Below, piece after piece: positions 1-64,000 of a stretch of DNA of 64,000 bases (positions within the stretch are counted from its first letter, which is position 1; every line of letters begins with the position of its first letter). Source of the stretch: Dissulfuribacter thermophilus. GTDB taxonomy: Bacteria; Desulfobacterota; Dissulfuribacteria; Dissulfuribacterales; Dissulfuribacteraceae. The stretch spans positions 248,001 to 312,000 of the forward strand of contig NZ_MAGO01000001.1 of assembly GCF_001687335.1 (NCBI RefSeq), read 5' to 3'. The notes beneath the pieces were generated by a model that worked only from the letters and a program-made list of their open reading frames with translations, was not told where the DNA came from and ran no database searches. A program made the translations under genes and the position numbers.

Positions 1-35
1 ACAACGCAATAGATGCGGTGCCCTGGAAGCAAATA

Positions 36-1706
36 CTACATTGTTTCTGGCGCTTCTACCCCCAGAAGAGCAAGTCCGTTTCTTAAGACTTGTTTTACTC
101 CCCTGGCCAGATAGAGGCGGGCAAAAGTAAGTTCTTCTTCATCCGTAATGAATCTATGTTTGTTATAATAGCCATGAAGCTTTGATGCAAGCTCGGTGAG
201 GTAAAAGCTGAGTCCGTGCGGTTCAAAATTGATTGCACATGACTCTACTATTTTGGGAAAGGCCTCCAGCGCTTTTAGTATCGTAAGTTCCTCTTTGGTG
301 TTTAAGAGCTCCACTTTGGGCTGGTCTTTGAGTTCATCGGGATTAATTCCCTTTTCTCTTGCCTTTTCAAATACGCTTGAAAGCCTGGCATGAGCATATT
401 GTACGTAATAAACTGGGTTTTCTTGACTCTTCTTCCGAGCGACCTCCAGATCAAAATCTAGGTGGCTGTCTGAGCGCCTGGTGAGAAAGATAAACCTTGC
501 GGCGTCCTTTCCCACATCTTCTAGGACTTCTCTTAGGGTGACAAACTCACCTGCCCTGGTGCTCATGGCCTTCAATTTCCCACCTTCTAGGAGGTTTACA
601 AGCTGAACAAGTATTACCTTTAATCCTTCTGGGTCTTTGCCAAGGGCTTCTATGGCTGCCTTGACCCTTGGAACATAACCGTGGTGGTCAGCGCCCCATA
701 TGTCGACGAGTATATCGAATCCACGTTCGCACTTATTTCTGTGATAGGCTATGTCTGCAGCAAAGTAAGTGGTAACGCCATTTGAGCGTCGTACTACCCT
801 ATCTTTTTCATCCCCAAAGGCCGAGGATCTAAACCACAATGCCCCGTCCTTTTCATATATATGACCGCTTGCACGTAATTCCTCTATGGTTTGTTCAACA
901 AAACCTGAGTCATGTAAGGTTTTTTCACTAAACCAATTATCAAAAAGACAGTTAAAGTCCTCGAGGTCTTTTTTGATGCCGAGGCTAATGTCTTTTACTG
1001 CAACCTCAGTGAAAAAATCGAGGCACTCTTCTAATGGAACGTCAAGAAACTTGTCGCCCTGGGTCTCAACGACCTTTTTTGCAATTTCTCGTATGTATTC
1101 CCCTTGGTAACATTCCTTTGGAAATTCGATTTCACGTCCAAAGCATTCTTGATATCTAAGATAAACGCTTTTACCAAGGGTGTTCATCTGATTCCCGGCA
1201 TCGTTAATGTAGTATTCTCTCTGGACTTCATAGCCGGCAAAGTCAAGGATCCTGGCCAGACTGTCTCCAATGGCGGCACCTCTGCCGTGGCCAACGTGAA
1301 GCGGGCCTGTGGGATTGGCGCTTACGTATTCTACTAGTACCCTCTTGCCCTGTCCGGTGTCAGTTCTGCCGTATGCATCGCCTTGGGACAAGATGTTCTT
1401 CAAGTGTTGTTGCCAGTATGACTCAGCAATGAAAAAGTTTAGAAAACCTGGACCTGCTATCTCGATTTTTTTGAAGATTGAGTCCTTTTCAAGTAGGCCT
1501 TTTAAGATTTCGCCAATGGCCCTTGGGGGCATTTTTAAAGGCCCTGCCATGGCTAGTGCGATATTGCTGGAGTAGTCTCCATGGGCCTCTAGCTTTGGGG
1601 TAGAGATTTGGTGCCTGGGTTGAGCACCAGTTTGGGGCAAATCCCCATTTTCTACAGCGGAATTAAACGCCTCTATGACCTTATTATAAATAATTTTTTG
1701 TATCAT
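36..1706 (-). CDS. argS: Arginyl-tRNA synthetase
   Basis: Cytoplasmic class I synthetase that charges tRNA-Arg. The 556-residue product has the usual family length. An N-terminal Add-N tRNA-binding domain covers about residues 1-110. The HIGH signature reads HVGH at 137-140, and the region that replaces KMSKS reads KAMSTRAG near residue 380, which is the usual arginine-enzyme form. The C-terminal DALR helical domain ends in GLALLGVEAPETM, a typical ArgS tail. It is divergent from cysS across a 157-bp spacer. No Shine-Dalgarno is visible before the ATG; a TTGACA on the minus strand lies only about 33-38 bases upstream of the start, so the leader should be very short. The gene looks intact. Confidence 0.97.
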   Translation of the reverse strand: MIQKIIYNKVIEAFNSAVENGDLPQTGAQPRHQISTPKLEAHGDYSSNIALAMAGPLKMPPRAIGEILKGLLEKDSIFKKIEIAGPGFLNFFIAESYWQQHLKNILSQGDAYGRTDTGQGKRVLVEYVSANPTGPLHVGHGRGAAIGDSLARILDFAGYEVQREYYINDAGNQMNTLGKSVYLRYQECFGREIEFPKECYQGEYIREIAKKVVETQGDKFLDVPLEECLDFFTEVAVKDISLGIKKDLEDFNCLFDNWFSEKTLHDSGFVEQTIEELRASGHIYEKDGALWFRSSAFGDEKDRVVRRSNGVTTYFAADIAYHRNKCERGFDILVDIWGADHHGYVPRVKAAIEALGKDPEGLKVILVQLVNLLEGGKLKAMSTRAGEFVTLREVLEDVGKDAARFIFLTRRSDSHLDFDLEVARKKSQENPVYYVQYAHARLSSVFEKAREKGINPDELKDQPKVELLNTKEELTILKALEAFPKIVESCAINFEPHGLSFYLTELASKLHGYYNKHRFITDEEELTFARLYLARGVKQVLRNGLALLGVEAPETM

Positions 1707-1828
1707 GACGCTTGAAATTAAGATTGTGGCGTCTGAATGTCAAGACTGGATATTTCATATTTGCCCCCTTGAATCTTCAATTGTGCCAACGTGACTTTGA
1801 CGCATCCCTGAGATTTAAATTAACATTC

Positions 1829-1857
1829 TTGACATTACAAAAAAAAAACACTATGAG
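1829..1857 (+). promoter_or_regulatory. Sigma-70-like promoter of cysS
   Basis: TTGACA at 1829-1834 is followed by a 17-base spacer and TATGAG at 1852-1857. The expected start of transcription falls on or next to the cysS ATG at 1864. There is no convincing ribosome-binding site before that ATG, so a leaderless or nearly leaderless message is possible. The call rests on sequence match alone. Confidence 0.45.
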
Positions 1858-1863
1858 ACCAGC

Positions 1864-3336
1864 ATGGCTATTACAGTATATTCATCGCATTTGAAAAAGA
1901 AGATCCCTTTCTCCCCTATTGAAGAGGGAAAGGTGCGAATGTATGTATGCGGAATTACCGCATATGACAGGTGCCATATTGGCCATGCCCGTTCCGCAGT
2001 GGTGTTTGATTCCATTTTCCGTTATCTCAGAGAAAAGGGTTTTGAGGTAAAGTTTATTAGGAATTTTACGGATATAGATGATAAGATTATTAACAGGGCC
2101 AAGGAAGAGGGCATTTCTCCGAAAGAGCTCGCTGAAAGGGAAATAGCCCATTTTTATGAGGATATGGACGCCCTAGGGATTGAAAGAGCAACTTTTGAGC
2201 CCAGGGCTACAGAGCATATCCCTGAGATTATTGCCCTGATCGAGACCCTGATTGAAAAAGGTCATGCCTATGAGAGGGGAGGAGATGTCTATTTCAGAGT
2301 GCGCACCTTCCCCCAATATGGTGAGCTTTCCGGGAGAAATATAGATGAGTTGAGGGCAGGGGCCAGAATCGATGTAGGTGAGCTGAAGGACGATCCGCTT
2401 GATTTTGCCCTTTGGAAAGGGGCCAAGCCAGGAGAGCCAAAGTGGGATAGCCCCTGGGGTGAAGGGAGGCCGGGATGGCATATTGAGTGTTCTGCAATGA
2501 GCATGAAATACCTCGGCAATACCCTAGACATCCATGGAGGGGGGCTAGACCTAATTTTCCCCCATCATGAAAACGAAAAGGCTCAGTCTGAGGCTGCTAC
2601 TGGGAGACCATTTGTCAACTACTGGCTCCACAATGGTTTCGTCACAATAAAAGGCGAAAAGATGTCCAAGTCCTTGGGTAATTTCATAACCATTAAGGAC
2701 ATCTTGAGTGAATTTCACCCTGAGGCCCTGCGTTTGTTCTTGCTGTCCAAGCACTATAGGAGTCCGTTGGACTATAGCCCTGAGGCCCTGCGTGAAAATG
2801 AGGCAGCTATATCGAGGTGCTACTATACACTATTTGAAGCCTTAGATGTCATTGAAGCTCCTGTTAAAAAGAAGCGGCCGATAGAAGGTCGGGCCCAGGA
2901 TGCCCTGAGGGAATTGGAGGGAGTCAAACAGGCATTTTATTCGGCCATGGACGATGATTTCAATACAGCGAAGGCCGTAGGTCATCTATTTGAAGGGATT
3001 CGCCACTTAAACACTGTTATAGAAGAGGCAAAACGCCGACCCTCAGCCCTATATAAGGATGAGTTACAAGAGGCACTGAAAACGTTTAGCACCATAGGTA
3101 AGGTGCTGGGTATTTTACAGGAAGATCCCAAAGAATTTTTAGAACGTAGAAATATCTCCTATCTTAAGAGTATTGGACTTACCAAGGAATATGTTGAAGA
3201 CGCCATAAAGAGGCGTGAACTGGCAAGAAAGGCCAAGGATTGGCAGACAGCAGATTCCATTAGGGATGAACTTCAAAGTAAGGGAATATCCCTCATGGAT
3301 ACTCCACAAGGGACGAGGTGGCGGATAGAAAAATAG
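1864..3336 (+). CDS. cysS: Cysteinyl-tRNA synthetase
   Basis: Cytoplasmic class I synthetase that charges tRNA-Cys; 490 residues is normal for the family. Zinc and active-site signatures are present: C29 just before the HIGH motif at 38-41, a second cysteine in HIECSAMS, and the FPHHENE segment. KMSKS is at 266-270. The C-terminal helical tRNA-binding part follows and ends in the typical RGTRW stretch. The chosen ATG gives the usual N-terminus (a few residues before the first strand). It is divergent from argS, and its own promoter sits close to the start codon. Its end faces the zinc-ribbon gene on the other strand. Confidence 0.97.
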   Translation: MAITVYSSHLKKKIPFSPIEEGKVRMYVCGITAYDRCHIGHARSAVVFDSIFRYLREKGFEVKFIRNFTDIDDKIINRAKEEGISPKELAEREIAHFYEDMDALGIERATFEPRATEHIPEIIALIETLIEKGHAYERGGDVYFRVRTFPQYGELSGRNIDELRAGARIDVGELKDDPLDFALWKGAKPGEPKWDSPWGEGRPGWHIECSAMSMKYLGNTLDIHGGGLDLIFPHHENEKAQSEAATGRPFVNYWLHNGFVTIKGEKMSKSLGNFITIKDILSEFHPEALRLFLLSKHYRSPLDYSPEALRENEAAISRCYYTLFEALDVIEAPVKKKRPIEGRAQDALRELEGVKQAFYSAMDDDFNTAKAVGHLFEGIRHLNTVIEEAKRRPSALYKDELQEALKTFSTIGKVLGILQEDPKEFLERRNISYLKSIGLTKEYVEDAIKRRELARKAKDWQTADSIRDELQSKGISLMDTPQGTRWRIEK

Positions 3337-3343
3337 AGCATTT

Positions 3344-3378
3344 GGGCCCCCTTTTTCACTTTTGAGAGGGATGGGCCC
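3344..3378. terminator. Possible bidirectional terminator hairpin
   Basis: Two GGGCCC blocks (3344-3349 and 3373-3378) with partly complementary C/T-rich and G-rich sequence between them lie between the convergent ends of cysS and the zinc-ribbon gene. The stem is imperfect and T-runs are short, so this is tentative. Confidence 0.35.
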
Positions 3379-3407
3379 TTTCCTGAGTTGGAACAATAGG
3401 AAGGGAG

Positions 3408-3737
3408 TTAAGGTTCAAGGCTCTTTTCCAAAACCTTTTGGAGTTCCTCGTCTTCTATTACATCCTCTATCTCTTTGATATCAATATCGATATCGGAATC
3501 CCCCAATTCCTCTTCTTCGCCTACGATTAAGTCGGAGACATCTATTTCAGAAAGATCTACAGATGGGGTAGCCTCAGGGGGCTGTGTCTCTGTAACAAGG
3601 TCTTGGAACCAGGAAAAGTCGGGTTCTGGCTGTGGGAATTGGCCGAGTTGTTTTTGGACTTCTGTAAGGTCCTCGCCACACGTGTTACAGATGCTAATAT
3701 GATCCCATGATATGTTGCCGCACTTGGTACACCTCAT
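3408..3737 (-). CDS. Small acidic zinc-ribbon protein of unknown function
   Basis: The 109-residue product begins MRCTKCG and carries two CxxC pairs (C3/C6 and C17/C20), the pattern of a zinc ribbon. The rest is strongly acidic, with repeated Asp/Glu runs around residues 75-105, and it has no membrane segment. The ATG at 3737 is preferred over one 60 bases upstream because AGAGG sits about 8 bases before it and the protein then starts directly with the ribbon. The family is not recognised. The ribbon plus acidic tail suggests a protein-binding adaptor, but that is a guess. It stands alone, divergent from mpl. Confidence 0.7.
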   Translation of the reverse strand: MRCTKCGNISWDHISICNTCGEDLTEVQKQLGQFPQPEPDFSWFQDLVTETQPPEATPSVDLSEIDVSDLIVGEEEELGDSDIDIDIKEIEDVIEDEELQKVLEKSLEP

Positions 3738-3821
3738 AAATGCCTCTTGTTTTTTAATGGTTATTCTGTAGTTATTAAATAGTAAGTTATTATTCAAATT
3801 TACAAAAGCAAAAACACTTTG

Positions 3822-3895
3822 TCCATTTGGTAAAGAAATGGATCGGGACTTTTCCCCTCAGTGGCCAATGCCCAAAGAGGGAAAAGTCTGTTTTT
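3822..3895 (+). other. Two consecutive hairpins in a divergent spacer
   Basis: A 7-bp stem (TCCATTT 3822-3828 with AAATGGA 3836-3842) is followed by a longer one (GACTTTTCCCCTC 3847-3859 with GAGGGAAAAGTC 3877-3888, a single bulged C) and then TGTTTTTGTC. It lies between genes that point away from each other, so it is not the 3-prime end of either. It could end a short RNA or act as a leader attenuator for mpl. Confidence 0.4.
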
Positions 3896-3933
3896 GTCTT
3901 GAGTGTGGATGTGGCCAATATTTTTTTGTTTGT

Positions 3934-4020
3934 ACCTAAATCCTGCAATTGACGAGTTTGCCCAAGATGCGAGGTGCGAGGGAGGTTTATTTGCCCCCTT
4001 TTGCCGTGCAGGATATAGGT
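3934..4020. repeat. Inverted-repeat element, family A, copy 1 (87 bp)
   Basis: The ends are ACCTAAATCCTGCA and TGCAGGATATAGGT, a 14-base terminal inverted repeat with one mismatch. The interior carries TTTGCCCAAGATGCGA near the left and TTTGCCCCCTTTTGCC near the right. Related copies are near 31.5, 57.7 and 61.5 kb. It ends 16 bases before the mpl start codon, so it would be part of that gene's leader. Confidence 0.8.
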
Positions 4021-4036
4021 TGTAAAGTGTGGACCT

Positions 4037-6548
<2,512 letters not shown>

Positions 6549-6619
6549 ATGAAAATGGGTTGAAATGTCAAAAATAATCCAGTCTAATAGGCTAAAATCC
6601 TAAAAAAGGAGATAATGAT

Positions 6620-6949
6620 ATGGACTTCCACTTGATTCAAGAGGCTTTTGCAATGGCCCCCCCACAAAATGGCCAGGGCGGGGGAAATCCTTTAGTTGCC
6701 TTTTTACCCCTTATTATCATTTTTGGAATATTTTACTTTCTCCTTATCAGGCCCCAGCAAAAACGGGCTAAAGAACACCAGAATTTTCTTGCCAACCTTA
6801 AAAAAGGCGATGAAGTGGTCACAAACGGTGGAGTCATTGGAAAGATCGTAGGTTTAACAGAAGATGTTGTTACATTAGAAATAGCAGAAAAGGTGCGCGT
6901 CAAGGTGCTTCGTAATTCAATAGCTGGTAGTGTGACAGCCAAAAATTAA
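6620..6949 (+). CDS. yajC: Preprotein translocase subunit YajC
   Basis: Small inner-membrane partner of the SecDF complex. It has a short Gln/Gly-rich N-terminus, one membrane segment (LVAFLPLIIIFGIFYFLLI, about residues 28-46), the RPQQKR junction, then the soluble domain with KKGDEVVTNGGVIGKI. The 109-residue length is typical. An AAGGAG lies 9 bases before the ATG. secD and secF, which often follow, are not present; a lipoprotein gene comes next. Confidence 0.96.
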   Translation: MDFHLIQEAFAMAPPQNGQGGGNPLVAFLPLIIIFGIFYFLLIRPQQKRAKEHQNFLANLKKGDEVVTNGGVIGKIVGLTEDVVTLEIAEKVRVKVLRNSIAGSVTAKN

Positions 6950-7025
6950 AAAATTCTTAATGAATTGTTGGCCTTCAGCCGATAAACTGAAAAGATAAGT
7001 TATATAATTCGGTTGGAGGCCTTTA

Positions 7026-8249
7026 ATGAAGAAGCAAAATCTGTTTCTTTCAGTCTTAATCTTTTGTGTTTTTCTGATCTCCGGATGCGGATCAAAGGTC
7101 ATAGAGACAGTATCTCCCTTAACACCTCCTGTTTCTTCAGATACAAGTGGGATTAGTATAGCGATCCTTCCTTTAGCAGATTATACCAATGGCTATTCCA
7201 TAGATGATGCTGCTAGAAGGCAGATAAAGCTCGAAACCGCTATCAGCTATGAACTCACACGATTGGGGATCTATCCTGCTCTACAAGAAGATGTAATCCA
7301 GTGCCTTTCTGATATTGGAGTAATAAAAATAATAGAGACGCCAGAGGTAGGATCATCCCAGAGATTTATTCAACGTGAGCTGTCTTCTGGCTGGTCCGAT
7401 GAAATGCGTATGGAAGTGCAGAAGATCCTTGCATCTAATAGAGGGAGTTCTCGCTGGAACACAATAAAAACTAAAAAAATTGGTCTTGATCCAGGTACTC
7501 TCATGGCAATTGGCCAAAGGCTTGGGGTGGATTATGTCCTCAGAGGGCGGATTGTAGAATACGAGATTAGAGATGACCGTAACCTCAATCCATTGCAAAG
7601 GGGAATTCTCCCCTTCTTTTTTGATCTGAGTTCAGCAACTGTGTTTGGAGTTGCAAGATCAGACACTTATGATCTGTGGCATGATGTTAGTGTGGGAGGC
7701 CTTTTGGGGGCGGTATTTGGATCGTCAGCCAATCATCCCTTTAATGCTCCATCCAAAAAGACTAGTATTCTGAATGATGGGCATCCAAGGCTTGGAGACT
7801 CTGTAGTAAGTGAAAGCGGTGGATTCGATGGTTCCCATGGACTTAACGCCGCATTTTGGGGGGCTGCCGGAGCAGGCGCTGCCTATCTTGCCTACAATGG
7901 AGGGAAGGTGCCGGAAGCAGTGGTCCAGGTGACCTTGGCCCTTCAGGATGTCCATACAGGAAAAGTGCTGTGGGCCAACAGGGTAGAAAAAATGGTCCAG
8001 CCCAAAAGTGTCTGGTCAGATACTAGTGTTAGAACACAGGTTGATCTAGCTGTTGAAGAGGCAGCCAAGAGTCTTGTCCAGGGTCTCGCGAAGGTTTTAG
8101 AAAGTCTTACAAGAGAAGCTTCTAAAGAACACTTCACTTACTCTTTCAAGAAAACACCCAGTTTTGAAGAGGAGCTAAAGGTTATACCAAAGGTTCCAGA
8201 GACATTAGAGGAAAAAACAGGAGAGCTTCCTGAAGAATGGGGGTCATAA
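7026..8249 (+). CDS. Lipoprotein with a CsgG-like N-terminal region
   Basis: The N-terminus is a lipoprotein signal: a hydrophobic stretch ends in LISGC, with Cys21 as the lipidation site. Residues about 42-95 (ILPLADYT, a helix with YELTRLGI) and LGVDYVLRGRIVEYEI near 165-180 resemble the CsgG/TolB-N type fold used by curli-pore and related outer-membrane lipoproteins. A glycine- and alanine-rich segment near 280 may be a hydrophobic insertion. The assignment is by pattern only and function is unknown. AGGAGGC... is not seen, but GGAGGCC precedes the ATG. It overlaps the next gene by 13 bases, so the two are likely made together at the cell envelope. Confidence 0.7.
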   Translation: MKKQNLFLSVLIFCVFLISGCGSKVIETVSPLTPPVSSDTSGISIAILPLADYTNGYSIDDAARRQIKLETAISYELTRLGIYPALQEDVIQCLSDIGVIKIIETPEVGSSQRFIQRELSSGWSDEMRMEVQKILASNRGSSRWNTIKTKKIGLDPGTLMAIGQRLGVDYVLRGRIVEYEIRDDRNLNPLQRGILPFFFDLSSATVFGVARSDTYDLWHDVSVGGLLGAVFGSSANHPFNAPSKKTSILNDGHPRLGDSVVSESGGFDGSHGLNAAFWGAAGAGAAYLAYNGGKVPEAVVQVTLALQDVHTGKVLWANRVEKMVQPKSVWSDTSVRTQVDLAVEEAAKSLVQGLAKVLESLTREASKEHFTYSFKKTPSFEEELKVIPKVPETLEEKTGELPEEWGS

Positions 8250-9982
8250 GAGAAATGAGGAATGCGGGCATTTCTAAATTAAGTTTCGTTATTCTTACCC
8301 TTATAACATCTTTGTTTATCCCATTCTTAAAGGCCTATGGTGTGACTTGCAGCACAGAAAATGGCCTTCTTTTTGTGTCCCCTAGTGAGATCGTTTTTTA
8401 CATAAGTATTGAAGATTCCAAGGATCCTACCCCCGTTACCCTGAATATTGATGGCCAGTTATTTTCAGGAAATGGAACCACTACGACTTTATGTTGGACT
8501 GCTGTTTCGAGTACAGATTGGATCGAATTCCAAGGCCTCGACAGTCGAATCGTGAGTGGCCAGGGACAGGGAGGCAGTCTTCAGGTAACAGTGGATATTT
8601 CCAAATTGCCTTTTGACCAGATGGCTTATTTAGGGGGAACCTCTACTAGCTATGAAGGAAATATAACCATTTCCAGTAACCTCGTAAAAACCGAAGCCTT
8701 GGGTGGAACAGGGATTATTGAAGAAAGGACTATCCCTGTAAAGGTGTATGTGAATAGTCTCAGAATTGTAAAGGAAGAAAACCTTTCAACCTCTCAATCG
8801 CTTTCACTACCAATATATATTCCGGTTTCAAAAAATATTCGTGGAGCCCTTTATGTATTACTGGAACATACAAGACTTCTGCCTGATCAGGTGCTTGCAT
8901 ATCGTGTTGATTCAAATAATGAGGCAAGGTATGACCTCTTTAGTGATAGGGGGCATCTCACAGATGAGGCCGGAGATCTATTTTTTGCCCCAGACATTCA
9001 AAATGTCCCAGTGATGGTACCTTATAGTTTAGATGACACATTTCCCCCCATGCCATATCAATCTTTTAATTTGCCATCAGCCGATGCCAATTCCTCTTTG
9101 AGCAATGTTAAAGGCTATATCCCCGTAAATATTGGTGAAGGATTAAAACTTAAGGGGCTAGAGGGTGACTTGATTGTGCGCGCTCTAGTAGGAGATCCAA
9201 AGAATATTAAAAATTGGAGACTCTGGAAAGAGCTCCTTTATGAAGTGGTCCATATTTCGCCAATAACAGGTACTTGGGTTGTCACCGAAGAATTTAATGG
9301 AAAGAACTACTCGTACATAAAAGAAGACGGGACAGCGTATCCTTTGGTCCTTACAGAGGGCAATGGATCGTTGGAAGGCAGGTGGCTCATGCCAGATACG
9401 ACCATCCATCTTAGTGTGCAATATCTGGATAGGCCTCAAGGTGGTTATGAGATATATTTTCAAGAACCAAGCAATTTATTTGGTCTAGTAGAATACCTTT
9501 ATACAATCGAAACTATTGAAGGGTCCGGATACATTGAAGGCACCTGGCAGTATAGGATAGTAGGAGACTCTAACTGGTCAATACCACAAAAATTTTCAGC
9601 AATTCGTCAAGAGGTAGTGATACCCCTCAATAAAGATTGCAATTGTTATTTAGTAGATGGCAAGGTGAATGGCTATCCCATACAGTTCATAGTGGATACT
9701 GGAGCATCTACGGTATTGTTAAGTTCAGCCGATGCCCAAAATATGGGAGTGGATTTGAGTGATACCAGTCGGTGTGTGCCTGGTTCAGTTACTGGTGTTG
9801 GAGGTCAGGTAAGTGCCGTGTTTTGTATGGTGGATATAGAGCTGGGAGGATGGCTACTGAAGCGCAATGTGTGGGCTGGTTTTTCTGATACCTGGTCTGG
9901 CCCTGGGCTTTTGGGGATGACTTTTTTGGATACTATTCATGTTTCAAAAGGTTCTGATGGAACTCTAATTTTAGCCCCATGA
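8237..9982 (+). CDS. Secreted protein with BACON-like N-terminus and retropepsin-like aspartyl protease domain
   Basis: A signal peptide occupies about residues 1-36. Residues about 37-175 resemble an Ig/BACON-type beta domain (CWTAVSSTDWIEF, a Gly-rich turn, then NITISS). The middle is beta-rich and unassigned. The C-terminal ~110 residues form a clan AA aspartyl protease domain: VDTGAST with Asp487, then GVGGQ and LLGMTFLD. One DTG motif is expected, since this family works as a dimer. It should be exported; substrate unknown. An alternative start lies at the second Met, 18 bases downstream. It is translationally coupled to the lipoprotein gene. Confidence 0.75.
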   Translation: MGVIREMRNAGISKLSFVILTLITSLFIPFLKAYGVTCSTENGLLFVSPSEIVFYISIEDSKDPTPVTLNIDGQLFSGNGTTTTLCWTAVSSTDWIEFQGLDSRIVSGQGQGGSLQVTVDISKLPFDQMAYLGGTSTSYEGNITISSNLVKTEALGGTGIIEERTIPVKVYVNSLRIVKEENLSTSQSLSLPIYIPVSKNIRGALYVLLEHTRLLPDQVLAYRVDSNNEARYDLFSDRGHLTDEAGDLFFAPDIQNVPVMVPYSLDDTFPPMPYQSFNLPSADANSSLSNVKGYIPVNIGEGLKLKGLEGDLIVRALVGDPKNIKNWRLWKELLYEVVHISPITGTWVVTEEFNGKNYSYIKEDGTAYPLVLTEGNGSLEGRWLMPDTTIHLSVQYLDRPQGGYEIYFQEPSNLFGLVEYLYTIETIEGSGYIEGTWQYRIVGDSNWSIPQKFSAIRQEVVIPLNKDCNCYLVDGKVNGYPIQFIVDTGASTVLLSSADAQNMGVDLSDTSRCVPGSVTGVGGQVSAVFCMVDIELGGWLLKRNVWAGFSDTWSGPGLLGMTFLDTIHVSKGSDGTLILAP

Positions 9983-10020
9983 TGCATCCCACAAGCAGAG
10001 TGTGCGTAATTTGTTAGTTT

Positions 10021-10089
10021 GACAAAAATTGTCAGCATTTGATCAAAAAATGTCATCTTAGGGCTCAATTTGTCAAAAAAAACGTTGTC
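10021..10089 (+). promoter_or_regulatory. Array of TGTC motifs, likely enhancer for the pilin promoter
   Basis: Direct TGTC motifs begin at 10030, 10051, 10071 and 10086, with an inverted copy (GACA) at 10021-10024. The first three are about two helical turns apart. They lie some 50-110 bases upstream of the sigma-54 -24 element, where an activator such as PilR binds in Pseudomonas and Geobacter. The PilR match is an inference from known half-site sequence. Confidence 0.55.
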
Positions 10090-10137
10090 CATGTGGGTAT
10101 TGAATGGGAATGGTCTCGAAATTAATCGTGTTTGATT

Positions 10138-10154
10138 TGGCATAACTGTTGCTT
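10138..10154 (+). promoter_or_regulatory. Sigma-54 promoter of the pilin gene
   Basis: TGGCATAACTGTTGCTT matches the -24/-12 consensus, with GG at 10139-10140 and GC at 10151-10152 separated by exactly 10 bases. It is about 125 bases upstream of the pilin ATG and points the same way. Sigma-54 control of the major pilin gene is well known in several Gram-negative groups. Confidence 0.8.
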
Positions 10155-10277
10155 TCTATCTAGTAACGTGAATAAAATGAAAGGAGGAATATATTTGGTA
10201 AAAGGTAAACGACACTTTCTTTGGCGGTCGTCACTAAATCATTTAATGACAAATAATAAATTATAGGAGGTGTAATT

Positions 10278-10710
10278 ATGATGATGGAAAAGTTTTTACC
10301 CAAGGCACACAGATCAAGATTCTCAGAAGGGTTTTACCCTTGTGGAATTGATGATAGTCATTGCAATTATTGGAATTTTGGCGGCTATCGCACTGCCGCA
10401 GTATAATTCTTACAGAAAAAGGGCTAAGGCAAAAAATTTGATCGATATTGCTAGGGCTTGCGCAATGGAACAGGCATCTTACTGTCAGGGTGATAGCAGT
10501 GCAGACAATGCGACTCTTATGGGATTACAGTCATGTTCCACTTCCTATAATCTCCCCTCAGGAGAGGCTGTTACACTTAAAGCCAAAACTGGTGGGACAG
10601 CTTGTAATGGTTTAGGTGTAAACGCAACAGCGACAATAAGTGGAACAACCTATTCTGCATACTGTTCAGGAACTTATAATGAGTCCGTGACTTGTAGTCT
10701 TACCCCATAA
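10278..10710 (+). pseudogene. Type IV prepilin, reading frame broken near the leader
   Basis: The downstream frame encodes [19 protein letters not shown], the type III prepilin cleavage site and hydrophobic N-terminal helix, then a 124-residue mature pilin with several cysteines near the C-terminus. That frame has no ATG. The only good start, at 10278 behind AGGAGG, lies in another frame ([12 protein letters not shown]). One extra base separates them: removing one T from the run at 10293-10297, or one from 10332-10335, joins them and gives a normal leader. GTG 10342 sits inside the cleavage motif and is not a credible start. Either a real mutation or a sequencing error; the promoter and terminator are intact. 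Confidence 0.75.
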
Positions 10711-10750
10711 AAACATTACACTTTTCAAATTTTCTAATTAAAAAAGTTTT

Positions 10751-10797
10751 AGCAGGTGAGACACCTGAAAAGGCCCTGATCTCACCTGCTAATTTTT
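10751..10797 (+). terminator. Rho-independent terminator of the pilin gene
   Basis: AGCAGGTGAGA (10751-10761) and TCTCACCTGCT (10780-10790) form a perfect 11-bp stem, followed by AATTTTTT. It lies 40 bases past the pilin stop codon. Confidence 0.88.
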
Positions 10798-10893
10798 TGA
10801 TAAAATAATTGCAGTCCTCGGTCAAAAGTATAATTTTTAGCGAATTTCTGAGCAATTTAGATAGTTGAAAGCTCAATAGGTAGTAATGGCCAA

Positions 10894-11913
10894 TCAACAC
10901 TTAAAATATTCTCTGTACCAACTCACAAACTTAGGAATTCCCTCTTCAAGTGTGGTTTTAGGTTCAAAGCCAACATCACGTTTTAGGTCTTCGATGTCTG
11001 CATAAGTAGCTGGGACATCCCCTGGCTGCATGGGGAGAAGATTCTTTTTGGCCTTTTTCCCAATGGCGTCTTCTATTATTTCAATGAACCTCATGAGAGA
11101 TACAGGTTCGTTATTGCCAATGTTGTAGATCTTGTATGGGCAATAACTTGATCCAGGATCAGGGTTATCACCACTCCATGTAGGATTGGGTTCAGGGATT
11201 TTTGCCATTACCCTAACCACCCCTTCTACTATGTCGTCTATATAGGTAAAATCCCTTTGCATATTGCCGTGGTTAAAGACATCTATGGGACGGTCTTCCA
11301 AGATAGCCTTTGTGAAGAGAAACAGAGCCATGTCAGGTCTTCCCCATGGGCCATAGACAGTGAAAAATCTGAGTCCAGTCGCTGGAATGCCGTAAAGGTG
11401 GCTATAACAATGGGCCATAAGCTCGTTTGATTTTTTTGTGGCGGCATAAAGAGATACCGGATGATCTACATTGTGGTGAACTGAAAAGGGCATTTTGGTA
11501 TTTGCACCGTAAACAGAGCTTGAACTTGCAAATACCAGGTGCTTTACATCAAAATGTCTGCACCCCTCTAAGATATTTAAAAAACCCATTAGGTTCGTAT
11601 CCACGTATGAATGAGGGTCTTTTAGACTGTGTCTAACACCGGCCTGGGCTGCAAGGTTAACCACGCAGTCAAATCCCTCATTCTTAAAGAGCTCGTGCAT
11701 GGCCTCTCTTTCTTTCATGTCCATCTTGTAAAACTTGAAGCCACTATTTTGCTGCAACAATTTTAATCTAGCTTCTTTGATGGATGGATCATAATAAGGG
11801 TTCAAGTTGTCTATCCCCACCACTTCTTTTCCCTTTTCTAAGAGCCTTTTAGATAAGTGATATCCAATAAATCCAGCAGCTCCTGTAACCAATACCTTTT
11901 TGTAGTCAAACAT
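10894..11913 (-). CDS. NAD-dependent epimerase, probable UDP-glucuronate 4-epimerase
   Basis: Extended short-chain dehydrogenase that probably converts UDP-glucuronate to UDP-galacturonate for surface polysaccharide. The NAD-binding GAAGFIGYHL is at residues 12-21. The catalytic Ser region reads SSSSVYG and the YxxxK is YAATK. FFTVYGPWGRPDMA and the AGVRHS segment are typical of the UDP-glucuronate epimerase subgroup. The 339-residue length fits. AGGAGG precedes the ATG. It is 13 bases downstream of glmS on the same strand, so hexosamine and uronate sugar supply may be co-expressed. The exact substrate is inferred. Confidence 0.87.
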   Translation of the reverse strand: MFDYKKVLVTGAAGFIGYHLSKRLLEKGKEVVGIDNLNPYYDPSIKEARLKLLQQNSGFKFYKMDMKEREAMHELFKNEGFDCVVNLAAQAGVRHSLKDPHSYVDTNLMGFLNILEGCRHFDVKHLVFASSSSVYGANTKMPFSVHHNVDHPVSLYAATKKSNELMAHCYSHLYGIPATGLRFFTVYGPWGRPDMALFLFTKAILEDRPIDVFNHGNMQRDFTYIDDIVEGVVRVMAKIPEPNPTWSGDNPDPGSSYCPYKIYNIGNNEPVSLMRFIEIIEDAIGKKAKKNLLPMQPGDVPATYADIEDLKRDVGFEPKTTLEEGIPKFVSWYREYFKC

Positions 11914-11926
11914 TGTGTTCTGCCTC

Positions 11927-13768
11927 CTATTCTACTGTAACGCTTTTAGCGAGATTTCTGGGTTGGTCAACGTCGCAACCCCTTTGAACAGCGATTTCGT
12001 ACGCAAGTAATTGTAAGGGGATTGTATACAAAAATGGATTAACGTCCCTGTCATCAACCTTCGGGACCTCAATTAATTCCTTGGATAGTTTTTTGAGTTT
12101 TTCATCCCCTTTTTCCCCTAAACTTATAACTATGCCGCGTCTGGATCGGACTTCTTCTATATTGCTGAGGAGTTTTTCATAGACATGGTCTTGTGGAGCA
12201 AGGCATACCACAGGCATGTTTTTGTCTATGAGTGCAATGGGACCATGTTTCATCTCTCCGGCAGCATAGCCCTCTGCATGAATATAGGATATTTCTTTTA
12301 ATTTGAGAGCGCCTTCAAGGGCTACGGGGAAATGGAGACCTCTGCCAAGATAAAGAAAATTTGGGTACTGCGAAAATTCACAAGAAAGATCTTTAGCCCG
12401 ATTGTGCCATGCCTTTAGTTCCTCTTCTATTAGTCCAGGGACTTCAAGCATTACATCAATTTTCTCTTTTATGGCTTTTTGGTCGAGAGTCCCCCTAGCC
12501 TTTGCCATAAAAAGCCCCAAAAGATAAAGGGCTGCAAGCTGGCTAGTAAACGCCTTTGTTGAGGCCACTCCTATCTCAGGGCCTGCATGGGTGTATATTG
12601 TTCCGTCCGATTCCCTTGTAATGGTACTTCCAACTACATTGCATATGGAAATAACGGTGCTCCCATGGTCCTTTGCAATCCTCAGCCCTGCAAGGGTGTC
12701 TGCTGTCTCCCCAGATTGGGATATTGGGATAGTGAGCCAGCTGTCATCGACTAAAAGATCTCTATATCTGAATTCAGATGCAAGATCCACTTGAACAGGA
12801 ATCCTAACCCATTTTTCTATCCAATACTTTGCCACAAGTCCTGCATGCCAGGATGTCCCACATGCAACAAGGTTTACCATTTTGGTCTTTTTTATTAGAT
12901 CCTGGGTGATCCCAGACTCTTCGAAGATGACTTCGCCTTCTTCAGGCAGGACCCTACCCCTAAGGGTGTTCAAAATAGCTTGGGGTTGTTCGTAGATCTC
13001 CTTTAGCATGAAGTGCTTATAGCCGGCCTTTTCTGCCATTGAAGCATCCCACTTGATTTCCTGGGGAGTCTTGTCAACTATTTTGTCTTCTCTAAGATCA
13101 TAGATGAGGAGATCCCCTTTTTTGAGGACAGCCACCTCATAATCATCGATAAATATGAGATTATTGGTGTAGGGTAGTAATGCTGGGATGTCTGATGCCA
13201 TAAAGGCTTCATCTTCTGTTATACCCAGGACGAGAGGGCTTTGTTTCCTCGCTGCAACTATTGTGTCTGGCTGCCCCTTCCATAGCACTCCTAGGGCGTA
13301 AGCCCCTTCAACATCTTGGAGTGCCCTTTTTACAGCAGCGAGGATGTCGCCATTCAGATATTTCTCAATGAGGTGGGCAAGGACCTCTGTGTCTGTATCT
13401 GATAAAAAATTGTGTCCTTCTTTTTCAAGCTGTTTTTTGAGTGAATAATAATTCTCTATGATTCCATTGTGGACAACTACAAGCTGCCTTTTACAGTCCA
13501 TATGAGGATGGGCATTGTCTTCGCTTGGTTCTCCGTGTGTTGCCCATCGGGTGTGACCAAGCCCGACAAAACTCTTTGTGTCTCTTACGCCATCGAGTTT
13601 TCTGTCGAGGGCCAGTAACTTTCCCTTTGCCTTGACTAGGGAGATCTCGTCATCTTCAAGCCATGCAATTCCTGCGCTGTCATATCCTCTGTACTCAAGC
13701 CTTTTTAGGCCCTCCATTAACACAGGAATGCACCGTCTTGTACCTATGTATCCAACTATTCCACACAT
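11927..13768 (-). CDS. glmS: Glutamine-fructose-6-phosphate aminotransferase (isomerizing)
   Basis: Makes glucosamine 6-phosphate for peptidoglycan and lipopolysaccharide. Cys2 in MCGIVGYIG is the glutaminase nucleophile; GHTRWATHG follows. The two SIS isomerase domains carry ACGTSWHAG and SQSGETADT, and the C-terminus DQPRNLAKSVTVE is the expected ending. At 613 residues it is full length. A strong GGAGGGGGAG is embedded in the end of the upstream HNH gene, only three bases away, so both are likely on one message. No glmS ribozyme was recognised. Confidence 0.98.
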   Translation of the reverse strand: MCGIVGYIGTRRCIPVLMEGLKRLEYRGYDSAGIAWLEDDEISLVKAKGKLLALDRKLDGVRDTKSFVGLGHTRWATHGEPSEDNAHPHMDCKRQLVVVHNGIIENYYSLKKQLEKEGHNFLSDTDTEVLAHLIEKYLNGDILAAVKRALQDVEGAYALGVLWKGQPDTIVAARKQSPLVLGITEDEAFMASDIPALLPYTNNLIFIDDYEVAVLKKGDLLIYDLREDKIVDKTPQEIKWDASMAEKAGYKHFMLKEIYEQPQAILNTLRGRVLPEEGEVIFEESGITQDLIKKTKMVNLVACGTSWHAGLVAKYWIEKWVRIPVQVDLASEFRYRDLLVDDSWLTIPISQSGETADTLAGLRIAKDHGSTVISICNVVGSTITRESDGTIYTHAGPEIGVASTKAFTSQLAALYLLGLFMAKARGTLDQKAIKEKIDVMLEVPGLIEEELKAWHNRAKDLSCEFSQYPNFLYLGRGLHFPVALEGALKLKEISYIHAEGYAAGEMKHGPIALIDKNMPVVCLAPQDHVYEKLLSNIEEVRSRRGIVISLGEKGDEKLKKLSKELIEVPKVDDRDVNPFLYTIPLQLLAYEIAVQRGCDVDQPRNLAKSVTVE

Positions 13769-13770
13769 TG

Positions 13771-14091
13771 TTAATCTCCCCCTCCATCCATTTTAAATTG
13801 GAATTCAAAACCCAGTTGGTGTTTTTTCTTTGCATTGCACTCTTTGCAGGCTGGGACGAGGTTATTTTTTTCTGATCTGCCTCCTCGAATTATGGGGACT
13901 ACATGGTCTATAGTAAGTTCAGAGGGCGGAAATACCCGTCCGCAATAGTAGCACTTGCCTGAAGAGACCTTTTTTCTCCACCATCTCGTCTTTTTCAAGG
14001 CCTTTGCCTTCTGGCGTTCTGCCTTGATAAATTCTTCAGATACTACTGGAATAAAGGTAAAGTTTTTCTTCTCCATATTGTTAATATACAT
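13771..14091 (-). CDS. HNH endonuclease family protein
   Basis: A 106-residue protein with a basic N-terminal half and an HNH core: CYYCG, then TIDHVVPIIRGG, then NLVPACKECNAKK. The two CxxC pairs should bind structural zinc, and the Asp-His of IDHVVP is the catalytic part. Small stand-alone HNH proteins of this type often sit beside housekeeping genes; their targets are mostly unknown. Start is uncertain between this ATG and one 15 bases downstream, with no clear ribosome site for either. It is divergent from the HDOD gene and directly precedes glmS. Confidence 0.85.
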   Translation of the reverse strand: MYINNMEKKNFTFIPVVSEEFIKAERQKAKALKKTRWWRKKVSSGKCYYCGRVFPPSELTIDHVVPIIRGGRSEKNNLVPACKECNAKKKHQLGFEFQFKMDGGGD

Positions 14092-14134
14092 AGCCCAACT
14101 TGCCGATATAAGAAAGGGGAAAACTTTGTGTGAA

Positions 14135-15082
14135 ATGTCTATTCAATCTGCAACCAATAATAACGATGAAACTGTAAATTTCTTAAAAAAGCGGAAAAAA
14201 GTACTTTCTGTAGCACCTGTCCAATCCTTCCCTGCCCTCCCCTCTACAGTCAGGACAGTGTTGGTACTGTGTGGCTCGCTTTCAAGTGATGCCAATGAGA
14301 TCCAGCGTGCTGTAAAGTCAGATTTCGGAATGACCTTAAATCTTTTAAAGGCTATAAATTCTGCCTTTTATTCTGTGGATAAGGTCCCTGTGATGTCTAT
14401 ACTACATGCAATAGTACTCCTGGGCATGGACGTAGTGGCCAGGATTGTATTGGATATGCCCCGGGCAAAAGTTAATGCGCTAAAGGGCTCTTCAAAAGAC
14501 ATCCCTAACTGGCTAATACTTTGCGCCCGACAGGTGTTTTCTGCACATCTTGGAGAGGCGTTTGCAAAATACACTGATCATGACCCAGAGGAGGTTTTCT
14601 ACTGTAGTCTCTTTAAAAATCTTGGAGAGGTCATCCTTTCATACTCTATGGAGGACTCATACCAAGAATACTTGAGGCTATTAGAGGAGAAAAGGAGCTG
14701 GTACGCAGCCTCAAGGGCAGTATTTGGTATTACCTTTGATGAATTCACCTTTTATCTTATGAAAAAATGGAATTTACCCAGGCGACTTGCGGATATTTTA
14801 GAGGTGAAGAAAAAAGCTCGAAGTGTGCAGATTCTAAACAGGAGAAATCCTATATATTTATCTGTTTTGGTGAATGAATTGATGGATTTTGCTTCAAAAA
14901 AAGATTTAAAGGCATTAAAATATCAAGAGGCAAAGAGGGTACAACTTAAAAAGATTCTCAACTTGTCGGAAAATCATATGGGTTTGATCCTCCGTAAAGA
15001 GTTAGATAAAATTAATAGATCTTCACCAGTTTATTATGAAGTACTTGAGTCTATAGGTCTTATTCAAAATCTTTTAGTCTAA
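14135..15082 (+). CDS. HDOD domain protein
   Basis: The HDOD domain, a catalytically dead relative of HD phosphohydrolases found in bacterial signalling, spans about residues 30-220 (FPALPSTVRTVL, then SAFYSVDKVPVMSILHAIVLLGMDVV). The C-terminal ~90 residues are helical and lysine-rich. The ATG used avoids overlap with the divergent HNH gene; a TTG 9 bases upstream, with AAAGGGG nearer the right distance, is an alternative. The stop codon overlaps the start of the next gene (TAATG), which implies coupled translation. A second HDOD gene lies at 36.2 kb. Confidence 0.85.
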   Translation: MSIQSATNNNDETVNFLKKRKKVLSVAPVQSFPALPSTVRTVLVLCGSLSSDANEIQRAVKSDFGMTLNLLKAINSAFYSVDKVPVMSILHAIVLLGMDVVARIVLDMPRAKVNALKGSSKDIPNWLILCARQVFSAHLGEAFAKYTDHDPEEVFYCSLFKNLGEVILSYSMEDSYQEYLRLLEEKRSWYAASRAVFGITFDEFTFYLMKKWNLPRRLADILEVKKKARSVQILNRRNPIYLSVLVNELMDFASKKDLKALKYQEAKRVQLKKILNLSENHMGLILRKELDKINRSSPVYYEVLESIGLIQNLLV

Positions 15083-15840
15083 TGACACTAGATAAAGAAA
15101 AACGGCATCTCCTAAAGTTAATTCGGACAATCCTTGGAAAGCAGCCTTGGCAGTTTGGAGTCGTCCTCGACAGAGATGGATGGCTGTCAGTTAAGGAGCT
15201 TCAAAAGGTCCTACATGAAGAAGGAGTAAAGGGCATTACAGAACAGAGGCTAATACAGTTTTTCGAGCTTTATCGGCCTGAAGGAGTAGAATTTTCCCAG
15301 GGGAAAGTGCGCACCACCAAACATGATTTTTCTTTTGATGAGATTTCACAGGCATTGTATCCACCTGACCAACTTTTCATTGGTTTTAGGCAAAGGGCTC
15401 TGGAGCATGTGAGACGTTGTGGGCTTAAGGAGAGTGAAAGGGGAAAGGGCCTAATTCTTTGTACCTCTGAGGCCATGGCAGAGAGAATCATTAGACGCGT
15501 TACTGGAAAATATTACGTTGTAGAAGTAGATGCCAAGGAGGCCCAAGACAAGGGGGTCTTTTTCAGGAGCTTGGGTGACGGTCTTTTTGCATGTTCTTAC
15601 CTATTGCCAAAATGGTTGAGGCTCCCTGAACCTTCGAATGATTCAAAAAAGGAACCCAAAAGAGACTATAAAAAAGATAAAAAAAGAGAGGATGCAAAGG
15701 AGGATAAAAAAGGGAAAGACCTTCCAGGCTCGTTTTTGCTTGATTTCACACCTATAGACCCGCCATTTTTTGAGGAAAAGACGAAAAGGCGCAATCGCAA
15801 GTGGAACAAAAAACATGGAAAAGGGAAAAAGCGAAAATAA
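15082..15840 (+). CDS. KptA/Tpt1-like protein with altered active site
   Basis: The order of segments follows RNA 2-prime-phosphotransferase: VVLDRDGWLSVKELQKVL near residue 27, KVRTTKHDF near 75, then RRVTGKYYVVEVDA and GVFFRSLGDGLFA in the ADP-ribosyl-binding half. However, the conserved LRH opening is replaced by LIRTILGKQ, and the His-Gly-Thr of the NAD site reads IGF. It may therefore lack enzyme activity. The last ~60 residues are a lysine-rich tail, unusual for the family and suggestive of RNA binding. Family assignment is by pattern; it is coupled to the HDOD gene. Confidence 0.65.
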   Translation: MTLDKEKRHLLKLIRTILGKQPWQFGVVLDRDGWLSVKELQKVLHEEGVKGITEQRLIQFFELYRPEGVEFSQGKVRTTKHDFSFDEISQALYPPDQLFIGFRQRALEHVRRCGLKESERGKGLILCTSEAMAERIIRRVTGKYYVVEVDAKEAQDKGVFFRSLGDGLFACSYLLPKWLRLPEPSNDSKKEPKRDYKKDKKREDAKEDKKGKDLPGSFLLDFTPIDPPFFEEKTKRRNRKWNKKHGKGKKRK

Positions 15841-16091
15841 AAGAAAAAAAATGAATATTAGAGAAAATTAAGGGCTTGAGGTACTTTCAAAAAAAATAAC
15901 TTTTTCTGGTTTTTTTTGGGATTTAAGGGCCTTTTTTAAAGCTTGACCAAAAAACGATCTTGTATGATTATCCATAATTAAGGAAAATCAGGATAGGATT
16001 ACAAAAATTTAATTCTTTTTAACTGCTGTTTGGAGTCCTTAATGCGATAGCTCTTGAACATATTGCTTGATATTTTTGACAGGATTTAAAA

Positions 16092-17450
16092 ATGAGAAAA
16101 ATAATTTTGTGCTGTTTCATATTTTTTTATTTTCTTTCTTTTATTGGGCTAATATGGCCGGATGTTGGCCACTGTGGAGACAGGCTTAGTCTCGAAGCGG
16201 CATTGAGGCATTCTCTAGAGGACAATCCAGAGGTCAAGGCAGTTTTGGCTGAACTTGAGGGGGCTCAGGCCAAGAGGATTCAGGCAAGGAGCGCATTTTT
16301 TCCTAAAATTGACATAGAAGAGGATTTTTTGAGGACTAATAACCCAGTATTGGTATTCATGGAGAAATTGGATCAGGAGCTCTTTGGCCAAGAAGACTTT
16401 AGGATCGATAGACTCAATGACCCAGCCCCCAGATCAGACTGGGCAATGAAACTCATTTTGACTCAGCCAATATTTAATAGAGGAAAGGAAATTATTGGAA
16501 ACGAGCTGGCCAAAAAAGCAGAAGAGATCATTAGAGAAAAAAAGAGGGCCATACAAGAACGTGTGGCTTTTGAGACGGAAAGAGCATACCTTCTAGCGAT
16601 CTTAGCAACCCAAAAAAGAGTTGTGTTAGAAAAGGCCATTGGAACAGCGAAAGAAGGGCTTGAGATTGCAAAAAAACGCTATCGCTCGGGAAAGGCGCTA
16701 AAATCTGATGTTTTGTCTTCAGAGGCAAGGCTCATGCGCCTAAAACAGGATTTGGCGCTGGCAAAGAGCAATGAGAAGGTGGCAATGGCTGACCTAAATA
16801 GAATAATGGCCCAACCTCAGTCCATCCAATGGGAGCTCGATAATAGGATGTTAGACCAAATATCGGATGTCCCTGAGTTGGAGACTTGGCTAAAAAAGGC
16901 CAAGGGTAGGAGGCCTGAAATACTCATTTCAAAAAAGATGGTGGATGTGGCGGCAATTCACAAAAGGGGCGCAAAGTTAAACTTCCTTCCTTCTATTAAT
17001 CTACAGGGCAATTACGAATTCCACGGCGAGGACCCATTGGCCAGCAGTGGCGAATCATGGTCCATAATGGCAAAGGCTTCCTTCAATATCTTTAATGGCT
17101 TAAGTGACAGGGGGAGGTTGCTTGAGGCAAGTGCAGATCTTTTGAGGGCAGAGGCCCAGAGGGATAAGGCTGTGATGCATACAGAATTTGAGGTGAGAGG
17201 GGCCTATTATGAGTTTTTGGCCTCAACTGAGGCTGTAGTTGCAGCTCAGGCTGAAGTGGAACGTGCCCAAGAGGCACTGAGGATTTTGAGGAGTCGATAT
17301 GCTCAGGGGTTTGCGCTTATGGTTGAGGTCCTTGGCGCTGAGGATGCCCTGAAGAAGTCAGAGCTCAGGCTTGCTGAGGCCAAGTATAGGACAAGGCTAT
17401 CGTATTTAAAGCTTAGACTCTTTTCCGGAACAGTGCTGAGTCATAGGTAA
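16092..17450 (+). CDS. TolC-family outer-membrane efflux protein
   Basis: Outer-membrane channel of a tripartite efflux pump. A signal peptide (about residues 1-29) is followed by two OEP repeats, each with long alpha-helical hairpin segments rich in Ala, Glu, Lys and Arg (for example AKKRYRSGKALKSDVLSSEA near 200 and RSRYAQGFALMVEVLGAED near 405). The 452-residue length is typical. AGGA precedes the ATG. It is 10 bases ahead of the adaptor gene and leads the operon with the RND pump. The 251-base upstream spacer is A/T-rich with no firm promoter. Confidence 0.9.
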   Translation: MRKIILCCFIFFYFLSFIGLIWPDVGHCGDRLSLEAALRHSLEDNPEVKAVLAELEGAQAKRIQARSAFFPKIDIEEDFLRTNNPVLVFMEKLDQELFGQEDFRIDRLNDPAPRSDWAMKLILTQPIFNRGKEIIGNELAKKAEEIIREKKRAIQERVAFETERAYLLAILATQKRVVLEKAIGTAKEGLEIAKKRYRSGKALKSDVLSSEARLMRLKQDLALAKSNEKVAMADLNRIMAQPQSIQWELDNRMLDQISDVPELETWLKKAKGRRPEILISKKMVDVAAIHKRGAKLNFLPSINLQGNYEFHGEDPLASSGESWSIMAKASFNIFNGLSDRGRLLEASADLLRAEAQRDKAVMHTEFEVRGAYYEFLASTEAVVAAQAEVERAQEALRILRSRYAQGFALMVEVLGAEDALKKSELRLAEAKYRTRLSYLKLRLFSGTVLSHR

Positions 17451-17460
17451 GGAGGACTGG

Positions 17461-18628
17461 ATGAAAAATATCGTCATATATACGCTGGGGCTTTTTTTAT
17501 CTTTAGGTTTGATCTCTTGTTCACAAAAAGAGGAGGCCAAAAGGGTGCCTCTTGCCCCTAAAAAGGTCAAGGCAGACACAATCTTATTAGAAGATGTGGC
17601 GCTTCCTGTTTATTCAAGTTTTTCTGGGGTTGTGGAGCCCAAGGTCAGGGTGAATCTATCTGCCAAGATTCCAGCCTATGTCAAGGTGGTTGGTGTAGAG
17701 GAAGGAGATTTTGTAGAAAAAGGGGATCTTCTTGTAAGGCTAGATGATACCGAGATACGCTCCAAGATTAATGGGCTTGTTGAGCAAAAGAAGGCGCTTC
17801 AAAAGGATAAGGCCGCACTTGAATCCGATTATTCCTATGCCAAGGCACTACGATCGTTTTAAACGGTTATTCAATGAAGAGGCTGCCACAAAAGATGAAT
17901 TTGATAGGGCAAAGGCAGATTATCTTGCTGTAAAAAACAGGTTGAGTGCCTTTGATGCACGTATAAAGGCAGTCGATGAGGAGATTAAGGCCCTGAATAA
18001 TGAACTTCGCTACCTTGTAATAAAAAGTCCTGTTTCAGGTTGGGTGACGAAGAGAACCGTAGATCCAGGAAGTTTTGTAGGTCCAGGTGCCCACCTTTTT
18101 GATATTGATTCCAAGGAAGAAGGATTTTGGTTTGTTGCCTCACTTAATGAGTCGCTTCTAAACAAAGTTCGCGAAGGAGATGAGGTTTTTTTAAGCATTG
18201 AACAGGCTGCTGGGCTTAAAGTCTTAAGGATTAGCCGTGTGATACCAAAGGTAGACGTCCATACCCATACCTTTAAGGTCAAATTAGATTTACCAGGCAA
18301 TAATTTAAAGAGCGGCATGTATGGCAAGATTTGGATAAGAACAGGAGAGAAAAAGGGGCTGATTGTGCCACTTGAGGCAGTTGTCAAAAGAGGCGGTATA
18401 AAAGGCGTTTATGTAGTAGACAAAGATGGGCAAATACATTGGCGTGTCGTTACTGTAGGGGAACTGTATCTAAGAGGGTCAAAAGGGCTATTCCCATGGT
18501 CAGAGGAGCTTGAGCCCAGTGGAAACCAATTTGAACAGGTGGCGTTGATCTCCAGTGGCATAGTCCCTGGTGCAAAGATCATCGTTTCAAATCTCTTTGA
18601 AGTAAGGGAGGGAATGAGCCTTGAATAG
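17461..18628 (+). pseudogene. RND efflux periplasmic adaptor, frameshifted
   Basis: Membrane-fusion protein linking the RND pump and TolC. The first fragment (to 17862) has a lipoprotein signal with LISC and the first lipoyl half (SGVVEPKVRVNLSAKIPAYV, VEEGDFVEKGDLLVRLDD). The second frame continues with YDRFKRLFNEEAATKDEFD, the coiled-coil return strand, the second lipoyl half (IKSPVSGWVTKRTVDPGSFV) and beta-barrel domain. Frames meet at about 17838-17850, where one net extra base breaks an otherwise complete protein of ~388 residues. Either inactive or a sequence error. It overlaps the pump gene by 8 bases. Confidence 0.85.
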
Positions 18629-21600
18629 TCTTCACAGACCCTCCTTTTTGAGATGGGTAACGTCGACTTTTGTGGATTCTAAGCTCACTCCCCTGGTGAT
18701 AATAGCCAGTCTTTTCATGGGGGTCTTTGCAATCCTTCTTACCCCTAGTGAAGAAGAGCCCCAAATCGTAGTACCAATGATAGATGTGATGGTATCCATG
18801 CCAGGGGCCTCTCCGAAAGAGGTGGAAGAGCGAGTCATCAACCCAATGGAGAAGCTCATTTGGGAGATTCCAGGGGTGGAGTATGTGTACTCCACTGCTA
18901 TGCCTGGCAAGGCCCTTACGGTGGTTCGGTTTTATGTGGGAGAGGAGGTAGAAAAGAGCCTAGTCAAGGTCTATGATAAACTTTATTCACACTTTGACTG
19001 GATTCCTCCTGGATGCAGTAAGCCCCTTTTAAAGCCTCGTTCAATAGACGACGTGCCCATTGTTACCCTGACATTTTGGGGCGATGGTTACGATGCAGTG
19101 ACCCTGCGTTCAATAGTTGCAACTTTGGATGATGAAATTCGGGCCATAGAGGGTGTAAGCGAGACTTTTATTAAAGGCGGGCTAAGACGCCAAGTTCGCA
19201 TAATCCTTGATCCGTCAAAACTTTCATCCCTTAATTTAGATCCAAAAGACGTTGTAGAGGCAATAAAGGGGCAAAATCAGGCCTCTTTGGTTGGGGCGTA
19301 TACTGAGGGAAATTATGAATTCAATCTGAGACTAACTAACTTTTTTAAGAATTTAGATGAGGTAAAAAAGGTCGTAATAAAGGTAGTTGATGGTCGTCCT
19401 GTTTATCTGGGAGAGATTGCTGAGATAAAAGATGGTCCGGAAGAGCCGAGGTCTTATTGTTTTGTTGGTGCAGGTCTGGCAGCAAGGGAAAAAGGATTAG
19501 AACTGGCTCCAGGAGAACTCAGACCCGCCGTAACTCTAGCTGTTGCCAAAAGAAAAGGGCGCAATGCCACACTGATAGCTCGAAAGGTCATAGATAAGGT
19601 GGAAAGCCTGCGGGGGCATATCCTCCCTGAAGATGTCCATGTGGTAGTGACTAGAGATTATGGAGAGACGGCAAAGGAAAAATCCAATGAGCTCTTAGAA
19701 CACCTTGCCATTGCAACAATTTCAGTTGCTGTATTAATGGCAGTGCTACTTGGCGTCAGGGCAAGCCTTGTGGTGCTTGTGGCCATACCTGTGACCTTGG
19801 CCCTTACTCTATTTGTTTACTATTTTTATGGATATACCCTTAACAGGGTTACACTGTTTGCTCTTATTTTCTGTATCGGAATTCTAGTGGACGACCCCAT
19901 TGTTGGGGTTGAAAATATTGTCAGGCACCTAAGACTCCCTGAAAACAAGGGAAGGCGCTTCAAAGATATTATAGTAGATGCTGTAGTTGAGGTCGGTAGC
20001 CCGTTAATCCTTGCAACGTTCACAGTTATCTTTGCAATTCTTCCCTTGGCCTTTGTAAGGGGGCTCATGGGACCATACATGCGTCCCATGCCTGTTGGTG
20101 CGTCTGTGGCCATGTTCCTTTCAATGGTGGTCTCCTTTGTGATTACACCCTGGACTGCATACCACATTCTGGGTAAGGGCGCCCGCCATGAAGAGGAAAA
20201 GGAAGGGTGGTTCTCAAGGCTTTATAGGTGGACAATGGGCCACCTTATTTACAATCGGGTCTGGCGCTATAGTTTTTTGTTTGGCATGGCCATTCTCTTT
20301 GTACTTTCATGTGCATTAATTGCCACAAAGATTGTTAAAGTCAAAATGCTTCCCTTTGATAACAAGAGTGAATTTCAGGTGATAGTTGATATGCCTGAGG
20401 GAACACCTTTGGAGGAGACCTATCGTGCAGCAGAGGCCCTTGGAGCCGTTCTTTCACAAGAGTCCTATGTTACGGATTACGAGATTTACGTGGGAACGTC
20501 TGCCCCCTTCAATTTTAATGGCCTAGTACGCCATTATTATATGAGAGAAGGGAGCAACGTCTGTGATATACAGGTAAATCTTGTACCAAAACACATGAGG
20601 GAACTCCAGAGCCACGACATTGCCAAAGCTATAAGGCCCAAACTTGAGGCAGTAGCAAAAAAATATGGTGCAAATATCAAGGTTACAGAGATTCCGCCAG
20701 GCCCTCCAGTACTACAGACCCTTGTGGCTGAGATATATGGGCCTGATTATGAGGAGCAGATACGGCTTGCTAAGAAGGTGAAGGAGGTGTTTGAGTCAGT
20801 TGACGGGATCGTTGATGTAGATTGGTACATGACCGATCCACAAAAGGAGATGAGACTTGTAATCGACAGAGAAAAGGCCCTTCTTTCAGGGGTAAACCCA
20901 ATGCGGGTTAGAGAGATACTTGAAACAGCAGTATTTGGTAAGGTTGTTGGACTGTTTCATGATGAAGACTCAAAAGAAGATGTTCCGCTCATAGTAAGGG
21001 TTCCAAGACAAGATCGCTCAAGCTTAGAGGAGGTCCTCTCTCTTAAGGTACGTTCAGTCACGGGCAAGGCAGTAAGCCTAAGAGAATTAGTAGGGGTGAA
21101 AGAGTCGGTCATAGACCACCCGATATATCACAAAAATCTCCAACCAGTGGTCTATGTAACAGGAGACGTTGCAGGTGCTGAGGAAAGCCCAGTGTATGCG
21201 ATTTTGAAGGCCAATAAGCTCCTTGATAAGATTGAGACCCCGTCAAAGACCCGTCTTGAACTGCTTTATATCAGCCAACCCTCTTCTACTAAGGAATGGG
21301 CCATGAAATGGGACGGGGAATGGCACATTACCTATGAGGTCTTCAGGGATATGGGCGCGGCATTTGCTGTGGTTGTGATAATAATCTTTATACTGGTAGT
21401 AGGGTGGTTCAGATCCTATTCTGTTCCACTGGTTATACTTTCGCCAATCCCTCTCTCTTTGATAGGTATTATCCCTGCCCATGCAATGATGAATGCCTTT
21501 TTCACAGCTACTTCAATGATTGGATTTATTGCAGGAGCAGGTATTGTCGTTAGGAACTCCATTATCCTGGTGGATTTTATCGAGTTACGTCTAAAAGAGG

Positions 21601-21842
21601 GGATGCCCCTTGGAGAGGCAGTAATAGATGCTGGTACTATACGTTTTAGACCAATGCTACTCACGTCGTCGGCAGTTGTAGTGGGCTCTTTTGTGATACT
21701 CTTTGATCCAATTTTTCAAGGCCTCGCTATTTCGCTGATGGCAGGGGAGGTGGCTGCCACCCTTTTTTCAAGAATGGTAGTGCCAATCCTCTATTATTTG
21801 GATCATAGGGTAAAAGATAAATTGAAAAATATATTTAAGTAG
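18621..21842 (+). CDS. RND efflux transporter permease
   Basis: Inner-membrane AcrB-like pump of 1073 residues with the expected twelve membrane segments and two large periplasmic loops. Two adjacent aspartates in GILVDDPIVGVEN (transmembrane 4) carry the proton relay; the usual Lys of transmembrane 10 is Arg in GIVVRNSIILVDF. It is preceded by TolC and adaptor genes. Substrate is not predictable from the sequence. The start overlaps the adaptor end by 8 bases. Confidence 0.94.
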   Translation: MNSLHRPSFLRWVTSTFVDSKLTPLVIIASLFMGVFAILLTPSEEEPQIVVPMIDVMVSMPGASPKEVEERVINPMEKLIWEIPGVEYVYSTAMPGKALTVVRFYVGEEVEKSLVKVYDKLYSHFDWIPPGCSKPLLKPRSIDDVPIVTLTFWGDGYDAVTLRSIVATLDDEIRAIEGVSETFIKGGLRRQVRIILDPSKLSSLNLDPKDVVEAIKGQNQASLVGAYTEGNYEFNLRLTNFFKNLDEVKKVVIKVVDGRPVYLGEIAEIKDGPEEPRSYCFVGAGLAAREKGLELAPGELRPAVTLAVAKRKGRNATLIARKVIDKVESLRGHILPEDVHVVVTRDYGETAKEKSNELLEHLAIATISVAVLMAVLLGVRASLVVLVAIPVTLALTLFVYYFYGYTLNRVTLFALIFCIGILVDDPIVGVENIVRHLRLPENKGRRFKDIIVDAVVEVGSPLILATFTVIFAILPLAFVRGLMGPYMRPMPVGASVAMFLSMVVSFVITPWTAYHILGKGARHEEEKEGWFSRLYRWTMGHLIYNRVWRYSFLFGMAILFVLSCALIATKIVKVKMLPFDNKSEFQVIVDMPEGTPLEETYRAAEALGAVLSQESYVTDYEIYVGTSAPFNFNGLVRHYYMREGSNVCDIQVNLVPKHMRELQSHDIAKAIRPKLEAVAKKYGANIKVTEIPPGPPVLQTLVAEIYGPDYEEQIRLAKKVKEVFESVDGIVDVDWYMTDPQKEMRLVIDREKALLSGVNPMRVREILETAVFGKVVGLFHDEDSKEDVPLIVRVPRQDRSSLEEVLSLKVRSVTGKAVSLRELVGVKESVIDHPIYHKNLQPVVYVTGDVAGAEESPVYAILKANKLLDKIETPSKTRLELLYISQPSSTKEWAMKWDGEWHITYEVFRDMGAAFAVVVIIIFILVVGWFRSYSVPLVILSPIPLSLIGIIPAHAMMNAFFTATSMIGFIAGAGIVVRNSIILVDFIELRLKEGMPLGEAVIDAGTIRFRPMLLTSSAVVVGSFVILFDPIFQGLAISLMAGEVAATLFSRMVVPILYYLDHRVKDKLKNIFK

Positions 21843-22012
21843 CCATTTTATTGTTGTAGTATAATTGAAGTGCAGAGATTCTTTTTAAGATTTAGGCAAA
21901 TAGATTGGTCTATCTCTTTGGGTATGGTCCAAGTATTTCAGGATCAACTATTGGAAATCCTTCAGTTATTTCCAACTAACAACTATTCGATTATCATCAA
22001 TAATAGATAAAA

Positions 22013-23488
22013 ATGGCTTTTATTAATTCTTTGTCTCGCAAACTTTGTGTCTTCTTTATTTTCTTTTTGGTGGCATTCCTTCCTGCAGGCTCTTTTGCCA
22101 TGATGAGTATTGAAAAGGAAAAAGAGCTAGGCAGGAGGCTCCTTGAAGAGATTCGGACTCAGGTGGAATTCGTAGACGATCAAGAGGTCGTCCAATACGT
22201 TCAAAGCGCAGGAGAGAAAATCCTCAAATTAATACCTGACCCACTGTATCAATATCGTTTCTTCGTGATTAAAGATGAAGGAGTAAATGCCTTTGCTATA
22301 CCTGGAGGCTTTGTATTTGTCCATAGTGGACTATTAGAAGTTGTTGATTCAGATGATGAGTTCATATGTGTACTTGCCCATGAAATTGGCCATGTGGAAG
22401 GGAGGCATATAGCCCGAAGGATTGAACGTTTAAAACGCTTAAATATTGCCAGTGTTGCCGCCATACTTGCTGGTGTATTTCTGGGAAAGGGAAAGGCAGG
22501 GTCCGCCATCCTCGCCACCACAAGCGCTTTAAATGCCTCAATAGGTCTAAAATATAGTAGAGAAGACGAAGAGGAGGCTGACAGAAGGGCATTTCAGTGG
22601 CTTTGCAAGGCTGGTTACAACCCCATGGGCCTTGTTACCGTACTTCAAAAGATGCAGCGCATGCGTTGGCTCGGTACAGATGCCATACCAAGTTACTTAT
22701 CTACGCATCCAGGAACTGCAGAAAGGATTACATACCTTGAAGATCTTATAAAGACATCTAATTGCCATGTTAAGTTCCACAGAGCCAGCCGAGAACTTAG
22801 AAGGGTTCAGGTGCGTATAAGCGTATTTACAAAGGATCCCTATTTGCTGATTGGTCGTTACAAGACAGCCCTCAAGGACAGCCCTGGGGACGAATACCTT
22901 CAGTACGGACTTTGTCTGGCCTATTTGGAGGCCAGAGAGTTCAACAATGCTATTAATGAATTAAATGCCTTGATAAAAGGGCATCCAAAACGATTAGAGT
23001 ACAAAAAGGACCTAGGTGTAGCCTATTATTTGAAAGGTGACTATGGCCAAGCTATTGATGTATTGAACAACTATTTGAAATCGAATTCCAAAGACCTTAC
23101 TGCAAGGTTATACCTTGGAAAATCTTTGTTGGCAGTTTCTAGGCCAAAAGAGGCATTAAAGTCTATAAAAGATGTCTATTATGCCTTGGATGAAGATCCA
23201 AGGATTGCCTTTGATCTTGGTCGGAGCCTTGCTGCCCTGCATCAAGAGGGAGAAGCGCACTATTATTTTTATCAGTTTTATCGCTGGAAAGGACAGCTTG
23301 ATGCAGCATCCTACCATAAGCGTATGGCCATTAGGCTTCTGCCAAAGGATTCACAGCTTTTGCGCAAGATTGGAGAGAGTAGGGATGAATCAGATGAAAA
23401 CAATAACCAAGACCCCATTTCTCCTGGTGGTTCTAGGGGTAGTGGCCTTGGATCAAGTTACGAAGTGGTACATAGTAAAAAATTTTAA
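22013..23488 (+). CDS. BepA-like M48 metallopeptidase with TPR domain
   Basis: Periplasmic quality-control protease that in other bacteria helps assemble outer-membrane proteins. A signal peptide (about 1-29) is followed by the M48 domain: the zinc motif HEIGH at 123-127, the downstream Glu in REDEEEADRRAF, and a Gly/Ala-rich hydrophobic stretch between them. Residues about 270-440 hold TPR-like helices (YLQYGLCLAYLEAREFNNA, DLGVAYYLKGDYGQAIDVLN). The 491-residue length is typical. The 3-prime end overlaps the start of lspA by 104 bases. Confidence 0.92.
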   Translation: MAFINSLSRKLCVFFIFFLVAFLPAGSFAMMSIEKEKELGRRLLEEIRTQVEFVDDQEVVQYVQSAGEKILKLIPDPLYQYRFFVIKDEGVNAFAIPGGFVFVHSGLLEVVDSDDEFICVLAHEIGHVEGRHIARRIERLKRLNIASVAAILAGVFLGKGKAGSAILATTSALNASIGLKYSREDEEEADRRAFQWLCKAGYNPMGLVTVLQKMQRMRWLGTDAIPSYLSTHPGTAERITYLEDLIKTSNCHVKFHRASRELRRVQVRISVFTKDPYLLIGRYKTALKDSPGDEYLQYGLCLAYLEAREFNNAINELNALIKGHPKRLEYKKDLGVAYYLKGDYGQAIDVLNNYLKSNSKDLTARLYLGKSLLAVSRPKEALKSIKDVYYALDEDPRIAFDLGRSLAALHQEGEAHYYFYQFYRWKGQLDAASYHKRMAIRLLPKDSQLLRKIGESRDESDENNNQDPISPGGSRGSGLGSSYEVVHSKKF

Positions 23489-23870
23489 TCTTTTTGAAAG
23501 TAAAGTTATTTTAGACGGTTTCTTTAATTTAACCTATATCACAAATACAGGCGCTGCCTTTGGTATTTTGAGCGGTACAGAAAAATGGCGGAACATATTT
23601 TTTCAGGCCATAACTGTAATGGCCCTATGTGGCATGATATACCTTTATAAAACCATGCGAACTAGAAGCGGTTTATTCCTTTGGGGATTATCGCTGGTAT
23701 TCGGCGGTGCCCTTGGGAATTTTATAGACAGGGTGAGATTTGGATATGTGGTGGATTTTTTGGATTTCTACGTAGGTAGCTGGCATTGGCCGGCTTTTAA
23801 TGTGGCAGACTCATGCATAAGCCTTGGAGCAACTATGTTGGCTGTATATTTTTTAAGAGAAACTGTCTAG
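23385..23870 (+). CDS. lspA: Lipoprotein signal peptidase II
   Basis: Inner-membrane aspartyl peptidase that cleaves lipoprotein signal peptides after diacylglyceryl transfer. Membrane segments carry the conserved DQVTK, NTGAAFG, GGALGNFIDR, VVDFLDF and FNVADS blocks; the Asp of VVDF and of FNVADS are catalytic. The ATG chosen has GGAGAG 8 bases upstream; a second ATG lies 9 bases later. A 161-residue product is usual. The first third of the coding sequence lies inside the preceding protease gene in another frame. lgt is about 15 kb away. Confidence 0.95.
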   Translation: MNQMKTITKTPFLLVVLGVVALDQVTKWYIVKNFNLFESKVILDGFFNLTYITNTGAAFGILSGTEKWRNIFFQAITVMALCGMIYLYKTMRTRSGLFLWGLSLVFGGALGNFIDRVRFGYVVDFLDFYVGSWHWPAFNVADSCISLGATMLAVYFLRETV

Positions 23871-24123
23871 TCTGTCCTCTATAGGATTACATCTGAAATT
23901 TTTGGGGTTTTCCATATTCTATTTGTTGTATGATTATCTAGAGGGAATCGCCTTTATTAGGGCTATTAAAATTTTTTATTAAAAATTGTCCGGCGGCCTA
24001 CAAAGATTGAAATCCCATTGAATTTAAAATTAGGTCTTTTTTCAATTTTTTTCATAGATAATAGGTGGTTAAAGATTTTTGCTCGGGTCAAAACTGGGAG
24101 ACGAAAAAATTAAAAAAAGGGGG
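23871..24123. other. Spacer before groES, no gene seen
   Basis: The 404-base region between lspA and groES holds the CIRCE and promoter in its last third. The part given here is A/T-rich, contains no open frame with a plausible ribosome site, and shows no clear hairpin or repeat family. Confidence 0.6.
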
Positions 24124-24151
24124 TTGCATACAAAATTATCGTGCTTATATT
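24124..24151 (+). promoter_or_regulatory. Sigma-70-like promoter of groESL
   Basis: TTGCAT (24124-24129) and TATATT (24146-24151) with a 16-base spacer lie directly upstream of, and overlap, the CIRCE element, as in many groE operons. Confidence 0.6.
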
Positions 24152-24176
24152 AGCACTCGACCATAACGGGTGCTAA
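24150..24176 (+). promoter_or_regulatory. CIRCE operator for HrcA
   Basis: TTAGCACTC and GGGTGCTAA are separated by exactly nine bases. The consensus second arm is GAGTGCTAA, so one base departs. The position at the promoter fits repression of groESL by HrcA with release on heat stress. hrcA itself is not in the window. Confidence 0.92.
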
Positions 24177-24274
24177 TAAAGGTGGCCACCTTTTCATCTT
24201 GACATCCAAGTTTAAAAAACATTTTTGCCCCTCATAAGAGGGTTAAAAAATAATTTAGGAGGAGACTGAAGGCT

Positions 24275-24565
24275 ATGAAGATCCGTCCATTACATGACAG
24301 GATTCTTGTCCAAAGGCTTGAAGAAGAAGAGAAGACCAAAGGCGGTATCATTATTCCAGACACTGCAAAGGAAAAACCCATTGAGGGTAAAGTAATTGCC
24401 GTAGGAAACGGCAAGGTACTGGAAAATGGTGAAGTTCGTCCCCTTGAAGTAAAGGTCGGGGATAGGGTTCTCTTTGGTAAGTATGCCGGTACAGATATCA
24501 AGATTGAGGGTGAAGAGTACCTCATTATGAGGGAAGACGACATCCTTGGTGTTATTGAAGAGTAA
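24275..24565 (+). CDS. groES: Co-chaperonin GroES
   Basis: The 96-residue lid of the GroEL chamber. [20 protein letters not shown], the mobile loop [13 protein letters not shown] (about residues 26-38), and the C-terminal [13 protein letters not shown] are all as expected. AGGAGGAG is about 10 bases before the ATG. It is the first gene of the groESL operon under CIRCE control, with groEL 53 bases downstream. Confidence 0.99.
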
Positions 24566-24615
24566 GGCAATTTCCCGTTGAAGAGAAACAAAAAAATAAA
24601 ATAGTGGAGGTTTAG

Positions 24616-26250
<1,635 letters not shown>

Positions 26251-26282
26251 TAAGAGATCCCATATGATAGGATAAAATTAGA

Positions 26283-26313
26283 AATAGGGGGCTTTGGAAG
26301 CCCCCTATTTTTT
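26283..26313 (+). terminator. Rho-independent terminator of groESL
   Basis: AATAGGGGGCTT and AAGCCCCCTATT form a perfect 12-bp stem with a 3-base loop, followed directly by a run of T. It lies about 30 bases past groEL. Confidence 0.94.
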
Positions 26314-26368
26314 ATGCCCTGAATTGTAGGATGTAAGACCCTATAGAATCTTAAGTATATATTGGTGT

Positions 26369-27133
26369 TTGGATTGCTTTTTGTCCAGATTTCTCTTGAA
26401 ATTGTCTGGGAGTTTTGTCATTTCTCTAGGTATGGTAGGCATAATCACTCCAATTGTAGGAATTACTACATACATAATACTTGCAACTATTGGCCTTTTA
26501 ATCTCTTTTTTTTCTTCAAAAGGGCCAGATGTTCTCCATAATCTCGGAAGACTTTGGTCGAAGATCATTTTTAAGGCTGCACGATCAAAGATTGACGTAA
26601 GAGGGCAGGAACACATCCCGCATGGAACCCCTGTGGTGTTTGCCTCTAACCATCAGAGCCAATTTGATATACCTGCATTGTATCTGGCAATTCCAATCCA
26701 GTTTAGGTTTGTAGTGAAGAAGGAACTCTTTAAGATTCCACTCTTTGGTCTGGCTATGAAAAGGGCTGGTTATGTCCCCATAGATAGGACTGGTGGGAAA
26801 AAGGCTGTAAAGAGCCTGAGAGCGGCAGTTAGGCGTATTAAATCTGGGACGAGTGTTGTGGTATTCCCTGAGGGAACACGCAGCCCAGATGGAAAACTCC
26901 TTCCATTTAAGACCGGGGCTTTGCTGGTGGCGTTAAAGTCCGGTGTCCCCATTGTACCAATTGGGATCAAGGGAACTCATAAAATCCTCCCTAAAGGGAG
27001 TCTGTGGGTAAGGCCTGGGGAAGTGCAAGTATCTATTGGGAGACCAATAGATACTACTCTCTTCCAGGGAAGAGATGCCAAGGATGAACTCGTGAGAGTT
27101 GTTAGACAAGAGATTGCACGACTTATAGACTGA
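26369..27133 (+). CDS. plsC: 1-acyl-sn-glycerol-3-phosphate acyltransferase
   Basis: Membrane-associated enzyme adding the second acyl chain to make phosphatidate. The acyltransferase H-x4-D motif is NHQSQFD near residue 90, and FPEGTRSPDG near 168 is the substrate-binding block. A hydrophobic N-terminal segment about 14-50 anchors the protein. The start is a TTG with no clear ribosome site; an internal ATG 63 bases later would cut into the anchor, so this start is uncertain. It follows groEL but after a terminator. About 254 residues, a normal size. Confidence 0.9.
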   Translation: MDCFLSRFLLKLSGSFVISLGMVGIITPIVGITTYIILATIGLLISFFSSKGPDVLHNLGRLWSKIIFKAARSKIDVRGQEHIPHGTPVVFASNHQSQFDIPALYLAIPIQFRFVVKKELFKIPLFGLAMKRAGYVPIDRTGGKKAVKSLRAAVRRIKSGTSVVVFPEGTRSPDGKLLPFKTGALLVALKSGVPIVPIGIKGTHKILPKGSLWVRPGEVQVSIGRPIDTTLFQGRDAKDELVRVVRQEIARLID

Positions 27134-27163
27134 CCAAAACATCTCTAAGGGAATAATCTTTTC

Positions 27164-28123
27164 ATGATGCAATTTATTTTTCCAGCCTTTTTGGTGACAT
27201 TTGGAATCGTGCTCCTTACTGTTGGGGCAGAGGGGCTTGTAGAGGGTAGCCTACGGTTATCTAGGCGTCTTGGGGTCAGCCCTCTTGTCGCCGGACTTAC
27301 TGTGGTCGCCTTTGGTACATCCGCCCCTGAGTTAGGGGTCAGCCTTTCTGCGGCATTAAAGGGGGTCTCGGATGTAGCCTTGGGTAATGTCTTGGGCAGT
27401 AATATAGCAAATGCCCTATTGATCGTGGGAATTGGGGCAATGTTGCGTCCTTTTTCACCCCATTCAAGCCTTGTAAGGCGTGAGCTACCAGTTTTATTAG
27501 GGGTTAGTTTGGTTGCGTGGGCCTTGGCTTATCGTGGGGTGTTGACAGAACTATTTGGGCTTTTAGGGCTATTAACATTTTCGGGTTATATTTTTTATCT
27601 CTACAGGGCGAAAGAAGGAGAAGACGAATCCTTAAAGGAAATATCTGAAGAGGTCAAAAAGTCTACTGGCTTAAAAAATTCCTTTATAATAGAGGTGTTT
27701 TTAGTGGTAGGGGGGCTTATAGCCCTATTTGGGGGTTCCAAGGTATTTCTTAAGGGGGCCCTTAATATTGGATATCTGCTAGGGGTTCCAGAGCTATTTA
27801 TCGGACTTACACTGACTGCTGTTGGCACATCCCTGCCGGAGATAGCTGCAACCGTATCTGCAGCAAGGAGGGGGCAGGGAGATATAATAATGGGGAACGT
27901 AATCGGGAGCAATCTCGCAAATCTCTGTTTTGTAATGGCGGTCACATCAATTTTTACTCCAATACCAGTACCAAGGCTGGCCTTGATAAGAGATTTCCCA
28001 GTAATGGTGGTCTCAGGGGGGCTTTTGTTTTTACTGGTTCAAAAAAAGACGCCAATTTCAAGATTCCAGGGTGGGGCGTTAATATTATTCTATTTTATTT
28101 ATGTCTTTTTCTTGAAATATTAA
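27164..28123 (+). CDS. Calcium/sodium antiporter, CaCA family
   Basis: Inner-membrane exchanger of the YrbG type. Two homologous halves are visible, each with an alpha motif: AFGTSAPELGVS plus GNVLGSNIANALL near residues 46-86, and AVGTSLPEIAATV plus GNVIGSNLANLC near 222-260. About ten hydrophobic segments. Conserved Glu in both PE motifs should bind the cation. AAGGGA precedes the ATG-ATG start. It lies 30 bases after plsC and may share its message. Confidence 0.94.
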   Translation: MMQFIFPAFLVTFGIVLLTVGAEGLVEGSLRLSRRLGVSPLVAGLTVVAFGTSAPELGVSLSAALKGVSDVALGNVLGSNIANALLIVGIGAMLRPFSPHSSLVRRELPVLLGVSLVAWALAYRGVLTELFGLLGLLTFSGYIFYLYRAKEGEDESLKEISEEVKKSTGLKNSFIIEVFLVVGGLIALFGGSKVFLKGALNIGYLLGVPELFIGLTLTAVGTSLPEIAATVSAARRGQGDIIMGNVIGSNLANLCFVMAVTSIFTPIPVPRLALIRDFPVMVVSGGLLFLLVQKKTPISRFQGGALILFYFIYVFFLKY

Positions 28124-28413
28124 TAAATATTCCTTTAAACCGTTTTCTGGACACTGTGTTGTTTGTCCCCCCTCTTTGCCCCTTGGCTAGAAAGATTTCC
28201 GCGTCTGACTGTGTAGCTGTGTAGGGGGTAAGCTGATTATATATTCTAAATAAATGGTAGCTCGCTCGACGTATGCCTTAACATAGGCTTAAGATGTGGA
28301 AATTTAAAAGTGGAAATTTAAAAAATGAGTGTTGTAATATTAGATCTCTACTGATAAAAAAGGACGAAGAATTTTTTAGTGGGTTAGGAAAAAAAATTGC
28401 TAGGGAGGGAATT

Positions 28414-29697
28414 ATGTTTCGTTTTGTGACTCAAAGATTTTTGATTGCCCTTGCGGTTGTATTTTTGTTCCTGCCTATTTCGTCAAATGAGGTCAATGGG
28501 GCAGGCTTCCAATTGTTCAATGAGTTATCTGCGCGAGGGACAGGACTTGGCGCTGCAATGACCTCGCTTTCAGATACCCCAGAGATGGCCTGGTTCAATC
28601 CTGCTGCTACCGCCTCTTTTTCAAAGACCAGGCTTCTTGCTGGAATGGCATTGGTTATGCCAAGCACAGAGTTAAGAACTCCAAATGGAGATGATCCGGA
28701 TATGAAGAACATGGCATATCCAATCCCATATTTCTATGCCGCTACAACTCTAAGGGACAAGATTGGGCTCGGCCTCTCAATAAATGCCCCTTATGGTCTT
28801 ACTACTGAGTGGGATAGGGATTGGCCAGGAAGATTTTTTGCAGTCAAGACTGAACTCAGGACAGTCTTTTTTACTCCCTCTATCTCCTACAGGGTAAATC
28901 CATATATTTCTCTTGGGGTTGGTGCACAGATTGTAAAGACAACAGCTGAATTGACCCAGGCTATTCCTTCTCGAACTGTGCCAGTAGCACCTGATGTGTC
29001 AATTACCACGCCAGAGGTGAGGACAGAGCTTGACGGAGAAGATACGAGCGCAGGCTATATTTTAGCCCTTCAGCTTACCCCGCACAAACACTTTAGGTTC
29101 GGGGCAGTGTTTCGTTCTGAAGTGAGTCTCGATATCGAGGGAAAGGCAAAATACAGTGAAAATGTTAGCCTTGGTGGTAGAGAGTTGTTCCCAACATCGG
29201 ACGCATGGCTTGTGGTAAGGCTACCCGCCACGTTATCTCTAGGGCTAAGCACCACCTATTTTAAGAATTGGCTATTAACATTTGATTATCTGTGGACCTG
29301 GTGGTCAAGCTATGACGAACTCGCTATTCACTATGAAAAGGCGCCTGGTACAGGTGTGCCTGGTACTATTACCAAACCAAAGAATTGGAGCGACGACTAT
29401 GCCTTGAGATTCGGAGCAGAGTATACAGTAAATGAGGCCCTTAAATTAAGGGGATCATATGTTTATGACCGCTCTCCTATCTCAGATACTTTCCGTGACG
29501 CAATCCTTCCAACAAATGACAGGCATCTATTCAGTATTGGCTTTGGATATAACCTTAAGGGTATCCAGATTGATGGGGCCTATACATATCTAGTCATGGA
29601 GGATTGTAAGCCTTCTCAGTTAGTTACTCCTGGACTGGTGGGTACCTATGAGGGAGGGGCCCATATAGTAAACTTTTCAGTAGGATATTCATTTTAA
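28414..29697 (+). CDS. OmpP1/FadL-family outer-membrane transporter
   Basis: Outer-membrane beta-barrel for uptake of hydrophobic molecules such as long-chain fatty acids. A signal peptide (about residues 1-31) is followed by the FadL-type N-terminus GAGFQLFNELSARGTGLG and MAWFNPAATASF. The last residue is Phe in HIVNFSVGYSF, the standard barrel-sorting signal. AGGGAGGG directly before the ATG sets this start; a longer in-frame version lacks a signal peptide. 427 residues. The next gene, an acyl-CoA synthetase, is 4 bases downstream, so the pair may import and activate fatty acids. Confidence 0.92.
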   Translation: MFRFVTQRFLIALAVVFLFLPISSNEVNGAGFQLFNELSARGTGLGAAMTSLSDTPEMAWFNPAATASFSKTRLLAGMALVMPSTELRTPNGDDPDMKNMAYPIPYFYAATTLRDKIGLGLSINAPYGLTTEWDRDWPGRFFAVKTELRTVFFTPSISYRVNPYISLGVGAQIVKTTAELTQAIPSRTVPVAPDVSITTPEVRTELDGEDTSAGYILALQLTPHKHFRFGAVFRSEVSLDIEGKAKYSENVSLGGRELFPTSDAWLVVRLPATLSLGLSTTYFKNWLLTFDYLWTWWSSYDELAIHYEKAPGTGVPGTITKPKNWSDDYALRFGAEYTVNEALKLRGSYVYDRSPISDTFRDAILPTNDRHLFSIGFGYNLKGIQIDGAYTYLVMEDCKPSQLVTPGLVGTYEGGAHIVNFSVGYSF

Positions 29698-29701
29698 GAT
29701 C

Positions 29702-31402
29702 ATGGCTCGTTCACACAAGGGAATCTATACAATTCCAGAGGTATTGGAGCGAAGCGCGAGTTCGTTTGGCAAAAAGCCAGCTCTCATAAAGCGCACAGAG
29801 AAAGGAGACGTTGTCACTACCTATGAGGATCTCTTTAAAAAAGTAAATCTCCTGGCCAGAGGTCTACTCAAACATGGCCTCAAACCTGGTGACAAGGTGG
29901 CAATTCTTGGGCCCAATTCTCCTGAGTGGGGAAAGGCATATCTTGCAACTGCTACGGTAGGCGGGATTTGTGTACCTCTGGATTCTCTGCTCACCCGAAA
30001 TGAGATAAATCACCTGTTGGCAGATTCCAGGGTGAAAGTGGCTTTTGTAGCTACAAGATTCCTCGATTGGGTCATGGAAAGAGAGTCCAAGTTCCCTGGA
30101 CCTGAAAAGATAGTGATCCTTGATTGGGAAAGAGGGGAGCCACCTTCTAGGACAGTGACCATAGACCAGCTCATGAGGGATGGGGAAAAGGGACCTACAA
30201 TAGAGTCTCGCCCCGCCCTTGAAGACCTGTGCGCCATAATATACACTTCCGGCACTACTGGGCGCCCCAAAGGGGTAATGCTCACCCACAAAAACCTCAT
30301 TTCAGACTGCGCTGCATGCTACCAGGCAGTAGATATAAGAGATGACCACTTCCTTAGCGTACTGCCAATGCATCACACATTTGAATGTACAGCTGGGTTC
30401 CTTCTGCCTATATATAGCGGCTGTACTGTGACGTATGCCCGGAGCCTAAAATCAAAATACATTATTGAGGATCTTAGGGCCTCAAAGGCTACTGTCATGC
30501 TAGGGGTGCCCCTTTTATTCCAAAAAATGCTTGAGGGCATTCATAGGGGCATTTCAAAGCAAACCCTTCTCAAACGAGGGGTGGTCCGAGCACTTATGAA
30601 TGCAGTAAAGACAGGAGAGAAGGTCGGGGCAAAGAATCTTGGGACCACTCTATTTAAAGGGCTCAGAGAAAAGGCAGGACTTGGTCATCTCAGATTGCTT
30701 GTAGTTGGAGGTGCCCCTATTCGCCCACAGATTCCAAGGGATTTTAGGCGCCTTGGACTCAAGATGTTACAGGGCTATGGGCTAACAGAGGCAAGTCCTG
30801 TACTCACCCTCAATCCTGAACATGCGCCAAAGGATGACAGTATAGGAAAACCGCTCCCGGGGGTTGAGGTAAAGGTGATTGATCCCAATGAGGACGGCGT
30901 AGGAGAGCTCGCATTTAGAGGCCCAATGATCATGAAGGGCTACTATAAGAACGATAAGGCCACAAAACAGGTGCTTACAGAGGATGGATGGTTGCTTACA
31001 GGGGATTTGGGTTGGATAGATAAACAAGGCTATTGCTATATTTCAGGGAGGGGCAAGAACCTGATCGTTACTTCTGCAGGTAAGAATGTCTATCCAGAAG
31101 AATTGGAGTCCCGATTAGTGGAAAGTCCTTACATCCTTGAGGCCATGGTATATGGCAAACCCTTACCTACAGGAGGAGAAGAGGTTAGGGCCATAATAGT
31201 GCCTGATTATGAGACTATCGGACAACACTATAAGAAGGGGCTTGCAGAACAGGAAATTCGGCGTCTTCTTTCAAAAGACGTTAAGAGGGTTAACCAAAAT
31301 CTTTCTTCTTATAAACGTATTAAGGGTTTCCTCATACGGGATGAAGAATTTCCAAAGACATCTACTAGAAAGATTAAGCGGCATTTAGTGCCTAAATCTT
31401 AG
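29702..31402 (+). CDS. Long-chain acyl-CoA synthetase (AMP-dependent synthetase)
   Basis: Activates fatty acids to acyl-CoA through an acyl-adenylate. The AMP-binding P-loop IIYTSGTTGRPKG is at about residues 178-190. YGLTEASPV (A5) and GWLLTGDLGW (A7) follow. The C-terminal Lys is in FPKTSTRKIKRH. 566 residues is a normal length. It sits four bases after the FadL-like gene, so fatty-acid uptake and activation are likely coupled. The stop codon lies at the edge of a family A repeat. The exact chain length is not known. Confidence 0.92.
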   Translation: MARSHKGIYTIPEVLERSASSFGKKPALIKRTEKGDVVTTYEDLFKKVNLLARGLLKHGLKPGDKVAILGPNSPEWGKAYLATATVGGICVPLDSLLTRNEINHLLADSRVKVAFVATRFLDWVMERESKFPGPEKIVILDWERGEPPSRTVTIDQLMRDGEKGPTIESRPALEDLCAIIYTSGTTGRPKGVMLTHKNLISDCAACYQAVDIRDDHFLSVLPMHHTFECTAGFLLPIYSGCTVTYARSLKSKYIIEDLRASKATVMLGVPLLFQKMLEGIHRGISKQTLLKRGVVRALMNAVKTGEKVGAKNLGTTLFKGLREKAGLGHLRLLVVGGAPIRPQIPRDFRRLGLKMLQGYGLTEASPVLTLNPEHAPKDDSIGKPLPGVEVKVIDPNEDGVGELAFRGPMIMKGYYKNDKATKQVLTEDGWLLTGDLGWIDKQGYCYISGRGKNLIVTSAGKNVYPEELESRLVESPYILEAMVYGKPLPTGGEEVRAIIVPDYETIGQHYKKGLAEQEIRRLLSKDVKRVNQNLSSYKRIKGFLIRDEEFPKTSTRKIKRHLVPKS

Positions 31403-31403
31403 G

Positions 31404-31625
31404 CCTAAATCCTGCACGGCAAAAGGGGGCAAAAATGGTTTTTAAACAGTATGTCATCCAGTTGCTTGACAAAAAACATAGATTTAACCTTCACTGTTTT
31501 AGTGAGTACAGAATTCATTTGATTTTGCCCCCTTTTGCCGCCCTTCGGGATTGGCGATTTTGCCCAATCTTCTATGTTGCTCGGGGCTCGAATCTTGGGC
31601 AAACTCCCCAATTGCAGGATTTAGG
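31404..31625. repeat. Inverted-repeat element, family A, composite copy 2 (222 bp)
   Basis: The ends are a perfect 13-base inverted repeat, CCTAAATCCTGCA and TGCAGGATTTAGG. Inside, GGCAAAAGGGGGCAAAA (31418-31434) is repeated in reverse at 31523-31539. A further partial unit, ATTGGCGATTTTGCCCAA at about 31550-31567, resembles the left end of the other copies, so this looks like two elements nested or fused. It starts one base after the synthetase stop codon. Confidence 0.78.
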
Positions 31626-31682
31626 TTAAACTATCATGACGACGGAATTCGTCACCCGCGTGGATGAAAATAGGTATAGTAA

Positions 31683-31876
31683 GAAGGTAGAAGGGAGAAG
31701 GTAGAAGCTTTTAAAAGTGTTGAGCACTTCAGAAGTGTTGAGTGTTGAGTTTTAAGTTTTGAGTTGAAGGAAGGAAATTTTGAACCTTTAACTTTTTTGA
31801 TGTCTTCGCCTTTTGGCCTCTGACTTTTGTACATGCAGGGCTTGCTTCTTCCTTCTACCTTCTGCCTTCTACCTGT
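31683..31876. repeat. Element of family B, GTAGAAGG-type ends
   Basis: Starts with repeated GAAGGTAGAAGG and ends with the complement CCTTCTACCTTCTGCCTT. The interior has heptamer-like TTGAGTT repeats (about 31736-31776). The right end, read in reverse, shares GGTAGAAGGAAGAAGCAAGC with the copy near 57.85 kb. No coding capacity was recognised. With the family A copy it fills most of the 527-base gap before the helicase gene. Confidence 0.62.
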
Positions 31877-31929
31877 TATATTGGGCGCATTACCCAAGCA
31901 GGTATTTTCACGGGAAAAATTAAGAATCA

Positions 31930-33713
31930 GTGGATGTTAATATCAATAGGCATGATAGGTCAGCTCACATTGATTTCCGAGGTCTAAACGAGTCTCAACA
32001 GCGGGCGGTCTTCTTTGATGAGGCAAGGCCACTTGTGGTGATCGCTGGGCCTGGCACAGGGAAAACCAAGGTCCTCGCTCACAGAGTGGTATATTTGCTT
32101 TGCCAAAAGAATATCCCCCCCAAAACATTCTTGCCATAACCTTCACTAATTATGCTGCAAATGAGATGAAGGAACGTATCTTAAATCTTTTGAAGGAATT
32201 GCGCTGGAGCGAAGACCTCTCAGATAAACTGACAGTTACTACCTTTCATTCATGGGCATATAAGTTATTGAAGGAACTCGAAGGAGACAAGGCGCCAGGT
32301 GTTATTGACGAAGTAGATGCAAATGTGCTTTTTAAAGAGGCACTTAGGCTCTCAAATATTGATTTGAGAAAGGGAAGAGGGCTGTTTAAGGAAATCAGCA
32401 GGATTAGACAGGACTTTCCAGTCTTTGAACCGAGAAATAAAGATCTACGTACCGCCTATTTTTTTTACAAGGGACTTCTTTCAAGGTACGGAGTAGTAGA
32501 TTTTGATGATTTGATGTTGAGGATTGCGGAACTCTTTAGGGATAAAGATGTCCTTCAACAGATAGGCAAGAGGTGGAGCTATATCCTTGTAGATGAATTT
32601 CAGGATGTAAATAGAGTACAATTTGAGCTTGTGAAGGCCCTTTCTACCAACCATGTGACTATAATAGGGGATCCAGATCAGTCAATTTATTCCTTTAGGG
32701 GGGCGGATTCTGGATCGATTAGGCGGTTTATTACTGAATTTCCAGATGCAGAGGTGATAACACTTGACATCGCATACAGGTGTCACCAGGAGATACTCGA
32801 TAGTGGTTCAGCAGTACTTGGGCACTCAGAGTGCAAGGCACGGACTATACGTTCTAACAAAGGCAAGGGCCCGAAGATAGTGGTAAAGGGCTTTAAAAAT
32901 CCAGATCAAGAGGCCAAGTGGATTGCAGAAACAGTAGAGTCCCTTACTGGGGCCATGAGTTTCGAGGCCATTAATTTTTCCAGATCTAACGTGCCAAATG
33001 ACGAATACAGACTGCCTGAAATAGCTGTGCTTTTAAGGGTCCATAGTCTGAAAAATCCCATTGAAAAGGCCTTTTTGAGAAAGGGTATTCCATTTCGAGA
33101 GACAAAAGGGCGTTCGCCCATGGAAAACGATGATGTCCGTGCTGTGTCAAGACTGATGAGGATTGTCATGGATGAAAATGCGCAGTTTCATAAGAGCAGG
33201 CTCATCATGGAAAAGGGCCTAACAGAAAAAGACATCGAATCTTGTGTTAGTGCATGGAAAAAAGGTGATAAGCGTGAGGCCATAAGGCTTTTAGGTGCAG
33301 ATCCGGAAAATATGCTTTTGAAGATTTTTTTGAAGGGTCTTGAATCAAATGATGTGGAGGAGATTGCCCTACAGTTTAAATCTGATGTAGATCTTCTGGG
33401 TATAGACCTTGAGTGTGTTAATCTTATGACAATGCACAGTGCCAAGGGCTTAGAGTTCCCGGTTGTATTTATTCCACGGTGTGAGGAAGATGTTGTGCCC
33501 TTGAAGGGTGGTGATGAAGACGAGGAGAGGCGTCTTTTTTATGTGGCTCTTACAAGGGCTGAGAAGATGGTATATATAACTTATTGCTTTGAAAATAAAG
33601 GAAAAAGTAAATTTATAAAAAGTTTTCCTAAGGAGGCATACTTAGACGAGATAGTGTTGCCTGTTAGGACTAAAAAAAAGAAAAAACGGCCAAAGCAAGG
33701 GAGCCTATTTTAG
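31930..33713 (+). pseudogene. UvrD/Rep-like superfamily 1 helicase, frameshifted
   Basis: ATP-dependent DNA unwinding enzyme of UvrD/PcrA type. The first fragment begins at a GTG and has the Q-motif region LNESQQRAVFF and Walker A AGPGTGKTK. It ends near the run of seven C at 32114-32121. From that run another frame continues with ILAITFTNYAANEM (motif Ia), VDEFQDVNR (motif II), GDPDQSIYSFRGAD (III), MTMHSAKGLEFPVVF (V) and YVALTRAEK (VI). Adding one C restores a protein of about 594 residues. It is shorter than a full UvrD. A run of C is a classic place for slippage or base-calling error. Confidence 0.85.
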
Positions 33714-33745
33714 AGTTTTGAGTTATGAGTTTTGAGTTGAAGGAA
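33713..33745. repeat. Heptamer-type repeats (TTGAGTT)
   Basis: Repeated GAGTTTT/GAGTTAT units directly follow the helicase stop codon. Matching tracts are at 31.74 and 57.74 kb. They are too short and irregular to be CRISPR and have no open frame. Confidence 0.6.
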
Positions 33746-33935
33746 AAAGTTGGTCGTATTCTCAACGAGGAGCTTGGGAACGCGGCACCGTAGAACGTTG
33801 AACTTATGCCATAGGCATTTTGGGATAAAAATGTTGTTGGCAATGTTTCTTGGCGCACTATATTAAGATGCTAGAGTAACCAAAGTTCAGTATCCGAATT
33901 TGGTTTTGATTAATTTGTCTCATGGAGGGCCACGG

Positions 33936-34220
33936 ATGAAGATAACGAGAGGGGAAGTAGAACATATTTCAGAGCTTGCAAGACTAAGCTTTTCTGAGGA
34001 TGAGTTAGAGGTAATAGCAAATCAGTTGAACGATATTCTTGGATATATCGACAAACTGAACGAACTTGATACAGCTGGCATCGAACCTACAACCCATGCC
34101 CAGGAGTTAGTGAACGCCTTTAGAATGGATGAACCACAAGAATCTCTAAATGTGGATGATTCGTTGTCAAATGCTCCCGAAAGGGAGGGAGGCCAGTTTG
34201 TGGTCCCAAGGATAATTTAA
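33936..34220 (+). CDS. gatC: Asp-tRNA(Asn)/Glu-tRNA(Gln) amidotransferase subunit C
   Basis: Small subunit that stabilises GatA-GatB in the transamidation route to Gln-tRNA or Asn-tRNA. Typical opening EVEHISELARLSFSEDEL, then LNDILGYIDKLNELDTAGI, then a proline-rich loop and REGGQFVVPRII. GGAGGG directly before the ATG sets this start rather than an upstream one 36 bases earlier. 94 residues. gatA follows after 15 bases. gatB is not in the window. Confidence 0.95.
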   Translation: MKITRGEVEHISELARLSFSEDELEVIANQLNDILGYIDKLNELDTAGIEPTTHAQELVNAFRMDEPQESLNVDDSLSNAPEREGGQFVVPRII

Positions 34221-34235
34221 AAGGAGATGATTGAG

Positions 34236-35705
34236 ATGTCCGCTAATACTGAAATAACTGATCTCACCCTTTGGCAGTTAAGAGAGCTTCTCCTTAAAAA
34301 GGAATTGAGCGCAAAAGATGTTGCCAAGGCCTACCTCGAGAGGATAAGCCTTGTGGATCCAAAGGTAAAGGCATATATCACAGTTACAGAGGACCTTGCC
34401 TTAAAACAGGCAGAAGAAGCGGATAACCGAATTCTGAAAGGAGATGTTGAGCCGCTTACAGGTATTCCAATAGCCCTAAAAGATGTCCTCTGCACAAAGG
34501 GAGTGCAAACCACCTGTGCTTCAAAGATCCTAGAGAATTTTGTCCCCCCATACGATGCAACAGTTGTAAAGAGGCTAAAAGGCCAGGGGGCTGTAATATT
34601 GGGCAAACTCAATATGGATGAATTCGCTATGGGTTCTTCTACTGAAAATTCTGCCTTCTTTCCAACCAAAAACCCGTGGAATTTGGAGTGCATTCCTGGG
34701 GGGTCCAGTGGAGGATCGGGTGCTGCAGTAGCGGCACGAATAGCCTGTGCTACCCTTGGATCAGACACAGGTGGTTCTATTAGGCAGCCTGCCTCCCACT
34801 GTGGAGTCGTTGGGATGAAGCCTACATATGGTAGGGTCTCTCGTTATGGGCTTGTGGCCTTTGCCTCATCTTTAGATCAGATTGGTCCCATGACACGGGA
34901 TGTCCGTGATTGTGCCATACTTTTGAACGCTATAGCAGGATATGATCCGAAAGATTCAACCTCGCATCCATCTCCTTGCCCTGACTATGAAAAGGCACTT
35001 TCTCACACTGTTTCAGGACTGAAGATTGGGATCCCTAAGGAATATTTTGGCCAAGGCTTGGGAGATGAGGTGGAAAAGGCGGTCACCAAGGCAATGGCCC
35101 TCCTTAAAGAAAACGGGGCGGAATTGAAGGAAATAAGTCTTCCTCATACAGAGTACGCAGTTGCCACTTATTACATAATTGCCCCAGCTGAAGCGAGTTC
35201 AAACTTAATGCGCTATGATGGCGTAAAATATGGGTTACGGGCCGAAGGCTATAAGGATCTATTGGAGATGTACAAGATGACAAGGTCCCAAGGATTTGGC
35301 CCAGAGGTGAAACGTAGGATTATGCTAGGGACATATAGCCTCTCTTCTGGATATTATGATGCATATTATAAAAAGGCCTCTCAGGTTAGGACAGTAATCA
35401 GAAAGGACTTCATTGAAGCATTTAAGGAGTGTGACTGCATTTTGACCCCAGTTGCTCCCACACCTGCGTTTAAGCTTGGTGAGAAGCTAGATGACCCACT
35501 TCAAATGTACCTTTCTGACATTTTTACTATTCCTGTAAATTTGGCTGGGCTTCCAGCGATTTCAGTGCCATGTACTCTGTCTAATGATGGGCTGCCGATA
35601 GGGGTGCAATTTGTGGGACCACCTTTTAAGGATGAAGTCTGTATACATGTAGGAGGAGCATTTGAGGCAATACGAGGTCCATTTGCCCCATGGCCTGAGC
35701 TGTAA
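34236..35705 (+). CDS. gatA: Asp-tRNA(Asn)/Glu-tRNA(Gln) amidotransferase subunit A
   Basis: Amidase-signature glutaminase of the transamidation complex. The Ser-cisSer-Lys triad is visible: Lys82 in PIALKDV, the cis-Ser in [14 protein letters not shown] and the nucleophile region [33 protein letters not shown] is typical of GatA. About 489 residues. AAGGAG is 9 bases before the ATG used; a nearer ATG is too close to it. gatC precedes and a small signalling-type gene follows after 12 bases. Confidence 0.97.
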
Positions 35706-35717
35706 AGGGGAAGAGGC

Positions 35718-36026
35718 TTGCAGCGTATTCCCATTAAAGCCGCAAAGGAGGGAATGATCTTAGCAAAGGAGGTCCTCTCAGAGGATGGACAGGTCCTTTG
35801 TGGCCCTGGGATAAAACTCACTAGTGAGGTGATTAGTCGCCTGGAACGATCAGGAGTAGAGTCAATAGCTGTAAAGGGACATCCTGTTGAGATTCCAGGC
35901 GAAAAGCCTTTAAAGGAACGTTTGAGAGAGCTTGAAGATCGATTTTCAAGGGTAATGGATGATCCAGTTCAGAGGGCCTTAATGAAGCTCATAGCAGAGT
36001 ATTGGGTGAGGTGTTATAAGGAATAA
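35718..36026 (+). CDS. Small protein with an HD-GYP-type N-terminal region
   Basis: A 102-residue protein starting at TTG with GGGGAAGAGG upstream. The first ~45 residues (GMILAKEVLSEDGQVLCGPG, then SEVISRLERSGVESIAVKG) resemble the domain found in front of HD-GYP cyclic-di-GMP phosphodiesterases. The rest is an Arg/Glu-rich helix. No HD domain is present, so it is not a phosphodiesterase. It lies between gatA and an HDOD gene. Role unknown; it may be a signalling adaptor. Confidence 0.7.
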   Translation: MQRIPIKAAKEGMILAKEVLSEDGQVLCGPGIKLTSEVISRLERSGVESIAVKGHPVEIPGEKPLKERLRELEDRFSRVMDDPVQRALMKLIAEYWVRCYKE

Positions 36027-36029
36027 TTT

Positions 36030-36190
36030 ATTAGTTATTCGTTAGTTGTTCAGTTGTTATTCGATAGTTATTTGTAGTTGGCGACTAGTACGTCAAAATC
36101 TTATAACATAAGAATAAGAAGGGCCTTTTTAGGTGGCATTATGGGGCTTAAGTTGCCAATAGAATAACAACGAATGACAATGAATGACAG
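36030..36190. repeat. Flanked repeat with GTTATTCG-type ends
   Basis: GTTATTCGTTAGTTGTTCAG at about 36034-36053 and a second GTTATTCG nearby are mirrored by AATAACAACGAATGACAA (about 36163-36180). The ends are imperfect inverted repeats. No gene is present in the span. Confidence 0.5.
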
Positions 36191-36199
36191 GAGTTTAGC

Positions 36200-37039
36200 T
36201 TGACGAAAAACGAAGAAATTAAAAAGAGGTTAAAGAACCTTAAGTCTCTCCCCACGCTTCCCACGATTGTATCAAAGCTTAATGAGATAGTTGACGATGA
36301 TGAGGCTACTGCCATAAGTCTGGGCAAGATAATAGAAAAGGACCAGGTACTTACTAGCAAGCTTCTTCGCATGGTAAATTCGTCGTTCTTCGGTTTCCCA
36401 CAGAGAATCAGTACTGTTTCCAATGCCATAGTACTATTGGGGTTCAATGTTATTAAGACCCTGGTTGTGACTTCAAGCATTTTTGAGGTTATGCAATCTT
36501 CAGACATAGGACTCTGGGAGCATTCCTTGGGATGTGCAGCCTGTGCTGGTATCCTTGCAAGGAGGAGGGGAATAAACAATCCTGAAGAGGTCTCTACTGC
36601 AGCCCTGATCCACGATATAGGGAAGGTAGTTATAAGGGCGGAGATGCCAGAGGATTACTCCAAGATAATGGATTTAGTTCTCACAAGGGATATACCTATG
36701 AGGAAGGCAGAGGAGGAGATACTTGGGGTTCAGCATGGAGAGATCGGAAAGTGGCTCTCTATGGAGTGGAATCTGCCAGATAAGCTATCAATTCCAATCG
36801 GATTTCACCATCACCCAGATGATGCTCCTGATTTTAAAGACATAGTAGCTATCATACATGTCTCAGACATTTTGATTAGGGCATGGGGATTCGGTTTTGG
36901 AGGCGACAAGTGGGTGCCTCCACTAGATCATAGGGCCTGGTCGTTGATAAAGTTTGGTAAAAAAGAAGGTATGGAAATCCTAGAAGAATTAGATGAAAAG
37001 CTTGCAGAGCTCAAGAATTTTACTATGGATTTGGCCTAA
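36200..37039 (+). CDS. HDOD domain protein
   Basis: A 279-residue HDOD signalling protein. LPTLPTIVSKLNEI opens the domain, then TSKLLRMVNSSFFGFPQRIS, VLLGFNVIKTLVVTSSIFEV and LIHDIGKVVIRAE. The HD pair of an active HD hydrolase is partly kept in HDIGK, but the usual later His residues are not clear. The TTG start is supported by AGGAG 7 bases upstream. It belongs with the neighbouring signalling genes. Confidence 0.9.
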   Translation: MTKNEEIKKRLKNLKSLPTLPTIVSKLNEIVDDDEATAISLGKIIEKDQVLTSKLLRMVNSSFFGFPQRISTVSNAIVLLGFNVIKTLVVTSSIFEVMQSSDIGLWEHSLGCAACAGILARRRGINNPEEVSTAALIHDIGKVVIRAEMPEDYSKIMDLVLTRDIPMRKAEEEILGVQHGEIGKWLSMEWNLPDKLSIPIGFHHHPDDAPDFKDIVAIIHVSDILIRAWGFGFGGDKWVPPLDHRAWSLIKFGKKEGMEILEELDEKLAELKNFTMDLA

Positions 37040-37054
37040 GGATTCAGAGCTTAA

Positions 37055-37983
37055 ATGGCAAGGATAAGCCTTATTGCCCCCGATTTTTTAAAGAATCCTG
37101 ATGACAGACTCTGTATAGAGGCCTTTGGACACGTATTGATTGTCAATCAAAGGCTTCAAAATGCCATAGAAGGGCTACTGAATGATCCACCGGAGTGCCT
37201 GGTTATCCAAAAGGATCTTCCTGATGAATTGGATAAGACAGTGATCATGGCACTAAAACAAGACCTTAAGCTCTCATTTCTTCCAGTGATATTAGTAGCT
37301 CAAAGACGAGATATTATTTCCGGTATAGATTTTGATCAATACCCTGTGGATGAACTCGTTGCCTTAGAGGCGCCACCAGAGGAACTGCTTACGAGGATAG
37401 ATCTTTCCCTAGCCAAGGCACACAGGGGATATCTGACAACAATCCCCTCACAGGGCTTCCAGGAAACACCTCAATCCTAAAGACTATTCAAGGATATTTG
37501 GACAGTGGAACAGAGCGTGCCATCGCCTATGTGGATATAGACAATTTTAAACCATTGAACGACAAGTATGGGTTTTCTAGAGGAGATGAGGTGATCAGAA
37601 TGGTGGCCAGGATTTTGGTGAACGTGGTATCTGAAGAGGCTAGATCAGAAGGTTTTGTCGGTCATGTTGGCGGAGATGATTTTGTGTTTTCAGTGCCAAT
37701 AGATAAGGCAGAGGTTGTGTGTCAAAGGATTATATCAAGCTTTGATTCATTAATTGTCCTTTTTCTCGACGAAGATGACCTCAAAAGGGGCTATTTTGAA
37801 TCAATGGACAGACTGGGAAGGCCTCAAAGATTCCCTTTAACTAGCCTCTCTATTGCAGTGGTTTTATGTAGGCGAGGCCGTTATAGCCATTATGGCCAGG
37901 TATCAATGACAGCAGCACAATTAAAGAAGAAAGTGAAATCTATAGAAGGTAGTGCCTATCTTATAGACAGGAGGGAAGAGTGA
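37055..37983 (+). pseudogene. Receiver-like/GGDEF diguanylate cyclase-type protein, frameshifted
   Basis: The first fragment (to 37480) has a receiver-like fold without the phospho-accepting Asp and ends just before a GGDEF domain. The continuation in another frame reads DNNPLTGLPGNTSILK at about 37435, then VDIDNFKPLNDKYGFSRGDE and the signature GGDDF where the family has GGDEF or GGEEF. One base is missing around 37434. The joined protein would be about 309 residues. The altered signature suggests it may not make cyclic di-GMP even if intact. Confidence 0.78.
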
Positions 37984-38861
37984 AAAAGAATCATTTTATT
38001 ATAGCAGTATTAATTTTTTTGAGCATTTCCTTAGCGAGGGATGGGTGGTCTGGAGAAAATCGGTTCCAGGTTGTATCAACCATACTTCCTTGGGGAGATT
38101 TTTTAAATAAACTCTGCGATGGAAGGTGTGCTGTAAAGGTGCTTCTCCCCCCTGGGGCCACACCTCACACTTGGTCACCAAGGCCAGAGGATATAAAGGA
38201 TGTAAGTAATGCAAGGATCTTTGTCTACACTAGTAGACACTTGGAACCATGGGCAGTGGACTTTGTAGATGGTTTTATAAAAGGACCTAAAAAGGTCCTT
38301 GAAATAGATGAGATTCAAAACACAGGGACTGATCCACATATCTGGCTTGATTTTAAATTTGATCAAAAGGTGGTTGAGAAAATGGCAACCCTCCTTTCTC
38401 AAGTAGATCCCAGTGGTAAACAGATTTATGAAAAAAAGGCAATGCTGCTTAAGGCATCATTGGAAGAACTTGATTCATCTTATAGAAAACAACTACGAGA
38501 TTGCAGGTATAAGACCATTGTTGTTGCCGGCCACAATGCCTTTTCCCGTATAGGGAATGCCTATGGATTGAAAGTGCTTTCTGTCATGGGAATAAGTCCT
38601 GATGCCCACATAACGCCGAGAGATCTGTCTAGGGTGATTGCATTTGTCAAGAAGGAAAAGGTGCCAGCAATATTTTTTGACCACGCAGTTACAGACCGTA
38701 TAGCAAAGGTAATATCAACAGAGACTGGTGTAGAGATCAAAGCGATTTCCCCTGGGGTCTCTCTCCGTAGGGAGGACCTTAATAGGGGGATTGATTTTTT
38801 CAGACTAATGTTTGAAAACTTAAATGCGTTGAGTTCTGGGCTTTTGTGTAATCAAGAATAA
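37980..38861 (+). CDS. Metal ABC transporter substrate-binding protein (ZnuA/TroA family)
   Basis: Periplasmic binding protein for zinc or manganese. A signal peptide (about residues 1-24) is followed by metal-binding blocks with GATPHTW, DPHIWLD, GHNAF and FFDHAV. The His-rich loop of typical ZnuA is absent, so the metal is uncertain. The GTG start overlaps the upstream stop (GTGA). No permease or ATPase gene is next to it. The end overlaps convergent lgt by 42 bases. Confidence 0.88.
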   Translation: MKKNHFIIAVLIFLSISLARDGWSGENRFQVVSTILPWGDFLNKLCDGRCAVKVLLPPGATPHTWSPRPEDIKDVSNARIFVYTSRHLEPWAVDFVDGFIKGPKKVLEIDEIQNTGTDPHIWLDFKFDQKVVEKMATLLSQVDPSGKQIYEKKAMLLKASLEELDSSYRKQLRDCRYKTIVVAGHNAFSRIGNAYGLKVLSVMGISPDAHITPRDLSRVIAFVKKEKVPAIFFDHAVTDRIAKVISTETGVEIKAISPGVSLRREDLNRGIDFFRLMFENLNALSSGLLCNQE

Positions 38862-39626
38862 AATAATGCCAACACAAATCATACATAGTGAGAGGATCTG
38901 CCCCATGGTCATCCATCCAAATAGGATGAAACCAAGTTGTGGGTCCGGTTCTCTAAAAAATTCTGCAAAGAATCTTAGAAAGCCATAGATTATGAGAAAA
39001 AGGGAAAAGAGTCCTCCAGGATATCGGTCCTTTCCTTTTAAAAGGGAGAGTAACAGGAATAGGATTGGGCCCTCAAGCAAGGCTTCGTAGAGTTGTGAGG
39101 GGTGGCGTGGAATTGGCCCTCCTCCAGGGAATATCATTGCCCATGGGACATCTGAGGGTCTCCCAAATAATTCTCCGTTAATGAAGTTGGCAATGCGACC
39201 GAGTCCCAGCCCTATTGGCGCTGGCCAAACGAACCTGTCTGCCCATTTAAAAAAAGATTCTTTATAACGTTTACAAAAAATCAGTCCAGCAGCTATTGCC
39301 CCGATAGCGCCTCCGTGAAAGCTCATCCCCCCGTGCCAAGTGGCAAAGATCTCTAATGGATGCTCAAGGAAATAGTCTAGATTGTAAAAGAGACAATATC
39401 CAATCCTACCTCCCAAAATGACGCCAATTATAAGGTAGGCCATTAGGCTCTCAAGATGAGCAAGTTCAAGATTGACACGTTCAGGTGTTACAAGCTGCCT
39501 TTTTATTTCCCTTTTTACCAAGATCCAGGCACATAGAAAGCCCACAAGATACATGATCCCGTACCATCTTACTGCAAAAGGACCAATCCTAAAGATTACG
39601 GGATCTATATTGGGATACGGGATCAT
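38820..39626 (-). CDS. lgt: Prolipoprotein diacylglyceryl transferase
   Basis: Inner-membrane enzyme that starts lipoprotein maturation. Seven hydrophobic segments, the signature GRIANFINGELFGRPSDVPWA near residues 143-163 and HPSQLYEALLEG near 174 are intact. 268 residues is usual. It is the last gene of a minus-strand operon behind an unknown gene and pcnB. Together with lspA at 23.4 kb the window supplies two of the three lipoprotein enzymes. Confidence 0.96.
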   Translation of the reverse strand: MIPYPNIDPVIFRIGPFAVRWYGIMYLVGFLCAWILVKREIKRQLVTPERVNLELAHLESLMAYLIIGVILGGRIGYCLFYNLDYFLEHPLEIFATWHGGMSFHGGAIGAIAAGLIFCKRYKESFFKWADRFVWPAPIGLGLGRIANFINGELFGRPSDVPWAMIFPGGGPIPRHPSQLYEALLEGPILFLLLSLLKGKDRYPGGLFSLFLIIYGFLRFFAEFFREPDPQLGFILFGWMTMGQILSLCMICVGIILFLITQKPRTQRI

Positions 39627-39635
39627 GCTAGACTT

Positions 39636-40061
39636 TTAGGAACGCTTTTTGGGAAGCGTGATTACCCTAGGACCTACGCTGCCCGGGCCTTTTTTAGGGT
39701 CGTCGTCTTTCAAGGATTCTTTGGAGCCTTCTTGTATCACCCCTAATCCCTGAAGTATGGCCTGATATTGTGCTACGATACTTGGAGAAAGTTCATTACC
39801 GAGGATAAAACATGACACTTTTGACCTCTGTACCCTTATTGACCCTGTAGTAAGTGCGCTTAAAACATGTGGTCTGACCACAGGACCTTTTTGGGGATCG
39901 TAAATTACTGCACAGGGCACATAAAGGTCAAAAAAAGCGGCCTTTTCTAGGGCAAAGATAGCGGTTTCCGTCTGCTTGTTATACCTAATTTCACCAAGTA
40001 TAAGTCCAAGACCATCTACCTCCAGAAGAACCAATTCTTTAGCATTCTGTCTGAGTTTCAT
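39636..40061 (-). CDS. Protein of unknown function next to pcnB
   Basis: A 141-residue cytoplasmic protein without signal or membrane segments. The first ~100 residues look beta-rich (ELVLLEVDGLGLILGEI, then FDLYVPCAVIYD), and the tail is rich in Lys, Asp and Gly (SKESLKDDDPKKGPGS). No known family was recognised. It is separated from pcnB by 4 bases and from lgt by 9, so all three are one transcript. Confidence 0.7.
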   Translation of the reverse strand: MKLRQNAKELVLLEVDGLGLILGEIRYNKQTETAIFALEKAAFFDLYVPCAVIYDPQKGPVVRPHVLSALTTGSIRVQRSKVSCFILGNELSPSIVAQYQAILQGLGVIQEGSKESLKDDDPKKGPGSVGPRVITLPKKRS

Positions 40062-40065
40062 TGGA

Positions 40066-41385
40066 TCATCTCCCTATTTTACTGTATTGCCTATTTTTTC
40101 TCTTTTTCCCCCTATCCTTTTTGTTCTTTTTAGGGGTGCCATTTTGCTTGAGTCTTACTTCAAAGATCTCTTTACCCTCAATCTCCCTGATTTTATTATA
40201 AAGAAAAAGGGCATCCTTAAATACATGCTTTGACCAGACTCGTTTGGGGAGTCTGCCTCTAGCATGACAAAGGCCTAATGGCCACTGGCTTGAGAGAATT
40301 TGGGCAGTCTCATCTCTCACGGCGCGTCTAAAGTCGTAAGGCTGAACGAGTTCATCAATGATACTGCGCACCTCAAATGTAGGCCATTTAAGTTTTTCAC
40401 TCCTCAAGCCTTCCCACATAGGATGTGCTTTGAGAGCAGGATATAAAAACATCGCCAATCGAAGAGCCTCCTTTGGCTCCTCACCACTTCTTATTTTTTG
40501 ATCAAGCGTATCCAAAAGGCCATACAAGAGCCTTTTGATGCTGCTTGGCCCATTTAGTATAAGCGAGGAATATACCGGGAAAATGGCCTCAAAAAGACCA
40601 CTTTTTATCAGATATTCCATCCACTGTCTTGAAAAACCACTCTTTATGTCTTTGAGCCATTCATCCCGAACTCTCGGAATAGAACAAAGACGAATTTTTG
40701 AGGCGTTTTGGCAGATAGCCTCCCAAGTCTTTTTTTCAATAACAAAACCTGTCCGTGCTGCATGTCTCACTGCCCTCATCATCCGGACTGGATCTCTTAG
40801 AAACCTGTGGTTGGGTTCACCAATGGAGCGGATGATACCCTGCTCTAGATCCTCCATTCCTCCTACATAGTCGATAATACTGAAGTCAGCTATGTTGTAA
40901 AATAGACCATTAATAGTCAAATCCCGCCTAAAGGCGTCTTCCATCGGGGTACCATAGATTTCGTCATCACTTTTGCCATTTAATAGCGCCTCTCTGTCGT
41001 CACAGTCTGACTGGCGCCTAAAAGTGCTGACCTCAATAATTTTACCGCCTTTGAAATAGACGTGTACGATTCTAAACCGTTTCCCTATGATGCGACTGTA
41101 TCTAAAAATTCGTCTAATCTCATGGGGACGGGCATTGGTTCCAATGTCAAAGTCTTTGGGTCTTTTGCCAAGCAAGAGGTCTCTTACACTTCCTCCAACT
41201 AAATAGGCCAAATATCCTTTTTCCTTTAGTCTGTATAGGACCTTTAGAGCCTCACGGTCCATGGCCTTTCTGCTAATGCAGTGCTTGGGCCTCGGAATGA
41301 TCTTTGGGCTGTGGCCAAATTCTTTAAAAAGTCTCTTTTGTCGGGGCGTTGGAAGCCCTGCATTTAATATAGATTCTCTGAGCAT
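40066..41385 (-). CDS. pcnB: Poly(A) polymerase / tRNA nucleotidyltransferase family protein
   Basis: Class II nucleotidyltransferase that adds adenosines to RNA 3-prime ends. LVGGSVRDLLLGKRPKDFDI holds the GG and DxD motifs (about residues 60-80); RRDLTINGLFYNI and RFLRDPVRMMRAVR are the later blocks. The Arg/Lys-rich C-terminal tail and 439-residue length favour PcnB over the CCA-adding enzyme, though the family is hard to split by eye. It is downstream of a sigma-54 activator gene with a 6-base gap. Confidence 0.85.
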   Translation of the reverse strand: MLRESILNAGLPTPRQKRLFKEFGHSPKIIPRPKHCISRKAMDREALKVLYRLKEKGYLAYLVGGSVRDLLLGKRPKDFDIGTNARPHEIRRIFRYSRIIGKRFRIVHVYFKGGKIIEVSTFRRQSDCDDREALLNGKSDDEIYGTPMEDAFRRDLTINGLFYNIADFSIIDYVGGMEDLEQGIIRSIGEPNHRFLRDPVRMMRAVRHAARTGFVIEKKTWEAICQNASKIRLCSIPRVRDEWLKDIKSGFSRQWMEYLIKSGLFEAIFPVYSSLILNGPSSIKRLLYGLLDTLDQKIRSGEEPKEALRLAMFLYPALKAHPMWEGLRSEKLKWPTFEVRSIIDELVQPYDFRRAVRDETAQILSSQWPLGLCHARGRLPKRVWSKHVFKDALFLYNKIREIEGKEIFEVRLKQNGTPKKNKKDRGKKRKNRQYSKIGR

Positions 41386-41391
41386 ATCTTT

Positions 41392-43002
41392 TTACACTTC
41401 TTTTCGGATGGGCTTGAATGCGCTAGGATCAATGCCGTATTTTTGAACCTTATAATTTATGATCCTAAGAGTTGTGCCCAATATTTTTGCGGCCTTAGAC
41501 TGATTTCCCTTGGCTTCTCTTAAGGCATCCAAAATTAATTCCTTTTCAAAGTCTTCTACCCGTTTTTTAAGTGATGTATTTTTTTTATCCCTCTGTTGTT
41601 CAGATGACAAGGTCATTATTGTAGGGGGCAGGTGATGAGACCTTATAGTGTCTTCATCACAGATCAATACTGCACGTTCAATACAGTTTTCAAGTTCCCT
41701 AATATTCCCTGGCCAGTGATATTGGATGAGGAGATCAATGGCAGAAGTAGAGATCCTCTTTATCTTTTTGTTGTTCTCGGAGGCAAATTTTTCCAAGAAA
41801 TGCTCTGCAAGTAGTAGTATATCTGTTTTTCTTTCACGAAGTGGAGGAATGTAAATAGGAAATACATTAAGTCTATAATATAGATCTTCTCTGAACTGGC
41901 CCTGTTCAAGTGCACGTTCAAGGTCCTTGTTCGTAGCAGCAATTATCCTCACGTCGCATTTTATGGATTTTTGTCCTCCTACTCGTTGAAATTCCCTGTC
42001 CTGAATGACATTTAGGAGTTTCACCTGCACTGAATGCGGGAGTTCACCAATTTCATCCAAGAATATGGTCCCCTTGTGGGCCTGTTCAAAACGTCCTTTT
42101 TTGGTCTGAATGGCCCCGGTAAATGCCCCTCTTTCATGGCCGAATAGCTCTGATTCTACCAATGATTCAGGTAGTGCAGAGCAATTCACTGTAACAAAAG
42201 GTCCCTTGGCCCTTGGGCTGTTGTAGTGGATGGCCTTTGCAATCATGCTTTTGCCTGTGCCGCTTTCCCCACGCAACAGCACAGTGGCATTACTTTGAGA
42301 TACCCTGTGGGCCATTTCAAAGACCTCTTGCATTCTGGTGCTTTTGCCTATGAGTTTTCCGAAACTGTAGCGTTCCTTTAGGGCTATTTTTAATTGTCTG
42401 TTTTCCTCTAGTAGGTTTTCACGTTCGTAATTTGCCTCTTGAAGCTTTTTGACACTTTGCGCAATAAGCCCACTAATGATTGTCAGGAGTCTCAGGTCCT
42501 CTTCAAGCCCCTTTTCTCCGGAAAATTTTCTGTCGACGCTGAGGGCACCAATCACCACATCCCCTGCCTTTATTGGGACGCAGATAAAGGAAAGTTCATC
42601 TTTGTCTCGTTCTTTTCTGCTCCTTGTCTTATTGAGAAACCTTGGGTCCTCACTGATTCTAGGCACTATTATGGGCTCGCCTGTAGCCACAACTGTGCCT
42701 GTTATACCCTCACCAAGTTTGTATCGCCCCCGCTGTTTTGCTTTATGAGTAAGCCCTTTTGCCGCTTCAATCTGAAGTTCCTGGGTCTTTGGGTTAAAAA
42801 TGGTGATAGTACCCCGTTCCATGCCTGCTCTGTGTGCGAGGATGTCTAGGATATCCCTAAGGGCCTTTTTTATGTCTAATGTGCTGGATAGGGCCCTGGT
42901 AACCTCATACAGGCATGTAAGTTCACGTATGGCCTTTTCTGGGTCCTTTATTGGGTCCTGGCTAAAGATGTCTTGTTTATAATTTATTGTTTCTGCTAGC
43001 AT
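41392..43002 (-). CDS. Sigma-54 dependent transcriptional activator, NifA-like (GAF-AAA-Fis)
   Basis: A GAF sensor domain (about residues 30-180 from the start used) is followed by the AAA+ ATPase with Walker A GESGTGKS, the sigma-54 contact loop GAFTGA, Walker B TIFLDEIGEL, and the arginine finger region. The C-terminal Fis-type helix-turn-helix reads NQSKAAKILGTT. The start used begins MLAETINYK; an in-frame ATG 114 bases upstream is possible, and neither has a clear ribosome site. The GAF ligand is unknown. A regulator of this class is needed by the pilin promoter but this one need not be it. Confidence 0.9.
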   Translation of the reverse strand: MLAETINYKQDIFSQDPIKDPEKAIRELTCLYEVTRALSSTLDIKKALRDILDILAHRAGMERGTITIFNPKTQELQIEAAKGLTHKAKQRGRYKLGEGITGTVVATGEPIIVPRISEDPRFLNKTRSRKERDKDELSFICVPIKAGDVVIGALSVDRKFSGEKGLEEDLRLLTIISGLIAQSVKKLQEANYERENLLEENRQLKIALKERYSFGKLIGKSTRMQEVFEMAHRVSQSNATVLLRGESGTGKSMIAKAIHYNSPRAKGPFVTVNCSALPESLVESELFGHERGAFTGAIQTKKGRFEQAHKGTIFLDEIGELPHSVQVKLLNVIQDREFQRVGGQKSIKCDVRIIAATNKDLERALEQGQFREDLYYRLNVFPIYIPPLRERKTDILLLAEHFLEKFASENNKKIKRISTSAIDLLIQYHWPGNIRELENCIERAVLICDEDTIRSHHLPPTIMTLSSEQQRDKKNTSLKKRVEDFEKELILDALREAKGNQSKAAKILGTTLRIINYKVQKYGIDPSAFKPIRKEV

Positions 43003-43050
43003 AGAAGTAGATTTTGCAATATTTTTACAAAAATGTAAAGGACAGTTGTG

Positions 43051-43079
43051 TTGACATTCTAGTTGGGTATCCCCATAAT
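43051..43079 (+). promoter_or_regulatory. Strong sigma-70-like promoter in the spacer before fbp
   Basis: TTGACA (43051-43056) and CATAAT (43074-43079) with a 17-base spacer. The predicted transcript would start near 43086, leaving about 284 bases before the fbp ATG. Confidence 0.6.
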
Positions 43080-43085
43080 AGAAGA

Positions 43086-43247
43086 TTGAAGTTTGACTTA
43101 AGGTTAAATATGACATCTTTAAGAGGGGAATACCTCGATGACAAATCAGATTTTAGAATAAAAAAACAAAGATCTGTAACTTCTTTCAGGATGGGGTAGA
43201 GGCAATTAGGTTAAAGAAGCTCGTCTGTAATTGCTTACAACTTTTTA
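43086..43247 (+). ncRNA. Candidate small RNA or long leader upstream of fbp
   Basis: Between the promoter above and fbp, AGGCAATTA (43200-43208) pairs with TAATTGCTT (43228-43236) in a 9-bp stem with one G-T pair, and ACAACTTTTT follows. This could terminate a short RNA or attenuate fbp transcription. No open frame with a ribosome site is seen inside. The whole call is a reading of sequence, with no known family matched. Confidence 0.35.
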
Positions 43248-43369
43248 ATAATGCCACATATCAAAAGCCCGTACAATAAAATGCATCGATTTCACAATCA
43301 TAATGTAGTTAACTGTAAAAGGTGGGGATCTTTTGCCAAAATTTGAGATTTTTTCATAGGAGGTACGTA

Positions 43370-44383
43370 ATGGAAGGAATAGGCATTAGCGTCATAGAAC
43401 ATCTGCTGATTCATCAAAAGGAATCACCCGCGGCAACTGGCCAATTCACTAGGCTATTAAGCGAGCTCATATTCTCTGCAAAGATAATTTCACGAGAGGT
43501 AAATAAGGCAGGCTTGGTTGATATTCTTGGGCTTACTGGCGACATAAACGTGCAGGGAGAGCAGGTCAGAAAACTAGATGATTTTGCAAATAAGGTCTTG
43601 ATCTATAGGATGCAGAGGGCAGGAGTGCTCTGTGCTATGGCATCAGAAGAAAATGCAGACATTATAGAGGTACCTGATAATCTGCCAAAGGGAAACTACA
43701 TACTTGTCTTCGATCCGTTAGATGGATCCTCCAATATTGACGCAAACGTAAATATAGGCACTATTTTTTCTATATATAGAAAAGTCTCTGATAGGTCTTA
43801 TGTAACTTTAGAAGATTTTTTGAGGAAGGGTGCTGAGCAGGTGGCTGCAGGCTATTTTATATATGGCCCTAGCACCATGCTGGTTTATACCACTGGAAAT
43901 GGGGTAAATGGGTTTACTCTAGATCCGTCAGTAGGAGAATTTCTGCTTTCACACCCAGATATTAAAATTCCTGAAGTGGGAAAGGTGTATTCCGTCAATG
44001 AGGCCTATACCTGTTATTGGGATGAACCCACAAAGCGAGTTGTAGAATACTTCAAGAGCCCAGACAATGAGAGGGGTAAGCCATATGGAGCTAGATATAT
44101 TGGTTCTCTTGTAGCTGATTTCCATAGAAATCTATTATATGGCGGTATTTTTATGTATCCTGCAGACAAGCGTGATCCGGCAAAACCCAGGGGAAAGCTA
44201 AGGCTCCTTTGTGAAGCCGCTCCGTTGGCCTTTGTAGTAGAACAGGCAGGTGGGGCTGCCACCGATGGAAAAGATCGTATACTGGACATAAAGGCAACAG
44301 CACTCCATGAAAGAGTACCTCTTTTCATAGGTAGTAAGAAAGATGTTGAGAAGGCCACAGCGATTATGCAGGGAAAGGCATAA
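43370..44383 (+). CDS. fbp: Class I fructose-1,6-bisphosphatase
   Basis: Gluconeogenic phosphatase. The metal-binding [10 protein letters not shown] motif is at about residues 113-122, and [20 protein letters not shown] holds the substrate pocket. [19 protein letters not shown] is the C-terminal signature. AGGAGG about 7 bases before the ATG sets the start; 337 residues is usual. It has a separate upstream region divergent from the activator gene and no downstream operon partner is obvious. Confidence 0.97.
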
Positions 44384-44535
44384 ACTCAAACTATATGCTT
44401 TAAACTCTAAATAAAAGTCTTTTAAAACGGAAAATGAATGTTGTGTTAAAAATGAACAATGTAACCAATCATGTCGATAATAACATTCGTCAGCTAAAAG
44501 TATATAAAAAAATGTTTAAGGAGGAAAAATAGACT

Positions 44536-45387
44536 ATGGTAAATGTCTTCAAGACATTTTTACTCCTGGCAGCACTGACAGCCCTTTTTATGTTTATAGG
44601 AGAGGCCCTAGGGGGCAGGACTGGAATGATTATGGCGCTTATGTTAGCCATGGTCATGAATTTTTTCGCCTACTGGTTTAGTGATAAAATGGCCCTTGCC
44701 ATGAGTGGCGCAACACCAGTATCTGAGGCTGAGGCGCCAGAGTTACATCAAATGGTGGAAATCCTTTCTCAAAAGGCAGGCATCCCTAAACCAAAAGTAT
44801 ATATTATCCCACAGGAGACTCCTAATGCATTTGCAACAGGAAGAAATCCAAATCACGCTGCTGTTGCTGTAACAGCAGGGATAATGAGGATCCTCTCCAA
44901 GGAGGAGCTCATGGGAGTGCTGAGTCATGAGCTCGCTCACATAAAAAATAGGGATATCCTCATTAGCAGTATAGCGGCAGTACTTGCTGGTGCCATCAGT
45001 TATTTGGCAAATATGGCCCAGTGGGGACTGATGTTTGGCGGCCTTGGTGGAAGCGATGATGAAGATGGCAATCCGTTGGGCATTATTGGGGTCATAATTA
45101 TGATGATACTTGCTCCAATTGCTGCAATGCTTATCCAGATGGCAATATCAAGGAGCAGAGAATATTTAGCAGATGCCACAGGAGCTAGGATACTTGGAGA
45201 TCCTGTACCCCTTGCAAGTGCCCTCAAACGTCTAGAAGAATGGAACCACAGGCTTCCAATGGCAGTAAATCCAGCAACAGCTCAGATGTATATCGTAAAT
45301 CCACTGAGATCTGGCAATATTATGCATCTGTTCAGCACTCATCCACCTATAGAAGAGCGCATAAAAAAGTTACTTTCCATGAAATAA
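44536..45387 (+). CDS. htpX: HtpX membrane metalloprotease
   Basis: Inner-membrane M48 protease involved in membrane-protein quality control. Two N-terminal membrane segments (about 5-45) come before the zinc motif HELAH at 131-135, two more hydrophobic segments, and the Glu in [11 protein letters not shown]. The C-terminal half ends in [13 protein letters not shown], typical for HtpX. AAGGAGG precedes the ATG by 9 bases. 283 residues. Confidence 0.97.
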
Positions 45388-45394
45388 GTCTTGA

Positions 45395-46303
45395 GTGGTA
45401 AACATTGTGTCTCCCTGGTTCGGGCTTGCCCTTATAGCTGCCCTTTCAACTGCAATTACAGATACAATTTTAAAGGGCGCTTTAAGCAAGCTCGAACCAG
45501 GGGAAATGGCGTTGGTGCGATTCTTGGCACCACTGCCATTGCTTTTGCCATCTATATTCCTGCAAGATATCCCAAGACTCGATTTCCGGTTCTGGCTCAC
45601 CTTAACTAGTTTGGTCCCATTAGAGATACTCGCGATGCTCCTTTATATGAAGGCCCTCAGGATGTCTGAGATGTCTCTTAGCATCCCAATGCTCGCCTTT
45701 ACTCCGAGTTTTATCGTTGTTACCGGTTGGCTCATACTGGGTGAGACGGTTAGTACAAGGGGATTTTGGGGGATTATGAGTACTGTTTTCGGGGCATATT
45801 TACTACATTTGACCCCTGGGAAATCAGGGCCTTTTGAGCCTTTTAGGGCGCTTTTAAATCATAAAGGCTCTAGGTATATGTTGGCGGTATCGCTTATTTA
45901 CAGTGTGACTTCATGTTTGGGAAAGAGGGCAATATTGTATTCATCTCCCCTTTTTTTTGCCCCATTTTATTTTTCATTCCTGGGCATAATTGTTCCCCTA
46001 TTTTTCTCCCTTTATTGGAATGAAAATGCTCTAAATAGATTGGGAGCTAAGTTTGTAAATGGCGGGATTAGGATGTGGGGTGCAGTTATAAGCATTGGAA
46101 TCTTACAATCTATTATGGTATATTCCCATATGCTATCAATAAGTCTTTCAAATGCTGCCTATATGATAGCTGTGAAGAGAACGAGTCTACTATTTAGCAT
46201 ATTATTTGGCGCCATTTTTTTTAAGGAGGGCCCGCTTCTACCCCGGGGTATTGGTGGGATATTTATGCTTTTAGGAGTGTATTTGGTAGCGACTTCTAAG
46301 TAA
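45395..46303 (+). CDS. EamA/DMT-family transporter
   Basis: A 302-residue inner-membrane protein with ten predicted hydrophobic segments arranged as two EamA repeats, each opening with a hydrophobic block (LIAALSTAITDTILKGAL and VSLIYSVTSCLGKRAIL). Starts at GTG, 7 bases after htpX. Substrate cannot be told from sequence; members export metabolites or amino acids. Followed 13 bases later by a radical SAM gene. Confidence 0.88.
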   Translation: MVNIVSPWFGLALIAALSTAITDTILKGALSKLEPGEMALVRFLAPLPLLLPSIFLQDIPRLDFRFWLTLTSLVPLEILAMLLYMKALRMSEMSLSIPMLAFTPSFIVVTGWLILGETVSTRGFWGIMSTVFGAYLLHLTPGKSGPFEPFRALLNHKGSRYMLAVSLIYSVTSCLGKRAILYSSPLFFAPFYFSFLGIIVPLFFSLYWNENALNRLGAKFVNGGIRMWGAVISIGILQSIMVYSHMLSISLSNAAYMIAVKRTSLLFSILFGAIFFKEGPLLPRGIGGIFMLLGVYLVATSK

Positions 46304-46316
46304 TGGAAAAATCATT

Positions 46317-48080
46317 ATGAAGTGTGTCCTTATTGCCCCGCCATGGCCGTTATTTAATAGGCCTTCAATCCAGTTGGCCTGCCTTAGCGCATTTCTCAAG
46401 AGACACGTTCCAGAGATTGGCTGCGCGGTCTTTCATCCGTACTTAGAACTTTATCAAAAGATTGGGCTCAGGCTCTATGATGTTATTTCAGAGTCTAGCT
46501 GGATAAGCGAGGCCTTTGGTGGAATGTTGCTTGAACCAGGCCATGAGCAAAGCCAGATCTGGCTTATAAAAAAGAGCCTTGGGAGGCGCTCAAGGAGAAG
46601 GCTATTCAATTCTTCAAAAGAAATCCTCAAGGTGAGAGACTGTTTAAAGGAGACCCTAGATGTTTTTTTAGAAAGACATGATTGGTCTCAATATGATCTT
46701 TGTGGGATTACAGTGAGCCTTAATCAGCTTACCTCTGGGTTATATCTTGCAAGAGAGATTAAGGCACTTGCTCCAAGCATTAAGGTTGTTATTGGAGGGG
46801 CAGGTGTTCCAGAGGAAGTGGGACAAGAATTATTATCTCAATTTGAATTTATTGACTATATAGTAAGCGGTGAGGGAGAAAAGGGGCTTTTGGAGATTGT
46901 TGAGGGGATAAAGAAGGGCAAACCAGCTCAACGAGGAGTAATCCGTGGTGAGATAATTGAGGATTTAAATGAACTGCCAATACCAGACTTCACCCCCTAT
47001 TTTGCCGAGTTGGCAACTCTTCGCCCCTCTTTACGGTTTTCTCCAGTCATACCCGTAGAATTTTCAAGGGGATGCTTTTGGGGGAGATGTTCATTTTGCA
47101 ATCTAAATGTTCAGTGGAAGGGCTACAGGCGCAAGTCCTGGCAGAGGCTACTAAAAGAGGTGGACTTCCTTTCTAAGAGATATAAGACCTTAGATTTTGC
47201 ATTCATGGACAATGCCCTTCCTCCAAAAGAGGCCAAGGAATTCTTTGATCAAGTTTCTTTATTGGGAAGAGATTTCAATTTCTTTGGGGAACTTAGGGCC
47301 TCTTTTTCGAGAAAAGATGCCCATTTGATGAAAAAGGCCGGTCTAAATATTGTACAGGTTGGAATTGAGGCACTGAGTAATAGTTTGTTGAAGCGCCTTA
47401 GGAAAGGAAGGACGGTAATGGACAATTTGGCCTCAATGCGGCATCTCCTTGAGGCAGGTATAGAATTACAGGGAAACCTTATAATGGACTTCCCCGGGAC
47501 CTCTCAAGAAGAGGTCGAAGAGACCCTCAGCATTTTAAAGTATGCTAAGTATTTTAGGCCACTTAAGCCAGTATCCTTTTGGCTTGGCTACGGTAGCCCC
47601 GTGTTTAATGATCCAAAATCTTTTGGAATAAAGGCTAAAAGACCCCATCGGTTCTATTCTAGGATTTTCCCAGGTCGCACTTTTGATGTGACAATGGTGT
47701 GTGAATACAGCGGGACTCTAAAACAGGATAGAATGCTCTGGAAACAAGTTAGGGAATATATACAGGACTGGCAAAAATATTGGGTTGATGCATCGAAAAA
47801 TGGTCCACCTCTAAGTTTTAGGGACGGAGGTGATTTTGTCCTAATCAGGCAGGTTATGTCACAGGGCCAGGTGCTTCACCATAGATTATCACAGGCCTCG
47901 AGGTCAATCTTCTTAGATACCCTTGAACCTATAGCCTTGGAAGAGCTCATCCAGCGTCATTCAGGGATTTCACCAGAGAAGATCCTGTCCTTTTTAAAGG
48001 AACTTCAACAAAAGGAACTGATATATTGTGATGGAAATAAAGTGCTCGGATTGCCCGTACGAATAAGGGAAAAATGGTAA
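46317..48080 (+). CDS. B12-binding-domain radical SAM protein
   Basis: The first ~200 residues look like a Rossmann cobalamin-binding domain (VVIGGAGVPEE near 160, DYIVSGEGEKGLLEIVEG near 180), although the DxHxxG cobalamin motif is not evident. The radical SAM core follows: SRGCFWGRCSFCN with C253, C258 and C261 (CX4CX2C, one residue wider than the classical CX3CX2C). GIEALSNSLLKRLRKGRT and GNLIMDFPGTSQEEVEETL are typical later blocks. The ~120-residue C-terminus is unassigned. Product and substrate are unknown. Confidence 0.85.
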   Translation: MKCVLIAPPWPLFNRPSIQLACLSAFLKRHVPEIGCAVFHPYLELYQKIGLRLYDVISESSWISEAFGGMLLEPGHEQSQIWLIKKSLGRRSRRRLFNSSKEILKVRDCLKETLDVFLERHDWSQYDLCGITVSLNQLTSGLYLAREIKALAPSIKVVIGGAGVPEEVGQELLSQFEFIDYIVSGEGEKGLLEIVEGIKKGKPAQRGVIRGEIIEDLNELPIPDFTPYFAELATLRPSLRFSPVIPVEFSRGCFWGRCSFCNLNVQWKGYRRKSWQRLLKEVDFLSKRYKTLDFAFMDNALPPKEAKEFFDQVSLLGRDFNFFGELRASFSRKDAHLMKKAGLNIVQVGIEALSNSLLKRLRKGRTVMDNLASMRHLLEAGIELQGNLIMDFPGTSQEEVEETLSILKYAKYFRPLKPVSFWLGYGSPVFNDPKSFGIKAKRPHRFYSRIFPGRTFDVTMVCEYSGTLKQDRMLWKQVREYIQDWQKYWVDASKNGPPLSFRDGGDFVLIRQVMSQGQVLHHRLSQASRSIFLDTLEPIALEELIQRHSGISPEKILSFLKELQQKELIYCDGNKVLGLPVRIREKW

Positions 48081-48220
48081 CTTTTGAGTTAAAATCCTAA
48101 GTAGAGACCAAAATGCTTATTTGGATTCATTCTTTCATTTTTGGCTGTTACCTATGGTCTCCAAGAGGCTGAGTTGTTACGAAAAATGCCTTTGAAAATA
48201 GTCATACGGAGAATACATGG

Positions 48221-49054
48221 ATGGCAAAAGATTGTATGAATTCTGCATGGTTTAAAGAACATAGGGACTTTTTTGTAACCAGAGTCGTCCAAGACTTTCT
48301 CAAGTCCTATGCTTATTTGGCGAGTCTTGAAGATGCCTTTTTTCAAAAGGAACCTCTTTTTAGACAGCTCAATGAGCTTGTTGGGAATCAAGAGGAAAAA
48401 GGGATATTGTGGCGTCTTAAAGACAGGTGTCATCAATTGTGGAGAGATATTGATCCAGATGTTGACCCAGATGCCTTCTTTTTTGATTGGATGGTAGGCA
48501 CGCTCTTTCACGAGGCAATGAAATTAAAAGAAAACGCCTATATGTTGGAACGATATGCACCATCTTATGAGATAGCTCTCATGAAGGTACCAGATGATTC
48601 CAATAGCAGAAAATATAAGCGATTTTTTGAGGAGACCCTTCAAGATATGGATCGAGGCATGGAGAGGATTAGATGCCTATATAAAAATGCCGCTCAAAGA
48701 CTCCTACATTTGATAAAGAGAGAGCGTGAAAATGGGATATTAATTCGAATGCTGTTGGAAGACATAGAGCGCGCCCAGAAATTTCTCATGGAAAAAGGCG
48801 ATTGTCTCCTGTCTTGGCTATTTCCAGAAGGTATACACCTTGCTTATCTAATTGCAGGAGAAAGTTACCTTGAAGGGGGATGGTACGTGGAGGCACGTAT
48901 GTCTTTTGAGGAAGTCTTAAAGATCGCCCCCGATTGTTATGAGGCAAAAAAGGGGCTACAACTGCTGGAAAAACGATTAAAAGAAATGGCCCTATATGGA
49001 GCAGGTTATTTGGTAAAAGATAGGGTCAAACTAGTATCTTGTACTAGCTCATAA
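48221..49054 (+). CDS. Hypothetical helical protein with a TPR-like end
   Basis: A 277-residue cytoplasmic protein with no signal or membrane segments. Most is alpha-helical and charged; residues about 205-245 (HLAYLIAGESYLEGGWYVEARMSF, then CYEAKKGLQLLEK) resemble a TPR unit. The family is not recognised. GGAG 9 bases before the ATG supports the start; another ATG lies 4 bases earlier out of frame. It follows the radical SAM gene by 140 bases, and its end overlaps the convergent response regulator by 11 bases. Confidence 0.72.
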   Translation: MAKDCMNSAWFKEHRDFFVTRVVQDFLKSYAYLASLEDAFFQKEPLFRQLNELVGNQEEKGILWRLKDRCHQLWRDIDPDVDPDAFFFDWMVGTLFHEAMKLKENAYMLERYAPSYEIALMKVPDDSNSRKYKRFFEETLQDMDRGMERIRCLYKNAAQRLLHLIKRERENGILIRMLLEDIERAQKFLMEKGDCLLSWLFPEGIHLAYLIAGESYLEGGWYVEARMSFEEVLKIAPDCYEAKKGLQLLEKRLKEMALYGAGYLVKDRVKLVSCTSS

Positions 49055-49679
49055 CCTTGTCTGATGAGATTATAGCCTTGGCAAGGTCTCTAAGCTTTAT
49101 GCGTTGGCGCCTGCTCTCCTTTTGCATCATGCTTAAGGCTTCCTCTTCGCTTATATTTAACCTTTTCATGAGGATACCTTTTGCCCTTTCAACCACCTTT
49201 CGAGATTCCAGTTCCTGAGACAGATTTTCAACTACGCCTTCAAGGGCATTGATCCTTTGGGCAGCAGAATATGCGAGTTCTACAGCAGGCACGAGATCAT
49301 CCAAATGAACTGGTTTTACCAGATATCCCAGTACTCCACTTTCCTTGGCCTTTTCTACAAGTTTCTGATCTGCATAGGCGGTTACAAGAACGATGGGAAT
49401 ATACCCTTTTCGATTATTCTGATTTATCCTTCTAGCAGCCTCAAGCCCATCCATTCTGGGCATCTTGATGTCCATGAGGATGAGGTCAGGTGTGGTCTTG
49501 ATTGCAAGGTCCATGGCTTGGATACCATCATGGGCCAAACCTACAATCCTGTAGCCAGCTTTTTCGAGGATGAGCTGAAAACCTTTGGCAACAGCAACAT
49601 CGTCTTCAGCTATGAGAATATTGATTCCTTTGGATGACAAAGGGACACCTAGTGAACCATCCACCTTTACCCACCACAC
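49044..49679 (-). CDS. ANTAR-domain response regulator
   Basis: An N-terminal receiver domain (INILIAEDDVAVAKG, acceptor Asp in LILMDIKMPRMDG, then PIVLVTAYADQ and LVKPVHLDDL) is joined to a C-terminal ANTAR RNA-binding domain (VVERAKGILMKRLNISEEEAL). ANTAR regulators work by antitermination on RNA hairpin pairs. The GTG start used is only 9 bases from the 3-prime end of tRNA-Gln; the true start may be an internal TTG near the receiver. A histidine kinase gene lies ~2 kb upstream on the same strand and may be its partner. Confidence 0.9.
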   Translation of the reverse strand: MWWVKVDGSLGVPLSSKGINILIAEDDVAVAKGFQLILEKAGYRIVGLAHDGIQAMDLAIKTTPDLILMDIKMPRMDGLEAARRINQNNRKGYIPIVLVTAYADQKLVEKAKESGVLGYLVKPVHLDDLVPAVELAYSAAQRINALEGVVENLSQELESRKVVERAKGILMKRLNISEEEALSMMQKESRRQRIKLRDLAKAIISSDKVMS

Positions 49680-49688
49680 AAAAAAAAC

Positions 49689-49762
49689 TGGCTGGGGGAC
49701 TAGGATTCGAACCTAGATAAGCAGATCCAGAGTCTGCTGTCCTGCCGTTAGACGATCCCCCA
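49689..49762 (-). tRNA. tRNA-Gln (anticodon CTG)
   Basis: A 74-base tRNA with the CCA encoded. Acceptor TGGGGGA pairs with TCCCCCA. The anticodon stem GCAGA/TCTGC encloses loop CTCTGGA with anticodon CTG. The T-loop is GGTTCGAATCC. It lies between the MEMO operon and the ANTAR regulator gene on the same strand. Confidence 0.96.
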
Positions 49763-49852
49763 GCAACGCCTCAATAGTAAAATAGGTTTTTGAAAAGTCA
49801 AGGGTGGCGATAGGATCAATTTGAGGTTTCTGTTCTAAACAGAAATTTTAAC

Positions 49853-49888
49853 CATTTCCCTCTCTGGAACTGGCCAGAGAGGGAAATG
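49853..49888. other. Perfect 15-bp hairpin
   Basis: CATTTCCCTCTCTGG and CCAGAGAGGGAAATG form a perfect 15-bp stem with a 6-base loop. It is about 50 bases past the stop codon of the minus-strand MEMO gene. There is no strong T-run on either side. A smaller stem, TTTCTGTT/AACAGAAA with a 3-base loop, lies next to it at 49827-49845. It may end or protect the operon transcript. Confidence 0.7.
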
Positions 49889-49941
49889 TACGTGTTTATC
49901 CGTTTGGATTTTTGGCTAATCTAAAATGGGGAATTTCAGTG

Positions 49942-50748
49942 TTATTGGATTATAAAACTCGAATATCCCACAACCTGCCTGTAGTCACCTGTGATGTCAC
50001 CACTGGTTGCATATTTGATGAGCCTGGCCTTTGTGGCTCCAAGGCCCATGGCAGCTACAAGGGTTACCACTGTTGGGATAAATCCACACATGGTAATTTG
50101 GTTTAATAATACCGTATTATATAGACCTTCAGGATCCATGGAAAGAATGCGTTCTATGGCCAGGCGGTCTTTTTCGTTGGCTACATCACCGGATTCGTAG
50201 TGGGTCATGTCAGTACTTGCCACAATGAGCACATCGAGGTCTGTCTCTGAAACGGCTCGACTGATAGCTTCTCCGAGCCTTCTGGATTCTTCGAATGAAA
50301 GACGAGAAAGGCAGATGGGGCAAATCTTTAAGTCATTTTGTTTGTACTGCAGGAATGGCACCTGGACTTCAAGGGAGTGTTCATAGAGGTGTGCCTCTAC
50401 GTCTTCTTCAGCTTCAGGATAATATTCAAGTATTCGTTTTGCCAACGGAGAATCGATTGCAACATCTCCCATGGGCATTTGCCATATACCTTCTGACATG
50501 ACAGAAATAGGCGCACCAAAGCCTGTATGATTGGGTCCAAGAATGATACAAGTAGGAGGAATCCTGATTTTTGAGAAAACGGCTCCTGCTACATGTCCTG
50601 AATACATATATCCAGCATGAGGTGATATGACTGCCACGGCCTTTTCATTGCCACTTTGATCTCCCATGAGTTTACCGATTTCATAGTGAAGCCTATCAGG
50701 ATCTCCAGGATAAAATTGGTCTGCAACAGCGGGTCTTCTTAAAATCAT
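49942..50748 (-). CDS. AmmeMemoRadiSam system protein B (MEMO family)
   Basis: A 268-residue MEMO-like protein of the family found with AmmeMemoRadiSam genes. RRPAVADQFYPGDPDRL opens the fold, ISPHAGYMYSGHVAGAV and GPNHTGFG carry the conserved His residues, and DMTHYESG follows. The family is related to extradiol dioxygenases but its reaction is not settled. It is the last gene of a minus-strand operon and its start overlaps the MscS gene by 4 bases. The companion AmmeMemoRadiSam A and radical SAM proteins are not next to it. Confidence 0.88.
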   Translation of the reverse strand: MILRRPAVADQFYPGDPDRLHYEIGKLMGDQSGNEKAVAVISPHAGYMYSGHVAGAVFSKIRIPPTCIILGPNHTGFGAPISVMSEGIWQMPMGDVAIDSPLAKRILEYYPEAEEDVEAHLYEHSLEVQVPFLQYKQNDLKICPICLSRLSFEESRRLGEAISRAVSETDLDVLIVASTDMTHYESGDVANEKDRLAIERILSMDPEGLYNTVLLNQITMCGFIPTVVTLVAAMGLGATKARLIKYATSGDITGDYRQVVGYSSFIIQ

Positions 50749-51806
50749 TTCAAAGCCCCCTTCTTAAAGTATACGTGTACATCCCTTTGGGGGAAGGGTA
50801 TTATAATGCCTTTTTCATTAAAAAGCTTATAAATACTTTTTAACATGTCGTGTAGGGCAAGGCCTTTTTCAGCAGGCCTCCTAACCCAACAGAGCAGCTC
50901 AAGGTCAATTGATGAGTTGGAAAATTTCCTTATTCTCACGCGAGGTGCAGGGTCTTTTGAGACCATTGGATGGGAATTTGCCAGGTCAAGGAGGAGTTTT
51001 TCTACTTGATCGAGGTCTGACCCATATGCCACCCCAACAGGTACCCTCAATCTAAATCTAGGTTCTGGTGCACTTTCATTGGTGATTTTGGCATTGGCAA
51101 GTATTGAATTTGGAATGGTGATCATCACATCATCTCGTGTTTTTATCTTGGTAGAACGTATCCCAATATCTACAACTTCACCCCGTTCCCCAGAATCCAG
51201 TATTATGTAATCTCCAACTTTAAAACTTTTATCTGCAAATATACTGATCCCACCAAAAAAATTGGCTAGCGTATCTTTTGCTGCCAGAGCCACAGCAATA
51301 CCTGCTATTCCTGCAGAGGCAAAAAGGGGTGTGAGATTTACCTTCCAGAGGGAGAGAACAAAAAAGATGCCTAAGGCAATTAGACTGATTTTGGTAATAT
51401 TTTTTAAAAGAAAGAAGATATTTTGTCCGAATTTTTCTCCTCTGTGGATCTTTTCAGAACTTTTTTGGATTGCCCAAGTTGCTATCTTGAAAGAGGTAAT
51501 CCACCAGACTAGAGCGAGAATGGTTTGAAGGGACTTTAGAATAATCTCATTCCAAGGTTCCTTAAGGTCTATATAAAGTCTCGCGTGGAGGCAGCCAATT
51601 ATAAATACTGTCCATATGATCGGGGCATGTAAAAAACACAGTAGTTCGTCATCATATGTGTATTTTGTCTTTTTTACCAGACGATTTAATATCTTAGTGA
51701 GGATAAGATCTACAATCTTTGCGCCTATTGAATAGAGGACGACGATGACAAGGGCCTTAAGCCCTGGAATAGAAATAATATACTGAAGCCACTCAGCTTT
51801 TCCCAT
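50745..51806 (-). CDS. MscS-family mechanosensitive channel
   Basis: Inner-membrane channel that opens under membrane tension. Three to four hydrophobic segments in the first ~200 residues are followed by the pore helix and MscS beta domain (GIAGIAVALAAKDTLANFFGGI and DKSFKVGDYIILDSGERGEV). The C-terminal domain ends in IPFPQRDVHV, typical of the family. 353 residues. It overlaps the HK gene upstream and the MEMO gene downstream by a few bases. Confidence 0.93.
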   Translation of the reverse strand: MGKAEWLQYIISIPGLKALVIVVLYSIGAKIVDLILTKILNRLVKKTKYTYDDELLCFLHAPIIWTVFIIGCLHARLYIDLKEPWNEIILKSLQTILALVWWITSFKIATWAIQKSSEKIHRGEKFGQNIFFLLKNITKISLIALGIFFVLSLWKVNLTPLFASAGIAGIAVALAAKDTLANFFGGISIFADKSFKVGDYIILDSGERGEVVDIGIRSTKIKTRDDVMITIPNSILANAKITNESAPEPRFRLRVPVGVAYGSDLDQVEKLLLDLANSHPMVSKDPAPRVRIRKFSNSSIDLELLCWVRRPAEKGLALHDMLKSIYKLFNEKGIIIPFPQRDVHVYFKKGALK

Positions 51807-52956
51807 TAAGATTTACCCCTATCTTGGCTCTTCGAATGGCCCTTCTTCTTTCTTCAGAAAGAAGCATTTGCACTGTAGTGCCAGTACCATACTGGGAGTC
51901 AATAATTATGTCCCCTAAAAGTTCATCTATTATTCTTTTGGAAATAGTGAGTCCCATTCCAATGTGTCCTGTTTTTGTCGTATAGAATGGGTCAAAAACC
52001 TTTGGAAGGGCCTTTGGGCATATACCCATGCCATTGTCTTTGATTATTATGCTGCATGAAAAACCATCTGTATCTGTAGACGATATCCCCACCTCAATTT
52101 TGTCTTTTTTATCCAATTGATTGTAGGATTCACAGGCGTTTTCAACAACGGGGACTACGGCCTTAGGTAGTAATTCCTCATCAACAAGTGCCTTTTTATT
52201 AAAGTATACTTCAGAAATATGCCAATTAACTCCCGTAGAAAATTTCTGTGCAGTTTCTTCAACTGGCTCTTTGATGCAGTTGACAACGTCGTTAACAGTC
52301 ACATGCCTTGGTTTTGGACGTGGAAGTCTGATGAACTCTGTGAGTTTAGAGAGAAGGAGCTCTAGTTTTGAACATTCATGTAAGATAATATCTACATATT
52401 TTTTCTGTTTTTTTTCACCCAATGAACTGATGCGTCTAGCAAAGCCTCCAATGGATAGGATAGGATTTCTTATCTGATGGCTTATATCCTCGAGCATTCG
52501 TCCCCAAAATATGAGTCGTTCATTCCTTTTTAAAATTTTTTCAACATTTTTGAGATTCGTAATGTCGTGTATTGTGAATACCAATCCCTGTTTATCCTCA
52601 ATAGGACAGATACTTGTTGAAACGAAAGCAAAAAAACGTCTTCCAGCAAGATCCCTCAATAGGGCCTCTCCCTCAAATTCTCCATAACTCTTGGTAATTT
52701 CCAAAATATTTGGCAAGAAAACTTCATGGTCTTCTGGCAAGAACAGAGATTTGATTGGTAGTCCTTCAAGGGCCTCATGTTGGTATCTTACGCTACAGTG
52801 GTAGTCTCTGTGATCGGTTACCTTTTTTGTATTCACTTGGGGGCAGAAGATCTCTTTGGCCTTAGTATTGGATAAAATTATGTTCCCTTCATGGTCCACT
52901 ATCAATATGGCACAATTGATGCTTTCAAGGAGCTTTGCCACAAAATCTGGGTTCAT
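51793..52956 (-). CDS. PAS-domain sensor histidine kinase
   Basis: Start MNPDFVAKLL is supported by an ATGA overlap with the hydantoinase gene. A PAS domain (about residues 1-120) contains an insertion with cysteines (IFCPQ and YHCSV). The kinase core has the H-box DISHQIRNPIL with His160, the N-box VVENACES and G-boxes DNGMGICP and GHIGMGLTISKR. 387 residues. No membrane segment is seen, so it is likely cytoplasmic. The partner may be the ANTAR regulator 2 kb downstream. Confidence 0.9.
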   Translation of the reverse strand: MNPDFVAKLLESINCAILIVDHEGNIILSNTKAKEIFCPQVNTKKVTDHRDYHCSVRYQHEALEGLPIKSLFLPEDHEVFLPNILEITKSYGEFEGEALLRDLAGRRFFAFVSTSICPIEDKQGLVFTIHDITNLKNVEKILKRNERLIFWGRMLEDISHQIRNPILSIGGFARRISSLGEKKQKKYVDIILHECSKLELLLSKLTEFIRLPRPKPRHVTVNDVVNCIKEPVEETAQKFSTGVNWHISEVYFNKKALVDEELLPKAVVPVVENACESYNQLDKKDKIEVGISSTDTDGFSCSIIIKDNGMGICPKALPKVFDPFYTTKTGHIGMGLTISKRIIDELLGDIIIDSQYGTGTTVQMLLSEERRRAIRRAKIGVNLNGKS

Positions 52957-54974
52957 TGACAATACTCCATGAATAAATGCCCCCCCTTTATTGTTATTAC
53001 CCAATTTTGGGGGCAAAGAATAGTGGTATAATCATCTAGGATGAGGGCAGGTCCCTTCACTGTCATTCCTTCCCTAAGTTTTGATCTTGAGAGACAAGGT
53101 GTTAAATAACTGCCCTCTTCAAACTGTATGGGGACTTTGTCAATGTATTCTTCAGAGGATAGGCCCATAAAAGAGGAATAGAAGGTACTATTCCAGCTCT
53201 CTCCTTCCTCGGAGTGGAAAGTAAGCTGAACTCTGAGATTTGTCACTTCAATTTCTTGCTCTTCCATGGAGTAGCCATATAGGCGCTCGTGTGTTGCGTG
53301 GAAACGTTCTACCCAATCATCATCATATAAAACTGGTATCTCATGGGATTGCCCCCTATACCTTGCTTCAATTATGGCTTTTTCATCAATATTTTTTATA
53401 TAATCTCCGGCAGCCCCATTTAGACCTGATGAATCCATGAATTCTTTTAAGAGCCTATTTTTTAATGTAGATAGGGCCTCTTTTATAATTTTTTTATTAA
53501 ATTGGGCCTTTTTCAAGAGAAGAGTGGTCTCTCTTTCCATTGTAATAGATGAGTTGGCCATCCCCATGGCTGAAAATACCCCACCAAATGCAGGGAACAA
53601 CACTTTTTTGATACCAAGTTCTTGGGCAATATGGGCTGCATGAAGTCCACCAGCGCCACCAAAAGTCACTAGAGTAAAGTCTCTTGGGTCATAGCCCCTT
53701 TCTACTGATATGCTTCTGATGGCTTGGATCATGTTGGTATTTACTATTCGTATAATACCCAAGGCAGTTTCTAGAGGGCTCAGGCCAATTTTTTTTGCAA
53801 GTGCTGAAAGCCTTGGATTTATACGGTCTTTAAAGAGCTTCATCCGTCCGCCTAAAAAGGCCTCTGGTCTGAGCCTCCCGAGGAAGCAATTTGCGTCAGT
53901 TACGGTTATCTGTTCACCTTTCCCGTAACAGACGGGCCCTGGGTTCGCACCTGCGCTTTGAGGACCTACTTTAAGGATTCCTCCTTTGTCAATCCAGGCA
54001 ATAGAGCCGCCTCCTGCTCCCACTGTATGAATATCGATCAAAGGGACAGAGACCGGATAACCTTCAATGGAATATGATCGTGTATAATTAAGTTCTCCAG
54101 GGCAAATGGAGCAGTCAGTGGAGGTTCCACCCATGTCAAAGGTGATGATATCTTTTAGACCTAGGGCCTTTGAAAGGGCCCAGGCCCCTTGTACTCCTCC
54201 TGCTGGTCCAGACAGTAGTGTCTGGATAGCATAGTCTTCTATAAAAGAAGCAGGCCCAGCGCCCCCGTTTGATTGCTGGATGAGGACAGATGCACCTTTT
54301 AAGTAGTTCTTAAGCCTTTTTACATATCCTCCTACAACTGGTCCAATATAGGCATTTATTAAGGTAGTAGTAAGGCGTTCGTATTCCCTAAACATTGGGA
54401 GGACTTTTGAGCTGATGGAGCAATGTAGTCCACTTTCTGAAAGGGCAGATAGAATCAGTCTTTCGTGGGAGTCGTTTGCATATGAGTGAAGAAAAGAACA
54501 CGCCACACTTTCGGCCCCTTTGTCCCTTATAAATTTTAGGGCCCTTTTAATCTCTTTTGTTTCCAACGGAATTAGAGGTGTCCCTTCCCAGGTCATGCGT
54601 TCGTTTAGTCCCAATATATGGTCTCTGGGAATAATGGGCCTCTTTGGTTGGAGAAAAAGGTCGTATAATTTTTCCCGTGCCTGTCTTCCAATAAGTAGAC
54701 AGTCTTCGAATCCTTTTGTTGTAATCAGTACTGTACGAGCTCCCTTTCTTTCAATAAATGCATTTGTGCCAACAGTTGTCCCGTGTATGCACTCAATATG
54801 CTGGGGAACTTCACCATTAAATATGGCGCGAATTCCCTCAAGAATGGCCTTTGTAGGGTCTTCTGGGGTTGAAAGGGTCTTCCATCTCGAAAAAGAACCA
54901 TTGGGTTCCCTTATTACGAAATCAGTAAAAGTTCCTCCGGTATCAACTCCAATGCGTATTGAGGACCTATTCAT
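52953..54974 (-). CDS. Hydantoinase/oxoprolinase family protein (HyuA type)
   Basis: ATP-dependent ring-opening enzyme family. The start GVDTGGTFTDFV is the ATPase phosphate-1 motif; GGTSTDCS and TVGAGGGSIAWID follow. VTDANCFLGRLRPEAFLGG and LVTFGGAGGLHAAH are the central blocks. 673 residues fits HyuA. No HyuB partner is adjacent, so the substrate is unclear. It is the first gene of the four-gene minus-strand operon. Confidence 0.92.
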   Translation of the reverse strand: MNRSSIRIGVDTGGTFTDFVIREPNGSFSRWKTLSTPEDPTKAILEGIRAIFNGEVPQHIECIHGTTVGTNAFIERKGARTVLITTKGFEDCLLIGRQAREKLYDLFLQPKRPIIPRDHILGLNERMTWEGTPLIPLETKEIKRALKFIRDKGAESVACSFLHSYANDSHERLILSALSESGLHCSISSKVLPMFREYERLTTTLINAYIGPVVGGYVKRLKNYLKGASVLIQQSNGGAGPASFIEDYAIQTLLSGPAGGVQGAWALSKALGLKDIITFDMGGTSTDCSICPGELNYTRSYSIEGYPVSVPLIDIHTVGAGGGSIAWIDKGGILKVGPQSAGANPGPVCYGKGEQITVTDANCFLGRLRPEAFLGGRMKLFKDRINPRLSALAKKIGLSPLETALGIIRIVNTNMIQAIRSISVERGYDPRDFTLVTFGGAGGLHAAHIAQELGIKKVLFPAFGGVFSAMGMANSSITMERETTLLLKKAQFNKKIIKEALSTLKNRLLKEFMDSSGLNGAAGDYIKNIDEKAIIEARYRGQSHEIPVLYDDDWVERFHATHERLYGYSMEEQEIEVTNLRVQLTFHSEEGESWNSTFYSSFMGLSSEEYIDKVPIQFEEGSYLTPCLSRSKLREGMTVKGPALILDDYTTILCPQNWVITIKGGHLFMEYCQ

Positions 54975-55045
54975 TTTCTAATCCCTATAGCTTGGTCTAA
55001 ATAATCTAGTCATACTACACGACACTACATTCTGCCAATTTGTTT

Positions 55046-55205
55046 AGGTAGAAGGAAGAAGGTAGAAGGTAGAAGCCTGGCATTGCTGATCCTGTTGCCT
55101 GTAGGCCTACGGGTAAAGCCTGGCAAACCCTACTACCAGGTTCCACCCAGTGGCCGATAGGCAGTAGCATCAGCAACTCCTGCTTCTCCCTTTTTCCTTC
55201 TACCT
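55046..55205. repeat. Element of family B, copy with inner hairpin (160 bp)
   Basis: Left end AGGTAGAAGGAAGAAGG and right end CCTTTTTCCTTCTACCT are inverted. Inside, TTGCTGAT (55083-55090) pairs with ATCAGCAA (55169-55176), and TGCCT with AGGCA. The surrounding spacer of 339 bases between the hydantoinase gene and the phosphoesterase gene holds no open frame with a ribosome site. Confidence 0.62.
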
Positions 55206-55313
55206 GTTACACCATTCGCCATTCGCTATTTCTCCCCTCACCCTCTTTTCACCAGAATATTTTTTCATGATTACAGCACATTATGCCGGTGTCGTGTTGT
55301 ATGTAATCTAGTA

Positions 55314-55805
55314 TTAGAGGGCAATGCGCCTGACTGCTCCTTCTTTTAGGTCCAGCATGGCCCAGCCTGGTGGCTCTTTTTTTCCAAGTATTTCTCCTGG
55401 ATTAAGTAAGAGGATATCTCCTACCATTTCTTCGTGCCACCTGTGGGTATGGCCAAAGAGGCAAATATCGTATTGACCTGTCTTTGCTAGTGCATATGCA
55501 TAGTGAGGGTCATGGACAAAGGCGATTTTCTTACCCTCTATGGTAACTTCTCCAAGGTGACCATGGTGGACTACCTTGCCGTTCATTGCACCTACCTTTT
55601 TTAGAAGTAGGTACTGATCTCCTGGATTGTTTCCGAAGACTAGATGCATAGTACCAGTAAATTCCTCTAATTCGTCTAGCATAAATGAGGAGACTAGATC
55701 TCCAAGGTGGATTATAAGGCTTATTTCATGATCCGTAATCGATTTGATTGCCTTTTGCATGTTCCATACGTGGTCGTGACTATCACTCATTACAGCTATT
55801 TTCAT
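55314..55805 (-). CDS. YfcE/MJ0936-type metallophosphoesterase
   Basis: Small binuclear-metal phosphodiesterase of 163 residues. The metal-binding order is intact: AVMSDSHDHVWN, IHLGDLVSS, FGNNPGDQY, then FGHTHRWHEE. It is last in a run of overlapping minus-strand genes (ndk-thiL-ogt-this). The substrate of this group is usually unknown; many act on phosphodiesters in vitro. Confidence 0.88.
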   Translation of the reverse strand: MKIAVMSDSHDHVWNMQKAIKSITDHEISLIIHLGDLVSSFMLDELEEFTGTMHLVFGNNPGDQYLLLKKVGAMNGKVVHHGHLGEVTIEGKKIAFVHDPHYAYALAKTGQYDICLFGHTHRWHEEMVGDILLLNPGEILGKKEPPGWAMLDLKEGAVRRIAL

Positions 55806-56262
55806 GTTCGAACTCCAACAGGACTGATTTTATTTCCTGGCCTTGTGAGAATCCACCAAGGCCTCCGCCTTTTTTTAGCACACGATGACAAGGGATTAAA
55901 AGGGGGATTGGATTATTTTTAAGGGCACGTCCCACTGCCCTGGGTGAAGGACAGCCAATTTTTTGTGCAAGGTCCTTGTAGCTCAAGGTCTTGCCAAAAG
56001 GAATTTTTCGAGTTTCGTTTAAAACTTTGTGTTGAAAAGGGCTACAAGAAGACAGATCACAATTATATTTAATGTTTCCCTTTAATATTTCTATAAGTTC
56101 ACTGCAGGGGGTCAGGTGCGGTGGAGTTTTTTCTGAAATGGAAAGTAATACTCTTATTAATAAATCGTCCCTATATAGAAACTCTACCTGCAAAAAAATT
56201 CCCCTAGAGATGGGGTAATGTTTTGTCTCGATACAAATGTTATTATCTGTGTTCATATCCAA
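55783..56262 (-). CDS. ogt: Methylated-DNA-[protein]-cysteine S-methyltransferase
   Basis: Removes methyl groups from O6-methylguanine to an active cysteine. The active-site motif IPCHRV has Cys125, and KNNPIPLL precedes it as usual. The DNA-binding helix RAVGRALK is present. 159 residues, single-domain Ogt-type. It overlaps both neighbours by about 20 bases (thiL upstream and the phosphoesterase downstream). Confidence 0.93.
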   Translation of the reverse strand: MDMNTDNNICIETKHYPISRGIFLQVEFLYRDDLLIRVLLSISEKTPPHLTPCSELIEILKGNIKYNCDLSSCSPFQHKVLNETRKIPFGKTLSYKDLAQKIGCPSPRAVGRALKNNPIPLLIPCHRVLKKGGGLGGFSQGQEIKSVLLEFEHENSCNE

Positions 56263-57253
56263 GTCGGCCGATTTCCCTGAGTTTCCCGCGGGAGTCTTTT
56301 AAGAACACACCTTTACCTTCTTCCACGTAACCTATCTCATAGGGTGGCCTTTTGAGTAATTTTGACGCTACTTTTTTTACTTCTTGGGCCTTGTGGGGTG
56401 GAGTAGTCCAGATGATTTCAAAGTCTTCACCACCTGAAATTGCAAAGTCCAATGGTCGAACATGCGCTGCTTTTGAAAGCAGTCTTAGGGGTCTTGAAAT
56501 TGGAATAGCAGACTCTTCAATTATGCAACGGACTTTGCTTCTCTCACAAATGTGCCAGAGATCCGTGCTCAATCCATCTGAGACATCTATCGAGCTTGAA
56601 GCCAGATCCAATTCTAATAATCTCCTGCCAAGCCCCATAGGATAACTGGGATCTAGATGGCTTTTAATGAGATATTTTAATGGGTTGCGCGGGATTGGTG
56701 GTTTTATCCTGTTTTGGAGCAGGAATAGTCCCCCCTGTGAGTCTCCGAGTGGTCCGGAAACGAAGATCCTGTCTCCTGGCCGCGCCTTAGCCCTACTGAG
56801 GAATTTCCCTTTGGGGACCTCTCCAATTAGGGTGAGGGAAAAAAAGAGCCTTTCCTTTGCACTCACAGTATCTCCACCAACGAGGCCAACCCCCTCTCTC
56901 TTAAGGGAACTCAATAGGCCCTTAAAAAAGCTTTGATAAAAAGCTGTGGAAAAATCACTCCTAAAACCTAGGCCTAAAAGCGCCCAAAGGGGCCTTCCAC
57001 CTGCGGCCCCTATGTCGCTTAAGTTAGAGGTAGCGAGTTTTCTTCCAATGAAATACGGAGTGGTATAGGAGAGATCAAAGTGTACCCCTTCCACCATGCA
57101 GTCTTTGGTTACTACAAGATCAGCCTCCTTGGTTGGCCGAAGTATAACACAGTCATCGCCGATGTCGGTTATTACAGATGTAAGGGGTGTTTCACTGCTG
57201 ACCTCTTTTTTAATGATTTCTATGAGCTTGAGCTCAGTGGATCTCGAGTTCAC
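56243..57253 (-). CDS. thiL: Thiamine-monophosphate kinase
   Basis: Makes thiamine pyrophosphate from thiamine phosphate. [44 protein letters not shown] and [12 protein letters not shown] match the ATP and metal sites. The GTG start used begins 20 bases inside the end of ndk; an upstream in-frame ATG would overlap ndk more. Start is uncertain and no ribosome site is clear. The C-terminal end overlaps ogt. Confidence 0.92.
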
Positions 57254-57647
57254 TGAAGAAGTATGCGATTTCTTTTTGGGCGTTTTCTGGAGAATCAGAT
57301 CCATGGACAACATTTTTTTCTATGTCAGTTGCAAAGTCAGCCCTTATGGTCCCAGGCTTGGCCTCTTTGTAGTTAGTAGCTCCCATGAGATCCCTATTCC
57401 TTTGGATGACGTTTTCGCCTTCGAGTACCATAACTACGATTGGACCAGAGGACATAAAGTCTGTTAGACTGTCGAAGAAGGGTTTTTCTTTGTGTACAGC
57501 ATAGAAACCCTCTGCCTCTTTTTTGGTTAGATGGAGCATCTTCATGGCGGCAATTTTGATACCTTCTTTTTCAAAACGTTTAATTACTTCACCTATGAGT
57601 CCGCGCGAAACGCCGTCTGGTTTGATAATTGATAGAGTCCTTTCCAT
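57234..57647 (-). CDS. ndk: Nucleoside diphosphate kinase
   Basis: Balances nucleoside triphosphate pools. The ATG used has GGAGGAG directly upstream and gives the usual start [13 protein letters not shown]. The active His is H115 in [12 protein letters not shown]. About 137 residues, the family length. The 5-prime side faces a repeat-rich spacer; thiL overlaps its end. Confidence 0.97.
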
Positions 57648-57687
57648 TTTTTTCTCCTCCAGCAGTTTTTTGAGGGCAAAAGATAAC

Positions 57688-57720
57688 ACCTAAATCCTGA
57701 AATTGGCAAGTTTGCCAGGT
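57688..57720. repeat. Partial family A element (copy 3)
   Basis: ACCTAAATCCTGAAATTGGC followed by AAGTTTGCC matches the left end of family A copy 1. The right end is missing, so it looks truncated. Confidence 0.6.
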
Positions 57721-57852
57721 CTAAAGCCAGGGTACTGTTAAAGTTTTGAGTTTTGAGTGATGAGTTTTGAGTTAAAGGAAGAAAATATTTTCAAAAATGC
57801 TAGAAATATAGATATTTCCCGTGAAAAATACGTGCTTCCCGCTCTTTACATG

Positions 57853-57968
57853 AGGTAGAAGGAAGAAGCAAGCACTGCCCACACCAAAGCCCAGCGGCCA
57901 ACTGGGATCGGTCCTGAAATCTTGAATCTTGAATCTTGAATTTTCTTCTCCCTTCTCCCTCTTTTACC
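57853..57968. repeat. Element of family B, third copy
   Basis: Begins AGGTAGAAGGAAGAAGCAAGC, the same 20-base stretch seen in reverse at 31.85 kb. Contains the stem CCCAGCGGCCAACTGGG and ends in CTTCTCCCTTCTCCCTCTT. No open reading frame. Confidence 0.62.
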
Positions 57969-58100
57969 GTTTCATCCTGCGGGGTGTGCTAATTAGTACG
58001 TGAACGTTTATGGTGTCAAGTGTGGGTAAAGGTCATGGGTGAGTGGGGTTTTGACTTTAAAATGGTGAAATGGTATTTTCCATCTTGAGGAGAGGTCCAG

Positions 58101-58478
58101 ATGTTCATCTTTCAGAAGATCGCAGAGCAGAGGATTCGCGAGGCCATGGAAAATGGGGCCTTTGAGAATTTGGAAGGTAAAGGAAAGCCACTTGTTTTTG
58201 AAGATGATTCATTTATACCCCCTGATCTTCGAATGGCCTATAAAATTCTAAAAAATTCCGGTTTCCTTCCCCCTGAAATAGAGGCAGAAAAGGAGATACA
58301 AAAAGCAGAAGACTTGTTACAGGGGCTAAGTGATGAGAAGGAACGATACAGGCAGGCAAAAAAGCTAAATGTCTTAATCACCAAGGCCAATATGCTTAGA
58401 AAGCGCCCAATTAATCTTGAGAAACACCAGATCTATTATAGAAAGATCGTTGAGAAGATAACGGTCAGAAAAAAATGA
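58101..58478 (+). CDS. DUF1992 protein (DnaJ-family C28-like domain)
   Basis: A 125-residue protein matching the conserved DUF1992 pattern: IAEQRIREAMENGAFENL, GKGKPL, then PPDLRMAYKILKNSGFLPPE (about residues 40-60). The C-terminal half is charged helix. Role unknown; the domain is shared with the DnaJ homologue C28. GGAGAGG precedes the ATG by 7 bases. tRNA-Leu follows on the other strand. Confidence 0.85.
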   Translation: MFIFQKIAEQRIREAMENGAFENLEGKGKPLVFEDDSFIPPDLRMAYKILKNSGFLPPEIEAEKEIQKAEDLLQGLSDEKERYRQAKKLNVLITKANMLRKRPINLEKHQIYYRKIVEKITVRKK

Positions 58479-58479
58479 C

Positions 58480-58567
58480 TGGTGCCGAAGGGGGGAGTCG
58501 AACCCCCACGGGCGTAATGCCCACTAGATCCTGAATCTAGCGCGTCTACCAATTCCGCCACTTCGGC
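58480..58567 (-). tRNA. tRNA-Leu (anticodon CAG)
   Basis: An 88-base tRNA with long variable arm and encoded CCA. Acceptor GCCGAAG pairs with CTTCGGC; the anticodon stem CTAGA/TCTAG encloses TTCAGGA with anticodon CAG. The variable arm stem GGGC/GCCC and T-loop GGTTCGACTCC fit a class II leucine tRNA. Confidence 0.96.
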
Positions 58568-58636
58568 AACGAGCTAAAGCTAATTTACATTTGTATACTT
58601 GCAGTTGTCAAGGAGGTCCATTACCATCTTTGCATT

Positions 58637-59608
58637 ATGCAAATTTTGAGGTCACTTGAGGAAATAAAAAGACCATTTTTTAGGCCAGCTGTTACAATAG
58701 GTAATTTTGACGGCGTTCATCTCGGTCATCAGGCCCTTTTTAAAAAGGTGGTAGACCTTGCCTCAAAAAGGGACGGGGATACTATCGCAATAACCTTTGA
58801 ACCTCATCCTTTAAAGGTATTGAGGCCCAAATCATCATTAAAACTAATATCCACCTTTGAACACAAGGCTGAGCTCATAAAAAAGGCTGGAATAGAATGG
58901 CTCTTGTGTTTGCGGTTTGACAAAGAGTTGGCATCTACTCCTGCAAGGGAATTTGTTGAAAGGGTTTTTGTCAGAAAGATAGGGGTGGAGGACCTGGTGG
59001 TGGGCTATGATTATGCCTTTGGAAAGGGCCGAGAGGGTGACAGAGAATTTTTGAAGACCATGGGGGACATCTTTGGATTCAAGGTTCATGTGGTGGATCC
59101 TGTAATGATAGATGGGGTGATAGTTAGCAGTACTAAGGTGAGAGAATTGGTCTCCAATGGAGAGATGCGCAGGGTTTATAAGCTCCTAGGGCGCTATTAC
59201 CAGATTAGAGGCGTGGTACGTGTAGGCAAGAGGAGAGGAGGTTCGGTTGTAGGTTTTCCTACTGCCAATCTCGTACTAGAAGAAGACGATCTATGCCCCA
59301 AGGTAGGAGTGTATTGCGTCCAAGTAATATTAGATAGCCAGTGTTTCGGAGGCGTTATGAACATTGGCTATAATCCCACATTCGGAGATACGGGCTTGAG
59401 TGCAGAGGTACATATATTTGATTTTGATAAGGATATTTACGGAAAGGCTATCAAAGTAAATATAATTCAGCGGATTCGAGATGAAAAGAAATTTAGTGGG
59501 CCTTTAGAACTCAGAGAACAAATCTGTAAGGATGTAGAGACAGCAAAGTTAATACTAGCAAAGGAGCAAAATCTCACAAGGGCGTGTTTGGATGAACAAG
59601 ATGATTAA
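58637..59608 (+). CDS. ribF: Bifunctional riboflavin kinase / FMN adenylyltransferase
   Basis: Makes FMN and then FAD. The N-terminal adenylyltransferase has GNFDGVHLGHQALF (about residues 23-36) and TFEPHPLKVL. The C-terminal kinase domain carries GRYYQIRGVVRVGKRRGG and GFPTANLV. 323 residues, standard. The upstream spacer is short. A terminator shared with the convergent ferredoxin gene follows. Confidence 0.96.
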   Translation: MQILRSLEEIKRPFFRPAVTIGNFDGVHLGHQALFKKVVDLASKRDGDTIAITFEPHPLKVLRPKSSLKLISTFEHKAELIKKAGIEWLLCLRFDKELASTPAREFVERVFVRKIGVEDLVVGYDYAFGKGREGDREFLKTMGDIFGFKVHVVDPVMIDGVIVSSTKVRELVSNGEMRRVYKLLGRYYQIRGVVRVGKRRGGSVVGFPTANLVLEEDDLCPKVGVYCVQVILDSQCFGGVMNIGYNPTFGDTGLSAEVHIFDFDKDIYGKAIKVNIIQRIRDEKKFSGPLELREQICKDVETAKLILAKEQNLTRACLDEQDD

Positions 59609-59645
59609 TTGGGCAGGACCTTAAGCCCTGCCCAATTTTCTTTTT
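59607..59645. terminator. Bidirectional terminator between ribF and ferredoxin
   Basis: AATTGGGCAGG (59607-59617) and CCTGCCCAATT (59627-59637) form a perfect 11-bp stem with a 9-base loop and T-rich flank, between two convergent genes. Confidence 0.86.
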
Positions 59646-59650
59646 CATCA

Positions 59651-59836
59651 CTAGACTTCTTCAACAGTGATGGCGCCTGTGGGGCAGACCTCTACACAGG
59701 TCTCACAACCAAGGCAGTCTTCAGCACGAGTTGCAACTGGTTTTCCGTCCTCAAAATCATAAACCTCTGCTGGGCAAGCGTTGACGCATTCTTCATCGCC
59801 TTGGCATTTGTCGAGGTCAATAGTGATTTCAAACAT
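59651..59836 (-). CDS. Two-cluster [4Fe-4S] ferredoxin
   Basis: A 61-residue soluble electron carrier with two cluster motifs: CQGDEECVNACP near the N-terminus (a slightly wider first spacing) and CLGCETCVEVCP near the C-terminus. Both cysteine sets are complete. AGGAGG precedes the ATG. The redox partner is not shown by context, but such ferredoxins are abundant in sulfate reducers. Confidence 0.93.
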   Translation of the reverse strand: MFEITIDLDKCQGDEECVNACPAEVYDFEDGKPVATRAEDCLGCETCVEVCPTGAITVEEV

Positions 59837-59905
59837 GGCTAATCCTCCTTATTTTTTTCTTGTGGCGGTCTTATAAAAATTCAGACAGCCATATAATCAA
59901 AATGC

Positions 59906-59935
59906 TGTATAGACGATTACTATTCTTTTTGTCAA
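59906..59935 (-). promoter_or_regulatory. Sigma-70-like promoter of the ferredoxin gene
   Basis: On the minus strand TTGACA (59935 to 59930) and TATACA (59911 to 59906) are separated by 18 bases, about 70 bases before the start codon. It overlaps the last part of the spacer after cbiA. Confidence 0.55.
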
Positions 59936-59943
59936 GACCTATT

Positions 59944-61404
59944 TTACCTGGCTTGAGGAAGCCAGGGCAAAGGCCTCGGCTCAGCACGAAGTCCAGAGTA
60001 AGAGGCAGCAACTCTTGTGAGTCTTATACCAAAATCCTTTTGCTGAAGGGCATGCACGTGAGTATATGTGGCAAAGAGATTTTTATATAGTACGCCCTCT
60101 TCCTTGCCATCGAAGCCATGACCTCTCATCACTGAACAAGAAAGAACGCTCTTTTGGAGAGTGTTTATTTTTATTGGTCGAGAGTAATGAAATTCATGGC
60201 CTTTTAGGGTGAAGCCTTCTTCATAAAAAGGGGTAGGCCTCTCTACCTTGAGAATGCTATATCCATGTCCTTGTGGCCTCTTTTCCACCAAAAAATCGTA
60301 GTCTATTGCTCCCACCATTGGATAGGTGTTCCCTTGGTGGGTAATGCTTCGACCGAGATACATCAATCCTCCACACTCTGCATAGACTGGCAGCCCATTT
60401 TCAATGGCCTCTTTAACCGATTTTTTGAAGGCCTCGTTTTTTGAGAGTTTCTCTGCCTGGGTCTCTGGAAAGCCGCCACCAATATATAGAAGGTCGATAT
60501 CAGGAAGTTTTGGTGTATTTATCGCGCTTATGAACTCTATTTGTGCCCCGTTTTTTTGTAAGGCCTCTAGGTTTTCAGGATAATAAAATTGAAAGGCCTC
60601 ATCCATAAGAACCCCAATTCGGACTCTTTTGGGCTGAGTGAGACAGTGAAAAACAGACTGGGCCTCTAGTCCATCTGATAACGCTAGAGGACCGGCGCTT
60701 TTTGCAATATCTATTACAGCATCGATGTCGATATTTTCCTGTATCATCTTGGAGACAGAGCTGATGCTGTTTTCTGCATCTGGGTGTTCTTCTACTGGAG
60801 TTACACCAAGGTGACGCATGGGCATGGGGTCTTTTTTGAACCTCGGGATTACGCCCAGGACCTTGATCCCAGTATAGGTCTCAATTGATTGTCTTACTAT
60901 TCTCTCGTGCCTGGCCCTAACAATGTGGTTGAGGACAATTCCCTTTATCTTTACATCTGGGTCCAAATTTTTTAGGCCTAGGGCCAGAGCAGCAGCAGTG
61001 CGGGTCATCTTTGTACAGTCTAGAATTACAATCACAGGTGCATTAATGAGTTTTGCTAGTTCTGCTGTGCTAGAGGTTCCCTCTATGTCAACCCCATCGT
61101 AAAGTCCTCTGTTACCCTCGACTATGGCAATGTCAGCCCCTTGGGCCCTTGAAATGAAAGATGCCTTTATGGTCTCATTGTCCATGAGGAATGGGTCGAG
61201 GTTGTAGCATGGGCCTCCTGAGGCCAGTTTAAGCCATTTTGCATCAATGTAGTCTGGCCCTTTTTTGAAAGAACTGACTTTTAGACCCAAATCTTTAATG
61301 GCTCGTGTGATGCCCAAAGAGGCCACAGTCTTACCTGCTCCACCTCTGAAGGCTGAAATTACGATACGTGGGGTGTAAAGATATTGTTTATCCATATTGG
61401 GCAA
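59944..61404 (-). CDS. cbiA: Cobyrinate a,c-diamide synthase (CbiA/CobB family)
   Basis: ATP-dependent amidation step of cobalamin (B12) synthesis. The N-terminal P-loop reads SAFRGGAGKTVASLGITRA and KKGPDYIDAKWL is the DRTG-like region. The GATase domain has YAECGGLMYLGRSI with the nucleophile Cys, and GHEFHYSR near the C-terminus. 486 residues with an extra ~20-residue tail beyond the usual end. It is isolated from other B12 genes here. A B12-dependent radical SAM protein in the same window would need the cofactor. Confidence 0.93.
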   Translation of the reverse strand: MPNMDKQYLYTPRIVISAFRGGAGKTVASLGITRAIKDLGLKVSSFKKGPDYIDAKWLKLASGGPCYNLDPFLMDNETIKASFISRAQGADIAIVEGNRGLYDGVDIEGTSSTAELAKLINAPVIVILDCTKMTRTAAALALGLKNLDPDVKIKGIVLNHIVRARHERIVRQSIETYTGIKVLGVIPRFKKDPMPMRHLGVTPVEEHPDAENSISSVSKMIQENIDIDAVIDIAKSAGPLALSDGLEAQSVFHCLTQPKRVRIGVLMDEAFQFYYPENLEALQKNGAQIEFISAINTPKLPDIDLLYIGGGFPETQAEKLSKNEAFKKSVKEAIENGLPVYAECGGLMYLGRSITHQGNTYPMVGAIDYDFLVEKRPQGHGYSILKVERPTPFYEEGFTLKGHEFHYSRPIKINTLQKSVLSCSVMRGHGFDGKEEGVLYKNLFATYTHVHALQQKDFGIRLTRVAASYSGLRAEPRPLPWLPQAR

Positions 61405-61481
61405 CTTTTGTTCATTGAATGATACTTGTCAACAGGAAATTTGTGTGCTTTTTCACGGTAATATACTACAATTGTCTAGTA

Positions 61482-61567
61482 TTAACCCAAATTATGCAAT
61501 TGGCGAGTTGCCCACGATGCAAGGGGGACCGGTTTGCCTCCTTTTGCAGTGCATAATTTGTGATTAA
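61482..61567. repeat. Inverted-repeat element, family A, copy 4 (86 bp)
   Basis: The inner stem CAAATTATGCA (61488-61498) and TGCATAATTTG (61550-61560) is perfect, and the outer TTAA blocks also match. Compared with copy 1, the stem has changed at several positions on both sides. The interior keeps ATTGGCGAGTTGCCC and GCCTCCTTTTGC. It lies in the cbiA upstream region and before the next plus-strand gene. Confidence 0.8.
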
Positions 61568-61647
61568 GGCACGTCAAAGGTGTAAGGATGATGGTGGGAA
61601 AAGATTCAAAATTCATGATTTGGGATTATTCAAATTAGGAGTTTCAA

Positions 61648-62151
61648 ATGAAGACCATTCCTGTCTATCATGAATTTTTAGTAAATGGCCATTCAATGGC
61701 TGAAGGTAAGGAAAAGATCAAGAGATTTTTTGACCATTATGAATTGATTTCCTATAGTGAACTTTTTTACTTGGACAAAGCTATATTAAATGGCAAACAA
61801 TCTGCTTTTTGGGAGAGGCTCGCCTCCAGTGAGGAGGTCAACAGGAGGCTTTTGAGGGACTGGATTCAGGAGATGAAAGGCACTGGGGTAAAGAATCTAG
61901 AAGATCTTGAAATGTTGCCTCAGGGTTATCCAAGTAAACTTTTTCACACAATAGCCCATGTTTTAGACGGTTTTTTTGGGGTAGATTCGCACTTTTTTAA
62001 TCTTATAGAGGACTCTCACTGGGTGAGCCAAAGGCTTAAAGAATTAATTAAGAAAAGTCCTGATTCATATTGGTTAATTACAGTAGAAGTAACCCTTGCG
62101 TATGGCTTTCAAGGGTTTGAGAAAAAAGCCCCAAGAAATATAGAGAGTTAA
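61648..62151 (+). CDS. Protein of unknown function upstream of dsr genes
   Basis: A 167-residue protein with no signal peptide or membrane segment. It is helical and rich in aromatic residues and histidines (for example HTIAHVLDGFFGVDSHFFN near residue 98). A family was not recognised. The ATG is the first good start; AGGAG is 7 bases upstream. It is about 100 bases from the RsbRD-like gene but a promoter lies between them, so it may be a separate unit. It could be a sulfur-pathway accessory gene given its position. Confidence 0.62.
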   Translation: MKTIPVYHEFLVNGHSMAEGKEKIKRFFDHYELISYSELFYLDKAILNGKQSAFWERLASSEEVNRRLLRDWIQEMKGTGVKNLEDLEMLPQGYPSKLFHTIAHVLDGFFGVDSHFFNLIEDSHWVSQRLKELIKKSPDSYWLITVEVTLAYGFQGFEKKAPRNIES

Positions 62152-62162
62152 TCCAATAAAGA

Positions 62163-62180
62163 TTGTGTCTTGACACACAA
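62163..62180 (+). promoter_or_regulatory. Rex-like palindrome on the dsr promoter
   Basis: TTGTGTCTTGACACACAA keeps the outer TTGTG-N8-CACAA of the Rex operator consensus TTGTGAANNNNTTCACAA, with changes in the inner positions. It overlaps the -35 box TTGACA. Rex is the NADH/NAD-sensing repressor that regulates sulfate-reduction genes in Desulfovibrio. Binding is inferred. Confidence 0.45.
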
Positions 62181-62198
62181 GAACAACTTTAATATAGA
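62170..62198 (+). promoter_or_regulatory. Sigma-70-like promoter of the RsbRD-dsrMK operon
   Basis: TTGACA (62170-62175) and TATAGA (62193-62198) with a 17-base spacer, about 55 bases before the RsbRD-like start codon. Confidence 0.6.
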
Positions 62199-62252
62199 AT
62201 GACTCTCAATTCATCGTGAATCTTGTTGAGGGGATTTTTGGGAGAGGTACCT

Positions 62253-62792
62253 ATGGCAGAGGCTCAAATGAGGCTAAGAGAAATTATAAGAACCAAGGAA
62301 GCGGATATCCTCAAGGAGTGGAAGCAGACACTGCTTGATACATATCCCCAAGATGCCGTTAAATTTATTCAAGGTCAGAAGAATCAATTTGCCAATCCTG
62401 TGGGGCACATTTTTGATACGGGGCTCACAAAGTGTTTTTCCAATCTCATCTTCACCGACGATAATGAAGGGGTTAAGGAATCTCTGGATGAAGTAATACG
62501 AGTGAGGGCAGTACAGGATTTCTCGCCAGCAGGGGCTTTGGCATTCATATTCGATCTAAAGGGTATTATCAGGGCCTATTGCCTAGAGCAGATAATGAAA
62601 GAAGACCTCTTGGAAGAATTGTGGCGTCTGGATGCGAGGATTGATGAGGCTGTGCTCATCGCATTCAATATTTACGCCTCTTGTAGGGAAGAGCTTGCTG
62701 AAATCAGGGTCAACGAGGTCAAAAGTAACGTTTACTTCCTGTTGAGGAAGGCAAAGATGCTGGTAGAGGAGTCTCCTGATAAGGGAGTTTAA
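62253..62792 (+). CDS. RsbRD N-terminal-domain protein upstream of dsrM
   Basis: A 179-residue helical protein resembling the N-terminal sensory domain of RsbR-type stressosome proteins (MRLREIIRTKEADILKEWKQ, then FSPAGALAFIFDLKGIIRA near residue 95). It lacks the STAS half. The ATG follows GGGAGAGG; a longer start lacks a ribosome site. It is 43 bases before dsrM, a position I recall for such genes in other sulfate reducers. Possible sensor or regulator of the sulfite-reduction machinery; not shown by sequence. Confidence 0.78.
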   Translation: MAEAQMRLREIIRTKEADILKEWKQTLLDTYPQDAVKFIQGQKNQFANPVGHIFDTGLTKCFSNLIFTDDNEGVKESLDEVIRVRAVQDFSPAGALAFIFDLKGIIRAYCLEQIMKEDLLEELWRLDARIDEAVLIAFNIYASCREELAEIRVNEVKSNVYFLLRKAKMLVEESPDKGV

Positions 62793-62835
62793 TATATTAA
62801 TTTAATTTAAAGTCTTATAAAGCGAGGTAGATGAT

Positions 62836-63819
62836 ATGAGAGTTGTCATGCCTTTATTCTTAGTGGTTGGCCTGGCACTGACTGCATGGGTTGGCTGGGC
62901 TATTCATCTTCAAGGATTATTTGGTGTCCTGGTTCCTTATTTGGCTGCCCTGATTTTTGTGGTTGGATTTTGTGTGAAGGTGGTAGACTGGGCCAAGTCT
63001 GCCGTACCGTTCAAGATTCCGACCACAGCTGGCCAGCAAAAGTCATTGCCGTGGATCAAGCACGCAAAGATTGAGAGCCCATTCACCACAGGTCAGGTGA
63101 TCCTCAGGATGTTTTTCGAGGTCTTTTTCTTCCGTTCACTCTTTAGAAACGTGAAGGGTGAGCTGAGGAGTGGACCAAGTCTTATTTACGGTCCGACCAA
63201 GTGGCTATGGCTTTCAGCGATTATGTTTCACTATGGATTTCTCATGGTCATACTTCACCATCTGAGACTTGCGACATATCCTGTTCCAGGTCCCATCGCA
63301 TTGCTTGATAAGATAGATGCAATGTTCCAGATCGGTGCTCCACCTATCTATCTTAGTAGTCTACTCCTTCTCATTGGGGTTGTTGCCTTGTTTTTGAGGA
63401 GAGTTCTGATACCTCAGGTGCGCTACATTTCGCTTGTCAATGATTACTTCCCGCTGTTCCTTATTTTTGGAATAGTGGTGAGTGGTATGCTCATGCGCTA
63501 TTTTGTTAGGACTGATATTGTGGCAGTAAAGGCACTTGTCATGGGTCTCGTCACGTTCCACCCTGTGGTACCAGAGGGGATTGGGGCAATTTTCTATATT
63601 CATTTGTTCCTCGTCTGTTGTCTCTTTGCCTATTTCCCCTTTAGTAAGCTCATGCATATGGGCGGTGTCTTCATGAGCCCGACTAGGAACTTGCCTAATA
63701 ACAACAGGGCAGTTCGCCATGTGAATCCATGGAATCCAAAGGTAAAACTCCACACCTACGAGGAGTGGGTTGAGGACTATAGGGATAAACTCGAAGAGGC
63801 AGGAATACCAACAGATTAA
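62836..63819 (+). CDS. dsrM: DsrM, membrane cytochrome b subunit of the DsrMKJOP complex
   Basis: Heme b integral membrane protein of the NarI-like family that passes menaquinol electrons to DsrK. About five to six hydrophobic segments; candidate heme ligands are His in MFHYGFLMVILHHLR (about residues 133-147) and FYIHLFLVCC (near 257). Cys, Trp and Arg patterns fit DsrM. 327 residues. The ribosome site AAGCGAGGTAG is 8 bases before the ATG. dsrK follows 18 bases later. Confidence 0.93.
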   Translation: MRVVMPLFLVVGLALTAWVGWAIHLQGLFGVLVPYLAALIFVVGFCVKVVDWAKSAVPFKIPTTAGQQKSLPWIKHAKIESPFTTGQVILRMFFEVFFFRSLFRNVKGELRSGPSLIYGPTKWLWLSAIMFHYGFLMVILHHLRLATYPVPGPIALLDKIDAMFQIGAPPIYLSSLLLLIGVVALFLRRVLIPQVRYISLVNDYFPLFLIFGIVVSGMLMRYFVRTDIVAVKALVMGLVTFHPVVPEGIGAIFYIHLFLVCCLFAYFPFSKLMHMGGVFMSPTRNLPNNNRAVRHVNPWNPKVKLHTYEEWVEDYRDKLEEAGIPTD

Positions 63820-63837
63820 TAAAAAAGGGTGAGAGAT

Positions 63838-64000
63838 ATGGCAGTACCAAAACCAAACGAACTTTTAAAAATAGATCATAAACCTCCCAAGAAATGGTGG
63901 ATGGATACAAAGCCCACTTTTAGGCCTGGGACATATAGTTATCCATCCAAGCCAAAGAACATTGAGATCCTGGACATGTGGAATCCTAGGGAGTGGTCGC
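63838..64000 (+). CDS. dsrK: DsrK, partial, cut by the window end
   Basis: The first 54 codons of an iron-sulfur protein that receives electrons from DsrM and probably reduces the DsrC trisulfide. The start MAVPKPNELLKIDHKPPKK and IEILDMWNPREWS match DsrK N-termini. Cluster motifs are beyond the edge. AAGGGTGAG directly before the ATG. Reading continues without a stop to the window end. Confidence 0.88.
   Translation, partial: MAVPKPNELLKIDHKPPKKWWMDTKPTFRPGTYSYPSKPKNIEILDMWNPREWS

What the first reader, a model, noticed from the sequence alone, without database searches (positions are those of the whole stretch)
3934..4020. 86-bp inverted-repeat family with compensating stem changes
Copies at 3934-4020, 31404-31625, 57688-57720 and 61482-61567 share ends and inner motifs. 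Two full copies are about 86 bases but have different stem sequences (CCTAAATCCTGCA against CAAATTATGCA), while each stem still pairs with its own partner. That suggests selection on a hairpin rather than on sequence alone, or a mobile palindrome such as a MITE or REP-type element.
Basis: partly seen in the sequence, partly recalled or inferred. Interest (0 to 1): 0.6.

Follow-up and report, generated by a model that had tools for sequence, protein, structure and literature searches.

The report
Jumping DNA carrying a conserved hairpin
The repeats are small non-coding jumping elements that borrow another element's transposase, and they carry a complex hairpin whose shape is preserved across a bacterial phylum and which also turns up inside a second, differently ended kind of element.

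Summary
The repeat family is real and genome-wide. The window copies are short or partial versions of a ~255-bp non-coding element with 13-bp terminal inverted repeats (TIRs). In the source genome 36 of 52 copies have perfect 5-bp target duplications (shuffled mean 1.7). The two 'different stems' are two TIR types, A (CCTAAATCCTGCA) and B (CCCAAATTATGCA), with different target rules (TNNNA; NTNAN), not compensatory mutations of one stem. Type B equals the TIR of an IS1380-family subgroup whose own duplications fit NTNAN. These are therefore MITEs, mobilised in trans. The source genome has no IS1380 gene, and no transposase with type-A ends was found.

Beyond the finding, the interior holds a ~106-nt hairpin core with very strong covariation. 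A model of it hits 40 of 395 genomes of the phylum. The core occurs behind many IS1380-type ends, and also inside ~160-bp elements with IS66-like ends and 8-bp duplications, including in the source genome. The autonomous IS loci examined lack it, Rfam has no match, and its function is unknown. I judge it a new variant of a known kind: MITEs with a conserved, end-independent structured cargo.

The parts
3930..4024 (+). Short class I MITE, type A TIR (element 3935-4019) with 5-bp target duplication TTGTA at both sides
31404..31625 (-). Near-full class I MITE, type A TIR (CCTAAATCCTGCA both ends); lacks about 35 bp of the core; no perfect target duplication; one base separates it from the stop of the gene at 29702-31402
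31542..31612 (-). Structured core hairpin of that copy (71 bases on the 106-position model), CM R1 65.5 bits, E 3.3e-15
57689..57717 (+). Left-end fragment (TIR with 1 mismatch plus the start of the core stem), no right end seen
61481..61567 (+). Short class I MITE, type B TIR (element 61486-61562) with 5-bp target duplication ATTAA at both sides
1..36 (+). Right end of a class II element (3' part of a core plus TIR ...GCAAATAC) that begins outside the window (core match C1:247933-248038, i.e. to window 38)

Best explanation
The repeats are non-autonomous transposons (type II MITEs: similarity to the parent IS confined to the TIRs). Shown: 13-bp TIRs, 5-bp target duplications, many copies, intergenic placement, and type B TIRs identical to those of an IS1380-family subgroup in relatives, with the same target rule (NTNAN). 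Inferred: the IS1380 transposase binds the TIRs and moves the element in trans by DDE chemistry; type A ends belong to a different, probably also IS1380-like, transposase that I did not find; in this genome the elements are at present without a known transposase. Shown in addition: full-length copies enclose a ~106-nt hairpin core that keeps its fold while its stems change sequence, across the phylum, behind many end types, and inside a second element class with IS66-like ends and 8-bp duplications. Inferred: the core is a module acting as a folded single strand (RNA transcript more likely than ssDNA), kept for its structure and recombined between transposon ends; what it does for element or host is not known.
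For: Target duplications: 36 of 52 copies perfect, 5 more 4/5, against a shuffled mean of 1.71 and maximum of 6 in 2000 shuffles. Target rules: type A TNNNA (19 and 19 of 20), type B NTNAN (16 and 16 of 16). IS1380 subgroup: in 18 of 19 named loci an inward-facing TIR-like site (2 mismatches or fewer) lies beside the transposase, exactly CCCAAATTATGCA in 4 of 19; where both ends are visible (7 loci), perfect 5-bp duplications in L132 TTGAA, L133 TTTAT, L140 ATAAT, L143 TTAAT (script) and L137 TTCAT (read by me from the same output), all fitting NTNAN. Same TIR or a near form at transposase remnants in the order: L092, L094, L097, L098, L099. IS1380 (ISEc9) IR ACGTAGAATCTAGG and 4-5 bp duplications: PMC12116815, passages. 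Placement: 35 of 37 elements outside ORFs of 120 aa or more, against 500 of 1617 random points. Structure: 94.1% cells paired, 38 of 69 pairs doubly changed, 0 of 500 shuffles; core phylum-wide 93.6% paired, 339 double-change cells vs 104.5 shuffled and at most 85 when slid, covariation 0.639 vs 0.199. Distribution: 17 of 46 genomes of the order, 40 of 395 of the phylum, 83 distinct core places in this genome. Second class: perfect 8-bp duplications in 5 of 12 and 3 of 8 in this genome, control 2 of 982. Autonomous loci lack the core: 1 hit in 32 loci, L138:1135, outside the IS at 2527-4198.
Against: No IS1380 gene in this genome and only 8 of 46 genomes of the order have one, so current mobility is unproven. 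No autonomous element with type A ends was found, either in the 19 IS1380 loci or as a long TIR pair in 7 relatives. 16 of 52 copies lack a perfect duplication, including window 31404-31625. Of 75 core places examined here, 25 showed no TIR pair by my criteria. The strand-polarity test was not significant in the 45 full-length copies (24 vs 17 interior pair columns, p 0.35), though it was in the phylum-wide sets (18 vs 4, p 0.004; 21 vs 6, p 0.006); shared ancestry and strand-biased deamination could mimic it. Covariation counts are not corrected for phylogeny.
Confidence: 0.85

Rival explanations
1. Ordinary MITEs only: the core is neutral filler that happens to be palindromic, and its paired stems are kept alike by quasi-palindrome correction (template switching between the arms during replication), not by selection.
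For: Deleted copies without most of the core keep perfect duplications (13 of 23 copies under 200 bp), so the core is dispensable for an inserted copy. Arm-to-arm correction would also produce changes on both sides. The polarity test was weak in the order-level set.
Against: Correction should make arms perfectly complementary, yet internal loops keep asymmetric, unpairable sequence (AGATNC..AAGGCG opposite CAACNCAGNAGAT) and near-constant sizes across the phylum. The opposite strand of the same sites scores far lower with the model (for example L041 135.5 vs 45.4 bits). The core keeps its form behind unrelated ends and in two element classes. G-U exceeds A-C cells 149 to 40.
Confidence: 0.3
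2. The core is a structured RNA transcribed from the plus strand of the element, for example a regulator of the transposase, a host-hijacking RNA or a ribozyme-like unit.
For: Closely similar minimum-energy RNA fold in strongly diverged cores (z -2.5 to -7.8 in 6 of 6 cores), G-U over A-C polarity, conserved internal loops.
Against: No expression data; no Rfam match; order-level polarity not significant; DNA energy parameters also give a hairpin better than shuffles in 2 of the 3 cores tried, L160 not.
Confidence: 0.4
3. REP-type or tandem regulatory palindrome unrelated to DDE transposition.
For: Short palindromes in intergenic DNA.
Against: TIRs plus 5-bp (class I) or 8-bp (class II) duplications; TIR identity with an IS1380 subgroup.
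Confidence: 0.03
4. Simple internal-deletion derivatives (type I MITEs) of the IS1380 elements.
For: Shared TIRs.
Against: Sequence just inside the TIRs differs between IS and MITE, and the core is absent from the IS loci.
Confidence: 0.07

Closest known systems
Prokaryotic MITEs, type II (review PMC10969869: passages and section 2.2 read)
   Same: Under 500 bp, TIRs, target duplications, AT-rich intergenic targets, stable stem-loops, size variants, similarity to the IS only in the TIRs
   Different: A core conserved phylum-wide by covariation, independent of the ends and shared between two element classes; I found no such statement in the passages read
Chunjie MITE of Geobacter uraniireducens (only its description in PMC10969869 read; the original paper is not held)
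   Same: A 235-bp MITE family with many shortened copies, in intergenic DNA of Geobacter (recalled as belonging to the same wider group)
IS1380 family (ISEcp1/ISEc9; PMC12116815 passages)
   Same: TIR form starting CCY.., 4-5 bp duplications, PF13701 transposase
   Different: MITEs encode no protein; the matching type B TIR belongs to a subgroup seen in MAGs titled Deltaproteobacteria, Chloroflexi and others
IS66 family (PMC11946415 passages: IR starts GTAAGCG, 8-bp duplications)
   Same: Class II ends GTAAGCGTTCACAGGG and 8-bp duplications
   Different: IS66 genes found in G248 and G365 do not carry that TIR; the link is by resemblance only
TIMEs (Tn3-derived MITEs; PMC4133298 passages)
   Same: Non-autonomous, 5-6 bp duplications, predicted conserved folding of transcripts
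   Different: Tn3-type 38-bp IRs, different ends

Membership tests
MITE (type II) | Short, non-coding, multicopy, with terminal inverted repeats | tested here: met
   54 TIR-paired elements of 60-283 bp
MITE (type II) | Target site duplications | tested here: met
   36 of 52 perfect 5-bp; shuffled mean 1.71, max 6
MITE (type II) | TIRs match an autonomous IS, interior does not | tested here: met
   Type B: IS1380 subgroup, core absent from the IS loci. Type A: no IS found
MITE (type II) | Movement by a transposase acting in trans | not testable with these tools
   Needs a transposition assay
MITE (type II) | Empty sites in close relatives | not tested
   No strain of the same species or genus was at hand; only other genera of the family (G004, G005)
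IS1380-mobilised element | 5-bp duplications with the same target rule as the IS | tested here: met
   Type B 16 of 16 NTNAN; IS 5 of 5 perfect duplications (4 by script, L137 read by me; 2 further loci with both ends have none)
IS1380-mobilised element | IS1380 transposase in the same genome | tested here: not met
   PF13701: 0 matches at E 0.01 in G000; present in G022, which also has type B MITEs
IS66-mobilised element (class II) | TIR starting GTAAGCG and 8-bp duplications | tested here: inconclusive
   Elsewhere in the phylum: right end GTAAGCGTTCACAGGG and perfect 8-bp in 5 of 12. In G000 the right end reads GTATTTGCTCACAGGG, with 3 of 8 perfect 8-bp
IS66-mobilised element (class II) | IS66 transposase gene flanked by the same TIR | tested here: not met
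   IS66 genes in 2 of 6 genomes, no TIR within 4 mismatches in L218, L219
REP element | Palindrome without TIR/TSD, moved by a REP-associated tyrosine transposase | tested here: not met
   TIRs and duplications present; the transposase itself was not searched
Known RNA family (Rfam 15) | Match to a covariance model | tested here: not met
   No element match at gathering in the window (2 tRNAs only) nor at E 1 in six loci

The most novel reading that the evidence does not exclude
The ~106-nt core is an undescribed class of structured nucleic acid (most likely an RNA) of this phylum (probably Desulfobacterota) that has been recruited into non-autonomous transposons of at least two unrelated transposase families, and that does something for the element or host important enough to conserve its internal loops and geometry across dozens of genera.
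Probability: 0.42. Interest if true: 0.8.

Novelty: new variant of a known kind. Interest (0 to 1): 0.62.

Why it matters
MITE interiors are usually treated as decaying filler. Here the interior is the most widely conserved part, outliving the ends: it sits behind many IS1380-type TIRs and behind IS66-like ends, with strong covariation in its stems. If that reflects function, MITEs can act as vehicles for structured RNA or ssDNA modules, and the ~80 core places in the window's genome would be a ready system to test what they do. It also gives two clean target rules tied to two TIR types, which makes trans-mobilisation testable.

Tried and rejected
Compensatory mutation of one outer stem: rejected, since the stems are TIR types with separate target rules and some copies mix types.

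REP-type element: rejected on target duplications. Internal-deletion derivative of an IS1380 element: rejected because subterminal sequence differs and the IS loci lack the core.

Search for an autonomous type A element: PF13701 in the order and phylum, TIR pairs in 7 relatives and 19 IS1380 loci gave none. One search repeated the order search under the name 'class' and returned the same 46 genomes, so it added nothing. Generic IR searches around IS1380 loci with wrong gene bounds (and most) were uninformative and were redone.

Plasmid and phage collections: no match. Rfam: none. Literature: searches turned up no description of this family. That says only that nothing was found in this open-access library with those terms; the Chunjie paper is not held.

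Strand polarity: not significant on 45 full-length copies, significant on phylum-wide sets; I treat it as suggestive. An automatic TIR-plus-duplication search for class II in this genome returned none for all 12 loci; reading the flanks by eye and then testing right flanks alone gave 3 of 8.

Rows dropped: 4 overlapping false pairs before the duplication count; 10 opposite-strand rows and one identical row before the count; 5 of the 50 full-length copies (two with insertions, three with large deletions) before alignment A3, and 3 of 50 before A4; 45 cores chosen by me from the 86 rows for A6; 8 of 83 core places without enough sequence in hand.

Full report
All four places hold related sequence. 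The two 'full 86-base' copies are an 85-bp element at 3935-4019 and a 77-bp element at 61486-61562; they are flanked by 5-bp direct repeats TTGTA and ATTAA. The place 31404-31625 is one 222-bp element in minus orientation. 57689-57717 is a left end without a right end.

GENOME-WIDE FAMILY. A search of the source genome (G000, 2.52 Mb, 27 contigs) gave 100 matches for the first copy and 65 for the last at E 10. TIR-like ends number 243 against 15 for the reversed pattern. In the stretches read, 58 TIR pairs were found, 4 of them false overlaps, leaving 54 elements. The typical element is 253-259 bp; 23 of the 52 with both flanks are under 200 bp. The two window copies are such deletion forms. 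Of 37 elements with a 3-kb locus, 35 lie outside ORFs of 120 aa or more, against 500 of 1617 random points.

DUPLICATIONS AND TWO END TYPES. Of 52 elements with both flanks, 36 have identical 5-bp flanks and 5 more match at 4 of 5; re-pairing flanks at random gave 1.71 on average and 6 at most in 2000 trials. Type A (CCTAAATCCTGCA-like ends) has perfect duplications in 20 of 31 copies, with T first in 19 of 20 and A last in 19 of 20. Type B (CCCAAATTATGCA-like) has 16 of 21, with T second and A fourth in 16 of 16. Two target rules for two end types imply two transposases. The 'compensating' stem change is therefore an end-type difference. Mixed copies exist.

THE TRANSPOSASE. The type A TIR recalled to me the ISEcp1/IS1380 form; a paper passage gives ISEc9 IRL ACGTAGAATCTAGG and 4-5 bp duplications for the family (PMC12116815, passages). 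IS1380 (PF13701) is absent from G000, and present in 8 of 46 genomes of the order at E 1e-5 and 7 of 395 of the phylum at E 1e-60. Several order members carry the type B TIR, or a near form (CCCGAATTATGCA, CCCGGATTATGCA), beside the gene: L092, L094, L097 on both sides, L098, L099. One scan of named genomes with that subgroup (A2) returned 19 loci. In 18 of 19 an inward-facing TIR-like site within 2 mismatches lies beside the gene; it is exactly CCCAAATTATGCA in L129, L132, L138 and L147. Perfect 5-bp duplications appear in L132 TTGAA, L133 TTTAT, L140 ATAAT and L143 TTAAT; I read L137 TTCAT from the same output. L135 and L138, also with both ends visible, have none. All five fit NTNAN. So type B elements are MITEs of this IS1380 subgroup. 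No autonomous type A element was found.

FULL-LENGTH ARCHITECTURE. Forty-five full-length copies from G000 and 10 other genomes of the order were aligned (A3; 5 of 50 copies left out). A structure of 69 pairs in 7 helices (TIR stem, a long interrupted hairpin P2, a small hairpin P3, a long stem P4 enclosing a small hairpin P5) is paired in 94.1% of cells, has 38 pairs with changes on both sides and 183 such cells; shuffles give 88.1%, 19.4 and 52.1 with none of 500 reaching the observed values, and slid structures give at most 50.0%, 17 and 38. The TIR stem contributes 5 of the 38 pairs, so 33 of the 56 interior pairs have double changes.

THE CORE IS WIDER THAN THE ENDS. A covariance model of the P2 hairpin (R1, 106 positions) hits 40 of 395 genomes of the phylum at E 0.001, 33 of 246 genera. 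In G000 it gives 104 matches at 83 distinct places; of the 75 with enough sequence in hand, 50 have a TIR pair and 36 a perfect 5-bp duplication. Elsewhere in the phylum the same core sits mostly in elements of about 200-260 bp with other CCY-type TIRs (CCTAAATTGAGCG, CCTGAATTTTGCA, CCTAAACGTTGCA, CCCGGATAATTCA and others), several with perfect 5-bp duplications; some loci showed no TIR pair. On a plain MAFFT alignment of 45 diverse cores (A6), with the fold predicted for one of them, 93.6% of cells pair; 28 of 34 pairs have changes on both sides in 339 cells (shuffled 104.5; slid at most 85), and the covariation score is 0.639 against 0.199. Internal loops keep sequence (AGATNC, AAGGCG, CAACNCAGNAGAT; consensus) and nearly constant size.

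A SECOND ELEMENT CLASS WITH THE SAME CORE. Twelve loci with an outer stem like GTAAGC..GCTTAC, picked by me, were examined: those with a clear left end are ~158-161-bp elements with ends such as GTAACCGTTCACGGGG / GTAAGCGTTCACAGGG, and 5 of 12 have perfect 8-bp duplications. G000 has a version ending GTATTTGCTCACAGGG; 3 of 8 examined have perfect 8-bp duplications, against 2 of 982 random 8-mers. One such right end is window 1-36, itself without a perfect duplication. IS66 inverted repeats are said to start GTAAGCG with 8-bp duplications (PMC11946415, passages). IS66 genes occur in 2 of the 6 genomes searched but lack this TIR, so the IS66 link rests on resemblance. Autonomous loci examined do not contain the core: the single hit in 32 loci (L138:1135) lies outside the IS.

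STRAND. If a single strand is selected, G-U pairs should exceed A-C mismatches. In the 45 full-length copies the interior shows 24 vs 17 pair columns (p 0.35); in 75 distinct phylum-wide cores 149 vs 40 cells and 18 vs 4 columns (p 0.004); on A6 115 vs 28 cells and 21 vs 6 columns (p 0.006). A5, used, was fitted to the model; A6 was not. Shared ancestry and strand-biased deamination are not excluded.

HOW IT LIKELY WORKS. Shown by sequence: non-autonomous elements with transposon ends and duplications, type B ends shared with IS1380, and a conserved hairpin core in two element classes. Inferred: trans-mobilisation by IS1380-type (class I) and perhaps IS66-type (class II) transposases; loss of those transposases in this genome; a core acting as a folded strand. 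Not shown: mobility today, transcription, or any function of the core. The core is not needed for a copy to persist, since shortened copies keep duplications (13 of 23).

NOVELTY. MITEs are known, and size variants and stem-loop transcripts are described (PMC10969869, passages and section 2.2). What I did not find described is a covarying core shared phylum-wide and across end types.

Noticed in passing
L022 (C12:22947-23229) and L028 (C8:116540-116820) of the source genome: Each MITE copy carries an extra ~25-30-bp palindrome (CCTGCCCTGTACAGACA..TGTA.AGGG) at a different internal position: a second, REP-like small repeat inserted into the MITE.
   Followed up: no
window 1-36: Right end of a class II element with the same core, cut by the window's start.
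   Followed up: yes
L103 (G004:C195, about 7790-8126): Three element ends in close succession, possibly one class I element inserted into another; a nested pair could serve as an internal empty site.
   Followed up: no
L092 / L129 (G022): The IS1380 copy seems to interrupt a radical-SAM gene resembling YgiQ (name recalled).
   Followed up: no
window 29702-31402: Only one base separates the gene's stop codon from the element that begins at 31404.
   Followed up: no
window 31680-31790 and 57740-57870: Low-complexity GTTTTGAGTTTTGAGTG / GTAGAAGG(A)AGAAG stretches beside two of the copies, apparently another dispersed repeat.
   Followed up: no
L147: A ~315-bp remnant with IS1380-like TIRs on both sides and a fragment of the transposase, an intermediate between IS and MITE.
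   Followed up: no

Follow-up and report, generated by a model that had tools for sequence, protein, structure and literature searches.

A probable PilS/PilR-type sigma-54 promoter in front of the major pilin gene of Dissulfuribacter thermophilus

What kind of switch turns on the major pilin gene of Dissulfuribacter thermophilus is the question raised by a short intergenic region (9983-10277) in the 64-kb stretch of DNA analysed here, which as a whole we call the window. On its upstream side lies the gene of a 581-residue aspartyl-protease-domain protein (8237-9982), and between this gene and the pilin the region holds both a sigma-54-like promoter element and an array of TGTC motifs. The sequence-only reading of this locus had proposed a sigma-54 promoter with a PilR-like array 5' of a type IV pilin, and this proposal is supported by the rarity of the promoter consensus, its conservation in the order, and a genome that encodes rpoN together with a PilS/PilR pair. 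We therefore regard the locus, with good confidence, as a PilS/PilR-type sigma-54 promoter of the major pilin gene, that is, an ordinary pilin switch of a known kind, with which many bacteria control the main protein of their type IV pili.

The promoter element fits TGGCAYR-N4-TTGCW, with GG at 10139-10140 and GC at 10151-10152 separated by a spacer of exactly 10 bases, so the GG-N10-GC pattern claimed earlier is indeed exact, and the match extends to the full 16-base consensus. In the whole genome (27 contigs, 2,524,199 bases), this strict consensus TGGCAYRNNNNTTGCW occurs six times, compared with none for a reversed-pattern control, and when one mismatch is allowed, the count rises to 142 sites vs. 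19 in the control. The sigma factor itself, rpoN, is encoded at C11:87048-87524 (E 1.5e-62).

Upstream of this element, TGTC occurs on the forward strand at 10030, 10051, 10071, and 10086 (spacings of 21, 20, and 15 bases), with GACA at 10021. The four motifs are thus present at enhancer distance with the 15-21-base spacing described before, and this is the only place in the window, counting both strands, where four TGTC fall within 60 bases; when the intergenic region was shuffled 5000 times with its dinucleotides kept, an equally tight cluster appeared 14 times. Two of the motifs need correction: the first TGTC belongs to a palindrome, of which it forms the right half, and the fourth is doubtful. 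To judge from the sequence, the real unit is the inverted repeat TGACA-N5-TGTCA together with half-sites 20-21 bases apart: the palindrome is complete at site 1, sites 2 and 3 have its right half and follow at 21 and 20 bases, and the fourth motif, being off phase and without the final A, may not be part of the array (Table 1).

Table 1. Coordinates of the features discussed, numbered from the first base of the window.
Feature	Position	Strand	Basis or remark
Site 1 of the upstream activator array, putatively for a PilR dimer; TGACA-AAAAT-TGTCA (TGACAAAAATTGTCA), a perfect palindrome	10020..10034	.	Unique in the 2.52-Mb genome
Upstream half-site 2, TGTCA behind an A tract, 21 bases past site 1	10051..10055	+	Sequence; W4-TGTC enrichment in order promoters
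Upstream half-site 3, TGTCA, 20 bases past half-site 2	10071..10075	+	Sequence; 20 is the commonest direct spacing
Fourth TGTC (TGTCC), 15 bases on, out of phase, doubtful	10086..10089	+	Conserved half-site has a final A, missing here
Sigma-54 -24/-12 promoter element TGGCATAACTGTTGCT	10138..10153	+	Full match to TGGCAYRNNNNTTGCW; relatives have strong sites in this position
Pilin mRNA 5' leader (predicted), about 115 bases	10163..10277	+	Start inferred from the -12 element spacing
Shine-Dalgarno-like element GAAAGGAGGAA	10179..10189	+	In the leader, about 97 bases 5' of the pilin ATG
Shine-Dalgarno TAGGAGGT of the pilin	10264..10271	+	Sequence
Type IV major pilin gene (pilA-like)	10278..10710	+	Pfam N_methyl 1.6e-9; start codons at 10278, frame of the mature pilin (QKGFTLVEL) from 10324
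Terminator-like hairpin AGCAGGTGAGA / TCTCACCTGCT, then TTTTTT	10751..10798	+	Sequence; loop longer than the limit of the hairpin scan
GAF-domain sigma-54 activator	41392-43116		

When the pilA promoters of relatives were compared, as the sequence-only reading had suggested, the same layout was found 5' of the major pilin in most of the order. Where enough upstream sequence is available, most of these major pilins are preceded by a strong sigma-54 site; among the exceptions, no good sigma-54 site was found upstream of the major pilin in G004 (L030) and L044. The nearest relative, G005 (L197), keeps the same protease gene upstream, followed by three array copies, a sigma-54 site, and then pilA. 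For the enrichment counts, 19 pilin promoters of the order were left after near-identical ones had been removed, and these contain 49 TGTC/GACA motifs vs. 15.1 in shuffles (z 10) and 28 W4-TGTC half-sites vs. 2.6 (z about 16), with both enrichments little changed when the window itself is dropped. The positions of TGTC/GACA in the order promoters peak 75-120 bases 5' of the promoter. Within the same genome, other sigma-54-like sites, found with one mismatch allowed and many of which may not be promoters, carry a mean of 0.62 TGTC/GACA compared with 5 here, and a search of the genome for further targets built in this way gave nine pattern matches, three of them being the array itself.

The spacing within the array is shared more widely. 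Among 66 pilin promoters, taken from several phyla, the GACA-to-TGTC offset of 9 (TGACA-N5-TGTCA) occurs in 15, compared with a shuffle mean of 0.10 and a maximum of 1; the next commonest GACA/TGTC offset is -11, and the commonest direct TGTC spacing is 20 (9 cases vs. 0.23 expected). An offset of -11 together with a direct spacing of 20 would fit tandem palindromes, one per 20 bases. The motif TGACAWWWWWTGTCA occurs in this genome only once, namely here, and once each in 14 of the 46 order genomes, vs. three control matches, with a link to pilins in five of those 14. At the level of the phylum, the palindrome followed after 75-105 bases by TGGC-N8-TGC was found in 39 of 395 genomes, the control giving no match; 15 of the 30 sites fetched precede a pilin, and about half have other genes downstream, several of these encoding PAS sensor proteins. 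In other Thermodesulfobacteriota (L223-L230), the TGACA-N5-TGTCA and sigma-54 layout stands 5' of PAS sensor or response regulator genes. Therefore, not every lineage reserves the palindrome for pilins, and it may be a site common to related activators.

The gene behind this promoter presents a difficulty of its own, namely a one-base shift between the ATG ATG ATG at 10278 and the QKGFTLVEL frame, the latter having no in-frame start codon, while the pilin leader is unbroken in the relatives L197 (G005) and L031. The promoter could thus be as described but conserved as the remnant of a decaying gene, silenced by a real one-base frame shift; the missing start codon and the intact leader of relatives speak for such a decay, and so does the position of the break, which the relatives place after MEKFLPKA, outside the A/T runs and not in a long homopolymer, so that homopolymer error is doubtful as its simple cause. 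Against decay, the mature part reads without a break for 128 residues and is 55-65% identical to full-length relatives, the nearest pilins belonging to genomes of the same order and to Deltaproteobacteria MAGs. The 454 method is known for small insertions and deletions. The genome of D. thermophilus S69 comes from 454 GS FLX reads (PMC5276818), and 7 kb away the same assembly has a second frame break, which splits a membrane fusion (HlyD-type) gene across two frames (17461-18628). Given these 454 data and the second break, an assembly error is the more likely cause and a real change the less likely one, and we consider the decay of the pilin gene unlikely on the whole. As a separate observation on pilin starts, an open frame upstream of the pilin leader in L041 and L043 would permit a longer pilin form, such as has been reported for Geobacter.

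Taking the promoter as that of a working pilin gene, which activator would drive it? The genome encodes about 20 sigma-54 activators, one of them in the window, and in other lineages the palindrome also stands 5' of genes that do not encode pilins. The pilin promoter might thus be a true sigma-54 promoter and yet answer to another activator, e.g., the GAF protein of the window or one of two response regulators, L008 and L010. A candidate for the PilS/PilR pair looked for in the genome is, however, present about 50 kb before the window: the candidate PilR lies at C1:195174-196577, and the overlapping kinase that follows is a PilS with the Pfam domain 6TM_PilS (E 5.6e-13). Since pilR is 62 kb from pilA, their link has no support from gene neighbourhood, and an NCBIfam search to name PilR gave no PilR model among the matches listed. 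We compared six activators encoded near pilA in other bacteria, which we take to be PilR from this position and from what is known of such clusters, and five of the six score highest against the candidate PilR. This candidate also groups with pilA-linked activators of Gammaproteobacteria at moderate support (94/90), shares with the pilA-linked activators the recognition helix RxLRYR/K, and has close relatives in 43 of the 46 order genomes.

The GAF protein, which had been put forward as a possible driver of the pilin, turns out to be a poor candidate: it has a recognition helix (TLRIINYKV) that does not resemble that of PilR, its place in the tree is beside another GAF activator (99/99) and apart from the pilA-linked PilR, and the NifA-type site TGT-N10-ACA is absent from 9983-10180. 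NtrC-type sites sought in the pilin promoter region were not found either. We thus judge control by another activator improbable, and the PilR/PilS pair is, from these sequence comparisons, the best candidate. As for mere chance, an AT-rich intergenic stretch could happen to hold such motifs, bare GG-N10-GC occurring 376 times in the window and TGTC 414 times on its two strands, but conservation in relatives already refutes this explanation, and with the rare strict consensus, the unique palindrome, the shuffle tests, the enrichment in the order, the offset-9 excess, and the phylum matches with an empty control, it retains next to no probability.

For the PilS/PilR-type promoter, we infer the following sequence of events. 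Sigma-54 RNA polymerase would bind at 10138-10153, where it could not open the DNA alone. The membrane kinase PilS would phosphorylate the response regulator PilR, whose dimers would then occupy TGACA-N5-TGTCA (10020-10034) and the half-sites 20-21 bases apart, all on the same helix face and about 75-145 bases 5' of the transcript start. From there, the PilR oligomer would loop to the polymerase and open the promoter by means of its AAA+ domain, and the predicted product is a monocistronic pilin mRNA ending at the hairpin near 10751-10798.

The only point of this system that may be new concerns the pilin leaders of the order, which contain a Shine-Dalgarno-like element. Of 22 order leaders, 18 match AAGGAGGTGA at 8 or more of its 10 positions, eight of them at every position, while none of the 39 leaders from outside the order, which are mostly shorter, reaches 8 of 10. 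In several individual leaders, including that of the window with its 7 of 10, the match is no better than in shuffles. The element was noted in the leaders L031, L035-L038, L045, and L049, and among the leaders sampled it is confined to the order. In most cases, about 80-120 bases separate it from the start codon; the outliers are at 33-35 (with an upstream ATG counted as the start) and 147-187. In the window, a TTG frame of 23 codons could follow GAAAGGAGGAA; among the order leaders, a search for a conserved leader peptide behind the element gave no consistent start or frame. Neither did the leader show a conserved fold, its stability being no better than that of shuffles (z 0.85), or match any Rfam family at the gathering score. 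By analogy with known mRNA stabilisers, we tentatively suggest, as a possibility well short of an even chance, that this untranslated Shine-Dalgarno element parks a ribosomal subunit in the order's pilin leaders and thereby stabilises or primes the mRNA.

If the promoter is as we propose, PilS/PilR-sigma-54 control of the major pilin would extend to an order of Thermodesulfobacteriota whose members disproportionate sulfur, and the activator site, so far seen as scattered TGTC repeats, would become the sharper motif of a palindrome phased at 20 bases, usable for target prediction. The leader element, if functional, would bear on how pilin comes to be made in such large quantities. Here the known counterpart is STAB-SD, a 5' element that stabilises the cry3A mRNA of Bacillus thuringiensis (PMC4113751). 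Both are Shine-Dalgarno-like elements close to the 5' end and some 100 bases ahead of the start codon, and STAB-SD is not used for translation, as may also be true here; however, STAB-SD was described in Gram-positive mRNAs, the window has its possible 23-codon TTG frame, and we offer the resemblance as a lead.

For the promoter itself, the closest parallels are two known pilA systems. A consensus for TGTC-type PilR repeats was reportedly published by Jin and colleagues in 1994. In Pseudomonas aeruginosa, pilA is under PilS/PilR-RpoN control (Jin et al. 1994, cited in PMC6058289, which mentions GTCT elements), and the locus described here resembles it in its sigma-54 promoter, upstream TGTC-type repeats, major pilin gene, and PilS/PilR pair, whereas it differs in having the TGACA-N5-TGTCA palindrome with 20-base phasing and a longer leader (about 115 bases). 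In Geobacter sulfurreducens, where the RpoN-dependent start of pilA was mapped by 5'-RACE (PMC2725144), pilR lies directly upstream of pilA instead of 62 kb away, but the control of pilA by PilR and RpoN is the same pathway as the one that we propose for D. thermophilus.
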